Assembly: GCA_022448315.1 (NCBI GenBank)
Contig: JAKVCA010000020.1
Span: 1-64,000 of the forward strand
Origin: Pirellulaceae bacterium
GTDB lineage: Bacteria; Planctomycetota; Planctomycetia; Pirellulales; Pirellulaceae
Reading direction: 5' to 3'
DNA: 64,000 nt
The notes under the pieces are model-generated. The model saw only the letters and a program-made list of their open reading frames with translations, did no database searches and was not told the origin of the DNA. Positions 1 to 64,000 of this stretch are shown here, piece by piece (the stretch's first letter is position 1; every line of letters begins with the position of its first letter). A program made the translations under genes and the position numbers.

Positions 1-77
1 GAAGCTGCCCCGTCTTTTCACTCGGTGTCGGGTGGAACCGGACGAACTTCAGGACTTCGCGAGCAGAGAGCAACGAC

Positions 78-560
78 ATGATCGATTTTTGGATCCTGAG
101 AACGCTGGAATATGTTCGCGGTTGGATCCGCCTTCGTCGGATGCCGCGCAATCTTGGAGAGAAGGGCGAGTATTGGTCAGCACAGTATTTGAGGCGTCGC
201 GGCTACTTGATTTTGGAACACGGCTGCAGGGATCGGATGGCCGAAGCCGACCTCGTGGCGTACCACCGAGGAAAACTGGTCTTTGTCGAAGTCAAAACTC
301 GAAGTTATGGCCGTGGTTATGGATGCGGTCGCGCGAATGGCCGCGGACGGGAACGTCGGCCGGAGCAAGCCGTAGATTTCCGAAAGCAGGTACGGCTTAT
401 TCGGTTTGCCAGTCGCTACGTCTTACGGCATGGTCTTCGGAACCCCGCCGTTCGCTATGACGTGATTGCCCTGGTCTGGCCCCCACAAAAGAAACATCCC
501 CAAATGAAGCACTACACCGGCGCGTTTCGCCTTGAGACTGGCCATCAGTTCGGACGTTGA
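78..560 (+). CDS. yraN: YraN/UPF0102 family endonuclease-like protein
   Basis: This 160-residue protein has the YraN (UPF0102) core. It shows an N-terminal G-E-K-G-E helix near residue 26, then AEADLVA (the family's GEIDLIA strand, with Asp) and FVEVKTR, which together form the D-(E)xK restriction-like metal site. Family members are predicted nucleases of unknown substrate. The family's usual length is 110-130 residues. The excess is an N-terminal extension before MPRNLGEKGE, so the ATG at 138 is a possible alternative start, although neither ATG has a strong Shine-Dalgarno. The 3' end overlaps the end of the convergent queC by 16 bases. The function in the cell is not known. Confidence 0.85.
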   Translation: MIDFWILRTLEYVRGWIRLRRMPRNLGEKGEYWSAQYLRRRGYLILEHGCRDRMAEADLVAYHRGKLVFVEVKTRSYGRGYGCGRANGRGRERRPEQAVDFRKQVRLIRFASRYVLRHGLRNPAVRYDVIALVWPPQKKHPQMKHYTGAFRLETGHQFGR

Positions 561-1387
561 TCCTCCCCCGACACATGTTGCTCCTCAAATTTCAAAGCTC
601 TTTCCAGGACGACCGACCAAGGATCGACATATTCAATCGGGTCCTCCACACCGAGCTTGTGAAACGCAAGGATTCGTTCGACATCTGACCCTGTTTTTCC
701 ACTGGATCGACCTTGGGCGTCGGGTTCGTAACTGGTCAAGGTCCTTTTGAAGACTTCAGAAAAATCGAGATCCAAACCCGCACAGGATTGCTGGGCATCT
801 TGGAGAATTCGGTGCTTGTCGAGGCTCAAGTAAGGCAAATAAAGCTGAACCTGTTCAGAATCCCAATTTCCGATGGCAAAAGCTTGATAGATCGCCTCGT
901 AAAACTCGGGCCGACAGTCGGGGTAAATCGCATGATCGCCGCTGTGGACCCCGAGAGCCAAGGCCACGGACTCGCCCTGTTTGCCGGCCACGGAAAGCGC
1001 ATAACCATAGGCGATCGCGGCAAAAATGGCATTGCGATTGGGAACCACGGTTTCTTTCATGTTGGGCTTTTCATAAAAACCCTCCGGCACTTTCCAGGAC
1101 TCATCGGTAAGCGCGGAATGAAACAGTCCACCCAGAACAGAAACATCCACCACCTGATGCTCAATCGGGTACCCGCGATCGTTGAGGTAAGCGAGAAGTT
1201 CTTTGAGTTTGGTCAGCTCGGCCTTATGTTTTTGGCCGTAATCATAACTCACACCATAAACCGCCTGCCCATCCGCGAGCAGATTGAGCAATAAGCTTGA
1301 AGAGTCCATTCCACCACTTAAACACACGACAGACCGCTTTACCCCGTCCGGAAGTTGTCGGTAAGTGTCCGCAAGCAATTGCGCCAT
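545..1387 (-). CDS. queC: 7-cyano-7-deazaguanine synthase QueC, zinc site degenerate
   Basis: QueC uses ATP and ammonia to convert 7-carboxy-7-deazaguanine to preQ0 in queuosine biosynthesis. The PP-loop SGGMDSSS (residues 24-31), the SYDYGQKH segment (47-54) and VPNRN (116-120) are all present, and the 280-residue length suits the family. The C-terminal zinc knuckle is not intact. Where family members read T-(L/W)-(T/S)-C-Y followed by C-G-x-C-x-x-C, this protein reads TLTSY and SGKTGSD, so the four ligands align with Ser219, Ser229, Thr232 and Asp235. The flanking positions (VER, AFHKLGVEDPIEY) stay conserved, so this is not a frameshift. The other queuosine genes are not in the window. It may be an active zinc-free QueC or a QueC-like protein with another role. 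Confidence 0.85.
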   Translation of the reverse strand: MAQLLADTYRQLPDGVKRSVVCLSGGMDSSSLLLNLLADGQAVYGVSYDYGQKHKAELTKLKELLAYLNDRGYPIEHQVVDVSVLGGLFHSALTDESWKVPEGFYEKPNMKETVVPNRNAIFAAIAYGYALSVAGKQGESVALALGVHSGDHAIYPDCRPEFYEAIYQAFAIGNWDSEQVQLYLPYLSLDKHRILQDAQQSCAGLDLDFSEVFKRTLTSYEPDAQGRSSGKTGSDVERILAFHKLGVEDPIEYVDPWSVVLERALKFEEQHVSGEDQRPN

Positions 1388-1852
1388 CTCAATAAATCCT
1401 CAATTTGCCAAACGTCAAAAGTCGATACCTATGAGCTTTAAATGTCCACTTCTGGAGCGACCCGCTCAATCAAACCGTGGAACGGGTGATTTCCTCTCCG
1501 GTGCCGAACCGCAATTCGTTTGTACCAATTTACCATCCAGAGTAAGGAGACCAAGCTGCCAGTGACAGCAGGTCCGCCCCACATGTATCGCGAGAGGTCT
1601 TTACCGGCGGTCAGAGCAGGGCAGGGACGCCGGGTAGGAGAACAGCGCAAGAAAACAGGGCAACTCTTTTGGACCTGAGTACCCGGTGGGCAGGTTGAGA
1701 AACAAGTCGGTACAATCGAGGAGCAACAAGGGCTTTGGGATCGACAGCATCGCTCGTGACCGGAACTTGCGTTTTACCATGCCCTTGCTTCGAAATTTTG
1801 ACGACGACTCACACAGTGAAAAAATCAGAGCGTTTAATCCCGAGTAAAATTC
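1388..1852. other. Intergenic region between divergent queC and WYL regulator
   Basis: This 465-base stretch separates two divergently transcribed genes and should carry both promoters. The small open frames in it have no recognisable protein features and no ribosome binding sites. No tRNA, hairpin-terminator or repeat was seen. Confidence 0.5.
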
Positions 1853-2869
1853 ATGGCCCGTAATGAGCAACTGATTCGTCAACACAAAATCCTGCAAATC
1901 TTGGAAAGGGTCCGCTATGGCAAGACCCTGGAAGAATTGCGCGACGACCTCGTCGATGAACTGGGGTTGGTCTCTCTCCATACCCGGAGTGTCCGCCGCG
2001 ATCTTGAGGCACTTCAGGCCGCGGGAATCGACGTCGACGCACACGACTCGGGTCGTGGACGTGTCTGGAAATTGGGTCCAAAAGCGAAAGGCAGTTACCA
2101 GATTACCGCGAGTGCGACGGAATTGATTGCATTGTCGCTAGGTCGTGACCTGATGTACCCGTTGGCTGGGACACCATTCTGGATCGGGATTGAATCCTTC
2201 TGGAACAAGATCCGCGAAGAAATTCCGGACACGGTGCTCGACCATTACCAGCGTCACCGCCAACTTCTACACGTCCTCGGTGTCCCGTCGAAGTCTTATC
2301 AAAAGCATCAGGGGATTCTGAGTTCCTTGAATCGCGCGATTCAGGAACACAGGCTGGTGGAGATCGAGTACCAGTCCCTGGGAAAACCACCCGCTTTGCG
2401 AAAAATCGAACCGCTTGCGGTCGCAATTTACCAGTCCAGCGTCTACATCATCGCAAGCGCTCATGAGGTGGAAGATCCTGAAGAACGTATTCGGCACTGG
2501 AAGCTGGATCGTTTTCTGAAAGCCAACGCGTTGGACGAGTGGTTCAAGCCCCCGGAGGGATTCGATGTCAAAGCCCACTTGGCACGTTCCCTTGGAATCT
2601 ACGCCAGCGGACGCTCCAAGAACTTTAAAGTGCACATCAGCAGCTTTGCCGCCCCCTTTGTCTTAGAGGATCCTTGGCACCCGGATCAAACGATCAAACG
2701 GCTCGAGGATGGCAGTCTGATTTTGACGGTCAAAGCGGTCCACGAAATGGAGATCATTCCAAAAGTTCTCGCGTTGGGCGGAGAGGCGGAATTGCTTTCG
2801 CCCAAAGCCAGTCGAGAAAAATTGGCGGAGATCGCCAACAAGTTGGTGGGCAAACATGACGCAGGTTGA
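1853..2869 (+). CDS. WYL-domain transcriptional regulator
   Basis: This 338-residue protein has a winged helix-turn-helix at about residues 1-75 (RQHKILQILERVRYGKTLEEL followed by TRSVRRDLEALQAAG, the DeoR-like recognition helix). A WYL domain follows from about residue 145 (LNRAIQEHRLVEIEYQSLG, KIEPLAVAIYQSSVYIIA, RHWKLDRF). A C-terminal WCX-like extension runs from about residue 235 (KVHISSFAAPFVLEDPWHPDQ, EIIPKVLALGGEAELLSP). WYL regulators usually sense a ligand, often a nucleic acid or nucleotide, and repress or activate nearby or stress genes. It is transcribed alone, convergent with the membrane protein at 2909 and divergent from queC. The target is unknown. Confidence 0.9.
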   Translation: MARNEQLIRQHKILQILERVRYGKTLEELRDDLVDELGLVSLHTRSVRRDLEALQAAGIDVDAHDSGRGRVWKLGPKAKGSYQITASATELIALSLGRDLMYPLAGTPFWIGIESFWNKIREEIPDTVLDHYQRHRQLLHVLGVPSKSYQKHQGILSSLNRAIQEHRLVEIEYQSLGKPPALRKIEPLAVAIYQSSVYIIASAHEVEDPEERIRHWKLDRFLKANALDEWFKPPEGFDVKAHLARSLGIYASGRSKNFKVHISSFAAPFVLEDPWHPDQTIKRLEDGSLILTVKAVHEMEIIPKVLALGGEAELLSPKASREKLAEIANKLVGKHDAG

Positions 2870-2878
2870 CCAATGCGT

Positions 2879-2900
2879 TCAGGACTTTGCCTCGTCCTGA
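2879..2900. terminator. Short hairpin between convergent genes
   Basis: A 7-bp inverted repeat (TCAGGAC, 2879-2885; GTCCTGA, 2894-2900) sits between the stop of the WYL regulator and the end of the convergent gene at 2909. It lacks a clear U-tract on either strand, so a terminator role is only suggested by its place. Confidence 0.3.
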
Positions 2901-2908
2901 GCTGCGGG

Positions 2909-4774
2909 CTATTGATTCGACGGAATCAACCAGGCCAATCGACGTGCCAAGATCCCCACCCAGCGGCCATAAACGACCCACAGCATTCCGATGACCAGCC
3001 AGAAAGGAATGTCGAAAAACAGGGGGGTGATACCTACGCCAAACATACATACCAGTGCCACCATCAGCCCACCAAGAGTCAACATGAAAAAGTTGAACCA
3101 CTCGCTGGAAAAATCACTGACGGATTGATAAACCGGGGCCGAGTAAATCGAGAACATCGATTGCTCTCGAAACGCCGAGATCACCATCGGCGGGAGCATG
3201 GCAAATCCAGAGAGCAGGGGAAACACCATAAAGCCCCAGTAGCCCAGACCAGCTACCTGAACAAACTCTGCCAGCACCAAACCTGGTACCACCGAAATGA
3301 ATCCCGTGACGTACATCGGCGCACAGTGCGAGAATAGCTCGCTGGGTAAAATTTCCGGCCAGTTTCCAATCTTCTTGGTGTTGGACGCACCATCTTGAAT
3401 CATGGTCATCAGCACGGCACTCAAAATCGTCCCAGCGGCGAAAAGGCAAGGCAGCGAGAAAAGCATGCTGCACATGCCAAGGATTCTGAAAACCGCTTCG
3501 TTGTCCGAACCCGAATACCAAAGTGCAAGTTTGGCCACCGTACCGAACGCACCGCACGTAAAGGCAATGGCGATCGCTGCCCCATACATGGTCACGTTCC
3601 GAAAGATCACGACGGTGTCTCGAAGCCAATCCACGAACCCAAAGACCTTGGGCTCGTTCCACTCTGACTGCTCGGTACCTCCGACCGGTTCAGCACTTAC
3701 CTTTTTGCCGTCATTGCTTCGGTCATTGGACTGCGATGTTTGACGAAACGAGCCGGGGGACTCGGGGGCGGTTTCTAACTCCGGCTGTATTTCAGGGTCC
3801 CCCCAACGTTGTATCTTGGGAACATGAAAATTTGAGGGCGTGGTTTCGGAGTTACCCGTCAATGATGCAGGGAGTTCTCTTGGCGGACGATTGATCGGTT
3901 GAGAAAGACGCCAGCCTTCCGGTTTTTCAGACTTGGACTGAGGCAGATCCGAAATCGACGGGCGAACCGTCGCCGTTCCCTCAGGAACCGGAACCTCCGA
4001 CCCGCAATCGGTGCAAGCAATCGTTTTTCCCGCCTTGCTCGACTTCACCCACGTCACCGAATCGCAAATGGAACACTGAACACGGATCTCATCGCCGCTT
4101 GCTTTCGCCGACGTTATGTGGTCCTCAATATCGAAGGGCAAAGGTTCGTCGACCCCATCGGTCTCCAGCTCTTCGCCTTGATTCGTAACAGGTGCTTGTC
4201 GCTTTGAGGTCGAGGCGACATCAGCATCCCCCCGCCAACCGGAATCATTTGCGGCATCCGCTGGCGTTCCAGCCTCGAAGTCATCGACTTCGAGCGGAGG
4301 CGAAACAAGAGAAGAGGTTACCCCTTCTTTGGCATCATCTGAAGACACCACTTCCTCAGGGGCTTCACTCCATTCATCCTCGCGCAAGTCCTGAGCGACT
4401 TCCTCGATCGCGGCAGAGGCATCGGAGGTTACTCTGGGTTGAGGTTTGGAAACGGGAGCCGAGCCCGCATCGGAATCGTCGGCGGATTGCAGATCGGCTT
4501 CCGACGTTTTTTCATCACCCGGACCGAGCAAGACGTTTTTTTGGCGTGAGCTATCCGCCGCTTGAAACCCTTGCGTTTTGGAAGAATGCTCTGGCGGCGG
4601 GTTGGAACGAGAGGGGTGAGTTTGTTTCGGCTCGGTCGAGGACGGCTTGTGACGTTTCGCGACCCCCGGGACTTTGTACTGCTTTCCGCACGCCTGGCAC
4701 GCCACCCGCTGACCGGATGAATCCTCATGGAGTTTGTGTTTTTTCCCGCAATGCGGGCATGAGAGTTCGATCAT
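2909..4774 (-). CDS. Zinc-ribbon multi-pass membrane protein, planctomycete type
   Basis: I take the start at the ATG at 4774 because translation from there begins directly with a zinc ribbon (MIELSCPHCGKKHK ... CQACGK, residues 1-37), which gives 621 residues. A second ribbon with two C-x2-C pairs (CSIC ... CTDC) lies near residues 240-275. Between the two, and for about 140 residues after the second, the chain is low-complexity and rich in Ser, Glu, Asp and Pro. The last 240 residues form about six hydrophobic segments. Similar cytoplasmic-ribbon plus polytopic-membrane proteins are common and uncharacterised in planctomycetes. The substrate or partner is unknown. It is transcribed alone, toward the WYL regulator. 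Confidence 0.75.
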   Translation of the reverse strand: MIELSCPHCGKKHKLHEDSSGQRVACQACGKQYKVPGVAKRHKPSSTEPKQTHPSRSNPPPEHSSKTQGFQAADSSRQKNVLLGPGDEKTSEADLQSADDSDAGSAPVSKPQPRVTSDASAAIEEVAQDLREDEWSEAPEEVVSSDDAKEGVTSSLVSPPLEVDDFEAGTPADAANDSGWRGDADVASTSKRQAPVTNQGEELETDGVDEPLPFDIEDHITSAKASGDEIRVQCSICDSVTWVKSSKAGKTIACTDCGSEVPVPEGTATVRPSISDLPQSKSEKPEGWRLSQPINRPPRELPASLTGNSETTPSNFHVPKIQRWGDPEIQPELETAPESPGSFRQTSQSNDRSNDGKKVSAEPVGGTEQSEWNEPKVFGFVDWLRDTVVIFRNVTMYGAAIAIAFTCGAFGTVAKLALWYSGSDNEAVFRILGMCSMLFSLPCLFAAGTILSAVLMTMIQDGASNTKKIGNWPEILPSELFSHCAPMYVTGFISVVPGLVLAEFVQVAGLGYWGFMVFPLLSGFAMLPPMVISAFREQSMFSIYSAPVYQSVSDFSSEWFNFFMLTLGGLMVALVCMFGVGITPLFFDIPFWLVIGMLWVVYGRWVGILARRLAWLIPSNQ

Positions 4775-4976
4775 GGCTCGACGAAATAACCTTACATCGA
4801 AAGGTAAAGGTATAAGAGTCTGCAAATGCAATAGAAGAGGTTGCCTAAACCCCGCTTGGTTCAAAATAAGTTCGCCCACGGCAACCGATTCTGCAGTTGC
4901 CCGCTTTCACAGGGAATCTGCAAAACGACCTAAGCGATTCATCGTAGGCTTTTGTTGCCACCCGAAGCTATTCGTT

Positions 4977-5525
4977 TCAGGGAACAAATCTTAGAAAAGG
5001 CTGCCCGACAAAATACAGGCCGGAAAAAAGTCGGCTGTCCAGCAGGCATCCACGGGAGACCTTTTCCTGCAGCCAACTCTGAACTTCCGATTCGGGAATC
5101 TCGTGAACGGTAATGTTCTCAGAACCATCCCCCCCTCCCGGGGTTTTTCGATTCAGCCCCGTTGCCATAAAGAAAGTAATGAGTTCATCGGTCAGGCCTG
5201 CGGATGAGGGCCCCGTAAAAATCTCGGTCATGTTCTGGGCTTCAAACCCGGTTTCCTCAAGCAATTCTCTGCGAGCGGCCGCCTCCAGGGACTCGTTCCG
5301 TTTTCCCTCGATATCGCCCGCAAGCCCTGCCGGAAATTCAATGACGGAAGCCTGCACCGGCGGTCGAAACTGCTCGACAAAGACGATCCCTTTCGAACTC
5401 CGCGGAATCACCGTGACGACACCGGTTGCCTGACATCGCTGGACGTAACTCCATCCGTCGCGGGTGACCAATTTCAGGTGAGGGGTGGCAGCGATGGTCT
5501 GCACGTCTGTTTTTGAATCACTCAT
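4977..5525 (-). CDS. Nudix hydrolase, ADP-ribose pyrophosphatase-like
   Basis: This 182-residue protein carries a Nudix box at about residues 83-107 (ESLEAAARRELLEETGF), including the REx2EE metal-binding core. It is preceded by EQFRPPVQASVIEFPAGL, the signature of ADP-ribose pyrophosphatase (NudF/YffH) type enzymes, which split ADP-ribose or related nucleoside diphosphates. A slightly longer loop than usual lies between the first Gly of the box and the Glu. The exact substrate cannot be read from sequence. It ends about 200 bases beyond the start of the zinc-ribbon gene, on the same strand. Confidence 0.88.
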   Translation of the reverse strand: MSDSKTDVQTIAATPHLKLVTRDGWSYVQRCQATGVVTVIPRSSKGIVFVEQFRPPVQASVIEFPAGLAGDIEGKRNESLEAAARRELLEETGFEAQNMTEIFTGPSSAGLTDELITFFMATGLNRKTPGGGDGSENITVHEIPESEVQSWLQEKVSRGCLLDSRLFSGLYFVGQPFLRFVP

Positions 5526-5981
5526 TTTTTCTCTCTGACCGATTTACGATTCCTCAGAATGTACTTTTGTCGCAATGGAATCAACCCGACTACCCAGAAC
5601 CTCGGTGAACCTCGTTGGGTTGCCTGCTCATGGAACACACGAACTAGGGGTAACCCGCGATCTGCAACGTGGTCTTGTGATGCCCAAACGGCTTGATCTA
5701 TAACGACCCCTTCGAAAGCTGAAACACGCAAAACACTTCAACACCTTCGGTCAAACCACGACGAGGTTGACGACAGGCATTTCTGAACTTCAGTCCACCC
5801 TTTTGGAGCAGGTGCCAGAGTTTGCACGGCATGATCGGCTAACGAAGACCCCAGAAAACGAAAACCCTAGAAAACGGCGCCTCCACCACGGACGACAATT
5901 CGCCCTGATCGGTTTTGTGAACGTTAAGCCAAACCGAGTCCGCAATCGAAGACAAGTTTGAGTTAGTAAAGAGGACAAGCT
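5526..5981. other. Intergenic region between divergent nudix and mfnB genes
   Basis: These 456 bases contain no convincing gene. The short open frames on both strands are unlike proteins. The only functional signal seen is the AAAGAGGA ribosome binding site at about 5968-5975 for the mfnB gene. Promoters for both flanking genes must lie here but could not be placed. Confidence 0.5.
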
Positions 5982-6692
5982 TTGACAGCCTTAATGGTCA
6001 GCATACAAGACCAAGATGAATTGCAGCGTCTCCGCGCTACCGATGTGACTTGGGTCGATATGAAAGATCCAAGTTCGGGGGCCCTGCAACCTACCGCACC
6101 CTCAGTTTGGGAAACCGCGGCGCTCGAGAATCAGTACCGACTAAGCGTGGCACTTGGTGAGCTTGTGAATTTCGAAGCGATCGATCCGTCGGCAGTCCCA
6201 GGAGAGATTTCGTTTGTCAAAATTGGTTTGTCAGCGGTTGAGAAACTCGACGACTGGGAGTCTCGATGGATAACCTGGTGTTATACATTTTCGCAAAAAT
6301 TCCACCCCGTTATCGTAGCCTATGCTGACCACGGCTATTGTGGTGCGCCCCACCCAGAAGTACTTCTCGAGCACGCGAACTCGGCCCCGTTTGGGGCATT
6401 CTTGATCGATACCTTCGATAAATCTCGCGGTTCGGTTTTCCAACATTACCCGCGGTACCAGATCAAGACCTGGCTGGACATGGCCCGAAGCAAAGGGCTT
6501 GTGACGGTCCTCGGCGGATCACTTCGTCAAGAGAATCTCAACGATGCTCTCGCGTGCCAACCCGATGTGATTGCGGTAAGAGGTGCAGCGACCCGGGGGG
6601 GCCGAGATTCAGAAATTTGCGTGGATAAGATCACCGCTCTGCTTGAACGGTTATCAAAACATCTCGAACCTGCGTCACAAGAAGAATCTTGA
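5982..6692 (+). CDS. mfnB: (5-formylfuran-3-yl)methyl phosphate synthase, MfnB-like
   Basis: The 236-residue protein matches the MfnB (formerly DUF556) TIM-barrel family, which condenses two glyceraldehyde-3-phosphates into the furan precursor of methanofuran. Diagnostic motifs are VDMKDPSSGALQ near residue 26 (family V-D-V-K-N-P-x-E-G-S-L, with the Schiff-base Lys) and LIDTFDKSRGSVFQH near residue 147 (second catalytic Lys). Then come TVLGGSLRQENL and PDVIAVRGAATRGGRDSEI. A TTG start at 5982 is chosen because an AGAGGA sits 7 bases before it; the ATG at 5994 would be too far from that site. Planctomycetes are known to carry archaeal-like tetrahydromethanopterin/methanofuran C1 genes. No other gene of that pathway lies in this window. 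Confidence 0.88.
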   Translation: MTALMVSIQDQDELQRLRATDVTWVDMKDPSSGALQPTAPSVWETAALENQYRLSVALGELVNFEAIDPSAVPGEISFVKIGLSAVEKLDDWESRWITWCYTFSQKFHPVIVAYADHGYCGAPHPEVLLEHANSAPFGAFLIDTFDKSRGSVFQHYPRYQIKTWLDMARSKGLVTVLGGSLRQENLNDALACQPDVIAVRGAATRGGRDSEICVDKITALLERLSKHLEPASQEES

Positions 6693-6749
6693 GCTTGACG
6701 CCAAGACCCTACCGAACTGGCGAGCGCCGATTCAAAACTTGAGCGACGA

Positions 6750-8330
6750 TCAACGTTCGTCCTGATCCCTGGGTGGGGGCTCGAGGGACTCCATCGTTTC
6801 ATCGGAATTTCCTGACTCACTGAGGTCCTCTGATTCGCCGCCTTGATCCTCCGCGGTTCCCGACGGATCATCCGGCACCGGGTCCTCTGTCTCTCCAGAC
6901 ACGCTTGATTCTTGGGCTTTTGGACTCGCCCCTTCATCCTCGGTTGTCGCAACGTCGGACCCTGTTTCCGCAGGATTTCCCGGAAACTCGAGACTTTCGG
7001 CAGGTGTCTGGGATTCATCGCTTTCCGCCGCAGGCTCAGATTCAGAAGCTTTTGTATTTCCTGCCCCGCGACCTAACAACGAAGTCAAATCGGGTAAAGG
7101 TTGCTCCTCGTCGTCGATGAAGACCTCATCCACTTCCGTCTCGTCGACATCCCTTCGAAGGAGCAGGTAGATGGCCGAATAGAGACACCAGAAAAGTCCA
7201 AAGGCGAAGCCATTAAGCAAGACACTAAGCAAGCCATCCCAAAACTGAAACGTTCCTTGGGCAAATTTCAAACTACCACTTGTCGCCTCGCTGGCCAAAA
7301 TTTCCGACGCCGGATCCATCAAGTGAGGTCGTAGGATCGCGATCCGTTCTCCGCCAGCGCCCCAGCTCATACTCCAGTAAGTCAAATCAAGTACCAAATT
7401 GGCCACAAGAGCCGCCACCGCAACGCAGAGGATGGAAAAACAGATGCTGACGATCAGGTACAAGGCATAATTGATGGGCCGCTGAAAACTGTAGGCGAAG
7501 CCTCGAGCCAGACCGTCAAGTGAATCGGTCCCTTCGGCCGCAGTGGTCACCACCATCAATGGCCAGCCAACGAGGACGCCAAGGATCACGATGGTGAAAA
7601 TCATGGATACGGCGAGTCCGAGGAGCCAGAAAACACTCACAAAACCGGCTCCCCAATCCAGCCGTACCAACAGGCCCGGCAAGATACCGAGTAGCGCGAG
7701 CAGGACAAGTAATGCCAAGGGGTAGAGCGGAGGAGCAAAAAAGGCAAGAAAACGGCGTGTCGAAAACAGGAGCGCTGACTTAATCCCCATTCCCTCGTCG
7801 CGACCCAATCGAACCACCGCAATCCTCGCGATTGCGCCTCCCGTCCAACTCCATACCGCAAGACTCCACAAAAGTCCCCATGACAGGTAAGCAAACGTCA
7901 CGAGTCCCCGCTCCTCAGGAACCCGCAGAACCCCGACGGCGGGCGACCAGTAATAACCGATGACCCGGGTCACACCGTCTCGAGGCAATTCACTGAGTTT
8001 TCGGTCCTTGGGTAGCGTCACTGCTGGCGATGTGACCGACGCATGTTGCGCCTCGATTGCTGCAAGGTGAGGCAAAGTCTCCAGACGTTCGTCATTGATC
8101 CCCAGAACGAAACCTCCAAGGGACCAACCGAGCCAACTAAGGAGGACTCCGAGTGCTCCCAAACTGACGACGGAAAATCCTCCCGCGAGAGGGACCGTTC
8201 GAAAAATCAGGGTCCATGGCAATACACTCTGCCAGTCAACCGAACGCACTGTCATGTAACTCGGCTTCACGGGCAAGCTGCCGAAAAGATCCTCTCCACC
8301 TTTGTCATCCATGTTTGAAGAATCGCTCAT
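6750..8330 (-). CDS. Polytopic membrane protein with acidic cytoplasmic tail
   Basis: This 526-residue protein has a short N-terminal soluble part and about seven hydrophobic segments between residues 37 and 395, some in pairs separated by charged loops. It ends in an acidic, Ser/Glu/Pro-rich tail of roughly 125 residues that is probably disordered. No catalytic motif was recognised. The form resembles other planctomycete membrane proteins of unknown role, including its neighbour at 2909, but no sequence relation between them could be shown by eye. It is convergent with mfnB, with 57 bases between stops. An ATG six codons inside is an alternative start. Confidence 0.75.
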   Translation of the reverse strand: MSDSSNMDDKGGEDLFGSLPVKPSYMTVRSVDWQSVLPWTLIFRTVPLAGGFSVVSLGALGVLLSWLGWSLGGFVLGINDERLETLPHLAAIEAQHASVTSPAVTLPKDRKLSELPRDGVTRVIGYYWSPAVGVLRVPEERGLVTFAYLSWGLLWSLAVWSWTGGAIARIAVVRLGRDEGMGIKSALLFSTRRFLAFFAPPLYPLALLVLLALLGILPGLLVRLDWGAGFVSVFWLLGLAVSMIFTIVILGVLVGWPLMVVTTAAEGTDSLDGLARGFAYSFQRPINYALYLIVSICFSILCVAVAALVANLVLDLTYWSMSWGAGGERIAILRPHLMDPASEILASEATSGSLKFAQGTFQFWDGLLSVLLNGFAFGLFWCLYSAIYLLLRRDVDETEVDEVFIDDEEQPLPDLTSLLGRGAGNTKASESEPAAESDESQTPAESLEFPGNPAETGSDVATTEDEGASPKAQESSVSGETEDPVPDDPSGTAEDQGGESEDLSESGNSDETMESLEPPPRDQDER

Positions 8331-8654
8331 TGAATCAGGCCTCCAAAGCCCCGCGGTGGTCTCTTGCAGATCGAAAATATGACGGTCGATATTAGCCGAG
8401 TTCTGCCGTTCATACGTATCGCTTTGACTGAGATTCTACTGCGACTCACATCATACGTCATTATGCCAAAACCGAATCGCGGCGACATTTCGCACGGCCA
8501 ACCATCAGCGATTGCCGGTCGTGCCTTGCCGGAGATCCGGGGGCGAGTTACGCTTTCACTCTCGCAATCCCAATGCGACGTCGGCGAGGCTCACAGTCGA
8601 TACTGCGCCTCCATCGTCTTTTTTGAATGCCCGCGTTTTTTGAGTAAACCAATC
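8331..8654. other. Intergenic region upstream of uronate-isomerase-like gene
   Basis: The frame of the downstream gene stays open back to 8364. The 97 extra residues are hydrophobic then basic and do not resemble the family, so I treat this as non-coding. No ribosome binding site or other signal supports a gene here. Confidence 0.45.
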
Positions 8655-9938
8655 ATGTCCCAAGAACTTCGGAATCGCATTTTTTCAGAACTTGACGATG
8701 TCGCCATCATCGACCCGCACACCCATATCAATCCACTTGAAGCCGCCTCGGCAAACTTGGCAGAGATTTTGGGGTACCACTATTACACGGAATTAGCGCA
8801 TTCCTCGGGCTTGAGTCGCGAGAGCATTGAGGCGCCGGATCTTGATCCTCAAGATAAAGTTCGGTTGCTCTTCCAAAACCTTGGCCCACTCAACAACACT
8901 ATCCAATACAGTTGGTTCGTTGAAATCGCGAAGGAATTCCTTGATTTTGACGAAGACGTTTTACTCCCCGAGCACGCGGATTCACTCTGGGAAATCGCCG
9001 CGACCAAAATGGGCGGAGAGGATTGGGAATCGCAAGTCATCGAAAAGAGTCGCTTGACCAAGATCTTTTTGACCAACGACTTTGATGATCCGCTCGAAGG
9101 TTTTGATACTGATCGATATGTCCCCTGTTTACGTACCGACGATCTCGTTTTTCATTTTTCGAAAAAGGAAGTTCGTGAGCGACTGCAAACAACAACCTCC
9201 ATTGACGTTCGAGATAGTGCGACTCTGAAAGACTCATTGAAGCAACTATTTGTTCACTTCACCCAAAAAAGCGCGCGAGCGTGCGCAATTTCGTTGCCTC
9301 CCTCTTTTGCTCCCAAAAAGATTTCGGAGGCTCGAGTCGATCGAGCCATCGCCCAACTTCAGCAACGCGGGGAAGAGGCTGAGAAGGTAGACAAGGAAGC
9401 CGTGAGCCTCGCTGTCTTCTGGCAACTCGCCGAGCTTTGCCGAGAGTTCAAACTTCCCTTCGATCTGATGATTGGTGTCAACCGATCGGTGTACCCAAAG
9501 GGGGTTTTCCAAGGTCAGGACCTCTACGACAGTCGCGTCTCGTTGATCCAATATCAAGACTTGTTCAATGCGTTTCCCGAAGTGGTGTTCCCTGTCTCTG
9601 TACTGGCCAGCGTGACCAATCAGGAATTGACCAGCTACGCTTGGATCTTCCCCAATGTCATCACCCACGGCCACTGGTGGTACTCCAACACGCCGGCCTT
9701 CATCGAAGCTGACCTCGCGGCGAGACTCGAAGCCGTTCCCCGCACAAAACAGATTGGCTACTACAGCGACATGTACAAGCTTGAATTTGCTCTGCCCAAA
9801 TTCCGAATGTACAAACGGATCCTCGCCAAAGTTCTCGCGGAGCGTTTCGTATTGGATCGCCACTGGGGAGAAGAACGCGCGGTCGATCTGGGCCTTCAGG
9901 TCCTGCAAAGAAACAGCGAACAGATTTTCTTTGACTAA
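8655..9938 (+). CDS. Uronate isomerase-like amidohydrolase-fold enzyme
   Basis: Start is set at the ATG at 8655, giving 427 residues. The protein begins with the metal-binding IIDPHTHINP strand (His22, His24), followed by LAEILGYHYYTELAHSSGL, which parallels the D-H-Y-K-x-R-A-M region of UxaC. C-terminal ITHGHWWYSNTPAFIEADLAARLEA and QIGYYSDMYKLEF match the uronate isomerase positions G-x-W-W-F and G-M-x-T-D-S-R. Members isomerise glucuronate or galacturonate to ketoacids. Divergence from true UxaC is considerable, so the substrate may differ. No uronate catabolic genes are nearby, and it appears to be transcribed alone. Confidence 0.75.
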   Translation: MSQELRNRIFSELDDVAIIDPHTHINPLEAASANLAEILGYHYYTELAHSSGLSRESIEAPDLDPQDKVRLLFQNLGPLNNTIQYSWFVEIAKEFLDFDEDVLLPEHADSLWEIAATKMGGEDWESQVIEKSRLTKIFLTNDFDDPLEGFDTDRYVPCLRTDDLVFHFSKKEVRERLQTTTSIDVRDSATLKDSLKQLFVHFTQKSARACAISLPPSFAPKKISEARVDRAIAQLQQRGEEAEKVDKEAVSLAVFWQLAELCREFKLPFDLMIGVNRSVYPKGVFQGQDLYDSRVSLIQYQDLFNAFPEVVFPVSVLASVTNQELTSYAWIFPNVITHGHWWYSNTPAFIEADLAARLEAVPRTKQIGYYSDMYKLEFALPKFRMYKRILAKVLAERFVLDRHWGEERAVDLGLQVLQRNSEQIFFD

Positions 9939-10024
9939 GCCGAGCAGAGCTCATGAACGGAACTCATGCTTCGTCCGGTAAAACTTCCAGCTCGCTGGCG
10001 GTGCCATGAGTCAGGCTCTTAACT

Positions 10025-13000
10025 CTACCGCGGAGAGCGCCGGCCATACTCGGAAAAGAAATCATTGAGGGAGTCGTCGATGGCCGATTCCAGCCAATCA
10101 AAGTCGTCCGACAGTTGACGCAGAAAATCTGAGCCACTTCGTTGCAGCACGTCGTCAGAGGGTCCCCAGTCAATCCTCGCACGTTCTGCCTGCCGACCCA
10201 TCTCGGTGAAAACCTTGGCGTGAGAGGATTGCGGGAAGAAATCGTTGATGGAATCCCGTTTCGTTGGTCGCCCCCAGATAGATTCTTCCTGCAAGTCGAA
10301 TTCTTCTCGCGAATCGAACGTGAATTCTTTTGTCTCAAGCGGGGCAGCAACTCTTGCGTTCAACTCCGATAAGGATTTACCCCAGACTTCCGGACCCGCA
10401 ACACCCCTCGCAGGCCCATCTGGGGAAGTCAATGATGCCAAGTTCATCCGCATCATCAGAGCTGACGAACGAGTCGCCAGCGGGGAGCTGGCATTCAGTT
10501 TGCCGTCGAACGTAAAGACCTGCTGGAAACCACTGGCCTCCATTGAAAAACCGCCGCCCTCAATGCGTGCATTTTCCGGCGAAATTTGCACACTTCCCAA
10601 CGCCTTCGAGCCATGAAGATAAGCTTGATCGCCCCATTGGCCACTTGAACGGGCAGACACGTCGCCAAAACCAGTTCCGTTCAGCCAGTACCCATCACCG
10701 CGCATGGTTGCAGAATTCTGACGCCCGACAAACCGATCTTTTCCGAGGGTATCCGTTAGCTCAAGCCGATCGGTGCCCCCGGAACTGGAGATCGCTTTGA
10801 CTCTTGAGACCCCATGGACGGTGACGTCATATTCATCCGAACTGACTTGTGCAAAACGACTGGAAAGCCGAACGAGATCATCGAGATTGCTGTCAAAGAT
10901 TTGAAGACGGTCCTTGCCACCCTGCGTTGCGTCGATCTCTACCTGATCAAATCCTGAGACGCGTTGGCTGCCATGCTTGTTGGACATGAGGACCTCAAGA
11001 CCTTGAACCGTTATCTTGTCCTTGAAGCGACTTCCCCGCCATTCGACAACGTCATTTCCCGCGTTTGACAACACTTCGATGTGCCGGATGTTCTGGCCTG
11101 ACAGTTGTTGGTGGTCGCTGGAAAGGTGAAAACTTCGATGGGCGAGCGAAAGATGATCATTCCCGGAAGAATCGTGGATTTGCACGCGATCATTTCCGCC
11201 TCCGCCCTGGAGATCAACGTGCTGAATTTGATCGGCTTCCAATCGCCAGCGGCGGCCTTGAATCACGCATTCCTGGTCGGCCAGGTGAATGACCTCTTTC
11301 TTTTTGGTACCTGCCCATGAGAATTCGTCTTCGCCCCCCGCCCCATCAATCCTGATTTCGTTGATGTTTCGACCGGCGAAGAAATAGGATGTTCCTGAGA
11401 TTTCAATATGAAAACCTCGCTTCACGGAAATGCAAAATTGATCGTCGCCCGACGTTCCATGAATTTGGAGCTGCCCCCCTGACTGTTCAATGAGGTTGGT
11501 CGCTTTCAAGGTCAGTCGATCGGCACTGCCATCTATTCTTAGCAGGTAAATCTCGCCGTCTTGAACTTCAACATCCAAGCGACCTTCGTGTGTTATGCCA
11601 AGTTCGTTGCCATAGGCGTCAAAGAGGCGCATTGCGTCGATTCGACCATGATCTTCAGCACTCGCTTCCCAAGTCAGTGTGCCACCATGCGTCGCCTGGG
11701 CCCGTACCCATAGTGTTTCATCGATGGACAGATGGTCCACGTTGTTGGACGAAACCGCTCCCATATCGAAGACCTCGGCTGGCACCTGAACAGGGACCAG
11801 CGTTCCAGTCACGTTGTAGCGTCCCAGGCCGGCAGTGCTCTCGACCGCCAGATGATAGGTTTGGCCTTCCTGAACGTCGATCAATAGCTTGCCGTCGACA
11901 GGTTCAAGCACCAACCCATCAACCTGCCACTGCAATTGCAGATCTGAACCGGTTCCCCAACTCAATTGCAGAACGCCCGTGCTGGCTGCAGTAAGCGTAA
12001 AACAATCGATATCGTTTGGAGTACCAATGACTCCACTCCACTGATGTGTTGTGGACCAATTCCCGAGGTGGAAAGCGGATTCCGCAACGTCGCCGTAGTC
12101 GTCCGCCATGAGCGAATCGAGGGCGCGTTCCAAATTGATACTGTGATAATTCGCGTCGGTAACAGCATCATAAATCAGGTCGGCAGTGGCTCGCATGTGA
12201 TCATGAATTCGCTCTGCATCGACATCTTGATAACCCATAAAATCCATGGCTTCTCGAACAAGAGTGCTCGCCCCAGCCACGTAGGGTGCCGCCATACTGG
12301 TACCGGATGCACCCATGAATCGATTGGTCGCCTCGGGACGCCCCACCAGGTAACCCGGAATCGCACTGACGATCTGCTCCCCCGGTGCAGTCAGCACCCG
12401 ATCGTTCCGCTGACTGAAATCGGACAGCTGACCATCAGACCCGTGGCTCGCGACGGGCACCACAAACGGACTACTTGCAGGGTAACTCAAGCCGGGAGAC
12501 AGATAGGACCTGAAACTGTTGCCAGCGGCCACCGAAACGAAGATTCCATCCTGATTGAGGAGTTTGAACTCGTCTTCCAACATGGCCCAGTTCGGAATAT
12601 CGTGACTGTTCCAGTCGGTACCCAGCGATAGATTGACGGTGGTGATCGGGTTGCGAAACGTGTCTTGATGTTCGTGCACCCACTGGAGCGCCTGCTCAAC
12701 CCAGGAGAAAGATCCGTATCCGTTGTCGTCGAAGACCCTCAAGGCGACAAGATCGACGCCACTCGCGACGCCCATGTATTTATCATCATCCCCACCTACA
12801 ATCCCAGCGACATGGGTGCCATGAAAACCAGCGGGGCCATCGTCATAGGGGTCCGCATCGTTCTCGGCAAAATCCCAGCCACCCACGACTCGAAATCCAT
12901 CGCCGAATCCGCCTCCCAACGACTGGTGGTCATAGGCGATTCCGGAATCAATCACGGCAACCGTCTGCCCGGAGCCATCCAGACCGTAGTGACCGCCCCC

Positions 13001-13195
13001 ATTGGCAAAAGGACGAAGGGAATTCCAGCCCTGCAACGCGGGAGCAACTTCGGAATAGGGCGATTCCAAAGATTCAGACTCGAACGGATCCAGCCACAAC
13101 GTGGGAAGTGGATGAGCGGAAAGCACAATCCGCTCTTCGAAAATCTCGTACCGTGTTTGATGCTTCGGGGGGTGAAAGCCTGATCGTGGGCTCAT
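10025..13195 (-). CDS. Large exported subtilase (S8 peptidase) with repeat region
   Basis: This 1056-residue protein is a subtilisin-type serine peptidase. The catalytic triad is Asp83 (VAVIDSGI), His125 (HGTHVAG) and Ser300 (GTSMAAPYVAG), with the oxyanion Asn226 (AAGNS). The N-terminus carries YEIFEERIVLSA at residues 16-27, a form of the LEPR-x-LL/LSA motif common at the start of large exported planctomycete proteins; a classic signal peptide is not obvious. A PPC-like beta region (about 380-470) follows the peptidase domain. Then come about five degenerate repeats of 60-70 residues with G-x-D and N-D-x-[VL] turns (about 570-900), resembling weak RTX-like beta structure. The substrate is unknown. 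Its 3' end is 86 bases from that of the convergent gene. Confidence 0.92.
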   Translation of the reverse strand: MSPRSGFHPPKHQTRYEIFEERIVLSAHPLPTLWLDPFESESLESPYSEVAPALQGWNSLRPFANGGGHYGLDGSGQTVAVIDSGIAYDHQSLGGGFGDGFRVVGGWDFAENDADPYDDGPAGFHGTHVAGIVGGDDDKYMGVASGVDLVALRVFDDNGYGSFSWVEQALQWVHEHQDTFRNPITTVNLSLGTDWNSHDIPNWAMLEDEFKLLNQDGIFVSVAAGNSFRSYLSPGLSYPASSPFVVPVASHGSDGQLSDFSQRNDRVLTAPGEQIVSAIPGYLVGRPEATNRFMGASGTSMAAPYVAGASTLVREAMDFMGYQDVDAERIHDHMRATADLIYDAVTDANYHSINLERALDSLMADDYGDVAESAFHLGNWSTTHQWSGVIGTPNDIDCFTLTAASTGVLQLSWGTGSDLQLQWQVDGLVLEPVDGKLLIDVQEGQTYHLAVESTAGLGRYNVTGTLVPVQVPAEVFDMGAVSSNNVDHLSIDETLWVRAQATHGGTLTWEASAEDHGRIDAMRLFDAYGNELGITHEGRLDVEVQDGEIYLLRIDGSADRLTLKATNLIEQSGGQLQIHGTSGDDQFCISVKRGFHIEISGTSYFFAGRNINEIRIDGAGGEDEFSWAGTKKKEVIHLADQECVIQGRRWRLEADQIQHVDLQGGGGNDRVQIHDSSGNDHLSLAHRSFHLSSDHQQLSGQNIRHIEVLSNAGNDVVEWRGSRFKDKITVQGLEVLMSNKHGSQRVSGFDQVEIDATQGGKDRLQIFDSNLDDLVRLSSRFAQVSSDEYDVTVHGVSRVKAISSSGGTDRLELTDTLGKDRFVGRQNSATMRGDGYWLNGTGFGDVSARSSGQWGDQAYLHGSKALGSVQISPENARIEGGGFSMEASGFQQVFTFDGKLNASSPLATRSSALMMRMNLASLTSPDGPARGVAGPEVWGKSLSELNARVAAPLETKEFTFDSREEFDLQEESIWGRPTKRDSINDFFPQSSHAKVFTEMGRQAERARIDWGPSDDVLQRSGSDFLRQLSDDFDWLESAIDDSLNDFFSEYGRRSPR

Positions 13196-13902
13196 TTCAA
13201 TCCCTCACATTCTAGGAACCATCGAGGAGGACAGCGGTCGCCACCGGTGACGGAAGGTAGCTGGTTGATCCCATCCAATCGGATCGAGTTCGCTCGGCTC
13301 CAAACTTGTTTCAGGTGGCAAAGCGGTAGGCGACATTCGAGTACAAGCGGTTACAAACCCCACTGGGATTTCGCAAGCAGACTGAGGAAAAAGGGCCCCG
13401 CAATGGGAACTATAGATTGGGGTCGCCGTGAAACAAGAAATCTGAGCCGAAATCGCGCAAACTGACATCAATCCAACCGGAGCCAATCCAAATCCTCACC
13501 GTCGTGAGTTCGCCACTTGTCGACAAGAAGCCGCTAGTTGGGCAGAAAATGGCCTCAGAATGTGGTTTTAAGGGGGCATCTCGCTGCAACTTTTGACAAG
13601 TCTGCAAATTGTATCAGTCATTCAACTCCTGAGCTCCAAACGCCGAAAACAAAGAATAAGAACGATTCCCGTTCCAGCGATGCAGCATTGCTGCGGGCCC
13701 GAAAGCAACGGACTTGGTGAGCCAATCGGTAAACGCGGCGACTCACTCAAGTCAGCGGGGCGAAAGCAACGCATCGGATTCGGGAAATCCCGTCACGACC
13801 GGTCTACTTCGAACAGACCAGGAATCTCGAGATCAGGGAGTGATTGAGAGATTCGCCACCTTTAAAAACGGTATTCCACCCCAAGCAAGGGATTGCAAAT
13901 CG
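13196..13902. other. Long intergenic region between divergent genes
   Basis: About 700 bases between the subtilase and the methyltransferase-like gene. The open frame of the downstream gene reaches back to 13714, but those residues are polar and unlike any family. No tRNA, hairpin or repeat of note was found. Confidence 0.45.
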
Positions 13903-14475
13903 ATGTCTGGTCACTGGCTTCAATATCTCTGGCTTGCCTATCTCTCCAAACCTCAGGGAGAACGAGAGCTTTTCAGATCAATCAAGAAGAATAAAATTCG
14001 CAGCGTTGTCGAGTTCGGTGTCGGTGATGCAAGTCGCGCGGAACGCCTCATAGAGTTTGCCCGACAATTTGTCCCGAATGGGGAACTGAGCTACACCGGG
14101 ATCGATCTTTTCGAAGGTCGACAGGATCTTAAACAGGGGGTCTCGTTGAAGGAAGCTCATGGTCGACTGAAACGACTCGACGCAAAAATCAAACTGATCC
14201 CCGGAGAACCATTCTCCGCATTGGCCCGATTTGCCAACAGTCTTGCTGGAACGGATCTCATTTTAATCTCCAGGGATCACGGGGCAGAAGCAATGGACCA
14301 AGCGTGGATGTACCTGCCTCGAATGCTTCATGAAAACACACTGATCCTCACGGAAAACTTCACATCCAGCGGTGAGGAAGAAGCCCCCGAAAAGTGGGCC
14401 TATGTTGCGATGGATCGAGATAAAATTGTGGAGCGGGCGGGAAGTAATGCCCAGCATATTGCAAAGGCCGCCTGA
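13903..14475 (+). CDS. Class I methyltransferase-fold protein, function unknown
   Basis: From the ATG at 13903 this gives 190 residues beginning MSGHWLQYLWLAYLSKP. Residues 30-45 read IRSVVEFGVGDASRAE, a motif I-like glycine loop of Rossmann methyltransferases, followed by the acidic strand end YTGIDLFEG (motif II-like Asp). The later motif region LAGTDLILIS and PRMLHENTLIL keeps the strand pattern. The overall size is small, and no substrate domain was recognised. It is upstream of and co-directional with a FabH-like gene, but 354 bases separate them, so a shared transcript is uncertain. Confidence 0.6.
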   Translation: MSGHWLQYLWLAYLSKPQGERELFRSIKKNKIRSVVEFGVGDASRAERLIEFARQFVPNGELSYTGIDLFEGRQDLKQGVSLKEAHGRLKRLDAKIKLIPGEPFSALARFANSLAGTDLILISRDHGAEAMDQAWMYLPRMLHENTLILTENFTSSGEEEAPEKWAYVAMDRDKIVERAGSNAQHIAKAA

Positions 14476-14829
14476 CAACCGCACTGGGTTTTGGACGCAT
14501 AGGCCTCCGTCCCGAACCCTCGCCACGGCTGTCGGACCAAGTCTATCGAATCGTGGTTGAGGTCAAATCGCCCGCCACATTAAACTTTTTCCTGTCCTCG
14601 ACTTTCCCGATGCTGAATTGGCTCGGACGACTTCAAGAACCGCTCCCAACTCGTTAGTCTGTGTGACATCGACACTCAATACATAGACATTGGATCCTTC
14701 AAGCAATAAGGTTTTGTCGGTGAACTTTTTGGCGTTTCCGGCAAAAGCTCACCGCAAAAGGCCAAGGCATGTTGAACGTGGGCAGCGACGAGTGAGAATC
14801 CGACCGGTAGGTTGCACAAAAGGTAGTTT
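14476..14829. other. Intergenic region before FabH-like gene
   Basis: No gene was recognised in these 354 bases. The only signal seen is the AAAAGG ribosome binding site at 14818-14823 that serves the GTG start at 14830. Confidence 0.45.
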
Positions 14830-15864
14830 GTGAAGTACGCATCGATTGGCCCGATCGCCGTTGTCTTCCCAGAACGAGCGGAAACCAACGAAGATCTACA
14901 AGCTGAATTCCCAAACTGGGATTTGTCCCTGATTTTTGAGAAAACAGGGATCAATCAGCGATTCATCGCCGAGGACGAGCAGTGCGCGTCGGACCTTGGA
15001 GTGCAAGCTGCCGAAAAGCTCTTGTCCGATCAGAATATCGATCCCGAGTCGATCGACTTTCTTTTGTTCTGCACCCAGACGCCAGACTACCCACTCCCCA
15101 CGACCGCTTGCCTCATCCAGGAGCGACTGAAATTGCCTACGCATTGTGGGGCACTCGATTTCAATTTGGGGTGCTCGGGGTACGTCTACGGTTTGTCGTT
15201 GGCGGAAGGCCTGATTCAATCCGAAGCGGCAAAACGTGTCCTCCTGATCACAGCCGAAACCTATTCAAAATATATTGATCCAGATGATCGAAGTCTGAGA
15301 ACCATATTTGGAGATGCGGCGGCAGCGACCCTGATTGAGGCTTCCGACACGCCTCATCTCTCTGGGTTTCGTTTTGGCACTGATGGAAGCGGTGCAGACA
15401 CCTTGATTGTTGGGGACGGCGGCGCACGAAACTCGGAGAACGCGATCAAGCCGAGGCACCGAAAACGTTGGGCGAGCCGTTTGTACATGGATGGGCCCAG
15501 CTTGATGAGTTTTACGGTCAACGCCATTCCACAATTGGCCCAAGACATCCTCGCCAAAACGCCTTATTCTCTCGATGAAGTGCACTTGGTGCTGCTCCAC
15601 CAGGCGACGCGAAAAATGCTGGAGCAACTGAGGGACCGTTTGCAACTTGAGGAAAGCAGACTGCCCATCGTGCTCGAACATTACGGCAACACGGTGTCTT
15701 GCACGTTGCCAATTCTGATCGAAGAAATGCGGATTCGCGGACAACTTCGGCCCAATCGTCCCAATCTGCTCATCGGTTTTGGGGTTGGCTGGTCTTGGGC
15801 CGGATGCGTCTGGACACCCCACGAGTCCGACTGCATCACGCAAGCGAAGACGCTCGTCCCTTGA
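14830..15864 (+). CDS. 3-oxoacyl-ACP synthase III-like thiolase (FabH-like)
   Basis: This 344-residue thiolase-fold enzyme has the complete KAS III triad: Cys115 (LGCSGYVYG), His257 (LLHQATRKM) and Asn287 (YGNTVSCTLP). FabH-type enzymes decarboxylate malonyl-ACP and condense it with an acyl-CoA or other starter. HQATRKM departs from the usual HQAN, which suggests a variant starter or a secondary metabolite or lipid role instead of the housekeeping FabH. The GTG start is chosen because AAAAGG lies 6 bases upstream and the protein then begins at the expected MKYASIGPIAVVFP strand. No acyl carrier protein or reductase gene is adjacent. A second, quite different KAS III-fold enzyme (OleA-like) lies at 47714. 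Confidence 0.87.
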   Translation: MKYASIGPIAVVFPERAETNEDLQAEFPNWDLSLIFEKTGINQRFIAEDEQCASDLGVQAAEKLLSDQNIDPESIDFLLFCTQTPDYPLPTTACLIQERLKLPTHCGALDFNLGCSGYVYGLSLAEGLIQSEAAKRVLLITAETYSKYIDPDDRSLRTIFGDAAAATLIEASDTPHLSGFRFGTDGSGADTLIVGDGGARNSENAIKPRHRKRWASRLYMDGPSLMSFTVNAIPQLAQDILAKTPYSLDEVHLVLLHQATRKMLEQLRDRLQLEESRLPIVLEHYGNTVSCTLPILIEEMRIRGQLRPNRPNLLIGFGVGWSWAGCVWTPHESDCITQAKTLVP

Positions 15865-16126
15865 CAACGCTTGTTGCAAACCACGCCACAAGGCAGTCGC
15901 CTCAAAATCGCATTTGATCGTTGGACAAGGTGGCATCTCTTGCGAATAATAGGATCGCGTCAGGTTGATTTCGATGTTGCCTCGATACGCCGCCAACCTC
16001 CGTACTGCAGTGGGTCCCTGATGACCACATTTTTGGCGGGTCAGATGCCCTGTACGAGCATGGCGTCGGATGCGCCTGACGCCAATGGCATCTTCTTGTC
16101 CCTGCATTCCACCCGTGGAAATCACC

Positions 16127-16678
16127 ATGGAATCTCTCGAGTCACAACTTCTTGTTGCGGTCCCACAATTGTCGGACGCAAATTTCTATCGAACCGTCGT
16201 TTTGATGATCCAACACGATGAGCAAGGTGCAGCAGGCCTTGTTTTGAATCGCCCTAGTGAAATCCTCCTCTCGGACGTTTTGCAAGACCTTCTCGGAACA
16301 TCCATCGAGTCTCAAGACCATCTCTATCTGGGCGGCCCCGTCGAGGGTCCCATGTTGGCCATTCATCAAAATGATGAATTCGCGGATGACAACATCACCG
16401 ACAGCCTCTATCTGGCATCCCAAAGGAGCACGCTCGAAGGCTTGATTCTTTCACCCGACACGACGGCCCAGTACTTCACAGGTTACGCCGGTTGGGGAGC
16501 TGGACAACTTGAAGCCGAATTGGACAGCGGCGGTTGGTTCGTTACGCCGCTCAGTTTCGACTTACTATTCGGGGCTCACGAAGATCTTTGGCGTGCTGTT
16601 ACCCAGAGAATTGGCGAGCAAATTCTCACCGCCAGCCTCAACGGCTACCAGGTGCCCACCGCGCCAGAATTGAATTGA
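16127..16678 (+). CDS. YqgE/AlgH family protein
   Basis: From the ATG at 16127 the product is 183 residues, the usual length for the family. Conserved features are LLVAVPQLSDANFYRTVVLMIQHD at the start, AAGLVLNRP near 40, LYLGGPVE near 70, and FTGYAGWGAGQLEAEL near 122. YqgE/AlgH is a conserved small protein of unclear function, once described as a regulator of alginate synthesis in Pseudomonas. The upstream 260 bases carry no clear gene. It ends 10 bases from the convergent M24 peptidase. Confidence 0.93.
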   Translation: MESLESQLLVAVPQLSDANFYRTVVLMIQHDEQGAAGLVLNRPSEILLSDVLQDLLGTSIESQDHLYLGGPVEGPMLAIHQNDEFADDNITDSLYLASQRSTLEGLILSPDTTAQYFTGYAGWGAGQLEAELDSGGWFVTPLSFDLLFGAHEDLWRAVTQRIGEQILTASLNGYQVPTAPELN

Positions 16679-16688
16679 TCAGCAGGTG

Positions 16689-17798
16689 CTACAAGCCAAG
16701 GTTGAAAGGCGTCAGCAATTCCACACCTTGCTCGGTCACAAGGTAGTCGTTTTCCAAACGCATGCCCGCCTTCAAACGAGTGGGATCGTATAACCCGGGT
16801 TCGGCCGTGAAAACATCCCCGACTTCAAAGAAATCATCCCAATTCGGATTGAGGTGAGGTCCTTCGTGAGGTGCCAAGCCGATCCCATGCCCAAGATGGT
16901 GATTAAAAACCCCGACGGGCGATGGGTTGAGTATTTCCTGAACCTCTTCAAACAACTCACGGCACGACTTGCCGGGTCGGACGGAGGTCTCGATCCACTG
17001 GAAAACTTTTTGAATTTCAGACCACGCTGCCAGTTGGTCATCGTTCGGCTCGGTGACCGCGATGGTTCTCGCATTATCTGCGAAATAACCCTGATAGGCA
17101 GGTCCCAGATCAAGGATGTAAAGTTCTCCCGCTTCGGCGGCATGCCCACGCCGCGGCGGGCCACCACGCGAGTTGCACTGGTAGTCATTTCCCGTGCCGG
17201 TCAATAGCTCTCCAAGAGACATGACCGCTTCGGTCTGCAATGCGTTGAAGACTTCGAGTTCCTGAATGCCGGGTCGAATGATCTCCCGGGCCTTCTCGTA
17301 CATGCGTTCTGTCGCAGCAATCGCCGCCTTCAGGCAAGCAAGTTCATCAGGATCTTTACAGCGTCGAAGTCGAAACAGATCCGGATCGATGTCGACAAGA
17401 TCCGATTTGAGCTCTTGGGCCAAATACTGACTGAAACTCGACCACTCAACCGCGACCTTGGACATGCGAGATAGCTCAGGAACGGTAGACAGAAGACACT
17501 CCGCAGCCGCCTGCGGCTGGTCATTCCGCATGGTGGAAAGCCACTTGGCTGGGTAAGTGACGATCTTATCCGCAGCAGCGCGGTCAGGTTTTCGATGCGG
17601 GGCAATCAGCGTCACCCGCCCCTCCTTGTCCATCACGGCCAAGGAGTCGAAATGATCACCAAACCTGTGTCCGCAAAGCCACAGAACATGCGCATTGCGA
17701 CGAAGAATGACGGCTTCAACGCCCAGATTGGACATCACCTCCAGCAATCGTCCTTGGCGTGCTCGACAGTGCTCCAACTCAAGCCGCGGTAGGGTCAT
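16689..17798 (-). CDS. M24 metallopeptidase, Xaa-Pro aminopeptidase-like
   Basis: This 369-residue protein has an N-terminal creatinase-like domain (about 1-150) and a C-terminal pita-bread domain. All five dinuclear metal ligands are visible: Asp230 (ILDLGPAY), Asp241 (FADNAR), His304 (HHLGHGIGL), Glu333 (FTAEPGLY) and Glu349 (MRLENDYLVT). Such enzymes remove N-terminal residues before proline or cleave dipeptides. The length and domain order match bacterial PepQ/YpdF-like peptidases, and the exact specificity is not readable. It is cytosolic, with no signal peptide. It is transcribed alone and divergently from the nqr operon. Confidence 0.9.
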   Translation of the reverse strand: MTLPRLELEHCRARQGRLLEVMSNLGVEAVILRRNAHVLWLCGHRFGDHFDSLAVMDKEGRVTLIAPHRKPDRAAADKIVTYPAKWLSTMRNDQPQAAAECLLSTVPELSRMSKVAVEWSSFSQYLAQELKSDLVDIDPDLFRLRRCKDPDELACLKAAIAATERMYEKAREIIRPGIQELEVFNALQTEAVMSLGELLTGTGNDYQCNSRGGPPRRGHAAEAGELYILDLGPAYQGYFADNARTIAVTEPNDDQLAAWSEIQKVFQWIETSVRPGKSCRELFEEVQEILNPSPVGVFNHHLGHGIGLAPHEGPHLNPNWDDFFEVGDVFTAEPGLYDPTRLKAGMRLENDYLVTEQGVELLTPFNLGL

Positions 17799-18434
17799 GA
17801 GGTTCGCCTCGTATCACTTAATGGTCAAAGGCTCGAGACGAAATCGTACCGTCCGGAGCATACAGACGAAGAAGGCAGCGCCCGGAAATCCGACGCCAGC
17901 CAAACGGTCGAAACCGCTGAACACCGATTGTGACGAAATTTTTCGTAACCACCATAGGCAGGTAGATGGAAAACGGGACGACTCTACGATAGTTTCAAGG
18001 CTCAAGCGGCGTAGTTTCGACCAGAAAAGGGTCAAATCGAACGAACGCCCGCAAAAGCGTGATTCACCCCTTTAGTCGCAAACAAGGGCACTCGATATAC
18101 CCACGTAGAGTCTTTCAGGAAAGGCTGTTGACTCGCCCTTGTCAGCACCGATTAAATCAGTAGGATTTTGTTAGGAATAGGCAAGCTGAGACGGATGTTT
18201 ACTAACTCGGAGAATCTTCCCGTTCGTTACGGTATTCTGACAACTTCGCATCTGTGGTACAGGGTAAGCGAGTTCAACAGGGCGAATTCGACTGCGGGAT
18301 GGGGATAAGCTCGAGATCATTCGTCGTTTTTTTTGCGGCCTCCTGTGAAAAAATTCACAATTCGAACCGTCGCACTTCGTATCCAGTCGTAAACCCGTCT
18401 AAGGACGAGTGAGCGTCAAGAGAGTGAACAGCGC
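17799..18434. other. Intergenic region and probable nqr control region
   Basis: These 636 bases separate the divergent M24 peptidase and nqrA. The open frames in it look like shadows. The right part holds a perfect TGTGA-N6-TCACA palindrome at 18344-18359 and AGAGAGTGAAC before the nqrA ATG. I could not place a -35/-10 pair with confidence. Confidence 0.5.
18344..18359. promoter_or_regulatory. Crp/Fnr-type operator upstream of nqrA
   Basis: TGTGAAAAAATTCACA is a perfect inverted repeat that fits the Crp-family consensus TGTGA-N6-TCACA exactly. It ends 75 bases before the nqrA start codon. Operation as a binding site is inferred; the cognate regulator is not in the window. Confidence 0.45.
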
Positions 18435-19778
18435 ATGAAAGTCATCAAAAAGGGCCTGAACATTCCGTTGACAGGAGCTCCGGTCCAAGAGGTGGGATCG
18501 AGTCCAGAGACGACCCATGTCGCGTTGATCGGTGATGATTACGTGGGTATGAAGCCCACCATGCTGGTCCAAGTGGGCGACCGAGTGAAATTGGGACAGC
18601 CCGTACTGGAAAACAAAAAATCTCCGGGCATGCTTTTTTGTTCGCCAGGCTCTGGTGAAATCGTCGCGATTAATCGCGGAGAAAAGCGAAAATTTGAGTC
18701 TCTGGTCGTACGTTTGGAAGGGGACGAAGAGGAAACGTTCCAAGCCTACGAAGAAGCGGAACTGTCGAGTTTGGGCCGGGAAAAAGTGGTTGAACAACTC
18801 GTTCAATCGGGCCAATGGACGTCGTTTCGGACTCGTCCCTTCGATGCGGTACCGTCCGTCGATTCGACACCACACTCCATTTTCGTCACTTCAATCGACA
18901 CCAACCCCGGAGCTGCCGACCCCGAACCGATCATTAGTGAGAACCGCGCTGAATTCGCAGCTGGCTTGAAAGTCCTGACCCAGCTGACCGATGGACCCGT
19001 TTTTCTTTGCATCCGAGCGGGTGCTCAAGTCCCCGGCGAAGCAATTGAAGCCGTGAAGGTCGAGGAGTTTTCAGGACCTCACCCCGCTGGACTTCCAGGA
19101 ACACACATCCATTTCCTCGATCCTGTCGGACCCAATAAAACCGTTTGGCACGTCAATTATCAGGACACGATCGCCATTGGTGCCCTTTTCCTCACCGGGC
19201 GGCTTCGAATGGAACGCGTGGTGGCGTTATCGGGTCCCGTCGCCTCCAAACCACGGCTTATCAAAACACGTTTGGGCGCTGATCTGGGTGATTTGACCCG
19301 GGACGAATCGTCTGAATCCAACTTACGTGTGATCTCGGGTAGTTGCCTTGCGGGTCGGACCATGGAGGATTCGAGACAATTTCTGGGACGGTATCACCTA
19401 CAGATCTCCCTCCTTAAGCAAGGAAATGAGAGAGAGTTTCTCGGGTGGCAAAAGCCAGGATTCAATCGTTTCTCCGTGACTCGGGCATTCGCTTCGGCGC
19501 TCACCCCGGGGAAGAAGTTTGCGTTGACCACCAGCACGGAAGGCAGTAAACGGGCCATGGTGCCGATCGGGACCTACGAAACGGTGATGCCCTTGGACAT
19601 TCTTCCGACGCAACTTCTTCGAGCAATCATCGTGGGTGACACGGAAGAGGCTCAGTCTCTGGGCGCGTTGGAACTTTCGGAAGAAGATCTGGCACTCTGT
19701 ACATTCGTGTGCCCTGGCAAGTATGACTACGGCTCGATACTGCGAGCAAATTTGTCTCGTATCGAGAAAGAGGGTTAA
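18435..19778 (+). CDS. nqrA: Na+-translocating NADH:quinone reductase subunit A
   Basis: NqrA is the peripheral, cytoplasmic, quinone-binding subunit of the sodium-pumping NADH:quinone oxidoreductase. At 447 residues it matches the family length. It starts [20 protein letters not shown] and has the barrel-sandwich segment [16 protein letters not shown] and the later [23 protein letters not shown] region typical of NqrA. It has no membrane segments. It is the first gene of a complete six-gene operon; nqrB starts 7 bases after its stop. A Crp/Fnr-like site lies upstream. Confidence 0.95.
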
Positions 19779-19785
19779 GGCAGCA

Positions 19786-21240
19786 ATGATTCGAAAGCTA
19801 CTCGATTCGATCCACCCCATGTTCGCGAAGGGTGGAAAATTCGAAAAGTTGTATCCGCTGTATGAAGCGCAGGATACCTTTCTCTACACACCCGGCGAAG
19901 TGACGGAAGGCAGTACGCACGTTCGAGATTCGCTCGACCTTAAACGAATGATGACCATGGTCATTATCGCGCTGGGTCCATGCATTTTCTTCGCGTTGTA
20001 CAATACGGGTTGGCAAAGTAACAAAATCATTTCGGAAGCGATTGCCGCCTCGAAGGCTGCGAGTGCCGACACACCGACATCATTCATCCAAGATGAGGGT
20101 GAAAATACGACGTCCGACGGTGGCCCAGAAGCCATCGATGACTCTGGAACCGACACAGCGAACACCGCGGCGACCCCTGAAGTCTTCAAACCGGAAGGCT
20201 GGCGTTACACGGTCATGGACTGGCTGGGCGTTGACTATACTCAGGCCACCACCTTCTACGGTGATCTGTTCAGTACTCGAATCATCGGGTGCATGATTCA
20301 TGGGCTGCTTTTCTTCCTTCCGGTCTACATCGTCTGCATGGCGGTCGGAGGTACCTGCGAGCTCATTTTCAGCATCATCCGCGGTCATGAAATCAACGAG
20401 GGTTTCCTTGTCACAGGCATGTTATTCCCGCTCACCCTTCCGCCGAGCATCCCCCTTTGGGAAGTTGGGCTGGGAATTGCCTTTGGCGTCATCATCGGTA
20501 AGGAAATTTTCGGCGGAACAGGAATGAACTTCCTGAACATCGCCCTTACCGCTCGGGCATTTCTGTACTTCTCTCATGCACCAGAGATGAGCGGTATGAA
20601 AGTCTGGACTGGCGTCGATGGCTACAGCGGAGCGACCTCGCTCGGAGCGTGGGCTGAAGAGGGCGCCGCGGGGATGAATTCGCTTTCCGGATCCGTGAGC
20701 ATTGGTTCGGGCAAGCAAGCTGAGGTCATCGCCGAGTCGATTCCCAACAGTCTCTCATGGTTCAACGCATTCATTGGAAACATGCATGGATCCATGGGAG
20801 AAACTTCGACATTCGCCTGTCTTTTGGGTGCCGTGATTCTGATCGGCGCTGGCATCGGGTCTTGGCGAATCATGGCCAGCATCGTCGCGGGTATGGCAAT
20901 TTTCTCAGTACTGTTGAACGTCATCTCAACGTCTTTCGGAGCTGAAAATGTCCCTGCGATGTTCTCGATGGGGCCGCAATGGCATCTCGTGTTGGGTGGC
21001 TTCGGATTTGGTACGGTGTTCATGGCGACCGATCCAGTCTCTGCGTCCATGACCAACAAAGGTAAGTACATTTACGGTTTTCTGATTGGCTTCATGACCG
21101 TTCTCGTGCGGTGCGTAAATCCCGCTTTCCCCGAAGGAATCATGCTGGCCATATTGTTTGCTAATGTGTTCGCTCCGCTGATCGACTTCTTCGTCGTTCA
21201 AGCTAACGTCAAAAGAAGGATGGCATACAGTGCAACGTGA
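19786..21240 (+). CDS. nqrB: Na+-NQR subunit B, membrane flavoprotein
   Basis: NqrB is the main membrane subunit and carries a covalent FMN and riboflavin. The flavinylation motif DGYSGATSL is at residues 278-286, with Thr284 as the expected FMN acceptor. The ATG at 19786, after GGGTTAAGG, gives 484 residues, about 60-70 more than Vibrio NqrB. The excess is largely a Ser/Thr/Asp/Glu-rich insertion at about residues 86-135, just after the first membrane helix. Several hydrophobic helices follow from about 160 on. Its last codons overlap the nqrC start by 11 bases, which suggests translational coupling. Confidence 0.95.
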
Positions 21241-22036
21241 TAGTATCGCCAACACCTTTATCGTCGCAGTCAGCCTATGTGTTGTTTGCGCCGTCCTGGT
21301 TTCGAGTGCCGCGGTTGGACTTCGAACGCGGCAAGATGAAAACAAAAAACTGGACAAGCAGAAGAACATTCTGCTTGCGGCTGGACTCATGGAAGGTCAG
21401 GAAACGTCAGAGGAGATCGAAAAGACCTACGATTCACGGGTAAAGCCATTGCTGATCAACCTGGACAGCGGAGAAGTCGTTGAGGGCGAAGATCCCACCT
21501 CTTTCGACCCCATCAAAGACGCGAAAAGCGGCGAAGATGATCTGCGGATTGTCCTGGACGACGATCCGGCGGGCATCAAGGTCCGCGAGAACAAAGAAGT
21601 GATCTACAAGATTTCTGATTCGTCCGGCAACACCCAGCAGTACGTATTTCCCATTCGGGGATATGGACTCTGGTCCACGCTCTACGGCTACATCGCCTTG
21701 GACAATGATATGGAGACGGTGAATGGAATCAGCTATTACCAACACGCGGAAACACCGGGACTTGGTGGCGAGGTCGACAATCCGTCGTGGAAGGCGCAGT
21801 GGAAAGGTAAAAAGATTTACGACATCAAAGAGTCCGAGGGCGTGCCCAAGCGTTCTGTAGAACTAACGGTCAAAAAGGGAAACGGCATGACCGATTATGA
21901 GATTGATGGCCTTTCCGGTGCATCGATCACCGGCAAGGGTGTCGAAAACATGATCAAATTTTGGTTTGGAGAAAAAGGCTACTTACCCTTCATACAAAAC
22001 ACGGTTCCCACGTCCGGGATCCCCACCGGCGCTTAA
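21230..22036 (+). CDS. nqrC: Na+-NQR subunit C, covalent FMN subunit
   Basis: NqrC has one N-terminal membrane helix (about residues 8-30) and a periplasmic FMN-binding domain. The flavinylation motif reads D-G-L-S-G-A-S at residues 226-232, so the acceptor here would be Ser232 in place of the more usual Thr. The GTG start overlaps the end of nqrB and is preceded at 9 bases by AGAAGGA, which decides it. The 268-residue length suits the family. ApbE-type transferase is expected to attach the FMN; such a gene follows the operon. Confidence 0.95.
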
Positions 22037-22050
22037 TTGGAGTAGTGTCA

Positions 22051-22677
22051 ATGGCAAAGAAGTCGTTTAAGCAGATCCTGCTTGACCCGCTCTTTAACAA
22101 CAACCCGATCGCATTGCAGATCTTGGGGATCTGCTCGGCCCTCGCAGTGACCACCAAACTCGACAAGTCACTGGTCATGTCGGCTGCAGTCGTTGTCGTG
22201 ACCGCATTTTCAAGCGGTGCGATCGCCTTGATTAGAAACAGAATCCCAAACAGCATTCGAATCATCGTCCAAATGACGGTCATCGCCTCAGCGGTGATTG
22301 TGGTGGACCAGGTGATCAAGGCGTTCGCTTATGACCTGAGCAAGGAACTATCGGTGTTTGTCGGACTGATCATCACCAACTGCATCGTGATGGGCCGAGC
22401 GGAGGGATTTGCGATGCAGAACACCGTCGCTGACAGCTTCGTCGACGGAATCGGCAACGGACTTGGATACAGCGTCATTCTGGTTGTGGTGGGGTTTGTA
22501 CGAGAATTGTTCGGGTCAGGATCGCTTTTGGGCTTTCAATTATTGCCATTATCAAAAAATGGCGGATGGTACGAACCCGACGGCATGATGCTCCTGTCAC
22601 CGAGTGCATTTTTCATCATCGGTATCTTCATTTGGGTGCTGAGAACCTTCAAAACTGATCAAGTGGAGGCTGAGTAA
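22051..22677 (+). CDS. nqrD: Na+-NQR subunit D
   Basis: NqrD is a six-helix membrane subunit related to NqrE and to RnfE/RnfA. Starting at the ATG at 22051, 14 bases after nqrC, it has 208 residues. [23 protein letters not shown] near the N-terminus contains the conserved Cys, and [17 protein letters not shown] carries the second Cys; with NqrE these bind the membrane-embedded iron centre. The overall helix pattern is normal. NqrE starts 6 bases downstream. Confidence 0.95.
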
Positions 22678-22683
22678 CACGCC

Positions 22684-23292
22684 ATGGATTACATCAGTCT
22701 ATTTTTGCGGTCCGCCTTCGTCGAAAATCTAGCACTGACCTACTTCCTAGGGATGTGCACGTTTCTGGCGGTGTCGAAAAACGTAAAAACCGCTTTGGGT
22801 CTCGGAGTTGCCGTGATCGTTATCCAAACGATCACCATACCGGTTAACAACCTGTTGTACGAATTCATTCTTAAGGCGGGTGCGCTAAGTTGGACGGGCA
22901 GCTCGTACATGGGCGATCTGGATCTAAGCTACCTCGGGTACATCAGCTACATCGGGACGATTGCGGCCATGGTTCAGATGCTGGAGATGGTTCTCGACCG
23001 CTTCTTCCCGGCCCTGTACAACACCCTTGGAATTTTCCTGCCTCTGATCACTGTGAACTGTGCGATCCTTGGTGGAACGTTGTTTATGGTCGAGCGCGAA
23101 TACGATTTTGCCGAGGCCTGTGTTTTCGGACTGGGATCCGGAGTCGGTTGGGCTTTGGCAATCGCTGCCCTCGCCGGAATCCGCGAAAAGATACGCTACA
23201 GCGATGTCCCAGCCGGCCTACGCGGGTTGGGCATTACATTTGTGACGGTTGGCTTGATGGCACTCGGTTTTATGGCCTTCTCCGGGGTTTAA
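22684..23292 (+). CDS. nqrE: Na+-NQR subunit E
   Basis: NqrE is a six-helix membrane subunit, 202 residues, of the usual length. The conserved Cys residues are in [13 protein letters not shown] (about residue 25) and [10 protein letters not shown] (about residue 120), where the iron-sulfur centre shared with NqrD sits. The VNNLLYEF and [13 protein letters not shown] segments are typical. It lies 6 bases after nqrD and 43 bases before nqrF. Confidence 0.95.
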
Positions 23293-23335
23293 CTGTTTTT
23301 GTCCCTCGTGACCCTAACAAAAGACGAGCAATTCC

Positions 23336-24556
23336 ATGTTGGAAGTGATTTACGGTGTTTTCTTTTTCGTCATCGTGGTTATCGCATTGGTGATCGTGAT
23401 TCTTCTTGCTAAGCGGGCTCTGGTAGCCAGCGGTGACGTCACCATCACCATCAATGAGCAAAAAGAGATCAAGGTCCCGGCCGGCGGAAAGCTCCTCGGA
23501 GCACTGGCGGGAGAGGGCATCTTCATCTCGAGCGCCTGCGGTGGGGGTGGTACATGTGCCCAGTGCAAAGTCAAGGTTGTCGAAGGTGGCGGTGACATTC
23601 TTGCGACGGAAAAGACACACATCAGCAACCGCGAGGCTCGCGAAGGCGAACGTCTGAGCTGCCAGGTCGCGGTGAAACAGGACATGAAGGTCGAAGTTCC
23701 TCCTGAAGTTTTCGAGACAAAAAAGTGGGAATGCACTGTCCGATCCAACGACAATGTCGCCACCTTCATCAAGGAGTTGGTGTTAGAACTGCCGGAAGGG
23801 GAGAACGTCGATTTTAGAGCGGGTGGTTACATCCAGATCGAATGTCCGCCGCACGTCGTGAATTACAAAGACTTTGTGGTTGATGAAAAATTCCACGAGG
23901 ACTGGGACAAGTACAACATCTGGCAGTTCGTATCCAAGGTCGACGAAGATGTGGTGAGAGCCTACTCCATGGCAAATTACCCGGGAGAAAAAGGCATCAT
24001 TATGCTTAATGTTCGCGTCGCGACTCCTCCGCCACGCAACCCCGAGCTCCCACCCGGCAAGATGTCAAGTTACATCTTCAACTTGAAAGAAGGGGATAAG
24101 GTCACAATATCAGGTCCCTATGGCGAATTCTTCATCAAAGAAAGCGACGCCGAGATGGTTTACATCGGTGGTGGAGCTGGGATGGCTCCGCTTCGCAGCC
24201 ATATCTTTGAATTGTTCAAGAACTTAAGAACCGGCAGGAAAGTGACGTATTGGTACGGTGGACGGAGTATGCGGGAACTTTTCTACGTGGATCACTTTCG
24301 GGCAATCGAAAAAGAATTCCCCAACTTCCAATTCAACATTGCCCTTTCGGAACCGCTCCCAGAAGATAATTGGACCGGGTACCAAGGTTTCATTCACCAA
24401 GTCCTGTTGGAAAACTACCTGGGTAAGCATGCCGCCCCCGAGGACATTGAGTATTACATCTGCGGACCGCCGATGATGAACTCGGCGGTGTTCAAGATGT
24501 TGGACGACTTGGGCGTGGAACCCGAGAACATCGCGTTCGACGATTTTGGCGGCTAG
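23336..24556 (+). CDS. nqrF: Na+-NQR subunit F, NADH dehydrogenase and [2Fe-2S] subunit
   Basis: NqrF takes electrons from NADH. This 406-residue protein has an N-terminal membrane anchor (about residues 5-25) and a ferredoxin domain with cluster ligands Cys68, Cys74, Cys77 and Cys109. An FAD domain ([11 protein letters not shown]) and an NADH-binding domain ([28 protein letters not shown]) follow. Order and length match the family. A strong intrinsic terminator follows at 24642-24677, so the six-gene operon seems to end here and the maturation gene downstream probably has its own promoter. Confidence 0.96.
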
Positions 24557-24617
24557 TTTTTTCGAGAGGCATCGCGTGGGGCGCCTTGCGTTCAACGCGG
24601 GTTCCTAACAAAAAATG

Positions 24618-24633
24618 ATGACAATATTGTCAT
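24618..24633. promoter_or_regulatory. Perfect 16-bp palindrome between nqrF and apbE-nqrM
   Basis: ATGACAATATTGTCAT is a perfect inverted repeat 61 bases after the nqrF stop and just before the intrinsic terminator. It may be an operator for the downstream gene or an mRNA end element. The regulator type was not recognised. Confidence 0.3.
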
Positions 24634-24641
24634 ATGAGATG

Positions 24642-24677
24642 AACCCACGTTCTCCTCGCCGAGACGTGGGTTTTTTT
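24642..24677 (+). terminator. Intrinsic terminator of the nqr operon
   Basis: A perfect 9-bp stem, AACCCACGT (24642-24650) with ACGTGGGTT (24664-24672), is followed by an uninterrupted T-run to 24677. The form is that of a rho-independent terminator. Confidence 0.85.
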
Positions 24678-24709
24678 ATGAAATCAAGTTTCAACGTAGA
24701 GGTCCACCG

Positions 24710-26020
24710 ATGCTACAGTTATTCGCAGGTCGAAGCTTACTCGTCGGCCAGACGCATTGGATCTTCGCCATCGCAGTGGTCTTTTCGACTTGGTTGTTGA
24801 ACACATCAGCGGGCGAGGATATTTTTCGCGGCCCGACCATGGGCACAACCTTCGAGGTCATCGTCAATGCGAAAGGACTGGACCTGAACCTTGACGAAGC
24901 GGGAACCGCGATCGCCAACGAACTTCAAGCAGTCAATCTGTTGATGTCGACCTACCTCGAGGATTCGGAGATCTCACAATTCAATCGCTTCGATTCCGAA
25001 GGCTGGTTTCCTGTCTCCACTCCGACTTACAAGGTCATTGCGCGGGCTCAGGAAATTGCGAGAGCTTCGGAAGGCGCTTTTGACATCACCATCGGGCCAA
25101 TCGTCAATCGATGGAGCTTTGGGCCCAACAAGGACATTGAAACAACACCAGACGCTTCGGAAACCAAAGCGATTCTAGAGCGGGTCGGGTACCAGTATCT
25201 GGAACTGCAGGCTGAGCCTCCTGCAATCCGAAAGCTCAAACCCGCGTTGGAGATCGACCTTAGCGGCATCGCAAAAGGCTTTGCCGTCGATCAGGTCACA
25301 GCTCGCCTTGAATCGATGGGCATCGAGTCTTATCTGGTCGAGGTCGGCGGTGAAGTTCGTTGTCGAGGCAAAAAATCAAACGGTGCTCCGTGGAAGACCG
25401 GGATCCGCCGACCGATTCCGGGCCGCGGGGAAATCGTTGAGGCCGTCGTCCTTGACAGCCGTTCGATCGCAACCTCCGGAGACTATGAGAATTTTGTCCT
25501 GATCGATGGAGTGTCCTATTCGCACACCATTGATCCAAAGACAGGTTTCCCGATTCAAAATGGTCTGACCAGTGTTTCGGTTGTCGCTGACGATTGCATG
25601 ACGGCGGATGCTTTGGCGACTGCTGTCTCGGTGCTGGGACATCAAAAAGGGGAGGACCTTGTCAAATCCATGGGGGGCACCTTATTCACCATTACACGGT
25701 CCAACGGGCAATTCCTTGAACAGTGGTCGACCAACTTTCCGCTGACCACAAACAAGGAACCCGAGCCCGCTCCGTTTTGGGGGTTGCTGCTGGCGGGGTT
25801 CGTCATTTTTGGGGTCGCTATCGTCGCCATGAGTGTTGGTGTCATCTTCAGCAATCGGCAAATCAAGGGGTCGTGCGGTGGAATTGCGGCACTTAATCAA
25901 GGACGTCTGTCCCCCGCTTGTGACATGTGTGGTCAGAAAACGACGGAATGCCAAGAGCTTCAAGATGCGATCAGAGCAAAGCAGGTTGACGAACCTGGAG
26001 CGGCCTCCGACAACCTCTAG
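24710..26020 (+). CDS. ApbE flavin transferase fused to NqrM-like Na+-NQR maturation domain
   Basis: Residues 1-345 are ApbE, the FAD:protein FMN transferase that attaches FMN to NqrB and NqrC. It has an N-terminal membrane or signal segment (16-33), GPTMGTTFEV (41-50), DLSGIAKGFAVD (183-194), SHTIDPKTGFP (271-281) and the Mg-binding DDCMTADALATA (294-305). The last 80 residues match NqrM. They comprise a membrane helix (about 357-380) with the MSVGVIF sequence, then IKGSCGG (Cys389) and three more Cys at 404, 407 and 414. NqrM is thought to deliver iron to the NqrD/E centre and is normally a separate small protein encoded next to apbE. Here both functions are one 436-residue chain, 153 bases after nqrF. 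It ends 4 bases before the convergent TPR gene. Confidence 0.92.
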   Translation: MLQLFAGRSLLVGQTHWIFAIAVVFSTWLLNTSAGEDIFRGPTMGTTFEVIVNAKGLDLNLDEAGTAIANELQAVNLLMSTYLEDSEISQFNRFDSEGWFPVSTPTYKVIARAQEIARASEGAFDITIGPIVNRWSFGPNKDIETTPDASETKAILERVGYQYLELQAEPPAIRKLKPALEIDLSGIAKGFAVDQVTARLESMGIESYLVEVGGEVRCRGKKSNGAPWKTGIRRPIPGRGEIVEAVVLDSRSIATSGDYENFVLIDGVSYSHTIDPKTGFPIQNGLTSVSVVADDCMTADALATAVSVLGHQKGEDLVKSMGGTLFTITRSNGQFLEQWSTNFPLTTNKEPEPAPFWGLLLAGFVIFGVAIVAMSVGVIFSNRQIKGSCGGIAALNQGRLSPACDMCGQKTTECQELQDAIRAKQVDEPGAASDNL

Positions 26021-26024
26021 TCCG

Positions 26025-27437
26025 TCATCTCAGCGGACCCGAGTTTGCGGGTAACGCTTGCAGGCGTTGCAGCAACTCCTCAGCCCGTCGCTTATGCATG
26101 AAGACCCCGGGCGCGGCAATGGCAACTTCCAGAAGCTTGATCGCCTCATTCATTCGACCCTGATCACTCTGGAAGAACGCGAGAAAAAAAGCGGTATCGC
26201 GGTCGATCGAGACTCCCGAAGCCTCAGCCTGCTGCTCCAGGCGACTCATGAGTTTCTTACCATTCAGCTTGCTGCCCTGCGAGTACTCCAGCCAGCCAGC
26301 GACCGAAAGAACATTCAATTGGTTCGGACTAATTCTCAGATTCTTCAATGCAAGGCGACGAGCGAGGCTACGACTTTGCAAGTCGGTATCCGCTGCGAGG
26401 GCGAGAGCGTAGAGATTTGAGTAACCCAGATTGTTGGGAGCCAGGCGAGTCAGACTCTCGAACAAACGTTGGGCCGCCTCGATTTCACCCGTCATGAACC
26501 TCGCTTGCCCTTCAAGGAGCACCATTGTTGCATTGGGAGTCTCGGATCGTTCCGCCTCCGCAATGATTTTCAGAGCACGATCCGGATCGTCCATCTCCAG
26601 AAACAATTGAGTCATCCCGACCAAGGCTCTCGGATCATCCCGGTGCCGTGCTGTGGCCTTGTCCAGGAATCCTCGGGCTTGTTTGTATTGCTTTGCCCGA
26701 ATCGCCATGGAAGCCATCTGCACTTCGGCGGGAGCAAGCTCTGGAACGAGTTCGGAACAATCTTCCAAGTACTTGCTCGCCGAGTCATAATCTTCCAACT
26801 GGAAAGCCGTTTCCCCGAGGCGTTTTAAAACCGAGGGATCGTCAGGAAGGCGGCGATCAAGATCACAAAGGTAATCCAACGCCTCCTTGTTCCGACCCTG
26901 CGCCAAAGCAACATTCGCATAGCCATCCAGGGTTCGCGTCTCAAAATGATCCTGCAGGTTTGAAGACCATCCTCCGTCGTCACATAGCCGTTCTGCTTTT
27001 TCAAAGTGCGCCAGAGCATCGGCGAATCGGTTCTCTCGAAATGCCAGCCGCCCCAACTCAATAAAAACCTCGGGGTAGTCGGGCGTTAAAACCGAAGCCT
27101 TTTCCAGTGCGGCGGCGGCGCGTTGTTGATCGCCAGAGGCGAGATGACACACGCCCAGTAGCAATTCTCGGCTGACCCGAGCACGCGGTTCCATGGAATA
27201 AGGTTCCAGCAAGCGATCGACGTAATTGCCCTCGCCCGTTACAAATGCCTTGGCGAGATCCTCTGCAAACTGGCGTCGCTGGACCCTTTCGGACTCAGGT
27301 CGGGGAGCGACATTATAGACGGCTGAAGCGACTGCTTGAGCTCGAACTGCCGCCAACTCGGGACGGTCCTGAGCCGACGCCATTGAGGCAAACGCAGCCC
27401 AAAGCACGACGATGATCTCAAAGTTTTTTTTGATCAT
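26025..27437 (-). CDS. Secreted TPR-repeat protein
   Basis: The start at 27437 (MIKKNFEIIVVLWAAFASMASA) gives 470 residues with a clear signal peptide to about residue 23; GGTGAG lies just upstream. The rest is a run of about ten tetratricopeptide-like helix pairs. Examples are YPEVFIELGRLAFRENRFADALAHFEKAE and DPSVLKRLGETAFQLEDYDSASKYLEDC. TPR proteins bind other proteins, and the partner is not evident. The longer start at 27449 adds four residues only. It is convergent with the apbE-nqrM gene, so it is probably not part of the NQR unit. Confidence 0.85.
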   Translation of the reverse strand: MIKKNFEIIVVLWAAFASMASAQDRPELAAVRAQAVASAVYNVAPRPESERVQRRQFAEDLAKAFVTGEGNYVDRLLEPYSMEPRARVSRELLLGVCHLASGDQQRAAAALEKASVLTPDYPEVFIELGRLAFRENRFADALAHFEKAERLCDDGGWSSNLQDHFETRTLDGYANVALAQGRNKEALDYLCDLDRRLPDDPSVLKRLGETAFQLEDYDSASKYLEDCSELVPELAPAEVQMASMAIRAKQYKQARGFLDKATARHRDDPRALVGMTQLFLEMDDPDRALKIIAEAERSETPNATMVLLEGQARFMTGEIEAAQRLFESLTRLAPNNLGYSNLYALALAADTDLQSRSLARRLALKNLRISPNQLNVLSVAGWLEYSQGSKLNGKKLMSRLEQQAEASGVSIDRDTAFFLAFFQSDQGRMNEAIKLLEVAIAAPGVFMHKRRAEELLQRLQALPANSGPLR

Positions 27438-27449
27438 GTTTCTCACCAT

Positions 27450-27817
27450 CTCGAGTCAATAAAAGGCGGTGACGCAGGAACCATGCTCCGCGGGCACGGT
27501 TGGAGTTTCGAAGCGGTGTCTCGGAAATTTCACAACCGCGCGCCCATTCAGACTACCCCACGTCCTCAACGCTTCCCAATTTTTGTGGATAAGCCGCATG
27601 CGGGTCAATCGCGATCCCTGCTTCTTCCTCCAGATTGCTTCCACGTATCGTCAATCGTTTCCACGATTGGTCTCAAGATTCACTACAATACGTCGGTTTC
27701 AAGAAGATGCATCTTGATCGTCCACCTGAACGTTTTCTTCCATGTTTTCCTGCCGATACGCTCAATGAAGCGAAGGTCGATTGAAAACGTTGACACTCGG
27801 CCCGAAGGGCCGATCCT
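27450..27817. other. Intergenic region between divergent genes
   Basis: About 370 bases upstream of both the TPR gene and the ABC permease. The open frames seen here have no protein character. GAAGGG at 27804-27809 is a ribosome binding site for the TTG start at 27818. Confidence 0.45.
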
Positions 27818-29518
27818 TTGTGCCGAAAAATCCCAGTGCCTAACCCACTTTCATCGTTTTTCAACCGACCGATCATTGCGGCATGCGTTCTAGGCAACGC
27901 CGGGCTATTCGTTGGCTCGTGGGCGTTGCTCTGGTGGGACGCGGAAGTTGGCAACGTCTTCCAGACCACATTGCTAATTGCCCTTGGTGTCTGGTGGCGT
28001 TGCCTTCTGTTTGGGACCATTCTGGCCTACGGTCTTTTTCGCTTCAGCCTTCCTCTGCGGCGTTTAATTCTCTCTTTATTGGTCGCTGGCTCTCTCGTTT
28101 CTCTGGGATTGACGACCGTGTCATGGAAAGCGGCATGGCAATCACCGGGAAATTGGCCCGATCCAATGGTTTACAGCCTTGGGGGTTTCTGGCTTGGAGA
28201 ATCTGGATCGGACCCGCAAGACGTTCGCTTCCCAGGATCAGACCGTGTCGCCAAGATGCGAGGAAAACGGGCGGTGATCTGGGTTCACTTCTGCAGCATG
28301 TTGCCTTGGTCCGTCTGGATCATGGGACTGGCCATTCGAGGCAATCAAGGTCGCACCGAAGATCTCTACCGCATGGAGTACCGAGGATGGTGGTGGCGGG
28401 CACTTCAAAGTCGCTGGATCGCGGCGAGTCTGATTTTGGGCCTCTGGATCCTTGCGATGTCGATGAGTGAAATCGCGGCCTCTGATATTTTTTATGTCAG
28501 AACGTATGCCGAGGAAATCTACCTGGGCTTTCCTCTTGGCGACAGTTTCTCACTTAACCCTTTGCGACAAAACGCTCCAACTCGATTCCCGTGGCACCTT
28601 CACCTTCTCGCCATCACCTCTACCGGTCTCGCGTTGGGGCAGGCCCTGGGAGCTTTTTCCTCAAAGTGGCTACATACGCCGTGGGTCCCTGACCGCCGGA
28701 TGTCTCTGGGAAAATGGCGTTGGCCTCTAAGCCTGGGGTTCCTTGGGTTTCTCCTGTTTTGCACATTGATTCCGTTGTGGGATTTGACGCGAGAAGTCGG
28801 CACGACCGTCCTGATCACCCAACAGAATGCCCAACCGGTATGGCAATGGAGTCACGCGTTTCAACAATGGCTCGACATCCCGTCCCGGTTGAGCCATGAG
28901 ATATTCTGGTCACTCATGATTTCTGTCGGTGCGACGGGGAGTACATTTTTCATTTCGCAATGTGCGGCTTGGAAGTCGATTCTCTCGAAACGATTCCATT
29001 GGATCGCTTTTCTGCTCGTCGGTTTCCTCTGGTCCATTCCCGCCCCTTTGATCGGCGTACTCTGCCTTCGGGCCGTGAACTTTCTGAATTGGGAGTGGCT
29101 CCATCGTTTGGCCAACCAGTCGCTCACACTCCCCGTTCTCTCCTTATGCCTCTATTTGCTGCCACTGAGTTTCGCACTGTCTTTCATCATCTGCCGCCGG
29201 ACACCCTCGTTGCTGATCGATCAAAGTCAATTGGAGTATTCGTCCAATCTGTTGCGATGGTACCAAACTGCATTTCGACCCCAGATTCTCTGGCAGATCG
29301 CTTTGATCTGGTTTCTATTCGTCATCAGCTTCAGTGACATCGCTGCGACCAATCTTGTCCTCCCAGCAGGAACAGACACGATTGCGAGACGACTTTTGGG
29401 ACTGGTCCATGCAGGCGTGGACGACCAGGTTGCCGCCGCGTCAATTTGGAACTACGGGATCAGCGCGATGCTTGCTGCCACATTTTTCTATTTCTTCTCC
29501 GACAAAGATGAGACGTAA
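27818..29518 (+). CDS. Fe3+-type ABC transporter permease-like protein, orphan
   Basis: This 566-residue protein has about twelve membrane helices in two halves, like FbpB/ThiP-type permeases. Each half ends with a degenerate EAA-type region: EDLYRMEYRGWWWRALQSRW near 190 and EYSSNLLRWYQTAFRPQILW near 470. The end IAATNLVLPAGTDTIARRLLGLVHAGVDDQVAAAS strongly resembles the last loop of iron(III) permeases. No ATPase or binding protein gene is adjacent. Its cargo is unknown, and it may pair with components elsewhere. TTG at 27818 is chosen for the GAAGGG 8 bases upstream; GTG at 27836 is the alternative. Confidence 0.75.
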   Translation: MCRKIPVPNPLSSFFNRPIIAACVLGNAGLFVGSWALLWWDAEVGNVFQTTLLIALGVWWRCLLFGTILAYGLFRFSLPLRRLILSLLVAGSLVSLGLTTVSWKAAWQSPGNWPDPMVYSLGGFWLGESGSDPQDVRFPGSDRVAKMRGKRAVIWVHFCSMLPWSVWIMGLAIRGNQGRTEDLYRMEYRGWWWRALQSRWIAASLILGLWILAMSMSEIAASDIFYVRTYAEEIYLGFPLGDSFSLNPLRQNAPTRFPWHLHLLAITSTGLALGQALGAFSSKWLHTPWVPDRRMSLGKWRWPLSLGFLGFLLFCTLIPLWDLTREVGTTVLITQQNAQPVWQWSHAFQQWLDIPSRLSHEIFWSLMISVGATGSTFFISQCAAWKSILSKRFHWIAFLLVGFLWSIPAPLIGVLCLRAVNFLNWEWLHRLANQSLTLPVLSLCLYLLPLSFALSFIICRRTPSLLIDQSQLEYSSNLLRWYQTAFRPQILWQIALIWFLFVISFSDIAATNLVLPAGTDTIARRLLGLVHAGVDDQVAAASIWNYGISAMLAATFFYFFSDKDET

Positions 29519-29727
29519 AACCAATTTGCGTGATGACCTTGTAAATCTCCTCGAGTCAGAACCGTTTGAGAATCAACCAAACTCTGTTAACCTCATGAAG
29601 TGTTCCCAGCTTACGAATCCTTCGTGAGACTCAAGTTTCCTCTGAATTGACTTCAGTAAAATCTGTCGGCATGGTCGGAAATCAACCGACGAGAATCCGC
29701 CGAACGGATCTCCTCGAAAGGCATGTG

Positions 29728-30906
29728 GTGCGAAGACACGAGACATCATGGAATCGCTTGGCGATCTTCGATTCCATCATCCTCTTTGCTGCAATCTTGT
29801 TCTCATGTAACTGTCCCGCGATGGCGGTCGATCAAGTGACGGTGGACATTGACGGTGTCCGTCATCGTTTAACGGGTCGCATCGTGGTTGAGGCGCAGGA
29901 CGGTGGACTGCTTTTCGAAGAAGCCGATGGCAAACAATGGCTGATTCAGGCCGACGAGATTGTAGCTCGGGAAAAAGATGCAACTCCGTTTGTGCCTCTT
30001 GAACCCAGCGAATTCTCGAAGCGTCTCAAATCGGAACTCGGAGCCAAGTTCGAGATCCATGAAACGGCCCATTACCTGATTGCCTACGACACCACGCCCG
30101 CATTCGCGTTCTGGGTCGGCTCACTTTACGAACGACTCTACCGTGGCTTCAACACTTATTGGAAACAACGAAAAATTGAATTGCACGATCCGGAATTCCC
30201 AATGGTCGTTTTGATCTTTGGCGATCAAACTGACTATCGCAACTACGCCTCCCAAGACCTGGGCGGTGATCCTGGGGGAATCGTGGCCTACTACCAGATG
30301 CTGACCAATCGAGTCGTCCTGTTTGACATCACTGGAGTTGAGGCTGCCACTTCGAATCAGCAACGAATACGAAATGCGGATCAGATCAATCGCCTGCTGT
30401 CACAACCCTCTGCAGGAGCCATGGTCGCGACCATTGTTCACGAAGCAACCCACCAGATCGCCTACAACGCCGGGATGCAACAGAGGCTCGCCGACATTCC
30501 CATGTGGTTGAATGAAGGATTGGCCATGTTTTTTGAGACACCTGATCTACGGAGTCGCACCGGTTGGAGAGGCATAGGCGCAATCAATCCGATTCGGCTG
30601 CCAAGATTCAAACAACTCCTTGTGACACGTCAGCCAGACTCGCTGCATCAAATGCTGACGAACGATGATCGATTCAGGAACTCAGACACCGCCTTGGATG
30701 CCTATGCGGAGAGTTGGGCAATGGTCTATTTCCTGACCAAAGTTTACCGTGAAGAGTTTGCCGATTATCTCCGGGAACTCTCCGAAGCCTCACCCTTAGT
30801 GGACGGCGATTCGGAATCTCGTGTCGAGCTATTCAAAAAGCACTTCGGAGAAGATCTCAATGCCTTCGATCAGAAGTTCATTCGGCTGATGAGTCGCCTT
30901 AAGTGA
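29728..30906 (+). CDS. Secreted DUF1570 protein, putative zinc metallopeptidase
   Basis: I choose the GTG at 29728 because AAAGG lies 6 bases upstream and the product (392 residues) then begins with a good signal peptide ending in PAMA; the frame is open to a TTG at 29647. The C-terminal two thirds match DUF1570, a planctomycete-rich family. The HEATH motif at residues 238-242, with a following LNEGLAMFF, has the gluzincin pattern of two His, the catalytic Glu and a third Glu ligand. Residues 25-75 look like a small beta domain. The substrate is unknown. It follows the ABC permease on the same strand after a gap of about 200 bases. Confidence 0.82.
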   Translation: MRRHETSWNRLAIFDSIILFAAILFSCNCPAMAVDQVTVDIDGVRHRLTGRIVVEAQDGGLLFEEADGKQWLIQADEIVAREKDATPFVPLEPSEFSKRLKSELGAKFEIHETAHYLIAYDTTPAFAFWVGSLYERLYRGFNTYWKQRKIELHDPEFPMVVLIFGDQTDYRNYASQDLGGDPGGIVAYYQMLTNRVVLFDITGVEAATSNQQRIRNADQINRLLSQPSAGAMVATIVHEATHQIAYNAGMQQRLADIPMWLNEGLAMFFETPDLRSRTGWRGIGAINPIRLPRFKQLLVTRQPDSLHQMLTNDDRFRNSDTALDAYAESWAMVYFLTKVYREEFADYLRELSEASPLVDGDSESRVELFKKHFGEDLNAFDQKFIRLMSRLK

Positions 30907-30953
30907 CGTTTGATGCATGCGAACTCCGCGTGGAAAATCGGAGGCAAGCAGAC

Positions 30954-31460
30954 TCAGGACTCTCGCAACTCGAGATCCTTGGGAGTCCAAAACTCGCTTC
31001 GTGCAGGCTTGGTTTGCAAGGACAGCTGCTCCCAGCTTGGCAAGTCAAACTCCAACAAGGCGATGGCTGCAGTCGGGAAAGGGCCAAAACGCCCCAGCCA
31101 GTTCCCTGCCAAATCCTCCATGCCGGGATTATGCCCTACGACAAGGACCGAGGTTGCGGTTTCAGACAAGTCCTGAATGGTCGCCACGATCACATCGGGC
31201 ACAGCCAGATACAAGACTTCGCAATCCAGTCGTCTCCCGTTCCAACCTGAGATTCTCGCGACTTCATCCCATGTCGAAGACGCACGAACGGCCGTTGAGC
31301 AAAGGACTTTTTCGGGTAGCAGATCCCGCTCCCGCAGGAAATGGGCCACAAGTCCGGCCGAACGATACCCACGTGACTTGAGTGGGCGATCATGATCACT
31401 TATCCCTCCGTCCGCCCAACTGCTTTTCCCGTGCCGCATCAAAATCAGTCTTCGCTTCAT
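30954..31460 (-). CDS. sixA: SixA-type histidine phosphatase
   Basis: This 168-residue protein has the catalytic RHGKS (His10) and the second histidine in VVGHNPGMEDLAG (His110), as in the SixA branch of the phosphoglycerate mutase fold. SixA removes phosphate from phosphohistidine in phosphotransfer proteins. It is transcribed in the same direction as ppk and ppx, in the order ppx, ppk, sixA. Only 46 bases separate ppk and sixA, which suggests one transcript and a link to polyphosphate metabolism. Confidence 0.9.
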   Translation of the reverse strand: MKRRLILMRHGKSSWADGGISDHDRPLKSRGYRSAGLVAHFLRERDLLPEKVLCSTAVRASSTWDEVARISGWNGRRLDCEVLYLAVPDVIVATIQDLSETATSVLVVGHNPGMEDLAGNWLGRFGPFPTAAIALLEFDLPSWEQLSLQTKPARSEFWTPKDLELRES

Positions 31461-31506
31461 ATGCCTACCCGATTGGCCGATCCGAAACTAGACATCGATT
31501 CAAGCC

Positions 31507-33615
31507 TCAAACGTGACTTTGGTGTGTCTCAAACTCGGTCAATTTCTGCTGCTGATGGTCTTGTGAGGTTTGGACGGCTTTTTGCTGCAGGGCCCACTGA
31601 CTTCTCAAGCCCGACTTGGAATCTCCTTGAGCTTTTGCCCTTGCATACCGACCATCAGAATCGAGTTCACGCCCCTTGACGGTATCCTTCATCTGCAATT
31701 CGAGCATCTCGATCAATTTACCCCGGGCCTGACGATCTTCAACCGGAACGAGCAACTCAATTCGTTTGTCGAGATTGCGAGGCATCCAATCGGCACTGGA
31801 GATGAAGACCAGATCATCGCCACCATGATGAAAGTGTAAGACTCGCGCGTGCTCGAGGTAACGATCGATAATACTCACCACTCGAATCCGCTCGCTGATT
31901 CCAGCCACGCCGGGTTGCAAGCAGCATATACCACGGATGTTCAACTGGATTTCCACCCCCGCCTGAGAAGCTCGATAGAGAGCATCGATGATCGTGGGAT
32001 CCACGAGCGAGTTCACTTTTGCCGAAATGAATGCGTCCTGTCCTTCTTCTTTTCGTTGGATTTCGAATTCGATGAGTTCCAGTACTCTGTCTCTCAGGCC
32101 AAATGGAGCCGCCTCAATCTTCCTGAGGTTCTGCGGTTGAGAAAATCCGCTGATCGAATTGAAAAATGAAATGGCATCATTTCCGAGATCTTCATCCGCA
32201 GTGAGATAACTTGCATCGCCGTAGAGCCGCGCTGTCGATTCATTGTAATTGCCCGTTCCAAAATGCACGTACCTCTGGACACCATGCGACTCCCGTCGGA
32301 CCACGATGCAAATTTTGCAATGAGTCTTCAGCCCCTTGACCCCGTGAATAACGTGAACGCCTGCAGCCTCCATTTGACGGGCCCAGTCAATATTGCGTTG
32401 CTCATCAAATCGCGCTTTCAACTCAACCAGGGCGGTGACATTTTTACCATTCTCCGCCGCGCGGATGAGGGCGTTGACGATCGGGCTTTTTTTACTTGTC
32501 CGATAAAGTGTCTGTTTGATGGCAAGGACGTCGGGGTCATTGGCCGCTTGTTCAATGAATCGAACCACCGGCTCAAAGCTCTCGTATGGGTGATACAACA
32601 GCACACTTTTTTTGGAAAGCGTCTCAAAAATGCTGGCTGCTGGATCCAGTGACGGACTTTCCTGGGGTTTCCACGAGTCTGCCTTCAGGTGTTCGTAACC
32701 ATGCAGGGATGTGAGCGACATGAAGTCGGCCAAATCCATCGGCCCATCAGCAATAATAAGATTCTGGTCATCGGCACCAAGCTTCTCCTGCAGGAAGCTG
32801 ACGATCTCAACCGAAGCTTTTTCAGAGAGTTCCAAACGCACGCAATCGCTCCAGATCCTCTCGTCCAGCACCGCTTCCATACCGGTCATCAAGTCCGCTG
32901 CGCTGTCTTCACGAACCCTCATGTCCGCATTTCTGGTGATGCGGAAAGGGGTCGCTTCTAGAACCGTCTGTCCCGGAAAAAAATGGTGAACCAGGCGAGC
33001 CACGGCCTCCTCAAGGAGGAGAAACTCAAGTCCCTTTTCCGAAGGCAGTGTCAGCATGCGGGACAGTACGTCCGAAAGCGCGATCACCGCATAGGGGGTT
33101 GGTTCCTCTGCATCACCGCACTCAAGGCGGACGCAAAGATGCAGCGTCCCGCTTTTCAGGTGCGGCATTTCCGTTTCGGCATCGACCGCCATCGGGGTCA
33201 GTACTGAGACAATTTCGTCCAGGTAGTTTTTCTCGAGTGCTGCGAACTGCACATCATTGAGATCTTCAATGGAAAGCCGTGAAATTCCTTGAGACTGCAA
33301 CTCCTCTTCGAGTTCACTGAGACAGATGTATTGTTCCTTGACCATCTCCAGAGTGCGTGTGTGGATTCCATCAAGTTGCTGAGTCACCGTCATCCCAGAG
33401 ATGTCGATATGGGTGGACTGGCGATCCCGAAGCATTTGCAAGCCTCCCACCCTCACCATGTAGAACTCATCCAGATTCGACGCGGTAATTGCTAAAAACT
33501 TGAGTCGCTCCATCAGAGGATTTTCCGTATTTCTAGCTTCATCGAGTACCCGTTGGTTGAATTCCAACCAGCTCAATTCGCGATTCAGATACAGAAGTTC
33601 TTTAAATTGGGCCAT
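31507..33615 (-). CDS. ppk: Polyphosphate kinase 1
   Basis: PPK1 makes polyphosphate reversibly from ATP. The start at 33615 (MAQFKELLYLNRELSWLEFNQRVL) gives 702 residues, the normal length. The N-terminal domain contains LKFLAITASNLDEFYMVRVGG. The first catalytic histidine is in YVHFGTGNYNESTARLYGD and the second in LHFHHGGDDLVFISSADWMPRN. The C-terminal tail carries an extra Lys/Gln-rich region. It is flanked by ppx upstream (84 bases) and sixA downstream on the same strand. Confidence 0.96.
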   Translation of the reverse strand: MAQFKELLYLNRELSWLEFNQRVLDEARNTENPLMERLKFLAITASNLDEFYMVRVGGLQMLRDRQSTHIDISGMTVTQQLDGIHTRTLEMVKEQYICLSELEEELQSQGISRLSIEDLNDVQFAALEKNYLDEIVSVLTPMAVDAETEMPHLKSGTLHLCVRLECGDAEEPTPYAVIALSDVLSRMLTLPSEKGLEFLLLEEAVARLVHHFFPGQTVLEATPFRITRNADMRVREDSAADLMTGMEAVLDERIWSDCVRLELSEKASVEIVSFLQEKLGADDQNLIIADGPMDLADFMSLTSLHGYEHLKADSWKPQESPSLDPAASIFETLSKKSVLLYHPYESFEPVVRFIEQAANDPDVLAIKQTLYRTSKKSPIVNALIRAAENGKNVTALVELKARFDEQRNIDWARQMEAAGVHVIHGVKGLKTHCKICIVVRRESHGVQRYVHFGTGNYNESTARLYGDASYLTADEDLGNDAISFFNSISGFSQPQNLRKIEAAPFGLRDRVLELIEFEIQRKEEGQDAFISAKVNSLVDPTIIDALYRASQAGVEIQLNIRGICCLQPGVAGISERIRVVSIIDRYLEHARVLHFHHGGDDLVFISSADWMPRNLDKRIELLVPVEDRQARGKLIEMLELQMKDTVKGRELDSDGRYARAKAQGDSKSGLRSQWALQQKAVQTSQDHQQQKLTEFETHQSHV

Positions 33616-33698
33616 GACCTGTCTCACCTCAATCAAAGTGGCTTTTCGAGGGTTGCGGCGGGATCGTACTAACATCGCCTGGGATTTTGAAGCGGGAC

Positions 33699-35276
33699 CT
33701 AGACACGTTTGGACCGCAATATCACACGTTTCCCGTAAACCTCCTCAAACAGGTTCTGCTGCTGGCTCAGAGCAATTTTCTCAAGGGCCAGGTCTTCGAC
33801 ACCGGGAATATGGATGACTACGATATCGGGAAGAATTTCACATTCGAACATGTGGATTCTCTGGAGGCGAGAATCATCGATTGCTTTGGCGATCCTGAGG
33901 AGTGCCGCCATCTTGGAAACGGCCACTCTTTCTTCACGCGTCAAGCTTCCGTAAACATCGTGCAAAGGCGAGGGTGACGCCCGACGATGATAGCGCGCGA
34001 CCATGGCAACCAGAAGCAGTTCACGCTTGCTGATGCCAAAAATCTCAGAGTTGCGAAGAATATACAGCGAGTGCTTGTGAAAGCTTCGATGGTTGATCGA
34101 TAAACCGACTTCATGCAGAAGAGCGGCCAAGTACAGCACCACTTCGAATCGATGATCCAACTTATGCTCGGATTTAAGCTGCTTAAAAATCGCCCGAACC
34201 ACGTCAGCAACGTGCCTTGCGTGCGACTCATCAATATTAAAGCGTCTCCCAAGGTCCAGAGCGGACTGGATAATCTGGTTGGTAAACGCCGCCGTGCGAC
34301 GACGGCTTTGGCTCATTTCACGGAGCAAACCCTCCCGCAACGTGGGCGTAGCGACCCAAAGGTGGTTCACTTTCAGAGCCTTCGCGATGTGAACATAAGC
34401 GAGCAGAGCCGTCGTCAATGACTCGGCCTCAGGCAGACTCAGGTGATGCTTTCGCGAGACCGCCACCACAGAGAGTTCCGAGAGTTCATCGACAAAAGGT
34501 TCGATCTCGCTCAGAGACAGACGAACGGGACTCTCCGGATCCTGATCGGGTCGCAGCTTCGACGCCAACAACCGCACGTCCCCCCCCATCACCACAAACT
34601 GGACTTGGGACTCGGCGCCCACTTCATGTTCGATTTTGTGAGCCGTCTTATCAATTTCCCGCTCCATGATCTCGCGAAACCGAGCGGCGGGAGCATTGAA
34701 CTTCTCCAGCGTTCTGCGCAAACGAAGAGAACCCATGCGGTATGTGCGGGAATACTGGATCGTCTCCTGTTGGATCCCCAACACTTCGGTACTACCTCCC
34801 CCGATCTCACAAACAACCACAGGTTGGCTTGCAAGTTCAGGCACACGTTTCAAATACGGCTCTATGGCGAGGTACGTAACGCGGTGCAATTGTGCTTCAT
34901 CGAAAGGCTCCACCTCCAAGCCTGTCGCAACGTAAACTCGATCCAGAAAGGCGAGGCGGTTTGAGGCCTCACGAACCGCACTCGTTGCCACGACTCGGAT
35001 GTCTTCACGACGATGAATCTGGTACTCCTGCAGTTTATGGCAGTAGATTTTGAGGACTCTGACACAGTCTTCAATCGTCGCTCGATCCAAACGCCCTTTG
35101 ATGAAAGAGTCTTTCCCCAAACTGACGGCTTGCGTCAGTGACTCCAAAATTCGTCCGTCACCGGACGCTTGAAGTTCGGCGATTGCCATTCTGACCGACG
35201 TCGCTCCGATATCGATCAACGCGACCGGGTGAGGCTCGGTGGTTACCGCTTCATTTGCTTCAAAGTTATCACTCAT
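33699..35276 (-). CDS. ppx: Ppx/GppA exopolyphosphatase with HD-like C-terminal domain
   Basis: Ppx/GppA enzymes release phosphate from polyphosphate or convert pppGpp to ppGpp. This 525-residue protein begins with an ASKHA fold: IDIGATSVRM near 21, VVATSAVREASNR near 100 and CEIGGGSTEVLG near 175. A C-terminal HD-like helical domain starts near residue 330. In it the usual H-D pair reads LHEVG, so one metal ligand is changed to Glu. The region YHRRASP is typical of the C-terminal part. It is the first gene of the ppx-ppk-sixA set. Confidence 0.9.
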   Translation of the reverse strand: MSDNFEANEAVTTEPHPVALIDIGATSVRMAIAELQASGDGRILESLTQAVSLGKDSFIKGRLDRATIEDCVRVLKIYCHKLQEYQIHRREDIRVVATSAVREASNRLAFLDRVYVATGLEVEPFDEAQLHRVTYLAIEPYLKRVPELASQPVVVCEIGGGSTEVLGIQQETIQYSRTYRMGSLRLRRTLEKFNAPAARFREIMEREIDKTAHKIEHEVGAESQVQFVVMGGDVRLLASKLRPDQDPESPVRLSLSEIEPFVDELSELSVVAVSRKHHLSLPEAESLTTALLAYVHIAKALKVNHLWVATPTLREGLLREMSQSRRRTAAFTNQIIQSALDLGRRFNIDESHARHVADVVRAIFKQLKSEHKLDHRFEVVLYLAALLHEVGLSINHRSFHKHSLYILRNSEIFGISKRELLLVAMVARYHRRASPSPLHDVYGSLTREERVAVSKMAALLRIAKAIDDSRLQRIHMFECEILPDIVVIHIPGVEDLALEKIALSQQQNLFEEVYGKRVILRSKRV

Positions 35277-35423
35277 TTTCAGCCATTTTCCGATCTATCC
35301 CGGAGTCATGTCGAGTCACGTTTACCGCTTTCGCTACTCGACGCGCGATAAGAGAAAAGGGATCCATGGAGACGATTGATCGGTATCCACTCACCGTTTC
35401 GTTTCTGCCCTCGTCACTTTTTG

Positions 35424-36419
35424 TCACGAACCACCATCACTGGCCGCCACTTCGAGGGAATGCCGCCCCCATGCCGCAGCTCCCATGACAGCCGCGTCAT
35501 CCCCCAACTTCGCAGCGACCACTTCGAACTGGTCCCGATAGCTGGGCAAGACCCTTTGCTTCGCTGACTTTCGCGCCGTCTTCACGATAAGTTCCGGCAA
35601 CGCTTCAACCATACCTCCACCCATAATTACCACATCCGGTGCGAGCAAATGGACGAGCGTCACAATGCCGACGCCAAGGTACTCGGCCGCGTTTTCAATG
35701 ATCCTGATGACCGCTTCGTCGCCGTTTTCGACCGCATGCGCGAGGGCACCGCTACGGATCTCGGAGATATCCATACCGGCCTTTCTTCGCAATGCGGGAG
35801 CTTGGCCTCGATAAACAGCCTGTGCCGCTTCAGCCGCCACTCTCAGTCGGCTCGCCAAAGCTTCAAGCGTCCCTGCATTTCCGGCACCGTCATGAGGACC
35901 GTCTGCCATAATCTGGATGTGGCCCACTTCCATGCACGACGTCACATTACCCCGAAAAATCTCGCCCTGGTAGACGCATCCGCCACCGATACCGGTCCCG
36001 GGAAACAGCCCCACCACGCAACGATAACCCTGGCCCGCTCCGAATCGGTACTCGCCATAAACGCCCAAATCAACATCGTTGGCGACGGTCACCGGACAGC
36101 TAAATCTCGCTTCCAATGATGATTTCACCGGAGCATCAACCCAGCCGAGATTTGGCGCTTCACGGATGATCCCTCGATTCAAATCCAAAGGGCCTGGACA
36201 ACCAATGCCAATCGACCCTGGTTTCGAGGTTGCAATCCCCGCATCGTCCATCGCTTCCTCAATGGTATCTCCAATGCGTTTAAGGCCGAACTCCTGTCCC
36301 TCATGCCCCTTGGTTTTTTTTCTAGCTCGACCGATCGGTTCGAAATCGGCATCGTAAATCACCGAGAGAATCTTGGTCCCACCGAGATCGCATCCAACGT
36401 AGTAATCAGACAAGCCCAT
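35424..36419 (-). CDS. ROK family sugar kinase, zinc site degenerate
   Basis: ROK kinases phosphorylate glucose or related sugars. In this 331-residue protein the ATP loop (GCDLGGTK, 9-16), catalytic Asp115 (VANDVD) and FPGTGIGGG (139-147) are intact. His167 of the ExGH motif is also kept. The following zinc knuckle, normally C-x-C-G-x-x-G-C, reads D-G-A-G-N-A-G-T at residues 177-184, so all three cysteine ligands are replaced. The surrounding LEALASR is conserved. The protein should therefore fold without the structural zinc. Sugar specificity is not readable, but glucokinase is likely. It is on the same strand as ispG. Confidence 0.87.
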   Translation of the reverse strand: MGLSDYYVGCDLGGTKILSVIYDADFEPIGRARKKTKGHEGQEFGLKRIGDTIEEAMDDAGIATSKPGSIGIGCPGPLDLNRGIIREAPNLGWVDAPVKSSLEARFSCPVTVANDVDLGVYGEYRFGAGQGYRCVVGLFPGTGIGGGCVYQGEIFRGNVTSCMEVGHIQIMADGPHDGAGNAGTLEALASRLRVAAEAAQAVYRGQAPALRRKAGMDISEIRSGALAHAVENGDEAVIRIIENAAEYLGVGIVTLVHLLAPDVVIMGGGMVEALPELIVKTARKSAKQRVLPSYRDQFEVVAAKLGDDAAVMGAAAWGRHSLEVAASDGGS

Positions 36420-36490
36420 TCCTCCAATCCAAACTTTTTACCCGCTGCAACACCTATCCAAACGGTAATTTGGTACTGCGGCAGACCTGT

Positions 36491-37636
36491 TTAAGAACCA
36501 GCACCAATGAGTCTGTCGAGTTCGAGTTTGAGGCGAGGCAGGATATCGTCGTAGCTGTACGCGCCCAACTCCTCGGGCCCCTTCTTGAGGTTGACGAAAT
36601 TTGGTCCACACCAGAGCCCCAAGTCCGCATCATCGGTTTCGCCGGGACCATTGACGCGGCACCCCATCACCGCGATCGTCACATCATGATCCTTGGCGTA
36701 CTGAGTCATCTCTTTTACCTGTTGAGCCAGTTCCACGAACGCCTCGTTCTCCACCCGAGAGCAACTCGGGCACGAAATGATGTTCAAGGTGCTCAACCCG
36801 TAGTCAACCACGGATCGGACACGACCGGCCTCAATATCGGCGAGGATCTCTCGACCCGCCTGAATCTCTTCAGGCTTCCTCTGATTTGGAACCGTCAATG
36901 AAACACGTAGCGTATCTCCGATACCTCTGGAAATCAGCTGCTCAAACGCAATACGGGTTTTGATCACGCCTTCGGGCGGAATCCCCGCCTCCGTTACACC
37001 CAGATGCAACGGGACGTCGTTTCGTCGCTCCGCAAATTGTCGATTGACTTCGATCACGTGTTGCGGATCCGAGTCCTTTAATGAAACACAAAAACGCTCA
37101 AACTTAAGTTCATCAAGCCAAGAGCAATGCTCGAGCGCGCTTTCGAGCATAGGACCAATCGAGTCATCCGGAGCATATTTGTCTTTCTTAGCCGGATCCA
37201 CACTACCGCAATTGACTCCAACGCGAATTGCACAATCCTGATCCCGGGCGACAGCTACCAGGTACTCCACCTTGCTCTGCCATGGCTTGTCACGTTCGTG
37301 ATGGTAGAGGTGCCCAGGGTTATACCTCAGCTTGTCCACATGGGGAGCCACCACTTCGGCGAGACGGTAGTTCTCCTGCAAATCCACCGACAGATTCGCC
37401 GTTGTTTGCTTGCGAATCTCCATCAATGCTGCAGCATCTTTTTTGCTGTCGACGGCAATTCGAACCACGTCGGCTCCTGCGTCAGAGAGCAAATTGACAA
37501 GCTCGACCGTCGCTTCAATGTCCTGAGTCTTCGTCGCTGTCATGCTCTGAACGGCAATGGGATGGCCATTACCGATCGTCACCGAGCCAATGCGAACGGG
37601 GCGTGTCGGATTGCGTTCAATTTTCACGGGCAACAA
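36491..37636 (-). CDS. ispG: (E)-4-hydroxy-3-methylbut-2-enyl-diphosphate synthase IspG
   Basis: IspG performs the penultimate step of the MEP isoprenoid pathway with a [4Fe-4S] cluster. This 381-residue protein carries the N-terminal [17 protein letters not shown] strand and the VRIAV barrel core. The C-terminal cluster ligands are in ISCPSCSR and [11 protein letters not shown]. It is of the single-domain, short form, flavodoxin- or ferredoxin-dependent type. Another MEP gene, dxr, lies at 57964 in this window. It is downstream-linked to the ROK kinase with about 70 bases between. Confidence 0.96.
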
Positions 37637-38415
37637 ATCCTTCGTTCTTGCGAGCGGCCGTTCGTATCCACCGTACCGTAACTCAAGTCAGCATGTTGTG
37701 GCTGGGAATTGACTCCGACGCCATTCTAAACCAGCTTTTCGCCGGAAAGTCTCCAGATCTCGATGATCACATCCGTTCCTTGGTGAAAAACCGGAATTTG
37801 ATGACGGTGACCACTTTCAATTTTACTCAATCCACGTCTCTCTGATCGAGGGTGGGTTACGTGTCTCCCTAAAAGGTTTCGTTTGAATTGCCATCGGTTG
37901 TTGGGCAAAACGGATGTCACTCGCGATTTCCGCCGATTTTCTGAAAACTTCCTGACTCTCGGCCGGATGACAGACTCGCAAAACCAAGAATCGCCCAACG
38001 CCGTTGCTCATGATCGGGATCCTTTGAAAAGAGGCGGCAGAAAGCCATCGTGTCTCACAGGGCCGTAGGCATGCAAATGCCCGCCGTCCTACTCGGACCA
38101 CGGATACAAATCACCCGGCAACCCGCAAGCCGGGGTGTCGAACCGTCGGAAACGGAGGGACAATGGGTGCGTGTTTCGCCCGCTTTCGGTAGAATGAAAA
38201 GCGTCAGGTTAGCCCACCAAAATCCAACACGTCTTGAGTACCGTGGCAACTCCACATCGAATGCTGCGGACAGGTGGGTTGCTGCGGGAGGGACCCGGCA
38301 GATCCGTTCCTGACTTTAGAACGTGGTCCCGGTGACGGTTGCCCTTTCGAGATTGTGGGGCCGTTTCGCGACTTCGAGGCCATATCCAGACTGCCGGGCA
38401 GGAGTAGATGTCGAG
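37637..38415. other. Long intergenic region between divergent ispG and lipoprotein gene
   Basis: About 780 bases without a recognisable gene. Several short open frames exist on both strands, but none has a family pattern or a clear ribosome binding site. No tRNA was found. Confidence 0.45.
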
Positions 38416-38976
38416 ATGAAAACTTGGGAGCGGCAAATCACCGACGTGGTTTTCCAGTCGCTAATGGCCGCGTTTTTCATGGGTCTGCTGATTCTCACCG
38501 GTTGCAACTCGCCCGAATCCATGGCGTTTGCCAGGGTCGATGGTCGAGTCTTCCTCGATGGTAAACCCGTCCAGCATGCTCGGGTGGTATTCATCCCGAC
38601 CCGTGCGACCCACAACGGGTGGGAAATCCCTTTTTCGTACGGGTCGACAGATACGGAAGGACGATTCGATCTTCAGACTGAAACCGGTCGACCGGGAGTT
38701 TTCCAAGGGTGGTCAGAGGTCTGGGTGATTGAACTGTCTGCACCAGAGGCACCGATCGAGCCAAAGGGCGTGCCGCAAAGGTATTCACGCCGCATGATTG
38801 AGGTGGTACCCGACTCGAATGGACAGTTTTCGATTGAAATTGACCATGGCGTCGAATCGCGAACGCAGAAGCCGCCAGAACTGCAACCGCGAAGGGATCA
38901 AAGACCATCGCGATCAGCTGAGCCCGGTCCTTCTCTGTCAACAAGCACTCGCCCTGAAATTTTAAGGGGCGAGTGA
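38416..38976 (+). CDS. Small lipoprotein with carboxypeptidase-regulatory-like domain
   Basis: From the ATG at 38416 this 186-residue product has a type II signal peptide with lipobox LTGC near residue 29. A beta domain VDGRVFLDGKPVQHARVVFIP and STDTEGRFDLQTE follows, which is the V-x-G-x-V-x-[LF]-D-G-x-P pattern of the many small planctomycete lipoproteins with a transthyretin-like fold. The function is unknown. The C-terminus is Arg/Pro/Ser-rich. Its stop codon shares one base with the ATG of the next gene (TGATG), so the two are probably translated together. Confidence 0.85.
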   Translation: MKTWERQITDVVFQSLMAAFFMGLLILTGCNSPESMAFARVDGRVFLDGKPVQHARVVFIPTRATHNGWEIPFSYGSTDTEGRFDLQTETGRPGVFQGWSEVWVIELSAPEAPIEPKGVPQRYSRRMIEVVPDSNGQFSIEIDHGVESRTQKPPELQPRRDQRPSRSAEPGPSLSTSTRPEILRGE

Positions 38977-41825
38977 TGGACGAGAATTTTGACGCCTACC
39001 ACCAATGGCTTGGGATTCCGCCTCAGGAGCAACCTGCGAATCATTACCGGCTTCTCGGCTTGTCGACCTTTGAACCCAACGACGAAGTCATAAGAATCGC
39101 GGCCGAACAGCGTCAGACCTTTTTACGCACCTTTCAGCAAGGCCGCGGCGCTGAACGTTCGCAGCAGCTGTTGAACGAAATTACTCAGGCAAAAATCTGC
39201 TTACTCGATCCAGATAAACGGGCGAAATACGACCGAACTTTAGCCCCGCTCACAGTCCCTGCGACCCGCCACCCGTTACCACCGGATCGACCGTCCCCCG
39301 AAATGCGAGAAGGCAGCATCGCAGATGATCAAGTCGGTAGTGAAGTCCGACACACCTCCAATGCCGAAAGAGACCATGAGGCATTCGACGCATTGACGAC
39401 CGACTTCAGCCAAATCACGCCAGCACCATTGGGCCCTCCAAGCTGGAAACTCGCCACAACGCTTGGAGGACTGGCATTTCTAATCACCGGTGGATTCGCT
39501 TTCTTCGCGTGGCTGGTCACACCCAACCCCTCCACCCTGAATCCCAAAATTGCTCAGAGTCCTGCGGCCACACCAATCGATCCTGAGACAATCGCCTCGT
39601 ACTCATCGAATCCGAAGGACTCTACCGATCCCCCTTTGAACCAGCAGGGTAAGGACCAAACGATAAGCAAACCGGAAGAGAGCACCTCACCAGCCGACAA
39701 AGAATCTGTGGTGCCAACTCCTGTTCTGAACGAAACCGAGTCCGAATTGCGGTCTGAAAACGAAACCGATGCCGAAGCGGGCGGAGTTGTCGACTCGGAT
39801 ATGGTTGAGATGCCAAGTCCTGCATCCCCGCTTTCCGAAGAACAGGTCCCTGAAGCGAATCCCAATGAAGCTCCGGCAACCGCACCGGAGGCATCCGAGT
39901 CTCGAATGGGTAACGGAATCACCTTCGACCGGGCATCACTTCAGGACGCCCGTCAGACCCTGAGACTCTCCTACCCATGGAATTCTGGGGATGAGACGGG
40001 TGTTCTCCTACAGCACTATGACCAGTTTCTGGTACTGGCGGAAGATGAAAGTCAATCCGACACCACCCGGCTGGCAGCCTTGTGCGAGGCGAGGCAGCTG
40101 GCATGGACCATGATCGATCTGTCACTTCTGGAAAAAACAATGCCGGGCTTAACACGCTTCGATTTTGTCGATCTCACTCAAATTGACCTTCAGGGGTTAA
40201 GACTGGCCCTGAGCCTGGCAGCATCTGGCGAAGAATTCTCCAAGCTCTGGTGGAAGGGCCAGGCCTTGATCGCAGACCTATGCGCCGAGCGTCGACTTGA
40301 AGACGTGGAGTTGCTTTGGAATGACTTTGCAGACGCAGCCCGCTCGGGTGCGGCATCTTCGTTCCGCAAGGAGATTCTCCCACGACGACGCGCCCTTGAA
40401 ACCTGGAAATCACGCCTTACGGTCGAGACAAGTCCAACCTCGCCTGTGGCCGAGGCGTTGTCAAACACTTCGGAAGATCCTTTGACCCTCGGCCTTAATT
40501 TACTGGCGATCGAAGGCGGCACCGATAAAACGCTGCGTTTCCTTCAGGCAAGTGGCATTGAGTCCATCTCCGACTTGGCGTCGAAAGAGCTTGACGCGGA
40601 AGCATTCACGGCGGGTGAAGCACTTGAACTCGTGAAACAGTGGCTGGCATGCGTCGATGGCTTGCCAGCGAGTGAAGTGGAATCTGATTGGACGCAAAAC
40701 TGTCTTCGGGCTCATGCAATTCAACACTTGGCCGCCATCGACGCAACTCAACTCGACGAAACAACATTGGCTGATTTCATATCTTTAACAGATCAGTGGA
40801 ATAAGCAGTTCGATCTTGGCAACCTTCTATCGCGTGCCCAGCCGATGCAGGGCGAGTATGCCAATGGAGTTTCGGTGGAAGACGTTTTACCTCTGCCCAC
40901 TCTGGAAGGGCAAATCACGGCCGTTGGCGTCACCTCGGACGGGTTGCGAGCTGCCTTCGGATCGGATCAAGGCCAAATCTGTATCGTGAACCTCGTCACC
41001 AAACAGTATGGGATTGAACCCCAAAATGTTGGAGAGGCCATTCATTCGATCGATTGGTATCCCGATGATCAACGACTGATTTTTGCCGCCGGTCGAAATC
41101 AACTCAAAAACTGGGATACCAGGCGGCCGCTATCGAGAAGCACCGATGCTTGCCCATCCATTGCTGGAGGAATCGAATTTGTTGCCGTGGGTCCCCGCGG
41201 TCGGAAGGTGGTGGGTGCGTCCAACAACGGAAGCCTTTTTTTTTGGCAAGGGAATAACGGCAAACTGCTAACGACCATTCGAAATCACCGCCGGGGTATC
41301 TCCAGCCTTGCGGTGAGCGAAGACGGGAGCATCATGGTCACGGGATCTGGCGATCGTGAAGCTCAGTTATGGAATGAGCAAGGACCGCTTGCAAGATTGA
41401 GCGGCCACATGGAAACGATCCACTTGGCAGATGTCTCAGACAACAGTCTCTTCGCGGCAATTGCTGACTTCGATAACCTCATCACGATATGGAATACCTC
41501 AGATTTCCAGAAAATGGATGAACTCACGATCGATCAAGATCGACTCGTGGGTCTGCATCTGATGCCCCAGTATCCCTGGATCATGACGATCACCGATCAG
41601 GGCGAACTCGGAATCTATGACCTCGCGTTCGAACGCTGGGTGGACCAAATTCAACTGGATGTCACGGAGATTACCCGAACTCAACTTTCCAGAAACGGTT
41701 CTTTTCTACTTATCGGTAATCGCAAAGGCGAATCTTTCCTGCTGAACTTTCGCACCCAACTGACTCCGAAGCGAGATCAGTGGCAGGCCCTGAGAGCACA
41801 GTACAGCACCGCGCCAGCCCAATAA
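38976..41825 (+). CDS. J-like domain membrane protein with C-terminal WD40 repeats
   Basis: This 949-residue protein starts with FDAYHQWLGIPPQEQPANHY (residues 5-24), then RLLGLSTFEPNDEVI and LLDPDKRAKYDRTL. This is a planctomycete J-like domain that lacks the HPD tripeptide of true DnaJ. A membrane helix lies at about 158-181, followed by a long Ser/Pro/Glu-rich linker (182-310). The C-terminal 320 residues form WD40-like blades, including LAVSEDGSIMVTGSGDREAQLWNEQ. The protein therefore puts a beta-propeller outside the membrane and the J-like domain inside, if the orientation is type II. Its ATG overlaps the stop of the lipoprotein gene. The role is unknown. Confidence 0.85.
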   Translation: MDENFDAYHQWLGIPPQEQPANHYRLLGLSTFEPNDEVIRIAAEQRQTFLRTFQQGRGAERSQQLLNEITQAKICLLDPDKRAKYDRTLAPLTVPATRHPLPPDRPSPEMREGSIADDQVGSEVRHTSNAERDHEAFDALTTDFSQITPAPLGPPSWKLATTLGGLAFLITGGFAFFAWLVTPNPSTLNPKIAQSPAATPIDPETIASYSSNPKDSTDPPLNQQGKDQTISKPEESTSPADKESVVPTPVLNETESELRSENETDAEAGGVVDSDMVEMPSPASPLSEEQVPEANPNEAPATAPEASESRMGNGITFDRASLQDARQTLRLSYPWNSGDETGVLLQHYDQFLVLAEDESQSDTTRLAALCEARQLAWTMIDLSLLEKTMPGLTRFDFVDLTQIDLQGLRLALSLAASGEEFSKLWWKGQALIADLCAERRLEDVELLWNDFADAARSGAASSFRKEILPRRRALETWKSRLTVETSPTSPVAEALSNTSEDPLTLGLNLLAIEGGTDKTLRFLQASGIESISDLASKELDAEAFTAGEALELVKQWLACVDGLPASEVESDWTQNCLRAHAIQHLAAIDATQLDETTLADFISLTDQWNKQFDLGNLLSRAQPMQGEYANGVSVEDVLPLPTLEGQITAVGVTSDGLRAAFGSDQGQICIVNLVTKQYGIEPQNVGEAIHSIDWYPDDQRLIFAAGRNQLKNWDTRRPLSRSTDACPSIAGGIEFVAVGPRGRKVVGASNNGSLFFWQGNNGKLLTTIRNHRRGISSLAVSEDGSIMVTGSGDREAQLWNEQGPLARLSGHMETIHLADVSDNSLFAAIADFDNLITIWNTSDFQKMDELTIDQDRLVGLHLMPQYPWIMTITDQGELGIYDLAFERWVDQIQLDVTEITRTQLSRNGSFLLIGNRKGESFLLNFRTQLTPKRDQWQALRAQYSTAPAQ

Positions 41826-41865
41826 AAAACGGGTGGAGAGCTTCGTGGCTCTCCCCCGTTTTGTT
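41826..41865. terminator. Bidirectional intrinsic terminator
   Basis: A hairpin with arms AAAACGGGTGGAGAGC (41826-41841) and GCTCTCCCCCGTTTT (41848-41862) is flanked by T-runs on both strands. It lies between convergent genes ending at 41825 and 41895 and can end both. Confidence 0.8.
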
Positions 41866-41894
41866 ACACATTCTTCAAAGACTTGTGAAGCGAA

Positions 41895-42863
41895 TCAATC
41901 CGGTAGGTAATACAGCGTAGGGTCGTCAATGATCCAGGGCGTCGACCAGGTGCGACCATTGTCGCCATTACAAACGTTGAAGAAAAACGTTTTGAATCGC
42001 TCAGCACGGAAACTGTAAGGAAATTCGGTGGCAATGTGATCTTCGACGGTCAGGTTTTCCACGCCGGGCTTTGCGAAATAGTGGACCTGGCCGTTGGGCG
42101 TGACGCTAATTCCGAACGTCCACCAACCTGTGGTCGGAATAGGAATGGACTTGTAGTCTCCTCCTCGACGGTTGGCTCGGACACGGATATGAGCATAGTC
42201 CTCTTCTCGTTGGGTTCCATCTTTGCTGACGAACTCGATGAACATGCCTGGCCAATAGGTTTCTTTCTCCGTCTTTGAACCGATACCAAAAATGCCCGCG
42301 TTCTTGTTCGTTACTGTGGTATCAAGAGCCGCACGAAACGCAAAATGGGGCCCGGTTCGATTTTCCCATTGATCGACCGGTGGCAGATAGACCCGTACAA
42401 CGCAGCTTGGAGATTGGTGCACAGGAATGGCACCCTTGAGTCGATAGTGAATGTTGCAAATGAAATCTTCTTGCTGCATACGGTAACTGGGCCTGCCGGG
42501 GACACCCGTCTTGAGCGACTGCAATAACAGCGACCCGTTGCTTCCCTCAAGCCCACCCGCCGGGGTAGCCACCCGTTTGATCACGTCAGGGTGCCCTCGT
42601 TTGATCCCTTCATACCAACGCCCATTGGTAGCGCGGCCCGTCGGTGAGCGTGTATTCCCGTCGATTTCTTCACTGCTCTTCAGACCGTTGAATTTGTAAC
42701 CCCAGTCTTCCGCCTCAAAATCGTCCCCAACTTGAGAAAGCTTCACGCCCGTACCGGGAACCAGAATTTCATCCGCCGTCAGGTGAGTGCACGAAAGAAT
42801 CGCCCCGACAACCAACCAAGCAGGCAATGATTTCTGTGTCCAACGCATCCATATGCTCTTCAT
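41895..42863 (-). CDS. Secreted beta-sandwich protein, planctomycete family
   Basis: This 322-residue product begins with a signal peptide (MKSIWMRWTQKSLPAWLVVG ... CTHLTADE) and is otherwise Gly-, Trp- and Tyr-rich with a jelly-roll pattern. Examples are FICNIHYRLKGAIPVHQSPS, GPHFAFRAAL and GWWTFGISVTPNGQVHYFAKPG, with a C-terminal RTWSTPWIIDDPTLYYLPD. It resembles concanavalin-like carbohydrate-binding folds. No catalytic pair was recognised. AAGGAAG six bases before the ATG supports the start. The function is unknown. Confidence 0.78.
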   Translation of the reverse strand: MKSIWMRWTQKSLPAWLVVGAILSCTHLTADEILVPGTGVKLSQVGDDFEAEDWGYKFNGLKSSEEIDGNTRSPTGRATNGRWYEGIKRGHPDVIKRVATPAGGLEGSNGSLLLQSLKTGVPGRPSYRMQQEDFICNIHYRLKGAIPVHQSPSCVVRVYLPPVDQWENRTGPHFAFRAALDTTVTNKNAGIFGIGSKTEKETYWPGMFIEFVSKDGTQREEDYAHIRVRANRRGGDYKSIPIPTTGWWTFGISVTPNGQVHYFAKPGVENLTVEDHIATEFPYSFRAERFKTFFFNVCNGDNGRTWSTPWIIDDPTLYYLPD

Positions 42864-43253
42864 GAATCGCTTCCTTGATTGATGGAAATTGGGTAGCCGC
42901 GGTCGTCGACGAAGTGCGAGTGTCGAAATTTAATGCTGCGGGACTGCTCGCATTCAGCCGTGGATGACAGATACCGCATCTCCGAACGGCCTTGTTACCG
43001 GCGCAGCGTCCCCCCGAAAACGAGGAGACCTCTTACCCAACGGTCATCGGATCCGTGATGGTGTGGGGGTGAGCTTTTTCTTCCGCATAAGACGATGGCG
43101 GAAAATAGGCAACTTTTATCGGTAAGGCGATCGGGGCGAATTTCGGGAGCGAACACCACCCTGAATGCACAGAAGCAATATTCGGCGGTAGAAGACGCTT
43201 CAATCCGAACGCCAAAAGGGAGGGGCCGAAAACGGGCTGGCGCCGATAAAAAA
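42864..43253. other. Intergenic region upstream of the secreted protein
   Basis: No gene was recognised in these 390 bases. It likely holds the promoter of the minus-strand gene at 41895. At its right edge is the terminator hairpin at 43254-43284. Confidence 0.45.
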
Positions 43254-43284
43254 ACCTCCCTCAAACTTGCATGTTGAGGGAGGT
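43248..43284 (-). terminator. Intrinsic terminator on the minus strand
   Basis: An 11-bp perfect stem (ACCTCCCTCAA, 43254-43264; TTGAGGGAGGT, 43274-43284) with an A-run at 43248-43253, which is a U-tract on the minus strand. This shows that a transcript runs leftward from beyond 43290. Confidence 0.82.
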
Positions 43285-43333
43285 CGATGGGATTCCTGAA
43301 TTCGAATCCTCGCAATCAGTCTTGGCTTTACTA

Positions 43334-43561
43334 TTATTCAACGATCTCTCGAAGACTGACCTCGCCTTCCGATGGAAAATCGTCGGGAATGGTGGCCGTG
43401 CCCTCTCCAGTCGAAGCCTTCAAATCCTGAAGAGCCAACGAAAGTGCACTGTCGCCCTCTCCTTTTCCCCCAAACACAATCTGATTCGATGCGGACGGAA
43501 ATACATCGAGGATTGGCCAGATTTCGCGGGTGTAGATCGTCAGGAAAGTCGCGTTGGTCAT
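43334..43561 (-). CDS. Small acidic protein of unknown function
   Basis: I read this as a gene of 75 residues from MTNATFLTIYTREIWPIL. Its codons show strong third-position bias toward C and G, unlike the overlapping plus-strand frame. A minus-strand terminator lies about 50 bases past its stop. The last half is acidic (STGEGTATIPDDFPSEG). The frame also continues to an ATG at 43615, adding 18 residues; neither start has a strong ribosome binding site. No family was recognised. Confidence 0.55.
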   Translation of the reverse strand: MTNATFLTIYTREIWPILDVFPSASNQIVFGGKGEGDSALSLALQDLKASTGEGTATIPDDFPSEGEVSLREIVE

Positions 43562-43831
43562 AAGTGCGAGGTTCCAAAGATTGCAAAGCTCAAAGTCACA
43601 TAGCGTCAAAATCATTGCTCACGTAGAATACGAGGCTTAAGATGATGGCCTCTGCAGTCCGTGAATCAAGCCGGATGCGGACGCGAAATGGTGATCAAAC
43701 GCCGTGACGGAGTTGGCTCTGGAACAATGCAATCACCATCTTGCAAGCTGCGAGAACGTCACCGAGTTGGATGAGGTCGAAACGGATTCGAACTCCGACT
43801 TCATATGAGATGCACTAAAGGAGAGATCAGC

Positions 43832-44419
43832 ATGTCTCGGACTTTCAAACAAGTCACGTATTTGGGTCTTGGCATTGGGGTCGTCGTTGGCACCATGCTC
43901 GCCCTAGGTTTTGCTGCAGGATGGGTTTCTCATGCAAAGACCGACCTGGCCAAGATCGAAAATGACGATCTTGCCCGAGAAATGCTTTTGAAAGCGTCCT
44001 CCGCTTCCGGCGGGAAAAGCATGGCGATGGCCACTGGTCAAATCGACGGTGATGTCGAGGGGTTATTCGTATTGGACTTCACGTCCGGGAATCTTTTCTG
44101 CTGGGTGATCGATCGTCGGGGAGGCGGATTTCTTGGGCAGTTTCAAACGAATGTTCGAGCTGATTTCGGCCCCATCGAACAGGGCCGGACACCCGAGTAC
44201 GTCATGGTCACCGGCGGCGTGAACGCCGCAGGGGGCGCAACGACGCAGGGAAACTCGGCTCAAACCGTCTGTTACGTCTCCGATGCCAACACCGGGGTCG
44301 TTGTTGGCTACAGCATGATCTGGAATCGCACGCTGCAACAAGCCAGCCGCCCTCAGCAAGGCGCATTGGTTAAGGTCGCTCAGGCATTCTCGCGAGACAA
44401 CAGCCTCATCCGCGAGTAG
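43832..44419 (+). CDS. Membrane-anchored secreted protein, unknown family
   Basis: AAGGAG at 43818-43823 supports the ATG at 43832, giving 195 residues. The N-terminus has one hydrophobic segment (about 7-28, YLGLGIGVVVGTMLALGFAAG) that could be a signal anchor. The remainder is Gly- and Ala-rich: GLFVLDFTSGNLFCWVIDRR, PEYVMVTGGVNA, QTVCYVSDANTGVVVGYSMIWN. It reads like a small beta-propeller or beta-sandwich piece exposed outside the membrane. Such proteins occur across planctomycetes with no known role. The downstream hairpin at 44464-44496 is the probable transcript end. Confidence 0.8.
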   Translation: MSRTFKQVTYLGLGIGVVVGTMLALGFAAGWVSHAKTDLAKIENDDLAREMLLKASSASGGKSMAMATGQIDGDVEGLFVLDFTSGNLFCWVIDRRGGGFLGQFQTNVRADFGPIEQGRTPEYVMVTGGVNAAGGATTQGNSAQTVCYVSDANTGVVVGYSMIWNRTLQQASRPQQGALVKVAQAFSRDNSLIRE

Positions 44420-44797
44420 ACGACCAACCTCGCAAAACTTTTGCGACCGATGTCAGACACGAAGCGAGCCGGTTTGCCGAATTCAAACCGGCTCGCCCAA
44501 TTCAAAAATCGATTTGAATCGACTCCACCCTTATGTTGGGATGGAACATCTTGCACAACCGGGGAAGGGGCAAGTAAGAAGAAATCGATACTCGCCCAGC
44601 AAACGGGTTGGTTCGTCCAGATCAATAAGTCCTCGGCAGCGAAATCGCCCCAGAGGCATGCTTCCCGGTATCCAGTACGGCATCGAGTTTCGTGCAACCC
44701 TTGAGAGTCTGCCTAACGCCTAGGATTTGCTCAGAACCGTTGCCCAACTTGGGTCAATCTGAATCCTGTCAGGCGTGGTACTTGCAGCTTGCGTCAG
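44420..44797. other. Intergenic region between convergent genes
   Basis: This 378-base region contains a 12-bp perfect hairpin at 44464-44496 and no recognisable gene. Several short open frames are shadows of low quality. Confidence 0.5.
44464..44496 (+). terminator. Strong hairpin after the secreted-protein gene
   Basis: A 12-bp perfect stem (GCGAGCCGGTTT, 44464-44475; AAACCGGCTCGC, 44485-44496) with a 9-base loop lies 45 bases past the stop at 44419. A U-tract is lacking, so it could stabilise the mRNA end or act as a terminator. Confidence 0.5.
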
Positions 44798-46195
44798 CTA
44801 GACCGCTTCCCGCAGTTTCATCGGGGGAGGGCGGTAATCGGCCATTTCTTTTAACAACCGACGCCAAGCCGAAGGTCGGCCCGGCGCGAGGATGCCATGC
44901 AGCCGGGGTACATCGGCCTGAGTAATCCAGGGCAGAGTCGCAGGCTGCTGATCAATGTGCAGAAAGCCAAGAACCCCTGCCAACGTTGAGTTAAGCGTCG
45001 CCCAATCCCAACCCCACTCCCGAATCGATCGAATCTGAACTTGCGGCAATGAAGTCTCGAGTTGCTTGAGCAGAAAACCATCCTCTGCTTCACCTCCAGA
45101 GACAATGACCTGATCCACCGCAGGATCTGCCGCACGCTCCACTCGAACCATCCTGCAAGCTTCGCCCATAAGCCATGCAACACCGGAGCGGGCGACGTCC
45201 GCATGAGTCCCTTGGAACAGGTCAAGCACTTCGGCCAATCGCGCATCGGTATTTGCTGGCGTCCTCCGGATGAAGCAATCCTCTGCATCATTCGAAATCT
45301 TCCTTAAAGTTTCGGTCAATTCGGAATCGTGTCGCCCTTGAACCGCAAGCTTGCCGATGGACCTTCCGCCAGAATTGACTTCGCACGCCAACGTCTTCTT
45401 GAGGGCCTTCCATAGCTCAAGTGATTTGAATTCAATCGAAGGGTGCTCTGCATCCAAACCATCGGACGCTGGCAAATAATAAAGCCCCGCAGGCGAATCC
45501 AATTTCAGCAGCACACGGGAACTCGCAGCGGTCCGGGCGGAGCGATCTGCCAACAAAAACCACAATGCAAGAGGTTCGAGTGGACCCCCTGAACCTCCAG
45601 CCGAAAGATCTGCCTGTCGCAGCTGACTGATAACCGACAGACCGCTGAGTTCCGCGAGACGAGCCGCGTCCAGACTTGGAACAAAGAGAGGTCGACCGTC
45701 AAAATCTAGAACGCACCAACCGTCGTCATGAAAACAGATCGCAAGCAATTCATCATCGAGTGGACCGAGCCGATCCACCAGTTCCTGACAGCAACATGCA
45801 ACCCATTGGGCAAAGTCGTACCCGAAAGTGGCAGTCTCGATTTCCCCGAGCGCACCCTGGTTTTGCAATCGACTCAACTCTTGGGCCAGGGAACCTTCAA
45901 AGGACCAAGTCATACCCGTCCCAGGCTGGAATTCCCCCCAGCGACCACAGCCCCGGCTCGTGATTGCAGCGCCTTGCAGACGCTTTGCATGGGTATCGAA
46001 CCACAGTCCAATCAAATGGCGATTCGTGCGCATTCGCCGCGCGCGGGTTACCGATTCGCCCGGGTCCGCTGGATCAGGGATGTCGTTTCGAAAAATCCGA
46101 AAAGGACGCATGGCTGAAAGTTTCCCAAGAATCGAGCGGATTCCGATTAACTCCCCAACGACCTTAGATCGCCACGGATTTGAATTGGGAGTCAT
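44798..46195 (-). CDS. AnmK-like protein with degenerate nucleotide-binding motif
   Basis: The fold match is to anhydro-N-acetylmuramic acid kinase. FVPSLDAARLAELSGLSVIS and QLRQADLSAGGSGGPLEP (residues 171-208) parallel the family's D-x-A-x-L-A-x-x-x-G and F-R-x-x-D-x-A-A-G-G-x-G-A-P, and the catalytic-base Asp196 is kept. The C-terminal IVSGGEAEDGFLLKQLE and LPWITQADVPRLHGILAPG also match. The N-terminal M-S-G-T-S-x-D-G-x-D motif is replaced by W-F-D-T-H-A-K-R-L-Q (65-74), and the N-I-G-G-I-A-N region is lost. Kinase activity is unlikely. The start is uncertain: the ATG at 46195 lies in a hairpin arm, and ATGs at 46111 and 46033 (just before LIGLWFDTH) are alternatives. A PuuD-like gene lies just upstream. 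Confidence 0.72.
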   Translation of the reverse strand: MTPNSNPWRSKVVGELIGIRSILGKLSAMRPFRIFRNDIPDPADPGESVTRARRMRTNRHLIGLWFDTHAKRLQGAAITSRGCGRWGEFQPGTGMTWSFEGSLAQELSRLQNQGALGEIETATFGYDFAQWVACCCQELVDRLGPLDDELLAICFHDDGWCVLDFDGRPLFVPSLDAARLAELSGLSVISQLRQADLSAGGSGGPLEPLALWFLLADRSARTAASSRVLLKLDSPAGLYYLPASDGLDAEHPSIEFKSLELWKALKKTLACEVNSGGRSIGKLAVQGRHDSELTETLRKISNDAEDCFIRRTPANTDARLAEVLDLFQGTHADVARSGVAWLMGEACRMVRVERAADPAVDQVIVSGGEAEDGFLLKQLETSLPQVQIRSIREWGWDWATLNSTLAGVLGFLHIDQQPATLPWITQADVPRLHGILAPGRPSAWRRLLKEMADYRPPPMKLREAV

Positions 46196-46257
46196 GCCTG
46201 CAGATCGCGATTACTGGCGATCTGCAGGCATGAAAATCATAACCCGCCAGGGCGGGT
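46193..46257 (-). promoter_or_regulatory. Double hairpin before the AnmK-like gene
   Basis: A perfect 16-bp stem (46193-46208 with 46217-46232, 8-base loop) contains in its 3' arm on the mRNA the sequence GCAGGCATG, so a start codon at 46195 and a weak ribosome site would be paired. A second, 7-bp stem (46242-46248 with 46251-46257) precedes it. It may control translation, or be a terminator of the upstream gene lacking a U-tract if translation starts further in. Confidence 0.55.
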
Positions 46258-46373
46258 GACTGGACTTTCTTCGCCTCACACCTCCGTGCAACCATCAGAT
46301 CTTCCGTGACCTTTTCGGTGGCGTCGAAAACCCATTCCCATGACCCAAACATAGTTTCAGTACCGATCCGCTC

Positions 46374-47132
46374 CTAAGCGACAAGACGCATCTCGGCCGG
46401 AGCAGACTCACGGATGCCATCAACAAATTCTTCGAAGATTCGAATATCGAGTGCCGACGCCGCTGCACTTTCCGGGTGAAATTGAGTGCCTAATGCGAAC
46501 CATCCTGGCATTCGACTTTCAATCGCTTCAATCACGCCATCTGGACAGCGAGCGGTCACCTCAAAGCCGTCTGCAACCGCATCAATCGCCATGTGATGAC
46601 GACTGTTGACCCTGATTTCGCCATCTCCATAGACTCGATCCATGAGAGAGCCCGGTGTGATGTCGAGGCTGTGTCGGTGACTGGTGTCATGTGCATCACG
46701 ATGAGGAATGGCCTGCGGGAGATCCTCGGGAATATGGAAGTACAGATTTCCACCCAAAGTGACATTCAACAGTTGCAAGCCCGCTCCAATTCCCAAAACA
46801 GGCGTGCGTCGCTGGGCAATCCCTCGCATCAACTGACGATCGAAGGCTTCTCTTCGTTCGTCCATCAACCGCATCGCAGGGTGCAACATGAATCCGTCGT
46901 TCCGAGGGTTCAAATCAGCCCCTCCCACGAGGATCACACCATCCAAAGTCTCAAGGATCTGGTGAATATCGTCTTCATTGGCCAGCGGTGGAATCACCAC
47001 TGGGATACCGCCCACGTGACTTACGCAATCGAAATAACCGGCTGGCAAGCAGGTGAACGCGGGTGAGTCCCCTTTGGCGGCTCGATAGTCGGCATTGATG
47101 CCAATGAGTGGTTTGTTCTGCATTTCTGACAC
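46374..47132 (-). CDS. PuuD-like class I glutamine amidotransferase, nucleophile Cys replaced
   Basis: This 252-residue protein has the C26-family core: LDGVILVGGADLNP near 65, then PVLGIGAGLQLLNVTLGG near 111, NSRHHMAIDAVADGF near 176, and TQFHPESAA with His219 and Glu221. PuuD (gamma-glutamyl-GABA hydrolase) has P-V-L-G-I-C-R-G at the nucleophile elbow. Here the Cys position is Gly116. The His and Glu of the triad are kept. Hydrolysis by the usual route is therefore unlikely, and a binding or changed-chemistry role is inferred. It lies 178 bases upstream of, and co-directional with, an AnmK-like gene that also has lost key residues. Confidence 0.85.
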   Translation of the reverse strand: MSEMQNKPLIGINADYRAAKGDSPAFTCLPAGYFDCVSHVGGIPVVIPPLANEDDIHQILETLDGVILVGGADLNPRNDGFMLHPAMRLMDERREAFDRQLMRGIAQRRTPVLGIGAGLQLLNVTLGGNLYFHIPEDLPQAIPHRDAHDTSHRHSLDITPGSLMDRVYGDGEIRVNSRHHMAIDAVADGFEVTARCPDGVIEAIESRMPGWFALGTQFHPESAAASALDIRIFEEFVDGIRESAPAEMRLVA

Positions 47133-47713
47133 TCCCTTTCAGAAAAAAGACTCAGCATCTTCGCCGAGCAGGTAAAGAATGGACCATGTCGTCGACGATC
47201 CAGTCCTGTGAAAGTTGCCGGATCCAATCCATCGTTTTCTTCGATCGAAGAACTAAGAACCCGCAAGAGTGTCGCGATCCCATTTCATGGGCAACGTCTT
47301 CATGACGGCGCGTCTTCATGACGAATCCAAGTCTGTTAGAGCGAACTTGATTGGATCGAATGTCGTCCTGTGACATTCTGTATGACTTCCTGTCAGCTTT
47401 GCGTCACGGTTCCATCCGTGGCTAACTCGCTTACGCGATGGCTCTAAGTTAATCGGTTTTACGATTTCGGCAAGCAAAACGGCGCATCTAGTATCTCAAC
47501 GCAAGTGCTTGCACAACATAGGCTTATCGCGAAGTGAGTGCTAGCACAAAAGTCCTCTTTGGACGGCAACAAACCGGACCGACTCAAGACAACTTAAGTC
47601 TCTTTGCGAACACAACTTAGAACCAAGTCCTGTCCTTAAGCGTAAAAACGGGATAAAATCCGCCTCTCATCGTCGCGTCGCCAGCTCCCTGAAAAAAATT
47701 ACAGGTTTTTTCC
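47133..47713. other. Long intergenic region upstream of oleA-like gene
   Basis: About 580 bases between divergent genes. It holds two near-identical 13-bp palindromic boxes at 47504-47516 and 47537-47549. No gene or tRNA was seen. The frames found here are shadows. Confidence 0.5.
47504..47549. promoter_or_regulatory. Tandem palindromic boxes upstream of oleA-like gene
   Basis: AGTGCTTGCACAA (47504-47516) and AGTGCTAGCACAA (47537-47549) differ in one base and are each centred on GTGC-N2-GCAC. Their spacing of 33 bp is three helical turns, which would place two bound dimers on the same face of the DNA. The regulator is unknown. Confidence 0.4.
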
Positions 47714-48838
47714 ATGCGGTTTCAACAAGTCTGTATTGAATCTTTGGGGTACGTCCTCCCTGAAGAAGTGTTGACCAGTGATGACGTGGAACAACGACTG
47801 GAACCGCTCTACAAACGTCTTCGCCTACCGTCAGGCCGTTTGGAGTTGATGACAGGCATTCGCGAGAGGCGATTCTGGGCGGCGAACACGATGCCCAGTG
47901 ACTCGAGTATCCAAAGCTGCCGTCATGCGTTACGAGCCGCCGACCTTGCCCCTTCCCAAATTGGCGCTTTGATCCATGCCTCGGTCTGCCGCGACCACCT
48001 AGAGCCCGCCACCGCAAGTCGCGTCCACGACGAACTTGGACTGCCTTACGACTGCGTGATCTATGACGTTTCCAACGCTTGCCTTGGGATATTGAATGGC
48101 ATGCTGCAGGCGGCCAACATGATTGAACTTGGCCAGATCGACGCCGCTTTGGTCGTGGGCAGCGAGGGGAGTCGTGCTCTGGTCGAGACCACCATCGATT
48201 CGTTAAACCGAGATCCGTCATGGACTCGACGGAGTGTCAAACTGGCGGTCGCGTCCCTCACCATCGGCTCGGCCAGCGTCGCCGTCGCCCTGACGCATGA
48301 GTCGATTTCCCAAACGCAGAACCAGCTGCTGGGCGGTGCGGTCATGGCGAATACCGAACATCATCGCTTATGCCATAGCGGGTCCGACGAAGCCGCGTCG
48401 ACCGGCATGCAGCCGCTGATGACAACAGATTCTGAAAAGCTGATGGCCGAAGGGATCAAAACGGGGGCCGCCTGTTTCAACCGATTCAAAGAGACGCTCC
48501 ACTGGTCTCAAAACGACATCGACCGTTCGATTTGTCATCAGGTCGGGACCGCTCACAGGAAGTTGATGCTTGAAAGCCTGAATCTTCGTACCGAAACTGA
48601 TTTCGCGACGCTGGAATACCTCGGCAATACGGGCTCGGCGGCACTTCCCACCACGCTCGCGCTGGGGCTGGAATACGGTCACGTCAACAAGGGCGATCAA
48701 CTCGCGCTGCTGGGCATAGGATCGGGGATCAATTCGGTCATGCTGGGAGTGGATTGGCAACAGACATTGGTTGAGGGCACCGATCCCCATCGGAACCGAC
48801 GATTGTGGCAGGCCGATACGCAGGTCGGTACCGCCTGA
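47714..48838 (+). CDS. OleA-like thiolase, long-chain acyl condensing enzyme
   Basis: OleA performs a head-to-head, non-decarboxylative Claisen condensation of two acyl-CoAs, the first step in olefin and long-chain ketone synthesis. This 374-residue protein keeps Cys123 (SNACLGILNGM), His275 (CHQVG) and Asn305 (LGNTGSAALP). It also keeps the glutamate that distinguishes OleA from FabH, Glu97 in CRDHLEPATAS. RLELMTGIRERRFW and LLGIGSGINSVM match too. No oleB, oleC or oleD homologue is adjacent: the next gene is a VCBS protein. It may make ketones or a planctomycete lipid. Two repeated boxes lie about 165-210 bases upstream. Confidence 0.88.
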   Translation: MRFQQVCIESLGYVLPEEVLTSDDVEQRLEPLYKRLRLPSGRLELMTGIRERRFWAANTMPSDSSIQSCRHALRAADLAPSQIGALIHASVCRDHLEPATASRVHDELGLPYDCVIYDVSNACLGILNGMLQAANMIELGQIDAALVVGSEGSRALVETTIDSLNRDPSWTRRSVKLAVASLTIGSASVAVALTHESISQTQNQLLGGAVMANTEHHRLCHSGSDEAASTGMQPLMTTDSEKLMAEGIKTGAACFNRFKETLHWSQNDIDRSICHQVGTAHRKLMLESLNLRTETDFATLEYLGNTGSAALPTTLALGLEYGHVNKGDQLALLGIGSGINSVMLGVDWQQTLVEGTDPHRNRRLWQADTQVGTA

Positions 48839-48934
48839 AGTCATCTAAGCCATTGTCCCCCTTGTCACATCGCTCGGCCCCAAAAGGAGGGACGCCTCGA
48901 CTCAGGATTTCTCAGTCAAGTCATGGTGCAACAT

Positions 48935-48961
48935 TTGCCTTGGCGACGGTTCGAATATAAT
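48935..48961 (+). promoter_or_regulatory. Possible sigma-70-like promoter before the VCBS gene
   Basis: TTGCCT (48935-48940) and a perfect TATAAT (48956-48961) are spaced 15 bp apart. Transcription would start near 48968, close to the ATG at 48969, so either the message is leaderless or translation begins downstream. The spacing is short, so confidence is low. Confidence 0.3.
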
Positions 48962-48968
48962 AAGGTCA

Positions 48969-51527
48969 ATGAAACGGGGAGCGAACTCAATTCCAGTTTC
49001 CCTACCATCTCGACGGAGTGGCGTCATGCGATCATCTCATAGCCCAAGAAGACAGATCACCAACTGGAACGCGGGCGTCCAGTCCTCCGACGTTGCGAAC
49101 GTGGCAGGCAGACTCTCGATTCCTCGCCGCTCCGGGATCTGCTCGGCAATCCTACTTCTAGCCTTGTGCGTGGCGGCCTGTCGGCCTGACTCCGACACCT
49201 CCTCGAAAAACGACGGGACGTCAGCAGATCAGGCACGGGAAGACAGACTCGCCAGCGCAGAACTCGACGAGGATCGACAGCAGGAGATATGGGAGGCAGA
49301 AAGCGTAACGTTTCAGATGGAGCGTCGCTTTGGCTTCAGATTGAAGACCGCCATTATGGAGGGCGATCAGTCCTTTATCCGCTCCGCCTTCGGCGAAAAC
49401 TCAGTCATCGCCATTACCTCGGCCTCTCCTGTCATCAATAACCAAGCGGGCATCGAGGAAATCAAAATCCAAACGGTCGGTCCCGAGGACATGACGCCGA
49501 TCTCAGTGGAAGCGCTTGCCACGCAGTTCATCGACGATTTCTCTGCCTTTGAATCGGTTGACGGCAGCTCGTTCCGTGTCCTGCAAATCAAACGACGCTC
49601 TCCCGAACTCCCGACTTGGGACGCGGAGATTCTACTTTCGGTCCGGGGGGATGCGGCCGATGGACTTCGAAAGGAAGTGACCTGGATTCAAAATGTCGAG
49701 GTCGATTATTTCGACGATCAACCTTTGGACGAAACTGCAAGTTTCAAAAGATGGTCCATCGTCTCGAAAAAGACGAGTACGGGGCAACAGGAGATTTTCA
49801 TTGAAATCACAAGGGAATCGCTCCTTGAGGAAGCCTACTTGCCGGACAACTGGGAGGTCGATGTCGAGAAGACGGAACAGTACCGATTTCAATACGCGGT
49901 CGAAGACTTCGACGCGGACGGAAGACTTGACATTGCGGTCGCCGTGATGGATGGCCCTCCGTTTCTCTTGAAACATTATCCGGATGGGACGTTTCGCCAA
50001 GTCGCACTTGAACGCGGAATTCAGGTCAGTCGTCCCCTGGAAAATTTTTGCTGCTGCTGGCTGGATTTCGACAACGACAACGATCCTGACCTTGTCCTGG
50101 GTGATCGGGTCTATCAAAACGACGACGGCGTCTTTCGGGACGTGACCGAAGCATCTCAACTTGCGATCGACCCCTTTTGCATGGGCGCCGTGGTTGCCGA
50201 TTACGATCTGGATGGAGATCAAGACATCTACGTGATCTATCAGGTCGACCTGAGCAACATTGACGCGGAAGGGGCACAATGGGTCGATGATCGCATGACG
50301 GGCAAGGCGAATCGATTGTGGCAAAACGATGGCGCCGGTCATTTCAAAGATGTGACCGCTGAATCGCGTGCGGGCTCGGGCGGCCGCCACACCCATGCGG
50401 CAGCATGGTTTCATTTCGATGACGACCTGTACCCGGATCTCTATGTTGCCAACGACTTTGGATTGAACGTTGTTTTGAAGAATAATGGCGACGGCACATT
50501 CTCCGACGTCACTTCGGATTCTGACGCTGGCGGTTACTCGACCAGCATGGGGGTTGCGACGGGAGACCTCGACAACAATGGGACCAACGACATCTACGTG
50601 GCAAACATGTTTTCAAAGATGGGTCGCCGGATCATCGCCTACGTCTCGGAAAAAGACTATCCCGACGGAATTTACGAACAAATCGTGGGCTCCTGTGCCG
50701 GCAATCAACTCTACTCTCGAAACACCGGGACGAGTCCATTCACGGAATTGAGCGAGGATTCCGGGATCAACGGAGTCGGGTGGGCCTTCGGGCCGGCAAT
50801 GGCGGACTTTGACAACGACGGCCTGCTGGATATCTACGCGACAACCGGCTTCATGAGCTTCGACCGCACAAAGCCCGATGGCTGATCGTGCCTCTGGCGG
50901 GCTGTCGTGTCACAGCCCTTGGACCGCACCAAGCGAATCAAAGAACTTGGCCCTCTCGATCGTGAACTGGGGGAATTCTGGGTGGAAAACCCCTTCTTGA
51001 TGCCTCAAATGGGCGAAAATCTCAGTGCCTATGAAACCAACTGCCTGTTCATGAATCGCGGAGATCTGAAATTCGTTGACGGAAGCTTTTCCTCAAATGT
51101 CAACCTGGATTCCGACTCCCGCAGCGCCGTTCCAGCAGACTTTAACCGCGATGGCAAAGTGGACCTGCTTGTCGGAAGTGTCGGCGGGGGCCCCCTGAGA
51201 CTCTTCCGGAATCAGCTTCCCACCCGGAGTTGGCTCGGTGTTCGCCTTCGTGGATCTGATTCAAATGCCTCGGGCATCGGTGCCCGCCTCGTCTTCCATG
51301 TGAATGACAGGAAGATCTACAGAGACGTTTTCCCGGCCAACGGTTTCTTTGGAACCGCACCGTCAGAGCTTCTGGTCGGACTCGGGGAAGCGGCCGTCAT
51401 CGAGAAGATTGAAATTCGTTGGCCGAGCGGGCATGTTTCCGAAATCGATTCCGTGACACCTAATCGTTGGGTGGAGATTTTCGAAGATGATCGGGAACCT
51501 TCCGAAATCACACTTCAAGTGAACTGA
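48969..51527 (+). CDS. VCBS/ASPIC-UnbV lipoprotein with in-frame TGA, putative selenoprotein
   Basis: Two frames in the same phase (48969-50885 and 50907-51527) are one gene interrupted only by TGA at 50883-50885. Read through, it gives 852 residues with the TGA codon at 639. The N-terminus has a hydrophobic segment ending in VAAC, a lipobox, so an outer-surface lipoprotein is likely; the GTG at 49101 would give an ideal lipoprotein signal. FG-GAP/VCBS repeats with D-x-D-x-D-G turns (DFDADGRLDIAVAV, DYDLDGDQDIYV, DFDNDGLLDIYATTGF) run from about 310 to 635. The part after TGA, SCLWRAVVSQPLDRTKRI, carries on the domain and ends in an ASPIC/UnbV module (SWLGVRLRG, IEIRWPSG). The context is G-(TGA)-S-C, a U-x-C-like pair. 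Alternatives are a nonsense mutation or a sequencing error. Confidence 0.75.
50899..50918 (+). promoter_or_regulatory. SECIS-like hairpin after in-frame TGA
   Basis: The sequence pairs GGGCTGT (50899-50905) with ACAGCCC (50912-50918), a perfect 7-bp stem. The 6-base loop CGTGTC has G in its second position. The loop begins 20 nt after the TGA at 50883-50885. This spacing and shape fit what is known of bacterial SECIS elements (G in the first two loop positions, roughly 16-37 nt from UGA). It lies within the coding sequence, as bacterial SECIS elements do. Confidence 0.5.
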
Positions 51528-51597
51528 TCTTCCACCGCGAAAGAACCTATGACCCTCGATGACAAGGCGGAAAACAGGGGGCGCATCCAACCTGTCA

Positions 51598-53721
51598 TCA
51601 GGGCTTTCGCCGGACGGGCAGAATCCAAATCGCGTCGACGACGACAAATCCGTCCGTACTCTCATTGCTGACGCGAACCTCAATTTGGCCGTCCTCTTCC
51701 ACGCTGTATTGACCGATTTCGATAAACGCTTGCTCGAGGGTCGGCGGAGCTTTCTGGTTGACCAGAATTGAGCTGGGAACCTCACCCACGGTTACCGTCA
51801 CCGGGACGTTGGAGGCACGGTTTTGATGGGGCGTGTACGCAAAGCGAACCGAGTAAAGCCCCTCCGGAAGCTTGGAAAAAATGTAGCGGGCAGTCGCCTG
51901 TCCCTTTCCCTGGTCAGCATCGTGCAAATAGTTGTGCCCCACGAAGCCATCGACCGATCGACTGGGGAGCCAGATGCCCTTCAATTCAGCCCGATCCGTA
52001 TCCAGCCACCAGCCTTTAAGCTTCTTGGGATTGACGGTACCGCGTTCAGACTCGGGAACGTTCCAACTCAGAATCTGCCCGTCTTCGAGCAGGCGTTTCC
52101 GAAGCGGCTCATAGTGGAGATCGTGCAAATCCACTTGAGTTTCCATGGCGAGGCAAGCTGCGGTCGCTGCCGACTGTCCCAGAACCATAAAGACCGGCTC
52201 CATGCGAATCGATCCGTAAGCAATATGCGATGCGGAAAGACAAACCGGAACAATCAGGTTCCTGCATTGCGAGCGTCTCGGCAGAAGGCTTCCCAGACCA
52301 ACAGGGTAGGGGGGAAAGCCACCGACCTGAACATCCCCCTCATTCTGCGCCATACCGGAATCGTTCACGTAGCGTTGCACGTGATGCGAATCCATCGTGT
52401 AGGCCGCGAGGCCGACCGGTCGTTCCGCGACCTGCCTACCTTGGCAATGATTCTGATTCATGACCTCGGATCCGATCATGCGACGGGCTTCACGAATGTA
52501 CAACTGGTGGGACCAACCGCCATTGGCCTGAAACTCATCCCTGCAATTCCCCCAACGTCCGATTTCCGAGCGAATGGCACTGGGAACTCTCTCGTGATTG
52601 GCGAGCGTCCACATCAGCCCCTGCTGGTAAAGAAGATGCTTTTGATAAATCTCTTCTCGTTCTTCGTAGCTTGCTTCCGCCCAGCGATAGCTCTGGCCAA
52701 TAAAATCCGTGGAAAACCCCCGATTGTTGTTCGCGTCAGTTTTTCGATTCGGCATCATGATGGGGTTCCAAGGTGCCGTTTTCGCGCCAGCCTCAAAGTT
52801 CCGAAACAGAAGCTCATACGCCCGCTCGTCGTAACCCTCAGGTTTTTGAAACGGCAACTGATTGTCTTGATGATCCGTTACACACATCCGGAAACAGTAG
52901 GCCTGAACGCGATGATCCCCGTCGCCTTCAACGCCAGGACCAGCCGGGTCGATGCCGGGCAGCAAGCCACTCTCCGGTTTTCCCGGAACGACAAACGGAT
53001 CCACCCCAGGAACCAACTGGTGATGCCTCGCATACGCCGTCTGGATCCCATTGAGGGTCTCCTCGTAGCGATCATTGGGCTCTCGCCCCACGATATAGTC
53101 AACGTCTGCTGCTGCAAGCAAATCGCCCTCGTAAGTCGCATCAATAAAGATCTGCCCCGAAAGCTCCAGACCACTTTCCATACGGAGAGTCTGAATCGCA
53201 CCTTCAATCAGAGGCACACGCTGAAGCCGATTCAACCGTTCTTCTTCAAAGACCGTGATCTCTGGAAATTCTTTGAGCCAGGCTCGGAAAATCGCTTCAG
53301 CAACATGGGGTTCAAAAAACCACATGGCGTCTTCTCGCGGATCCTGTCGTCGATTGGTGTAGGCATTGGGCTGCTCGACTGTCCATGCAGATAGCTGACT
53401 ATAGTGCTGCTTCACGCGTTGATAAAACTCGCGTGAAAGTCCACCAATGGCCTGCTTGTTACCAATATCAGTCGCCCCCAAGCCACCGCTCGTCAGCCCA
53501 CCAAGATGAAGTCCGGGCTCGACCAATGCCACCGTCCGCCCCATTGTCGCGGCTTGAATGGCCGCGGTAATGCCGCCGCTGGTTCCACCATAAATCACAA
53601 CATCAAATTCCCGAGCGGTGGCCGCTGGGTTCAAACCTCCGAACATCAGGACCACGATCAAGAGACTCACAACCGCGGCTTTCCGCCTTGGGCCTTGATC
53701 ATGACGTTCCATTCGAATCAT
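51598..53721 (-). CDS. Exported FAD-dependent oxidoreductase with C-terminal golvesin-like domain
   Basis: This 707-residue protein has an N-terminal signal or anchor (about 14-36), then VVIYGGTSGGITAAIQAATMG (FAD dinucleotide loop) and HLGGLTSGGLGATDIGNK, which marks the PF12831 FAD-dependent oxidoreductase family common in planctomycetes. FIDATYEGDLLAAADV and the later IVPVCLSASHIAYGSIRMEPVFMVLGQSAATAA are typical of this family. The last 130 residues (from about 575) form a beta domain with YLHDADQGKGQATARYIF, similar to golvesin/xanthan lyase C-terminal domains that may bind carbohydrate. The substrate is unknown. A long open frame on the opposite strand is a codon-structure artefact. Confidence 0.86.
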   Translation of the reverse strand: MIRMERHDQGPRRKAAVVSLLIVVLMFGGLNPAATAREFDVVIYGGTSGGITAAIQAATMGRTVALVEPGLHLGGLTSGGLGATDIGNKQAIGGLSREFYQRVKQHYSQLSAWTVEQPNAYTNRRQDPREDAMWFFEPHVAEAIFRAWLKEFPEITVFEEERLNRLQRVPLIEGAIQTLRMESGLELSGQIFIDATYEGDLLAAADVDYIVGREPNDRYEETLNGIQTAYARHHQLVPGVDPFVVPGKPESGLLPGIDPAGPGVEGDGDHRVQAYCFRMCVTDHQDNQLPFQKPEGYDERAYELLFRNFEAGAKTAPWNPIMMPNRKTDANNNRGFSTDFIGQSYRWAEASYEEREEIYQKHLLYQQGLMWTLANHERVPSAIRSEIGRWGNCRDEFQANGGWSHQLYIREARRMIGSEVMNQNHCQGRQVAERPVGLAAYTMDSHHVQRYVNDSGMAQNEGDVQVGGFPPYPVGLGSLLPRRSQCRNLIVPVCLSASHIAYGSIRMEPVFMVLGQSAATAACLAMETQVDLHDLHYEPLRKRLLEDGQILSWNVPESERGTVNPKKLKGWWLDTDRAELKGIWLPSRSVDGFVGHNYLHDADQGKGQATARYIFSKLPEGLYSVRFAYTPHQNRASNVPVTVTVGEVPSSILVNQKAPPTLEQAFIEIGQYSVEEDGQIEVRVSNESTDGFVVVDAIWILPVRRKP

Positions 53722-53761
53722 CTGTCATTTCCTTCAATGCGAAAGGTGAACACTTCTGCCC

Positions 53762-53796
53762 AAAAAAAGCCCCGTTCCTAGGCGGAAACGGGGCTT
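53762..53796 (-). terminator. Intrinsic terminator of the LRR gene
   Basis: A 10-bp stem AAGCCCCGTT (53767-53776) and AACGGGGCTT (53787-53796) is followed on the minus strand by a U-tract (A-run 53762-53768). It lies just past the stop at 53825. Confidence 0.85.
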
Positions 53797-53824
53797 GGTG
53801 ATGCAGTTCGAATGACCGAGCTCA

Positions 53825-54661
53825 TCAGTCGGTAAGATTGATGCGGGCCCCCATCGACTGCAATTGCTTGATCTGCTCTTGCGCGGCAGCCCCGAGTGGA
53901 TTTCCCTTGAGATAGATCTTCCAGAAAGGTGCAAAGCGACGTTGACCTTCGAAATCCTTCTTGGCCATCTCCACCAAAACGGCAAGGTCGGTCAACTGGT
54001 TGTCCTGCAAAAACAACCAGCTCAAATCATCAAACTTGGCAATCGATTCCAAGCCCTCAAGCCCGTTACCCTTGAGATCAAGACTCGAAAGAAATTTCAG
54101 ATCTTGAATCGGCGTCAGATCTTTGACCTTGTTCCCATCAATGTAGAGAGACCAGATTTTATCCATGCCCTTCACGGGCTCGATGCTCGAAATTTCGTTT
54201 CCCGAAAGGTAAAGCGATCGCATCGCCTTCAACTCAGTCAGCGGCGCGATGTCTTTGACTTTATTGCCTGTCAATTCCAGGTACTGCATCCGCGTCAGAC
54301 CCTTCAGCGGAGCGATGTCTTCAATCTGGTTTTGACTCAAGGACAAAGACTGAAGAAGTTTAAGTTCTGACAAGGCAGACAGATCGCTGATCTCGTTTTT
54401 ACGAAGGTCCAGTTCAGCAAGGGCACGGCACTTTTCCAGCCCCTGCAAACTTTTGATCCCTTTCCCCACTCCCTTGATCACGGACAAGAACTTGACGTCC
54501 TCTTCGGTAATCGGCTCCTCATTGTAACGCTTGTCAAAAACGTAGCTCCGCACCACCTTTTCCAACGCCTTGTCTGGAAAGAGCTCTTGGGCTTCAACTT
54601 GAGAGGGTCTCGAAACGCACAAAAATCCAATCAAAAAACCAACGACGACTGCCAGTTTCAT
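53825..54661 (-). CDS. Secreted leucine-rich repeat protein
   Basis: GGAG six bases before the ATG at 54661 sets the start and gives 278 residues with a signal peptide (MKLAVVVGFLIGFLCVSRPS). About eight LRR units of 22-24 residues follow, such as LAELDLRKNEISDLSALSEL, LQSLSLSQNQIEDIAPLKGL and MRSLYLSGNEISSIEPVKGM, of the internalin-like SDI/DI type. The C-terminus ends with a non-repeat helix (FWKIYLKGNPLGAAAQEQIKQL). It is probably a protein-protein interaction module outside the cytoplasm. Function and partner are unknown. It has its own terminator. Confidence 0.88.
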   Translation of the reverse strand: MKLAVVVGFLIGFLCVSRPSQVEAQELFPDKALEKVVRSYVFDKRYNEEPITEEDVKFLSVIKGVGKGIKSLQGLEKCRALAELDLRKNEISDLSALSELKLLQSLSLSQNQIEDIAPLKGLTRMQYLELTGNKVKDIAPLTELKAMRSLYLSGNEISSIEPVKGMDKIWSLYIDGNKVKDLTPIQDLKFLSSLDLKGNGLEGLESIAKFDDLSWLFLQDNQLTDLAVLVEMAKKDFEGQRRFAPFWKIYLKGNPLGAAAQEQIKQLQSMGARINLTD

Positions 54662-55106
54662 GGAGAACTCCAGCGAAGGTGTTTCAAGGAGGGGAGGTGT
54701 CGACCTGTCAATCTGCACCGTGGGCAAGGTCGATCAATCTTCACCAACAAACATTGTCTTGATCACAAATTCTTTGCGCAGATTTTCATTCCGACGATTC
54801 ACTGCACAAGTAAACGGCAAACGTAAACGGCAAACGTAAACGGAATAAGCAAACGGCACAAGGATTCCAGAGCGAGCTATCGGCTTGACCGCCATCCGGT
54901 CCGGCTTGGATGGAATCGCTCGAAGGCCTCTCACCGAAATGAAAGTCGATGATAGGTCGAACACAAGAGTTTAGCAGAACCCCCGGTCAAAATCACATGA
55001 CTCGAAGAAACTGGCCTGCAAAGGCCTTTCGCCGCATCGCGGGGCATTGCTCTGGAAACTCTCCTGCCGACAAGCCTGCAGCGCCCCCACTCCCTTGGTA
55101 GGACCT
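54662..55106. other. Intergenic region with small tandem repeat
   Basis: No gene was recognised in these 445 bases. A 13-bp unit GTAAACGGCAAAC repeats twice plus a partial copy (54810-54843). The minus-strand open frame overlapping the repeat has no protein character. Confidence 0.5.
54810..54843. repeat. 13-bp tandem repeat, about 2.6 copies
   Basis: GTAAACGGCAAAC at 54810-54822 and 54823-54835, with GTAAACGG at 54836-54843. It lies in non-coding DNA. A variable-number locus is possible, but with so few copies nothing more can be said. Confidence 0.7.
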
Positions 55107-55811
55107 TCAAGTAACCGCTTTCAGCAACGCCTCAAGGGACCCCTGAAACACCAGCCGTGGGTGTTCGACCGGTCGGCGAAGCTTCGTCGTGATCCATGCT
55201 GCCTGCCAACCCGCTTGGAGCGCACCATCGATGTCATGGGATAAGCTGTCCCCGATCATCAACGGTGAGTCATGTGACAACACCTCTGAAATCCGCTTGA
55301 AAAAAACGCGTGACGGCTTGGAAACCCCTAGCTCTGCAGAAGTGAAAATGAATCGCGCCCCTCTGAGGGCCGGAAAAGATCTGACCACCGAATGCAAACG
55401 TTGATCAAAATTACTGGCGATCCCCCAAGCGATCTGTTTGCGATTCAAGTGCTGAATGAGGGCTTCAACGCCCTCAGCCAATCGCCACGCCTCGCCCCGA
55501 GCGTAATGCTGCCAAAGGGCATGAAATAGCAAGTCCTTCGACCGAACCGATCCCTGAAAAACTTCATGAACCAGCCTTCGCCAGCGAGCTTTCTCAATTT
55601 CCTCTGAGGTTCTCGTCGAAAGCTTAGGAGACCAGATGCGGGAATAGGCCTTTTGAAATCTCAGATCAATTTCTCGGGAGAGCAGCGTTGCCCCGAATCG
55701 TCGGGCATGCCGACGATAGGTTTCGGGCACCGGCTCCGCAGGAACCAAAAGGGTTCCTACGGCGTCCAGCGCTGCAGGACGATCTGAGTCTAGCCCCAGA
55801 AGTTGAACCAC
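55107..55811 (-). CDS. HAD-like hydrolase
   Basis: This 234-residue protein is a HAD phosphatase of the C1-capped type. Motif I is ALDAVGTLL with the nucleophile Asp16, but the second Asp of D-x-D is Val18. Motif II is in WGIASNFDQ, and motif III/IV in GVSKPSRVFF and PLMIGDSLSHDIDGALQAG. Loss of the general-acid Asp is seen in several HAD proteins and may mean a changed reaction. Its start overlaps the end of rseP by 22 bases, so it is probably translated with it. The substrate is unknown. Confidence 0.83.
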   Translation of the reverse strand: MVQLLGLDSDRPAALDAVGTLLVPAEPVPETYRRHARRFGATLLSREIDLRFQKAYSRIWSPKLSTRTSEEIEKARWRRLVHEVFQGSVRSKDLLFHALWQHYARGEAWRLAEGVEALIQHLNRKQIAWGIASNFDQRLHSVVRSFPALRGARFIFTSAELGVSKPSRVFFKRISEVLSHDSPLMIGDSLSHDIDGALQAGWQAAWITTKLRRPVEHPRLVFQGSLEALLKAVT

Positions 55812-58003
55812 TGGAATACATCCATCGAGATCACAAAGAACATCAATCCCAAGATGAAGACCAGACCCGCCATGGAAAGGGCGAACACCATCTTTTCAGG
55901 CACGGGTCTTCGGAAGATTCCTTCGTAGAGAAGGAAAACGGCATGGCCGCCGTCCAGTACCGGAATCGGCAAAAAGTTGACGACCGCGAGGTTGGCACTA
56001 ATCAACGTCAGGAACAGGAGAAATTTGGGCATGCCCTGCATGGCCATGGTGACCGCGGCGGAGGCGATCGTGCCCGGGCCACGCAAATTGATCGGAGACA
56101 AACGCCCAATCAACATCTGACGCAGGGTCCGATAGACCGTTCCGGCATCTTCCTTGGTTTGCCGGAATCCCAACTGGAACGCCTCTCCCACCGAACCGGC
56201 TTTCAAGATCTTCTCATCCCTTGCCAGCCGGAAACCACGTTTGGAATTATAGACATTGTCCATATCCTCGGGCTCGAGAGTGAACTCCAGTTTTTCGCTG
56301 CCTCGTTCCACCGTCAGCTTCAGTGCATTGTTTGCCCCTGCGTACTGCAAGAAGTCCATAATCAGGGGCCATACTTGCGGGTCATCGGCAAACTCGATCG
56401 CACCGATTGGCAGTTGATTCGTGGTGTCTTCCGGATCGATCGGTTGACCGTCCTTCAAAAATTCGGCGGCAGTCAAACGATCACCGGTTTGCAAGCCCGC
56501 CTTTTCAGCAGGCGACTCGGCATCCACCGAATCAACGACCGGTTGAATCTCTACAGCGATGCCCAATTCATCAATCCCATAGGGTAGATGTCCGTAACTG
56601 GACTCGGGCATGACTCTCGGCAGGCGAGGTTTGACCGCAACTTTCGATTCGTCCGGAGTCTCGCCATCGCTGGTCCGCCGAACCGAGAATTCGATCGTCC
56701 GTCCCTCTTTCGCCGCTTGGAGAAGTTGGTCTCCAAGCTGGAGAATATTTTGAATGGGCTCGCCATCGACTGCTGTGATTTCATCGCCAGCCGACAACCC
56801 CGCCGCATTCGCGGGTGAATTATTTTGCACCGCCTGGATTGGGCCAAATCCCACATTAACTCCGACGCCCTTTCGAGTTTGCTGGGGGATTTGAATCAAC
56901 AGCGTCTTGGTTCCGTCGCCGTCCTTGCGCCTCACGGTGAATTCGGCAACCTCATTTCGAATCCGGGACAGCTCTCGTTTGAGTTCGTAGCCCGCCTGAA
57001 CGGCAACCCCGTTGACTTTGATGATTTCATCGCCAGCTTCAAGCGGAGGTTCGGCCCGAGAAGCCGCTAAACCGGGTAGCACTGGCGAGGTTTTTCCCAG
57101 TTGGGAAAGGGTCGACTGCTCAATCCCCAAACTGGCCAGATCAGTTCCAGGAATCCGAAGGATGTCTCGGACAGGACTGAGTTCGTAAACGACAGTCTCC
57201 TCGGATCCTGGCACTTCGCATTCGAGAGTGATCGGATGGCCCGCTCCCGTCAGAAGAATGCTGGACTGAAGGTCCTGAAAGCGGATATGGTCGGCAGGCT
57301 TCACATTGTCATTGATTTGGATGACCCGTGTCCCCGGTTCAATGTCCGCGAGCCATGCGGGACCACCGGGAACGGTTGAGCCAATGACGGCCGGTTGATA
57401 GGGGGCTCCAAGACCAAAAGCACACATCGCAAAGATCACGGCAAAAATGAGGTTCATCACCACACCTGCGCTGATGATCAAAAGGCGTTGCCAGACGGTT
57501 TTCGCCGGATAACTTCGAGGGTCGAGTTCCGCTTTCCCATCGGTCTCCGATGAAGCTTCCATCGCCCCTTCGACCTGCGATCCTTGATCAGTCGAATCCG
57601 TATCGTCATCGGTGGACTCGCCATCCTGCATGAGCGTTCGTTCCCGTTCGCGCTGCTGATTCGCGGGATTATCGTCCTGTCCCAGCATTTTGACATAACC
57701 GCCAAGTGGAATAATTCCTATCCCGTACTCCGTTTCGCCCCATTGCACATGGAACAGCCGACGCGGGATCAAAACGGTCTCGCCGATCTTGATGTCAAAA
57801 GCGTCGAATCCCACGTAGAATTTTTCGCATTTTACCCCACATGCTTTCGCGACAAGAAAGTGGCCCAGCTCATGCACAAAGATGATGAACCCCAAGCCCA
57901 CGACCATTTGCAGGATGGCTAACCACGATCCAGCGTTCAACCAAGAGAAACTTGCTTGGGAAATCAGACTAAAATCCACTTTTCCATCTCCTGCCGAGCC
58001 CAC
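55790..58003 (-). CDS. rseP: RseP-like site-2 membrane metalloprotease
   Basis: This 737-residue M50B protease cuts membrane-anchored anti-sigma factors or remnant signal peptides. The zinc motif HELGH is at residues 44-48, and the C-terminal ligand motif NFLPIPVLDGGH is present. Three PDZ-like regions lie between (SPANAAGLSAGDEITAVDG, SPAEKAGLQTGDRL, and an earlier one near 215). Four or more hydrophobic segments are visible. It is longer than E. coli RseP (450), due to the extra PDZ material and an acidic loop near 130-165. Gene order is dxr-rseP-HAD, with overlaps of 40 and 22 bases. Confidence 0.93.
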   Translation of the reverse strand: MGSAGDGKVDFSLISQASFSWLNAGSWLAILQMVVGLGFIIFVHELGHFLVAKACGVKCEKFYVGFDAFDIKIGETVLIPRRLFHVQWGETEYGIGIIPLGGYVKMLGQDDNPANQQRERERTLMQDGESTDDDTDSTDQGSQVEGAMEASSETDGKAELDPRSYPAKTVWQRLLIISAGVVMNLIFAVIFAMCAFGLGAPYQPAVIGSTVPGGPAWLADIEPGTRVIQINDNVKPADHIRFQDLQSSILLTGAGHPITLECEVPGSEETVVYELSPVRDILRIPGTDLASLGIEQSTLSQLGKTSPVLPGLAASRAEPPLEAGDEIIKVNGVAVQAGYELKRELSRIRNEVAEFTVRRKDGDGTKTLLIQIPQQTRKGVGVNVGFGPIQAVQNNSPANAAGLSAGDEITAVDGEPIQNILQLGDQLLQAAKEGRTIEFSVRRTSDGETPDESKVAVKPRLPRVMPESSYGHLPYGIDELGIAVEIQPVVDSVDAESPAEKAGLQTGDRLTAAEFLKDGQPIDPEDTTNQLPIGAIEFADDPQVWPLIMDFLQYAGANNALKLTVERGSEKLEFTLEPEDMDNVYNSKRGFRLARDEKILKAGSVGEAFQLGFRQTKEDAGTVYRTLRQMLIGRLSPINLRGPGTIASAAVTMAMQGMPKFLLFLTLISANLAVVNFLPIPVLDGGHAVFLLYEGIFRRPVPEKMVFALSMAGLVFILGLMFFVISMDVFQWFNFWG

Positions 58004-59127
58004 TTATCGAGCTTCTTAAGGGTTTCCAAACTGGGGTGCGATTCAAAATGATGCTGGTTCAGAACATCGCGACAACCGGCGACGATCTGGGGAAAGGCAA
58101 TTTCGCGATTCAAAAACTTGTCGACGGCAACTTCATTTGCCGCGTTGAGAACGACGCCCGCAGAACCACCGACTTGCGCAACTTCAAGTCCCAGCTTCAA
58201 TGAAGGAAAACGATCAAAATCAGGGGGTTCAAAGTACAGTTCGCAGACTGAAGTCCAATCCATTGAACTCGCCGGACCTTCAGGACGTTTGGGGTAGCTT
58301 AATGCGTATTGAATGGGCAACTTCATATCCGGAGGGCTCATCTGGGCCAAGACGGATCCATCTCGAAACTCGACCATCGAGTGAACAATCGATTGAGGAT
58401 GCACGACCACTCGAATTTCTGTCGGACTGAGGTCAAACAACCAACGCGCTTCGATGATCTCCAAAGCTTTGTTCATCATCGTCGCTGAGTCCACGGTTAT
58501 TTTCCGACCCATCTCCCACGTCGGGTGTGCTAACGCTTCCTCCACGGTCACCTTTTCCATCTGGTCAGCCGTGAATTTTCGAAATGGACCACCGCTCGCT
58601 GTCAAAACGACGGTCTTGACGTCTTCTCTGGCCCCTCCTTTCAAAGCCTGGAAGATGGCACTGTGCTCGCTGTCGACCGGCAATATCTCGGCGTTCGATT
58701 CCTGCGCCAACATCATCGCAAGATGCCCGGCCACAACCAACGTTTCCTTGTTGGCCAAAGCAACCCGTTTGCCCGCCGAAATTGCCGCCAAGGTGCTTTG
58801 CATCCCGGCACTTCCAACGATTGCGGCAATCACGATATCGACTTCATCCCACTCTGCCACCTCCTGCAAGGCGTCAGGCCCCACATGTAGTTCAGCGTCC
58901 AGATCAGAAGGCCAGTCGAATTTCGCGGCACGATCCGGATCGGTTGCGATGATCTTCGCAGGTTGATGCGTGCGGCACTGCTCCACAAGCGCGTCAAACT
59001 GCTGATGGGCTGACAAGGCAACGACTTCGAACTCGTGGGACCACGCCGCGATCACCTGTAGCGCATTGCAGCCAATGCTCCCAGTGGAACCTAGAATAGC
59101 AACGCGTCTTCGAGAACGATTGGGCAT
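57964..59127 (-). CDS. dxr: 1-deoxy-D-xylulose-5-phosphate reductoisomerase
   Basis: DXR makes 2-C-methylerythritol 4-phosphate in the MEP isoprenoid pathway, using NADPH. The N-terminal VAILGSTGSIGCNAL is the NADPH loop, followed by LANKETLVVAG, ILPVDSEHSAIFQ and TASGGPFRKF, then HPTWEMGRKITVDSATMMNKALEIIEARWLF. All these are diagnostic. Its length of 387 residues is normal. It overlaps rseP by 40 bases, an arrangement found in many bacteria. Confidence 0.97.
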   Translation of the reverse strand: MPNRSRRRVAILGSTGSIGCNALQVIAAWSHEFEVVALSAHQQFDALVEQCRTHQPAKIIATDPDRAAKFDWPSDLDAELHVGPDALQEVAEWDEVDIVIAAIVGSAGMQSTLAAISAGKRVALANKETLVVAGHLAMMLAQESNAEILPVDSEHSAIFQALKGGAREDVKTVVLTASGGPFRKFTADQMEKVTVEEALAHPTWEMGRKITVDSATMMNKALEIIEARWLFDLSPTEIRVVVHPQSIVHSMVEFRDGSVLAQMSPPDMKLPIQYALSYPKRPEGPASSMDWTSVCELYFEPPDFDRFPSLKLGLEVAQVGGSAGVVLNAANEVAVDKFLNREIAFPQIVAGCRDVLNQHHFESHPSLETLKKLDKWARQEMEKWILV

Positions 59128-59811
59128 GGCGACGTCGCGGCAAAACGGATAAAAATTCGCTTGGACGCGTCTTGGGTCTCATTAGGGTCAGCGGCAACAG
59201 GCTTATTCGCCCTCGTCAGTTTACTTCCACACGCACAGGTCTTGCGAGAAACATGGCAGAGCGACATCGAATGCCGCTGTCTATCCACCGTTTGACCACA
59301 CAAATCCGACGCACATTGACGGTTCCTCCATCCCCTGAGGCCCTTCGGCGCGACCAACTACCAAGCCGAGGCAATGAAACCTTCGAACGTGGAAATCACA
59401 CGGTGCTGCCAACCGGATACACCGTTCAAAATGGGACGGGTCGGCAAAGTTGATTTCACGACGTAAACTGATGTGGGTAGTGACTTTTCAGACCACCGTA
59501 ATTTTAGGTGGTTTCTGGCGCGGTCACAAGGCGGATTGCCCACCGAGACGTAGGTGACCGAGTCCACGAGCGACCTCGTGTCCTAGAGATCATAGAATTG
59601 CGATGGACCAGGCTGCGATCTACGATGCAACGATGTTTTTGACAGCAAAACTCCATGCTGCGAACGTCACACCAACAGGGCAATGCGGCGTGGCGATCGG
59701 CCCCGTCAGCGTTCGGGTCTCTGGACAGAGTCGAAGGCCAAACGTCGTCGCCACTCGTGGAAAACGCCGAAAGAACAGACAAATTAATTCTCAACAATGA
59801 GGAATGGGTGG
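59128..59811. other. Intergenic region between divergent dxr and ftsH
   Basis: About 680 bases with no recognisable gene; the frames seen on both strands lack any family pattern. GAGG at 59799-59802 is a ribosome binding site for the ATG at 59812. Promoters were not placed. Confidence 0.45.
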
Positions 59812-61860
59812 ATGTCATCTGATCCGCAACGCAAATCGGGCGAACCTCGGAGTGGCTCCAATTTCATCTGGTACCTGCTTGCCGCCGGATTGATCCTTGT
59901 CACAGGATTCTATCTGGTCTGGAACCAACGGATCCATCAACTTTCGTGGACGGATTTCAATCAGCTCGTTGGAGAGATGGCAACCGATCCGCAGGCTTCG
60001 GTCAAAGTCCTTGCCACTTCATCGACCCCCACCTCCTACGAATATCGCTCCATCCAGGAAGTGACCGTGGGGGAAAGGTTGGTTCGGGGAAAGATTCAGG
60101 CGACCGAAATCGGAAATGATTTGCAGCCGGTCGGTGACCCGAGACTCGTTCCGTTCCAGACCAAAAAGGATCCGTCGGATACGGTTACGGCAGAACTTGA
60201 GAAGCGGCTCAGTCAGGCGGAGATCCGATTCAGTTTTGATGGAGGCCCCGACTTCTGGGAAAAATACGGTTTTCTACTGGTCATGACCGGTATTCTGCTG
60301 TTGGGCGTCATGTTTGTTCTCCGCCGAATGGGCGGAGCCGGCTCTCCGATGAGTTTTGGTCGCAGCCGCGGGCGACTCTACGCTCAAGAGGATCTTGGTG
60401 TCACCTTCAACGACGTCGCTGGGATCGACGAAGCGGTTGACGAAGTGAAGGAAATCGTGGATTTCCTCAGCTCTCCCGAAAAGTATCAACGATTGGGGGG
60501 ACGAATTCCAAAAGGCGTCCTGCTGGTCGGTCCGCCGGGAACGGGCAAAACCCTGCTTGCCAAAGCAATCGCTGGCGAGGCGGGCGTCCCATTTTTCAGC
60601 CTTTCTGGAAGCGATTTTGTTGAGATGTTTGTTGGCGTTGGCGCGGCCCGAGTGCGGGACATGTTTCAACAGGCCGTATCTAAATCCCCCTGCATCATCT
60701 TTATCGACGAACTCGATGCATTGGGAAAAACGCGGGGCGGCAGTGCGATCGGCGGCCATGATGAGCGAGAGCAGACGCTCAACGCACTGCTTGTCGAAAT
60801 GGACGGCTTCGACTCCAACTCCGGTGTCATCGTGATGGCCGCAACCAACCGCCCGGAAACTCTGGATCAGGCACTCCTGCGTCCCGGTCGATTTGATCGA
60901 AATGTCCTGGTCGACCGACCTGATGTTCGCGGGCGGGAAGCAATTCTGAAAGTTCATGTAAAAAGCGTGAAACTCGATCCTTCCGTGGACCTGAAAAATG
61001 TTTCATCGATCACGCCAGGATTCGTCGGTGCTGACCTGGCGAATTTGGTGAACGAAGCCGCCCTGTTGGCGGCTCGCAATGAGAAAGACGCCGTTGGCAT
61101 TACAGAATTCAACGAAGGTGTTGAGCGGGTGACGGCCGGTCTTGAGAAAAAGCAACGGGTGATGAACGAGGAGGAGAAGCACCGAATCGCCTATCATGAA
61201 GCGGGCCATGCGTTGGTCGCTTACAGCCTTCCGAACACCGACCCCGTCCACAAAGTCTCGATCATTCCGCGTGGCGTTGCCGCTCTGGGATACACGATGC
61301 AGCGGCCCGAGAGCGATCGTTATCTGATGACCCAAAGCGAGCTGGAGAGCCAACTCCAGATACTCCTCGCGGGGACGCTCGCTGAGGAGATGATCTATCA
61401 GGACATTTCCACCGGGGCCCAGAATGATCTGGAACGTGCGACCGATTTGTCGCGAGCAATGGTGACCGAGTACGGGATGAGCAAACTGGGAAGAATCAAC
61501 TTTCAGGGCTCACGACGTTCGGCCTTTCTGAGCAACGCCGTCACCGAGGACCCCGGCCGTCAACACAGCGAAACAACCGCTCGCGAAATCGACATGGAAA
61601 TCAAAGGAATCATTGACCACGCACTGAAGGGTGCAAAACACATCCTTGAAACTCGCCGTGCTTCTCTTATGGCGATTACCCGACGCTTGATGGAAGTGGA
61701 GTCGATTGATGCCGATGAACTCGCGTCCATCATGAATGAAACCACGTCAGGTCCCACTGTGGTTCCCGGCACTTCCATGGCCAAAACCAATACAGAAGAA
61801 TCCTCAGGAGACCTTCAGCGGCCCGCTTCAGAGAACGCCTCGAATTCGGGGAATGGCTAA
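59812..61860 (+). CDS. ftsH: ATP-dependent zinc metalloprotease FtsH
   Basis: FtsH is the membrane AAA+ protease for quality control. I prefer the ATG at 59812 because GAGG lies 9 bases upstream (an ATG at 59797 lacks one), giving 682 residues. Two N-terminal membrane helices lie near 19-40 and 155-175. They are followed by the AAA module with GPPGTGKT (about 240), [11 protein letters not shown], and the second region of homology [20 protein letters not shown]. The zinc motif HEAGH starts near residue 462. The C-terminal tail is Ser/Thr/Glu-rich and ends NSGNG. The gene stands alone. Confidence 0.96.
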
Positions 61861-62318
61861 ATCCCTCGGCGTCTGTTGCAGGGACCCAATGGCGTTTTCC
61901 CCCGAACTCGACGTTTGTCGCGCGATGGCAACCGGGAAAGCCTGCCTATCGGGAAAGCCTGCCTGTTAGGGAAGATGGTTAAAAAGCATCGAAGCCAAGG
62001 GAGCTATTTTTGCGCAAGCAACGGACGCATCGGATCGGATACTTACCGTAAGGTGCCTGAAATCCAAGTGCGAAGACATTCTGCCCTTGGGGCCGCCGCA
62101 TTTCCCCCCGCCATTGACGCTCCGACGTCCGTCGGTCCATTCAAAGAATGCTCAACTAGCTTGTTTTCGAAGCATCTCATTCTTTACACTATGTGTGAAT
62201 CCAAGATTCATGACTGCAACGCTCGACGATCTCATCTCAATTCCACTCGGAGTTGTAAAACCCTCGGGTCGCAGTTGCCCAAACATCTTCTCCTTCTGTC
62301 CAGGTTGATCAGTCTGCC
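61861..62318. other. Intergenic region with a short direct repeat
   Basis: A 15-bp direct repeat CGGGAAAGCCTGCCT occurs at 61933-61947 and 61950-61964. No gene was recognised in the remaining sequence. No clear terminator for ftsH was seen. Confidence 0.5.
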
Positions 62319-64000
62319 ATGAGCGAAACCACGGCCAACGATTTTTTAGCGCGACTTCGTCAAGCCAACATCGCTTCCGAAACAACGATCAAAGGACTGG
62401 AGGATCAAGGGCCGTTCGAAACCGGAAAAGCTGCGGCCCTGCAAGCGATTGAGCAAAAAGTGGTCACGGTGTGGCAGGCCCGCAGATTATTGAGTGGCAC
62501 CCCCGAGTTGAAACTCGGGCGATTCGTCCTCTGCGATCGAATCGTCACCCCTTCAGGTTGCCAACTTTATCGAGCCCATGATACGGAATCAGACCAGCCG
62601 TTCTGGATCGAGTGGGAACCGAAATCTCGAACCACGCGGGAATCCATCGAGGCAGCGCAGGGCGTCTCCGCCACGTGTTTCCTCGCCCCCATCGAAGTCG
62701 TTGAATTGGGCGATGGCCGACTTATGGTCTACAAACCGGTGGAAGGATCGGCCTGCCTCAACGAAAAAAACAAAACCGTACGTCTTGATCGCCTTAAGCT
62801 AAGTCGAGTTTTGCGTGACCTGGCAGAGGGCCTGCAGTCGCTTCATGCAAGCGGCCAGACTTGGGGGAGAATGCACCCCTCGCAACTCTATGAGACGGAG
62901 CAGGGCTACCAGTTGGGACGATGGGGAAGTTGGAGCACTGAGGGTCTCGAAGAGGATCCATTCTACGTGGCCGATCTTGCAGCTCATCCCGACACTGCCG
63001 GCTCAGGAGACATCGCATCATTAGGCCGCATGGCCATGCTTCTGGGTTTTGGAACCGTGACCGCAGCCAAGGTCACGGCGAAATCGCGTTTAGACAAACT
63101 TATCCTACGAATGGCGGCACCCTCTGAAGAGCAACAGCGACCTTCGGCAGAACAGGTGACTCAAGCCATTGACGACTGGCTTGCGTCGAAGAGCGCGGTC
63201 GAACCATCCAACTCCGAAGCTAGCCCCACTGAAGACTCCGCGGCCCTGCTGCCCTCGGTGGTCACCGACGACTCAATTGTCTCCGTGTCGGCAGTGCCGC
63301 TCATCGAAACAGAGGAAGCGGTAGCTGCCAAAGTCAATCCCCAAGCACTGCAAATTCGAAGTCCGGAATTCCGACAGCGAAATATGTGGCTCACCTATGG
63401 GGCTTACGGGTTTTCGAGCCTTGTCGTCCTCGTTGGAACGATTGTTGCCCTGTTCTTTGTGCTGAACGCGCAAAACAAGCCCGAGGTTGCGGAAGCGGAA
63501 TCCAAGGCGAAGGTGAAAGAAGTTGTTGATGAGATCGAGGCCGAGATCGATGAAGGCGACGCTCCTGCGGCGCCCATTACCGATGAGGATCCCGCGCCGC
63601 TCATCGAACTGGACTTCCCGATCGAGGAAAACCCCGCAGATAATCCGCCGCCGATCGACCCCTTGAAACAAGGGGACAACATCGACGTCCTGATCGATCC
63701 GGTCACCGAACCTGAGGTTGTTGTCGATCCGATGCCTGAACCAGAAATGAAGGATGACCCGGAAACTGTTGCCAACAACGACACGACTCCGGCCCCCGAA
63801 GTTAAACCTGCCCCTACCACAACCGAGCCAACGGAACCCGAGAAGCCCTATGTCCCTGCGTTCAAAGATTTGCCTAAAGCGGTTACGTTGCCTGAGGTGG
63901 GACAGGGCGACTGGAAGAATGAAGTGGTGCTTGGCACCATTCATCTTCAGGCCGGCGATCTTTTGTTTACCGAACTCAAAGGGAAAGACAAGGCATTTCG
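62319..64000 (+). CDS. Pseudokinase-like membrane protein, partial at window end
   Basis: The frame is open from the ATG at 62319 to the end of the window (560 residues, truncated). The N-terminal helix MSETTANDFLARLRQANIAS and KVVTVWQARRLLSGTPELKLGRFVL match the prefix of planctomycete Ser/Thr kinases. The kinase-fold core is degenerate. The Lys position reads F-W-I-E-W (95-99), and the H-R-D-L-K-P-x-N loop reads W-G-R-M-H-P-S-Q (182-189), with Arg in place of catalytic Asp and Gln in place of Asn. The DFG motif reads R-W-G (201-203). A membrane helix is at about 361-382, followed by an extracytoplasmic Glu/Pro-rich stretch. I infer a pseudokinase signalling receptor or scaffold. Confidence 0.82.
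   Translation, partial: MSETTANDFLARLRQANIASETTIKGLEDQGPFETGKAAALQAIEQKVVTVWQARRLLSGTPELKLGRFVLCDRIVTPSGCQLYRAHDTESDQPFWIEWEPKSRTTRESIEAAQGVSATCFLAPIEVVELGDGRLMVYKPVEGSACLNEKNKTVRLDRLKLSRVLRDLAEGLQSLHASGQTWGRMHPSQLYETEQGYQLGRWGSWSTEGLEEDPFYVADLAAHPDTAGSGDIASLGRMAMLLGFGTVTAAKVTAKSRLDKLILRMAAPSEEQQRPSAEQVTQAIDDWLASKSAVEPSNSEASPTEDSAALLPSVVTDDSIVSVSAVPLIETEEAVAAKVNPQALQIRSPEFRQRNMWLTYGAYGFSSLVVLVGTIVALFFVLNAQNKPEVAEAESKAKVKEVVDEIEAEIDEGDAPAAPITDEDPAPLIELDFPIEENPADNPPPIDPLKQGDNIDVLIDPVTEPEVVVDPMPEPEMKDDPETVANNDTTPAPEVKPAPTTTEPTEPEKPYVPAFKDLPKAVTLPEVGQGDWKNEVVLGTIHLQAGDLLFTELKGKDKAF

Follow-up and report, generated by a model that had tools for sequence, protein, structure and literature searches.

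The gene at positions 48,969 to 51,527 of the window (by which we mean the whole 64,000-nucleotide stretch of Pirellulaceae DNA analysed) very probably encodes a full-length selenoprotein in which UGA codon 639 is read as selenocysteine (Sec), and not a broken gene, as judged by comparative sequence analysis. The Sec reading, put forward in the initial annotation, is supported by TGA in relatives, by a clade of homologues with Cys, by a covarying SECIS-like hairpin and by the Sec machinery in the genome; the case rests on conservation and covariation across relatives, because a lone hairpin proves little. From the UGA, the hairpin, its covariation and the machinery genes, which are all directly visible, we infer the decoding itself: SelB carrying Sec-tRNA(UCA) would bind the hairpin just 3′ of the UGA, and the ribosome would decode UGA 639 as Sec. 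The features referred to below are the following.

48969..51527, + strand: putative selenoprotein gene, 852 residues including Sec639; relatives share the TGA at the site
50883..50885, + strand: in-frame UGA probably read as selenocysteine, residue 639, context KPDG-U-S-C-L-W
50899..50918, + strand: candidate bSECIS-type hairpin, 7-bp stem, loop CGUGUC starting 20 nt after the UGA
49137..49181, + strand: hydrophobic putative export signal with a lipobox-like VAAC end (Cys71), read by eye
49251..49784, + strand: N-terminal alpha+beta domain, probably NTF2/ketosteroid-isomerase-like (model residues 1-178; Foldseek)
49785..51491, + strand: predicted CRTAC1-like beta-propeller (FG-GAP repeats) plus UnbV_ASPIC (model residues 179-747, aligned with 9etn_A)
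51273..51467, + strand: UnbV_ASPIC domain (PF07593), 3′ of the UGA, Pfam match
47714..48838, + strand: upstream neighbour, 3-oxoacyl-ACP synthase III-like protein, no sign of belonging to the system
51598..53721, - strand: downstream neighbour, FAD_oxidored plus Golvesin_C protein, no sign of belonging to the system

The internal UGA and its homologous sites

From the longest start, ATG 48969 (ATG 49026 is possible as well), to the terminal TGA at 51525-51527, the TGA at 50883-50885 is the sole in-frame stop, which confirms the earlier description of one TGA splitting an otherwise open FG-GAP/UnbV_ASPIC gene whose halves lie in one frame. The claim that there is no decay 3′ of the TGA also holds, since identity to five relatives is about equal before it (residues 300-638; 53, 39, 39, 35 and 36%) and after it (50, 42, 40, 41 and 43%). 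Directly 3′ of the gene, and convergent with it, lies the FAD-dependent oxidoreductase with a Golvesin_C domain; the neighbouring genes of the window gave no functional lead.

Comparison of the read-through protein with 146 genomes of the same order showed that in many places the match contains a single TGA, the nearest such relative being 46% identical, and 22 genomes of the order, the window's own included, hold a TGA inside the match. A phylum-wide profile search of 392 genomes gave matches at E≤1e-40 in 111, many of them with one TGA. When the site was first located by a regional profile, 170 distinct sites (three matches with a gap at the site being left out) comprised 144 TGA, 10 TGC and 16 other codons, one of the latter, a TGT at 16.7 bits, being spurious. 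For the final set named genomes were added, and matches at E≥1e-6, gapped sites, sites near a locus end, genome_contigs matches of ≤85 bits and identical 93-nt windows were dropped. In this set TGA occupies 151, Cys 12 and other residues 17 of the 180 distinct homologous sites, which are a non-random sample, as loci were fetched partly for having a TGA, so that 151/180 is no frequency. TGA is the only stop seen, neither TAA nor TAG occurring among the 180 sites, and the two genomes with a TAG (G008) or a TAA (G050) inside the match have Cys at the actual site (L091 and L064, respectively). The homologous loci belong to Planctomycetota, Verrucomicrobiota and Acidobacteriota, and the TGA carriers, all of them MAGs, include two Verrucomicrobiales, an Akkermansiaceae bacterium, a Fuerstiella, a Rhodopirellula and one member of the Acidobacteriota.

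The proposal that homologues should carry TGA or Cys at residue 639 stood in part: TGA is found in many and Cys in one clade, but 17 of the 29 sense homologues have neither (Glu 7, Ala 3, Arg 2, Gly 2, Asp, Asn and Thr), from which it follows that Sec is dispensable in some lineages. In a tree of 179 rows (150 Sec; one TGA row was too short for inclusion) the 12 Cys rows form one clade with full support, the window sits in a clade of 27 rows that are all Sec, and the Sec label changes 9 times, compared with 27.3 times when shuffled. Three of the 17 (two Gly, one Thr) stand far off in the tree, and the remaining 14, with Glu, Ala, Asp, Asn or Arg, sit within groups of Sec rows; because of this nesting, and because 9 of the 14 have no stem by the hairpin rule given below, these 14 rows are read as Sec losses. 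For several of them the genome also holds a Sec copy.

A few individual loci deserve mention. In a Verrucomicrobia MAG (L225:6460-6462) a Glu codon, GAA, occupies the Sec site and is accompanied by an intact 6-bp hairpin, GCGCAC-CATG-GTGCGC, which looks like a fossil SECIS after a recent Sec loss. Two genomes of the window's order, G022 and G039, each have seven matches to the TGA-hairpin pattern, both strands taken together; such matches, which include chance ones, were used for fetching loci and estimating copies per genome, and six G022 rows aligned as Sec in the tree point to numerous gene copies. Two long-branch relatives, L166 (KDC-U-TFYW) and L167 (DDL-U-MVFL), have TGA at the site in unusual contexts and may be further classes or misaligned.

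The hairpin 3′ of the UGA

The window hairpin, GGGCUGU-CGUGUC-ACAGCCC, is exactly as the initial annotation claimed, with a 7-bp stem (50899-50905 with 50912-50918), a loop (50906-50911) beginning 20 nt past the TGA and G as its second position. The bSECIS criteria given in PMC13188914 are a loop of 3-9 nt, a stem of 4-16 bp, G in the first two loop positions, a distance of 16-37 nt from the UGA and an MFE of ≤ -7.5, and the window hairpin agrees with all of them: its loop has 6 nt and its stem 7 bp, G is the second loop base, 20 nt separate UGA and loop, and the 20-mer has -11.1 kcal/mol. As an argument against a chance nonsense mutation, the use that had been made of it, the hairpin fared less well: the 20-mer by itself beats its shuffles (z -3.55), yet the 42 nt that follow the TGA are not distinct from theirs (z -0.58), and alone this proves little. 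Hairpin energy was rejected as proof on account of the latter value and of the synonymous-codon shuffles, which only 69 of the 151 TGA genes beat singly at p≤0.05. A search of positions 50700-51100 against Rfam gave no match at E≤1.

Across relatives, a hairpin was scored by rule as a stem score of ≥5 with a loop 16-22 nt after the codon. Such a hairpin is present in 141/151 TGA genes, in 0/12 Cys homologues and in 5/17 homologues with other residues (Fisher 2.6e-17, TGA versus all 29 sense rows), the remaining 10 TGA genes being without a stem of 5 under the rule. In each of these 141 genes the distance from the TGA to the loop is 17, 18, 20 or 21 nt, and in the other-sense homologues the mean stem, 3.41, is no better than the synonymous null of 3.35.

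For the study of covariation the TGA sites were split into subfamily A (27), family B (115, of which 114 distinct) and 9 that fit neither motif, and comparison was made with shuffles that ignore relatedness. Double-change cells number 14 versus 5.6 shuffled in subfamily A, where the covariation score is 0.222 versus 0.131 and 0/500 shuffles are as high, and 41 versus 11.9 in family B (0/500). Other measures were less distinct: in subfamily A the pairs changed on both sides are 4 versus 2.3 (25/500 shuffles as high), further pair types are 7 versus 7.6 (420/500), and sliding the partner by +2 still gives a score of 0.199, while in family B further pair types are 11 versus 9.4 (18/500). The changes on both sides in subfamily A fall in four pairs, of which the RNAalifold consensus keeps three; the outermost, 50899-50918 in the window, is not kept and is broken in 18/27 sequences.

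The clearest case of covariation is the pair between columns 18 and 28 in family B, for which the types are AU 45, GU 29, CG 20, GC 5 and UA 3. In codon terms, column 18 falls on the wobble position of an Arg CGN codon and column 28 on the opening base of the codon four positions further on, and the two pair at 101/113 sites. The wobble base is A or G where the second codon is Ser (TCx; 74/74), G where it is Pro or, once, Leu (5/5), T where it is Thr (3/3) and mostly C where it is Ala (17/20). A silent Arg wobble base that tracks an amino-acid change is hard to explain except by pairing. In subfamily A the codons of the four conserved stem-loop residues are fixed at 0.87-0.96, compared with a mean of 0.59 and a highest value of 0.91 for 57 other conserved columns, and a fifth conserved residue, a Pro whose codon has its third base outside the conserved stem, is free (0.30). 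The loops differ between the two groups (CGUGUC in subfamily A, GGUC in family B), and L046 and L078, of a third class, keep the GGUC loop with the stem in a slid register. Judged by these alignments, the hairpin is a conserved and covarying RNA feature.

Predicted fold and possible function of the product

The read-through protein contains five FG-GAP_3 stretches followed by UnbV_ASPIC, and its Pfam matches PF13517 (137.5 bits) and PF07593 (51.5 bits) are both over cut-off; in NCBIfam no family matched the window protein at E≤0.01. A model of residues 95-852 with Cys replacing Sec, built from an alignment that excluded L216 (X residues), has a mean pLDDT of 82.8 and a pTM of 0.87. Its residues 179-747 align with murine CRTAC1 (9etn_A) at Z 41.7 and rmsd 2.5 over 454 aligned positions, the next row reaching 28.9, and the same chain is found by sequence at E 1.5e-19. 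Foldseek also gave NTF2/ketosteroid-isomerase-like chains at E about 0.003, whose placement on model residues 1-178 is suggested by size. Modelling thus predicts for the product an FG-GAP beta-propeller like that of CRTAC1, joined by a UnbV_ASPIC module, and the lipobox seen by eye suggests that it is probably exported and lipid-anchored.

Sec639 corresponds to model residue 545, the first of a helix spanning 545-554, where the local pLDDT is about 71-73. The N-terminus of a helix is a usual place for a reactive thiol or selenol. The U-x-C pair noted in the initial annotation, formed in the window with Cys641, occurs in 26/27 sequences of subfamily A and so holds for the window's subfamily, but not for the larger family. 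In family B, as seen in L041, L078 and the G086 gene, the polypeptide continues into an AhpC-TSA/Redoxin domain, often with TPRs. A WA[ST]WCxxC motif is present in 37/86 non-A genes with a complete C-terminus, and of 10 genes chosen for lacking the strict motif 9 match AhpC-TSA or Redoxin at E≤0.001, in one case below the cut-off of Pfam; the tenth, L110, which may have a thioredoxin-like domain as well, shows none among the best 25 of its 28 matches or among those listed for its C-terminal 385 residues. The window protein has no thioredoxin-like Pfam match at E≤0.01.

On balance, a redox role of Sec639 seems probable, with a good deal of doubt remaining: the protein would be an oxidoreductase or peroxidase acting outside the cytoplasm with Sec639 as its reactive group, and the resolving partner would be Cys641 in subfamily A and, in many members of family B, the fused thioredoxin domain of TlpA/ResA type. 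A redox enzyme is favoured because of the position of Sec at a helix N-terminus, the U-x-C pair and the fused thioredoxin-like domains. These same three points, the first of them taken from the model, speak against a non-catalytic Sec, serving in structure, in metal or selenium storage, or in reporting selenium status through truncation, which we regard as possible and clearly the less probable view. Paralogues with Glu, Ala, Asn or Arg in place of Sec are in its favour; moreover, a propeller is often a binding scaffold.

Among known systems, the gene resembles those of SelB/bSECIS selenoproteins such as formate dehydrogenase in its in-frame UGA, in the hairpin directly 3′ with G in the first two loop positions and a spacing within 16-37 nt, and in the presence of selA, selB, selD and tRNA-Sec in the genome. 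The domain order and predicted fold are those of CRTAC1/UnbV_ASPIC proteins (cartilage acidic protein 1; PF07593 with PF13517), from which the window protein differs in its putative Sec and extra N-terminal domain, and many bacterial relatives differ in a fused thioredoxin-like domain and TPRs. TlpA/ResA proteins match the C-terminal domain of family B (in L041, AhpC-TSA is over cut-off and NF047696, TlpA, below it); unlike in these, the thioredoxin-like domain of family B is fused behind the Sec propeller, and the window protein shows no match to such a domain. Sec lies within the thioredoxin motif itself in ResA-like WAxxUGC proteins (NF041054), to judge by the name of the model. SBP1/SELENBP1, which is not known to be a Sec protein, was not seen among the matches obtained here; it is linked with selenium in papers that also use the term beta-propeller.

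The statement in the initial annotation that no such case was known agrees with a full-text search of mainly open-access journal papers, in which none was found: no paper joined UnbV with selenoprotein, ASPIC with selenoprotein and selenocysteine, VCBS with selenocysteine, or CRTAC1 with bacteria and selenocysteine. A prokaryotic selenoprotein catalogue of 2026 gives its content as 119 families or subfamilies, and no FG-GAP/UnbV_ASPIC or CRTAC1-like propeller family is named in its Table 1 (PMC13188914). The family names had 0 matches in the main text of PMC12013277, PMC9312934 and PMC5029168, and 0 in the text of PMC4807772, whose supplementary table S9 of candidate selenoproteins from planctomycetes, outside the search, might list such a gene. 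The insertion mechanism would be the known bacterial one and the propeller family is, as far as seen, new, and the combination of Sec with a CRTAC1-like fold is apparently undescribed in the literature searched.

Taken as a whole, the evidence moderately favours the view that exported beta-propeller selenoproteins form a large and so far undescribed superfamily in three phyla, with 6-7 copies in some genomes and a catalytic, extracytoplasmic redox Sec on a CRTAC1-type scaffold. It would comprise at least three classes: one with KPDG-U-xC and no thioredoxin, one in which DL/DT-U-S goes with a fused thioredoxin-like domain, and a third with U-SxFWR[ST]VV. If this is true, a widespread selenoprotein family is added whose kind the 2026 catalogue lacks; it may be a major selenium user in these bacteria and would give a concrete reason for many Planctomycetota keeping the Sec machinery. 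In an enigmatic family that animals share (CRTAC1), a selenium-dependent function could then be tested. The finding would also suggest that many database UnbV/ASPIC genes are wrongly ended at an internal UGA; annotation in these phyla would be apt to show genes of this sort as truncated or split. The hairpins are ready material for the study of SelB recognition of divergent SECIS elements.

Selenocysteine machinery and other readings of the UGA

The search for sel genes in the same genome, proposed in the initial annotation, gave SelA (464 bits), SelB (359) and SelD (250), all over cut-off, and a tRNA-Sec of 72 bits with anticodon TCA. They are unlinked to the selenoprotein gene (C36, C35, C53 and C72 versus C40), and SelD lies, as in the G086 genome described below, within a longer open frame, here of 767 residues. 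SelB is over cut-off in 77/84 genomes with TGA homologues among the matches listed versus 158/308 others (Fisher 8.5e-13), a comparison made without correction for relatedness, in which two candidates per genome were scored and the TGA lay inside the match, not every one being placed at the site. One genome, G317, had been moved out of the TGA set (85 to 84) for its Cys at the site (L190); counted as a TGA genome, it gives 77/85 versus 158/307 (Fisher 3.9e-12). Within the order, SelA reaches the threshold of 290 bits, set for this analysis, in 18/22 genomes with a TGA inside the match versus 27/124 without (Fisher 1.1e-7). Of 12 TGA-match genomes below the SelA or SelB threshold, all but G028 and G317 have a tRNA-Sec that passes the gathering score (10 genomes), G206 with only 50.6 bits; G028 (81% complete) has TGA homologues but neither SelA over threshold nor tRNA-Sec.

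In some genomes the genes are close together. In two Verrucomicrobiales contigs (L215, L216) the TGA gene abuts selB, with selD further along in both and selA in L216; in G204 selB is about 12 kb from the TGA gene; and in G086, whose genome is a single contig and belongs to the window's order, the genes run selA and selB (- strand), then a selD fusion, a GSDH-like gene and a family B TGA gene (+ strand).

A conserved stem-loop after a UGA can stimulate readthrough too, and recoding in bacteria is partial, so that a short product is expected as well. The hairpin might accordingly be a signal for programmed readthrough inserting an ordinary amino acid, or for regulated termination yielding a short and a long product, and Glu or Ala in several sense homologues would suit the former. 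We consider this highly improbable, as the stop at the 180 sites is always TGA and never TAA or TAG, the genes are associated with SelB and linked to sel genes, a Cys clade exists, and loop rule and spacing fit the bSECIS model quoted in PMC13188914. More improbable still is a recent nonsense mutation or sequencing error, which would make the gene a pseudogene or a pair of fragments. An error would indeed look like one stop in one draft genome, and the hairpin by itself would do little to dispel that impression, but TGA stands at this codon in relatives with about 30-46% identity and in three phyla, and neither the undiminished identity after the TGA nor the covarying hairpin is expected of a broken gene. 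For the family, the conserved TGA and covarying hairpin refute this reading. Reassignment of UGA in the genome (code 4 type), for which nothing speaks beyond the single internal UGA, has a negligible probability and is refuted by the terminal TGA of the same gene at 51525-51527 and by long neighbouring frames that are normal under table 11. Decoding as Sec is thus the reading retained.

Two further observations concern the sel loci. In G086 the SelD (L295:9209-13440) is fused to a pyridine nucleotide-disulfide oxidoreductase domain, and the gene that follows it, just before the TGA gene, is glucose/sorbosone dehydrogenase-like. Between selB and the other sel genes of the two Verrucomicrobiales contigs lie proteins of 319 (L215:7055-8014) and 312 residues (L216:8750-9688) with no NCBIfam match at E≤1e-10, which are possibly a new sel-linked gene.
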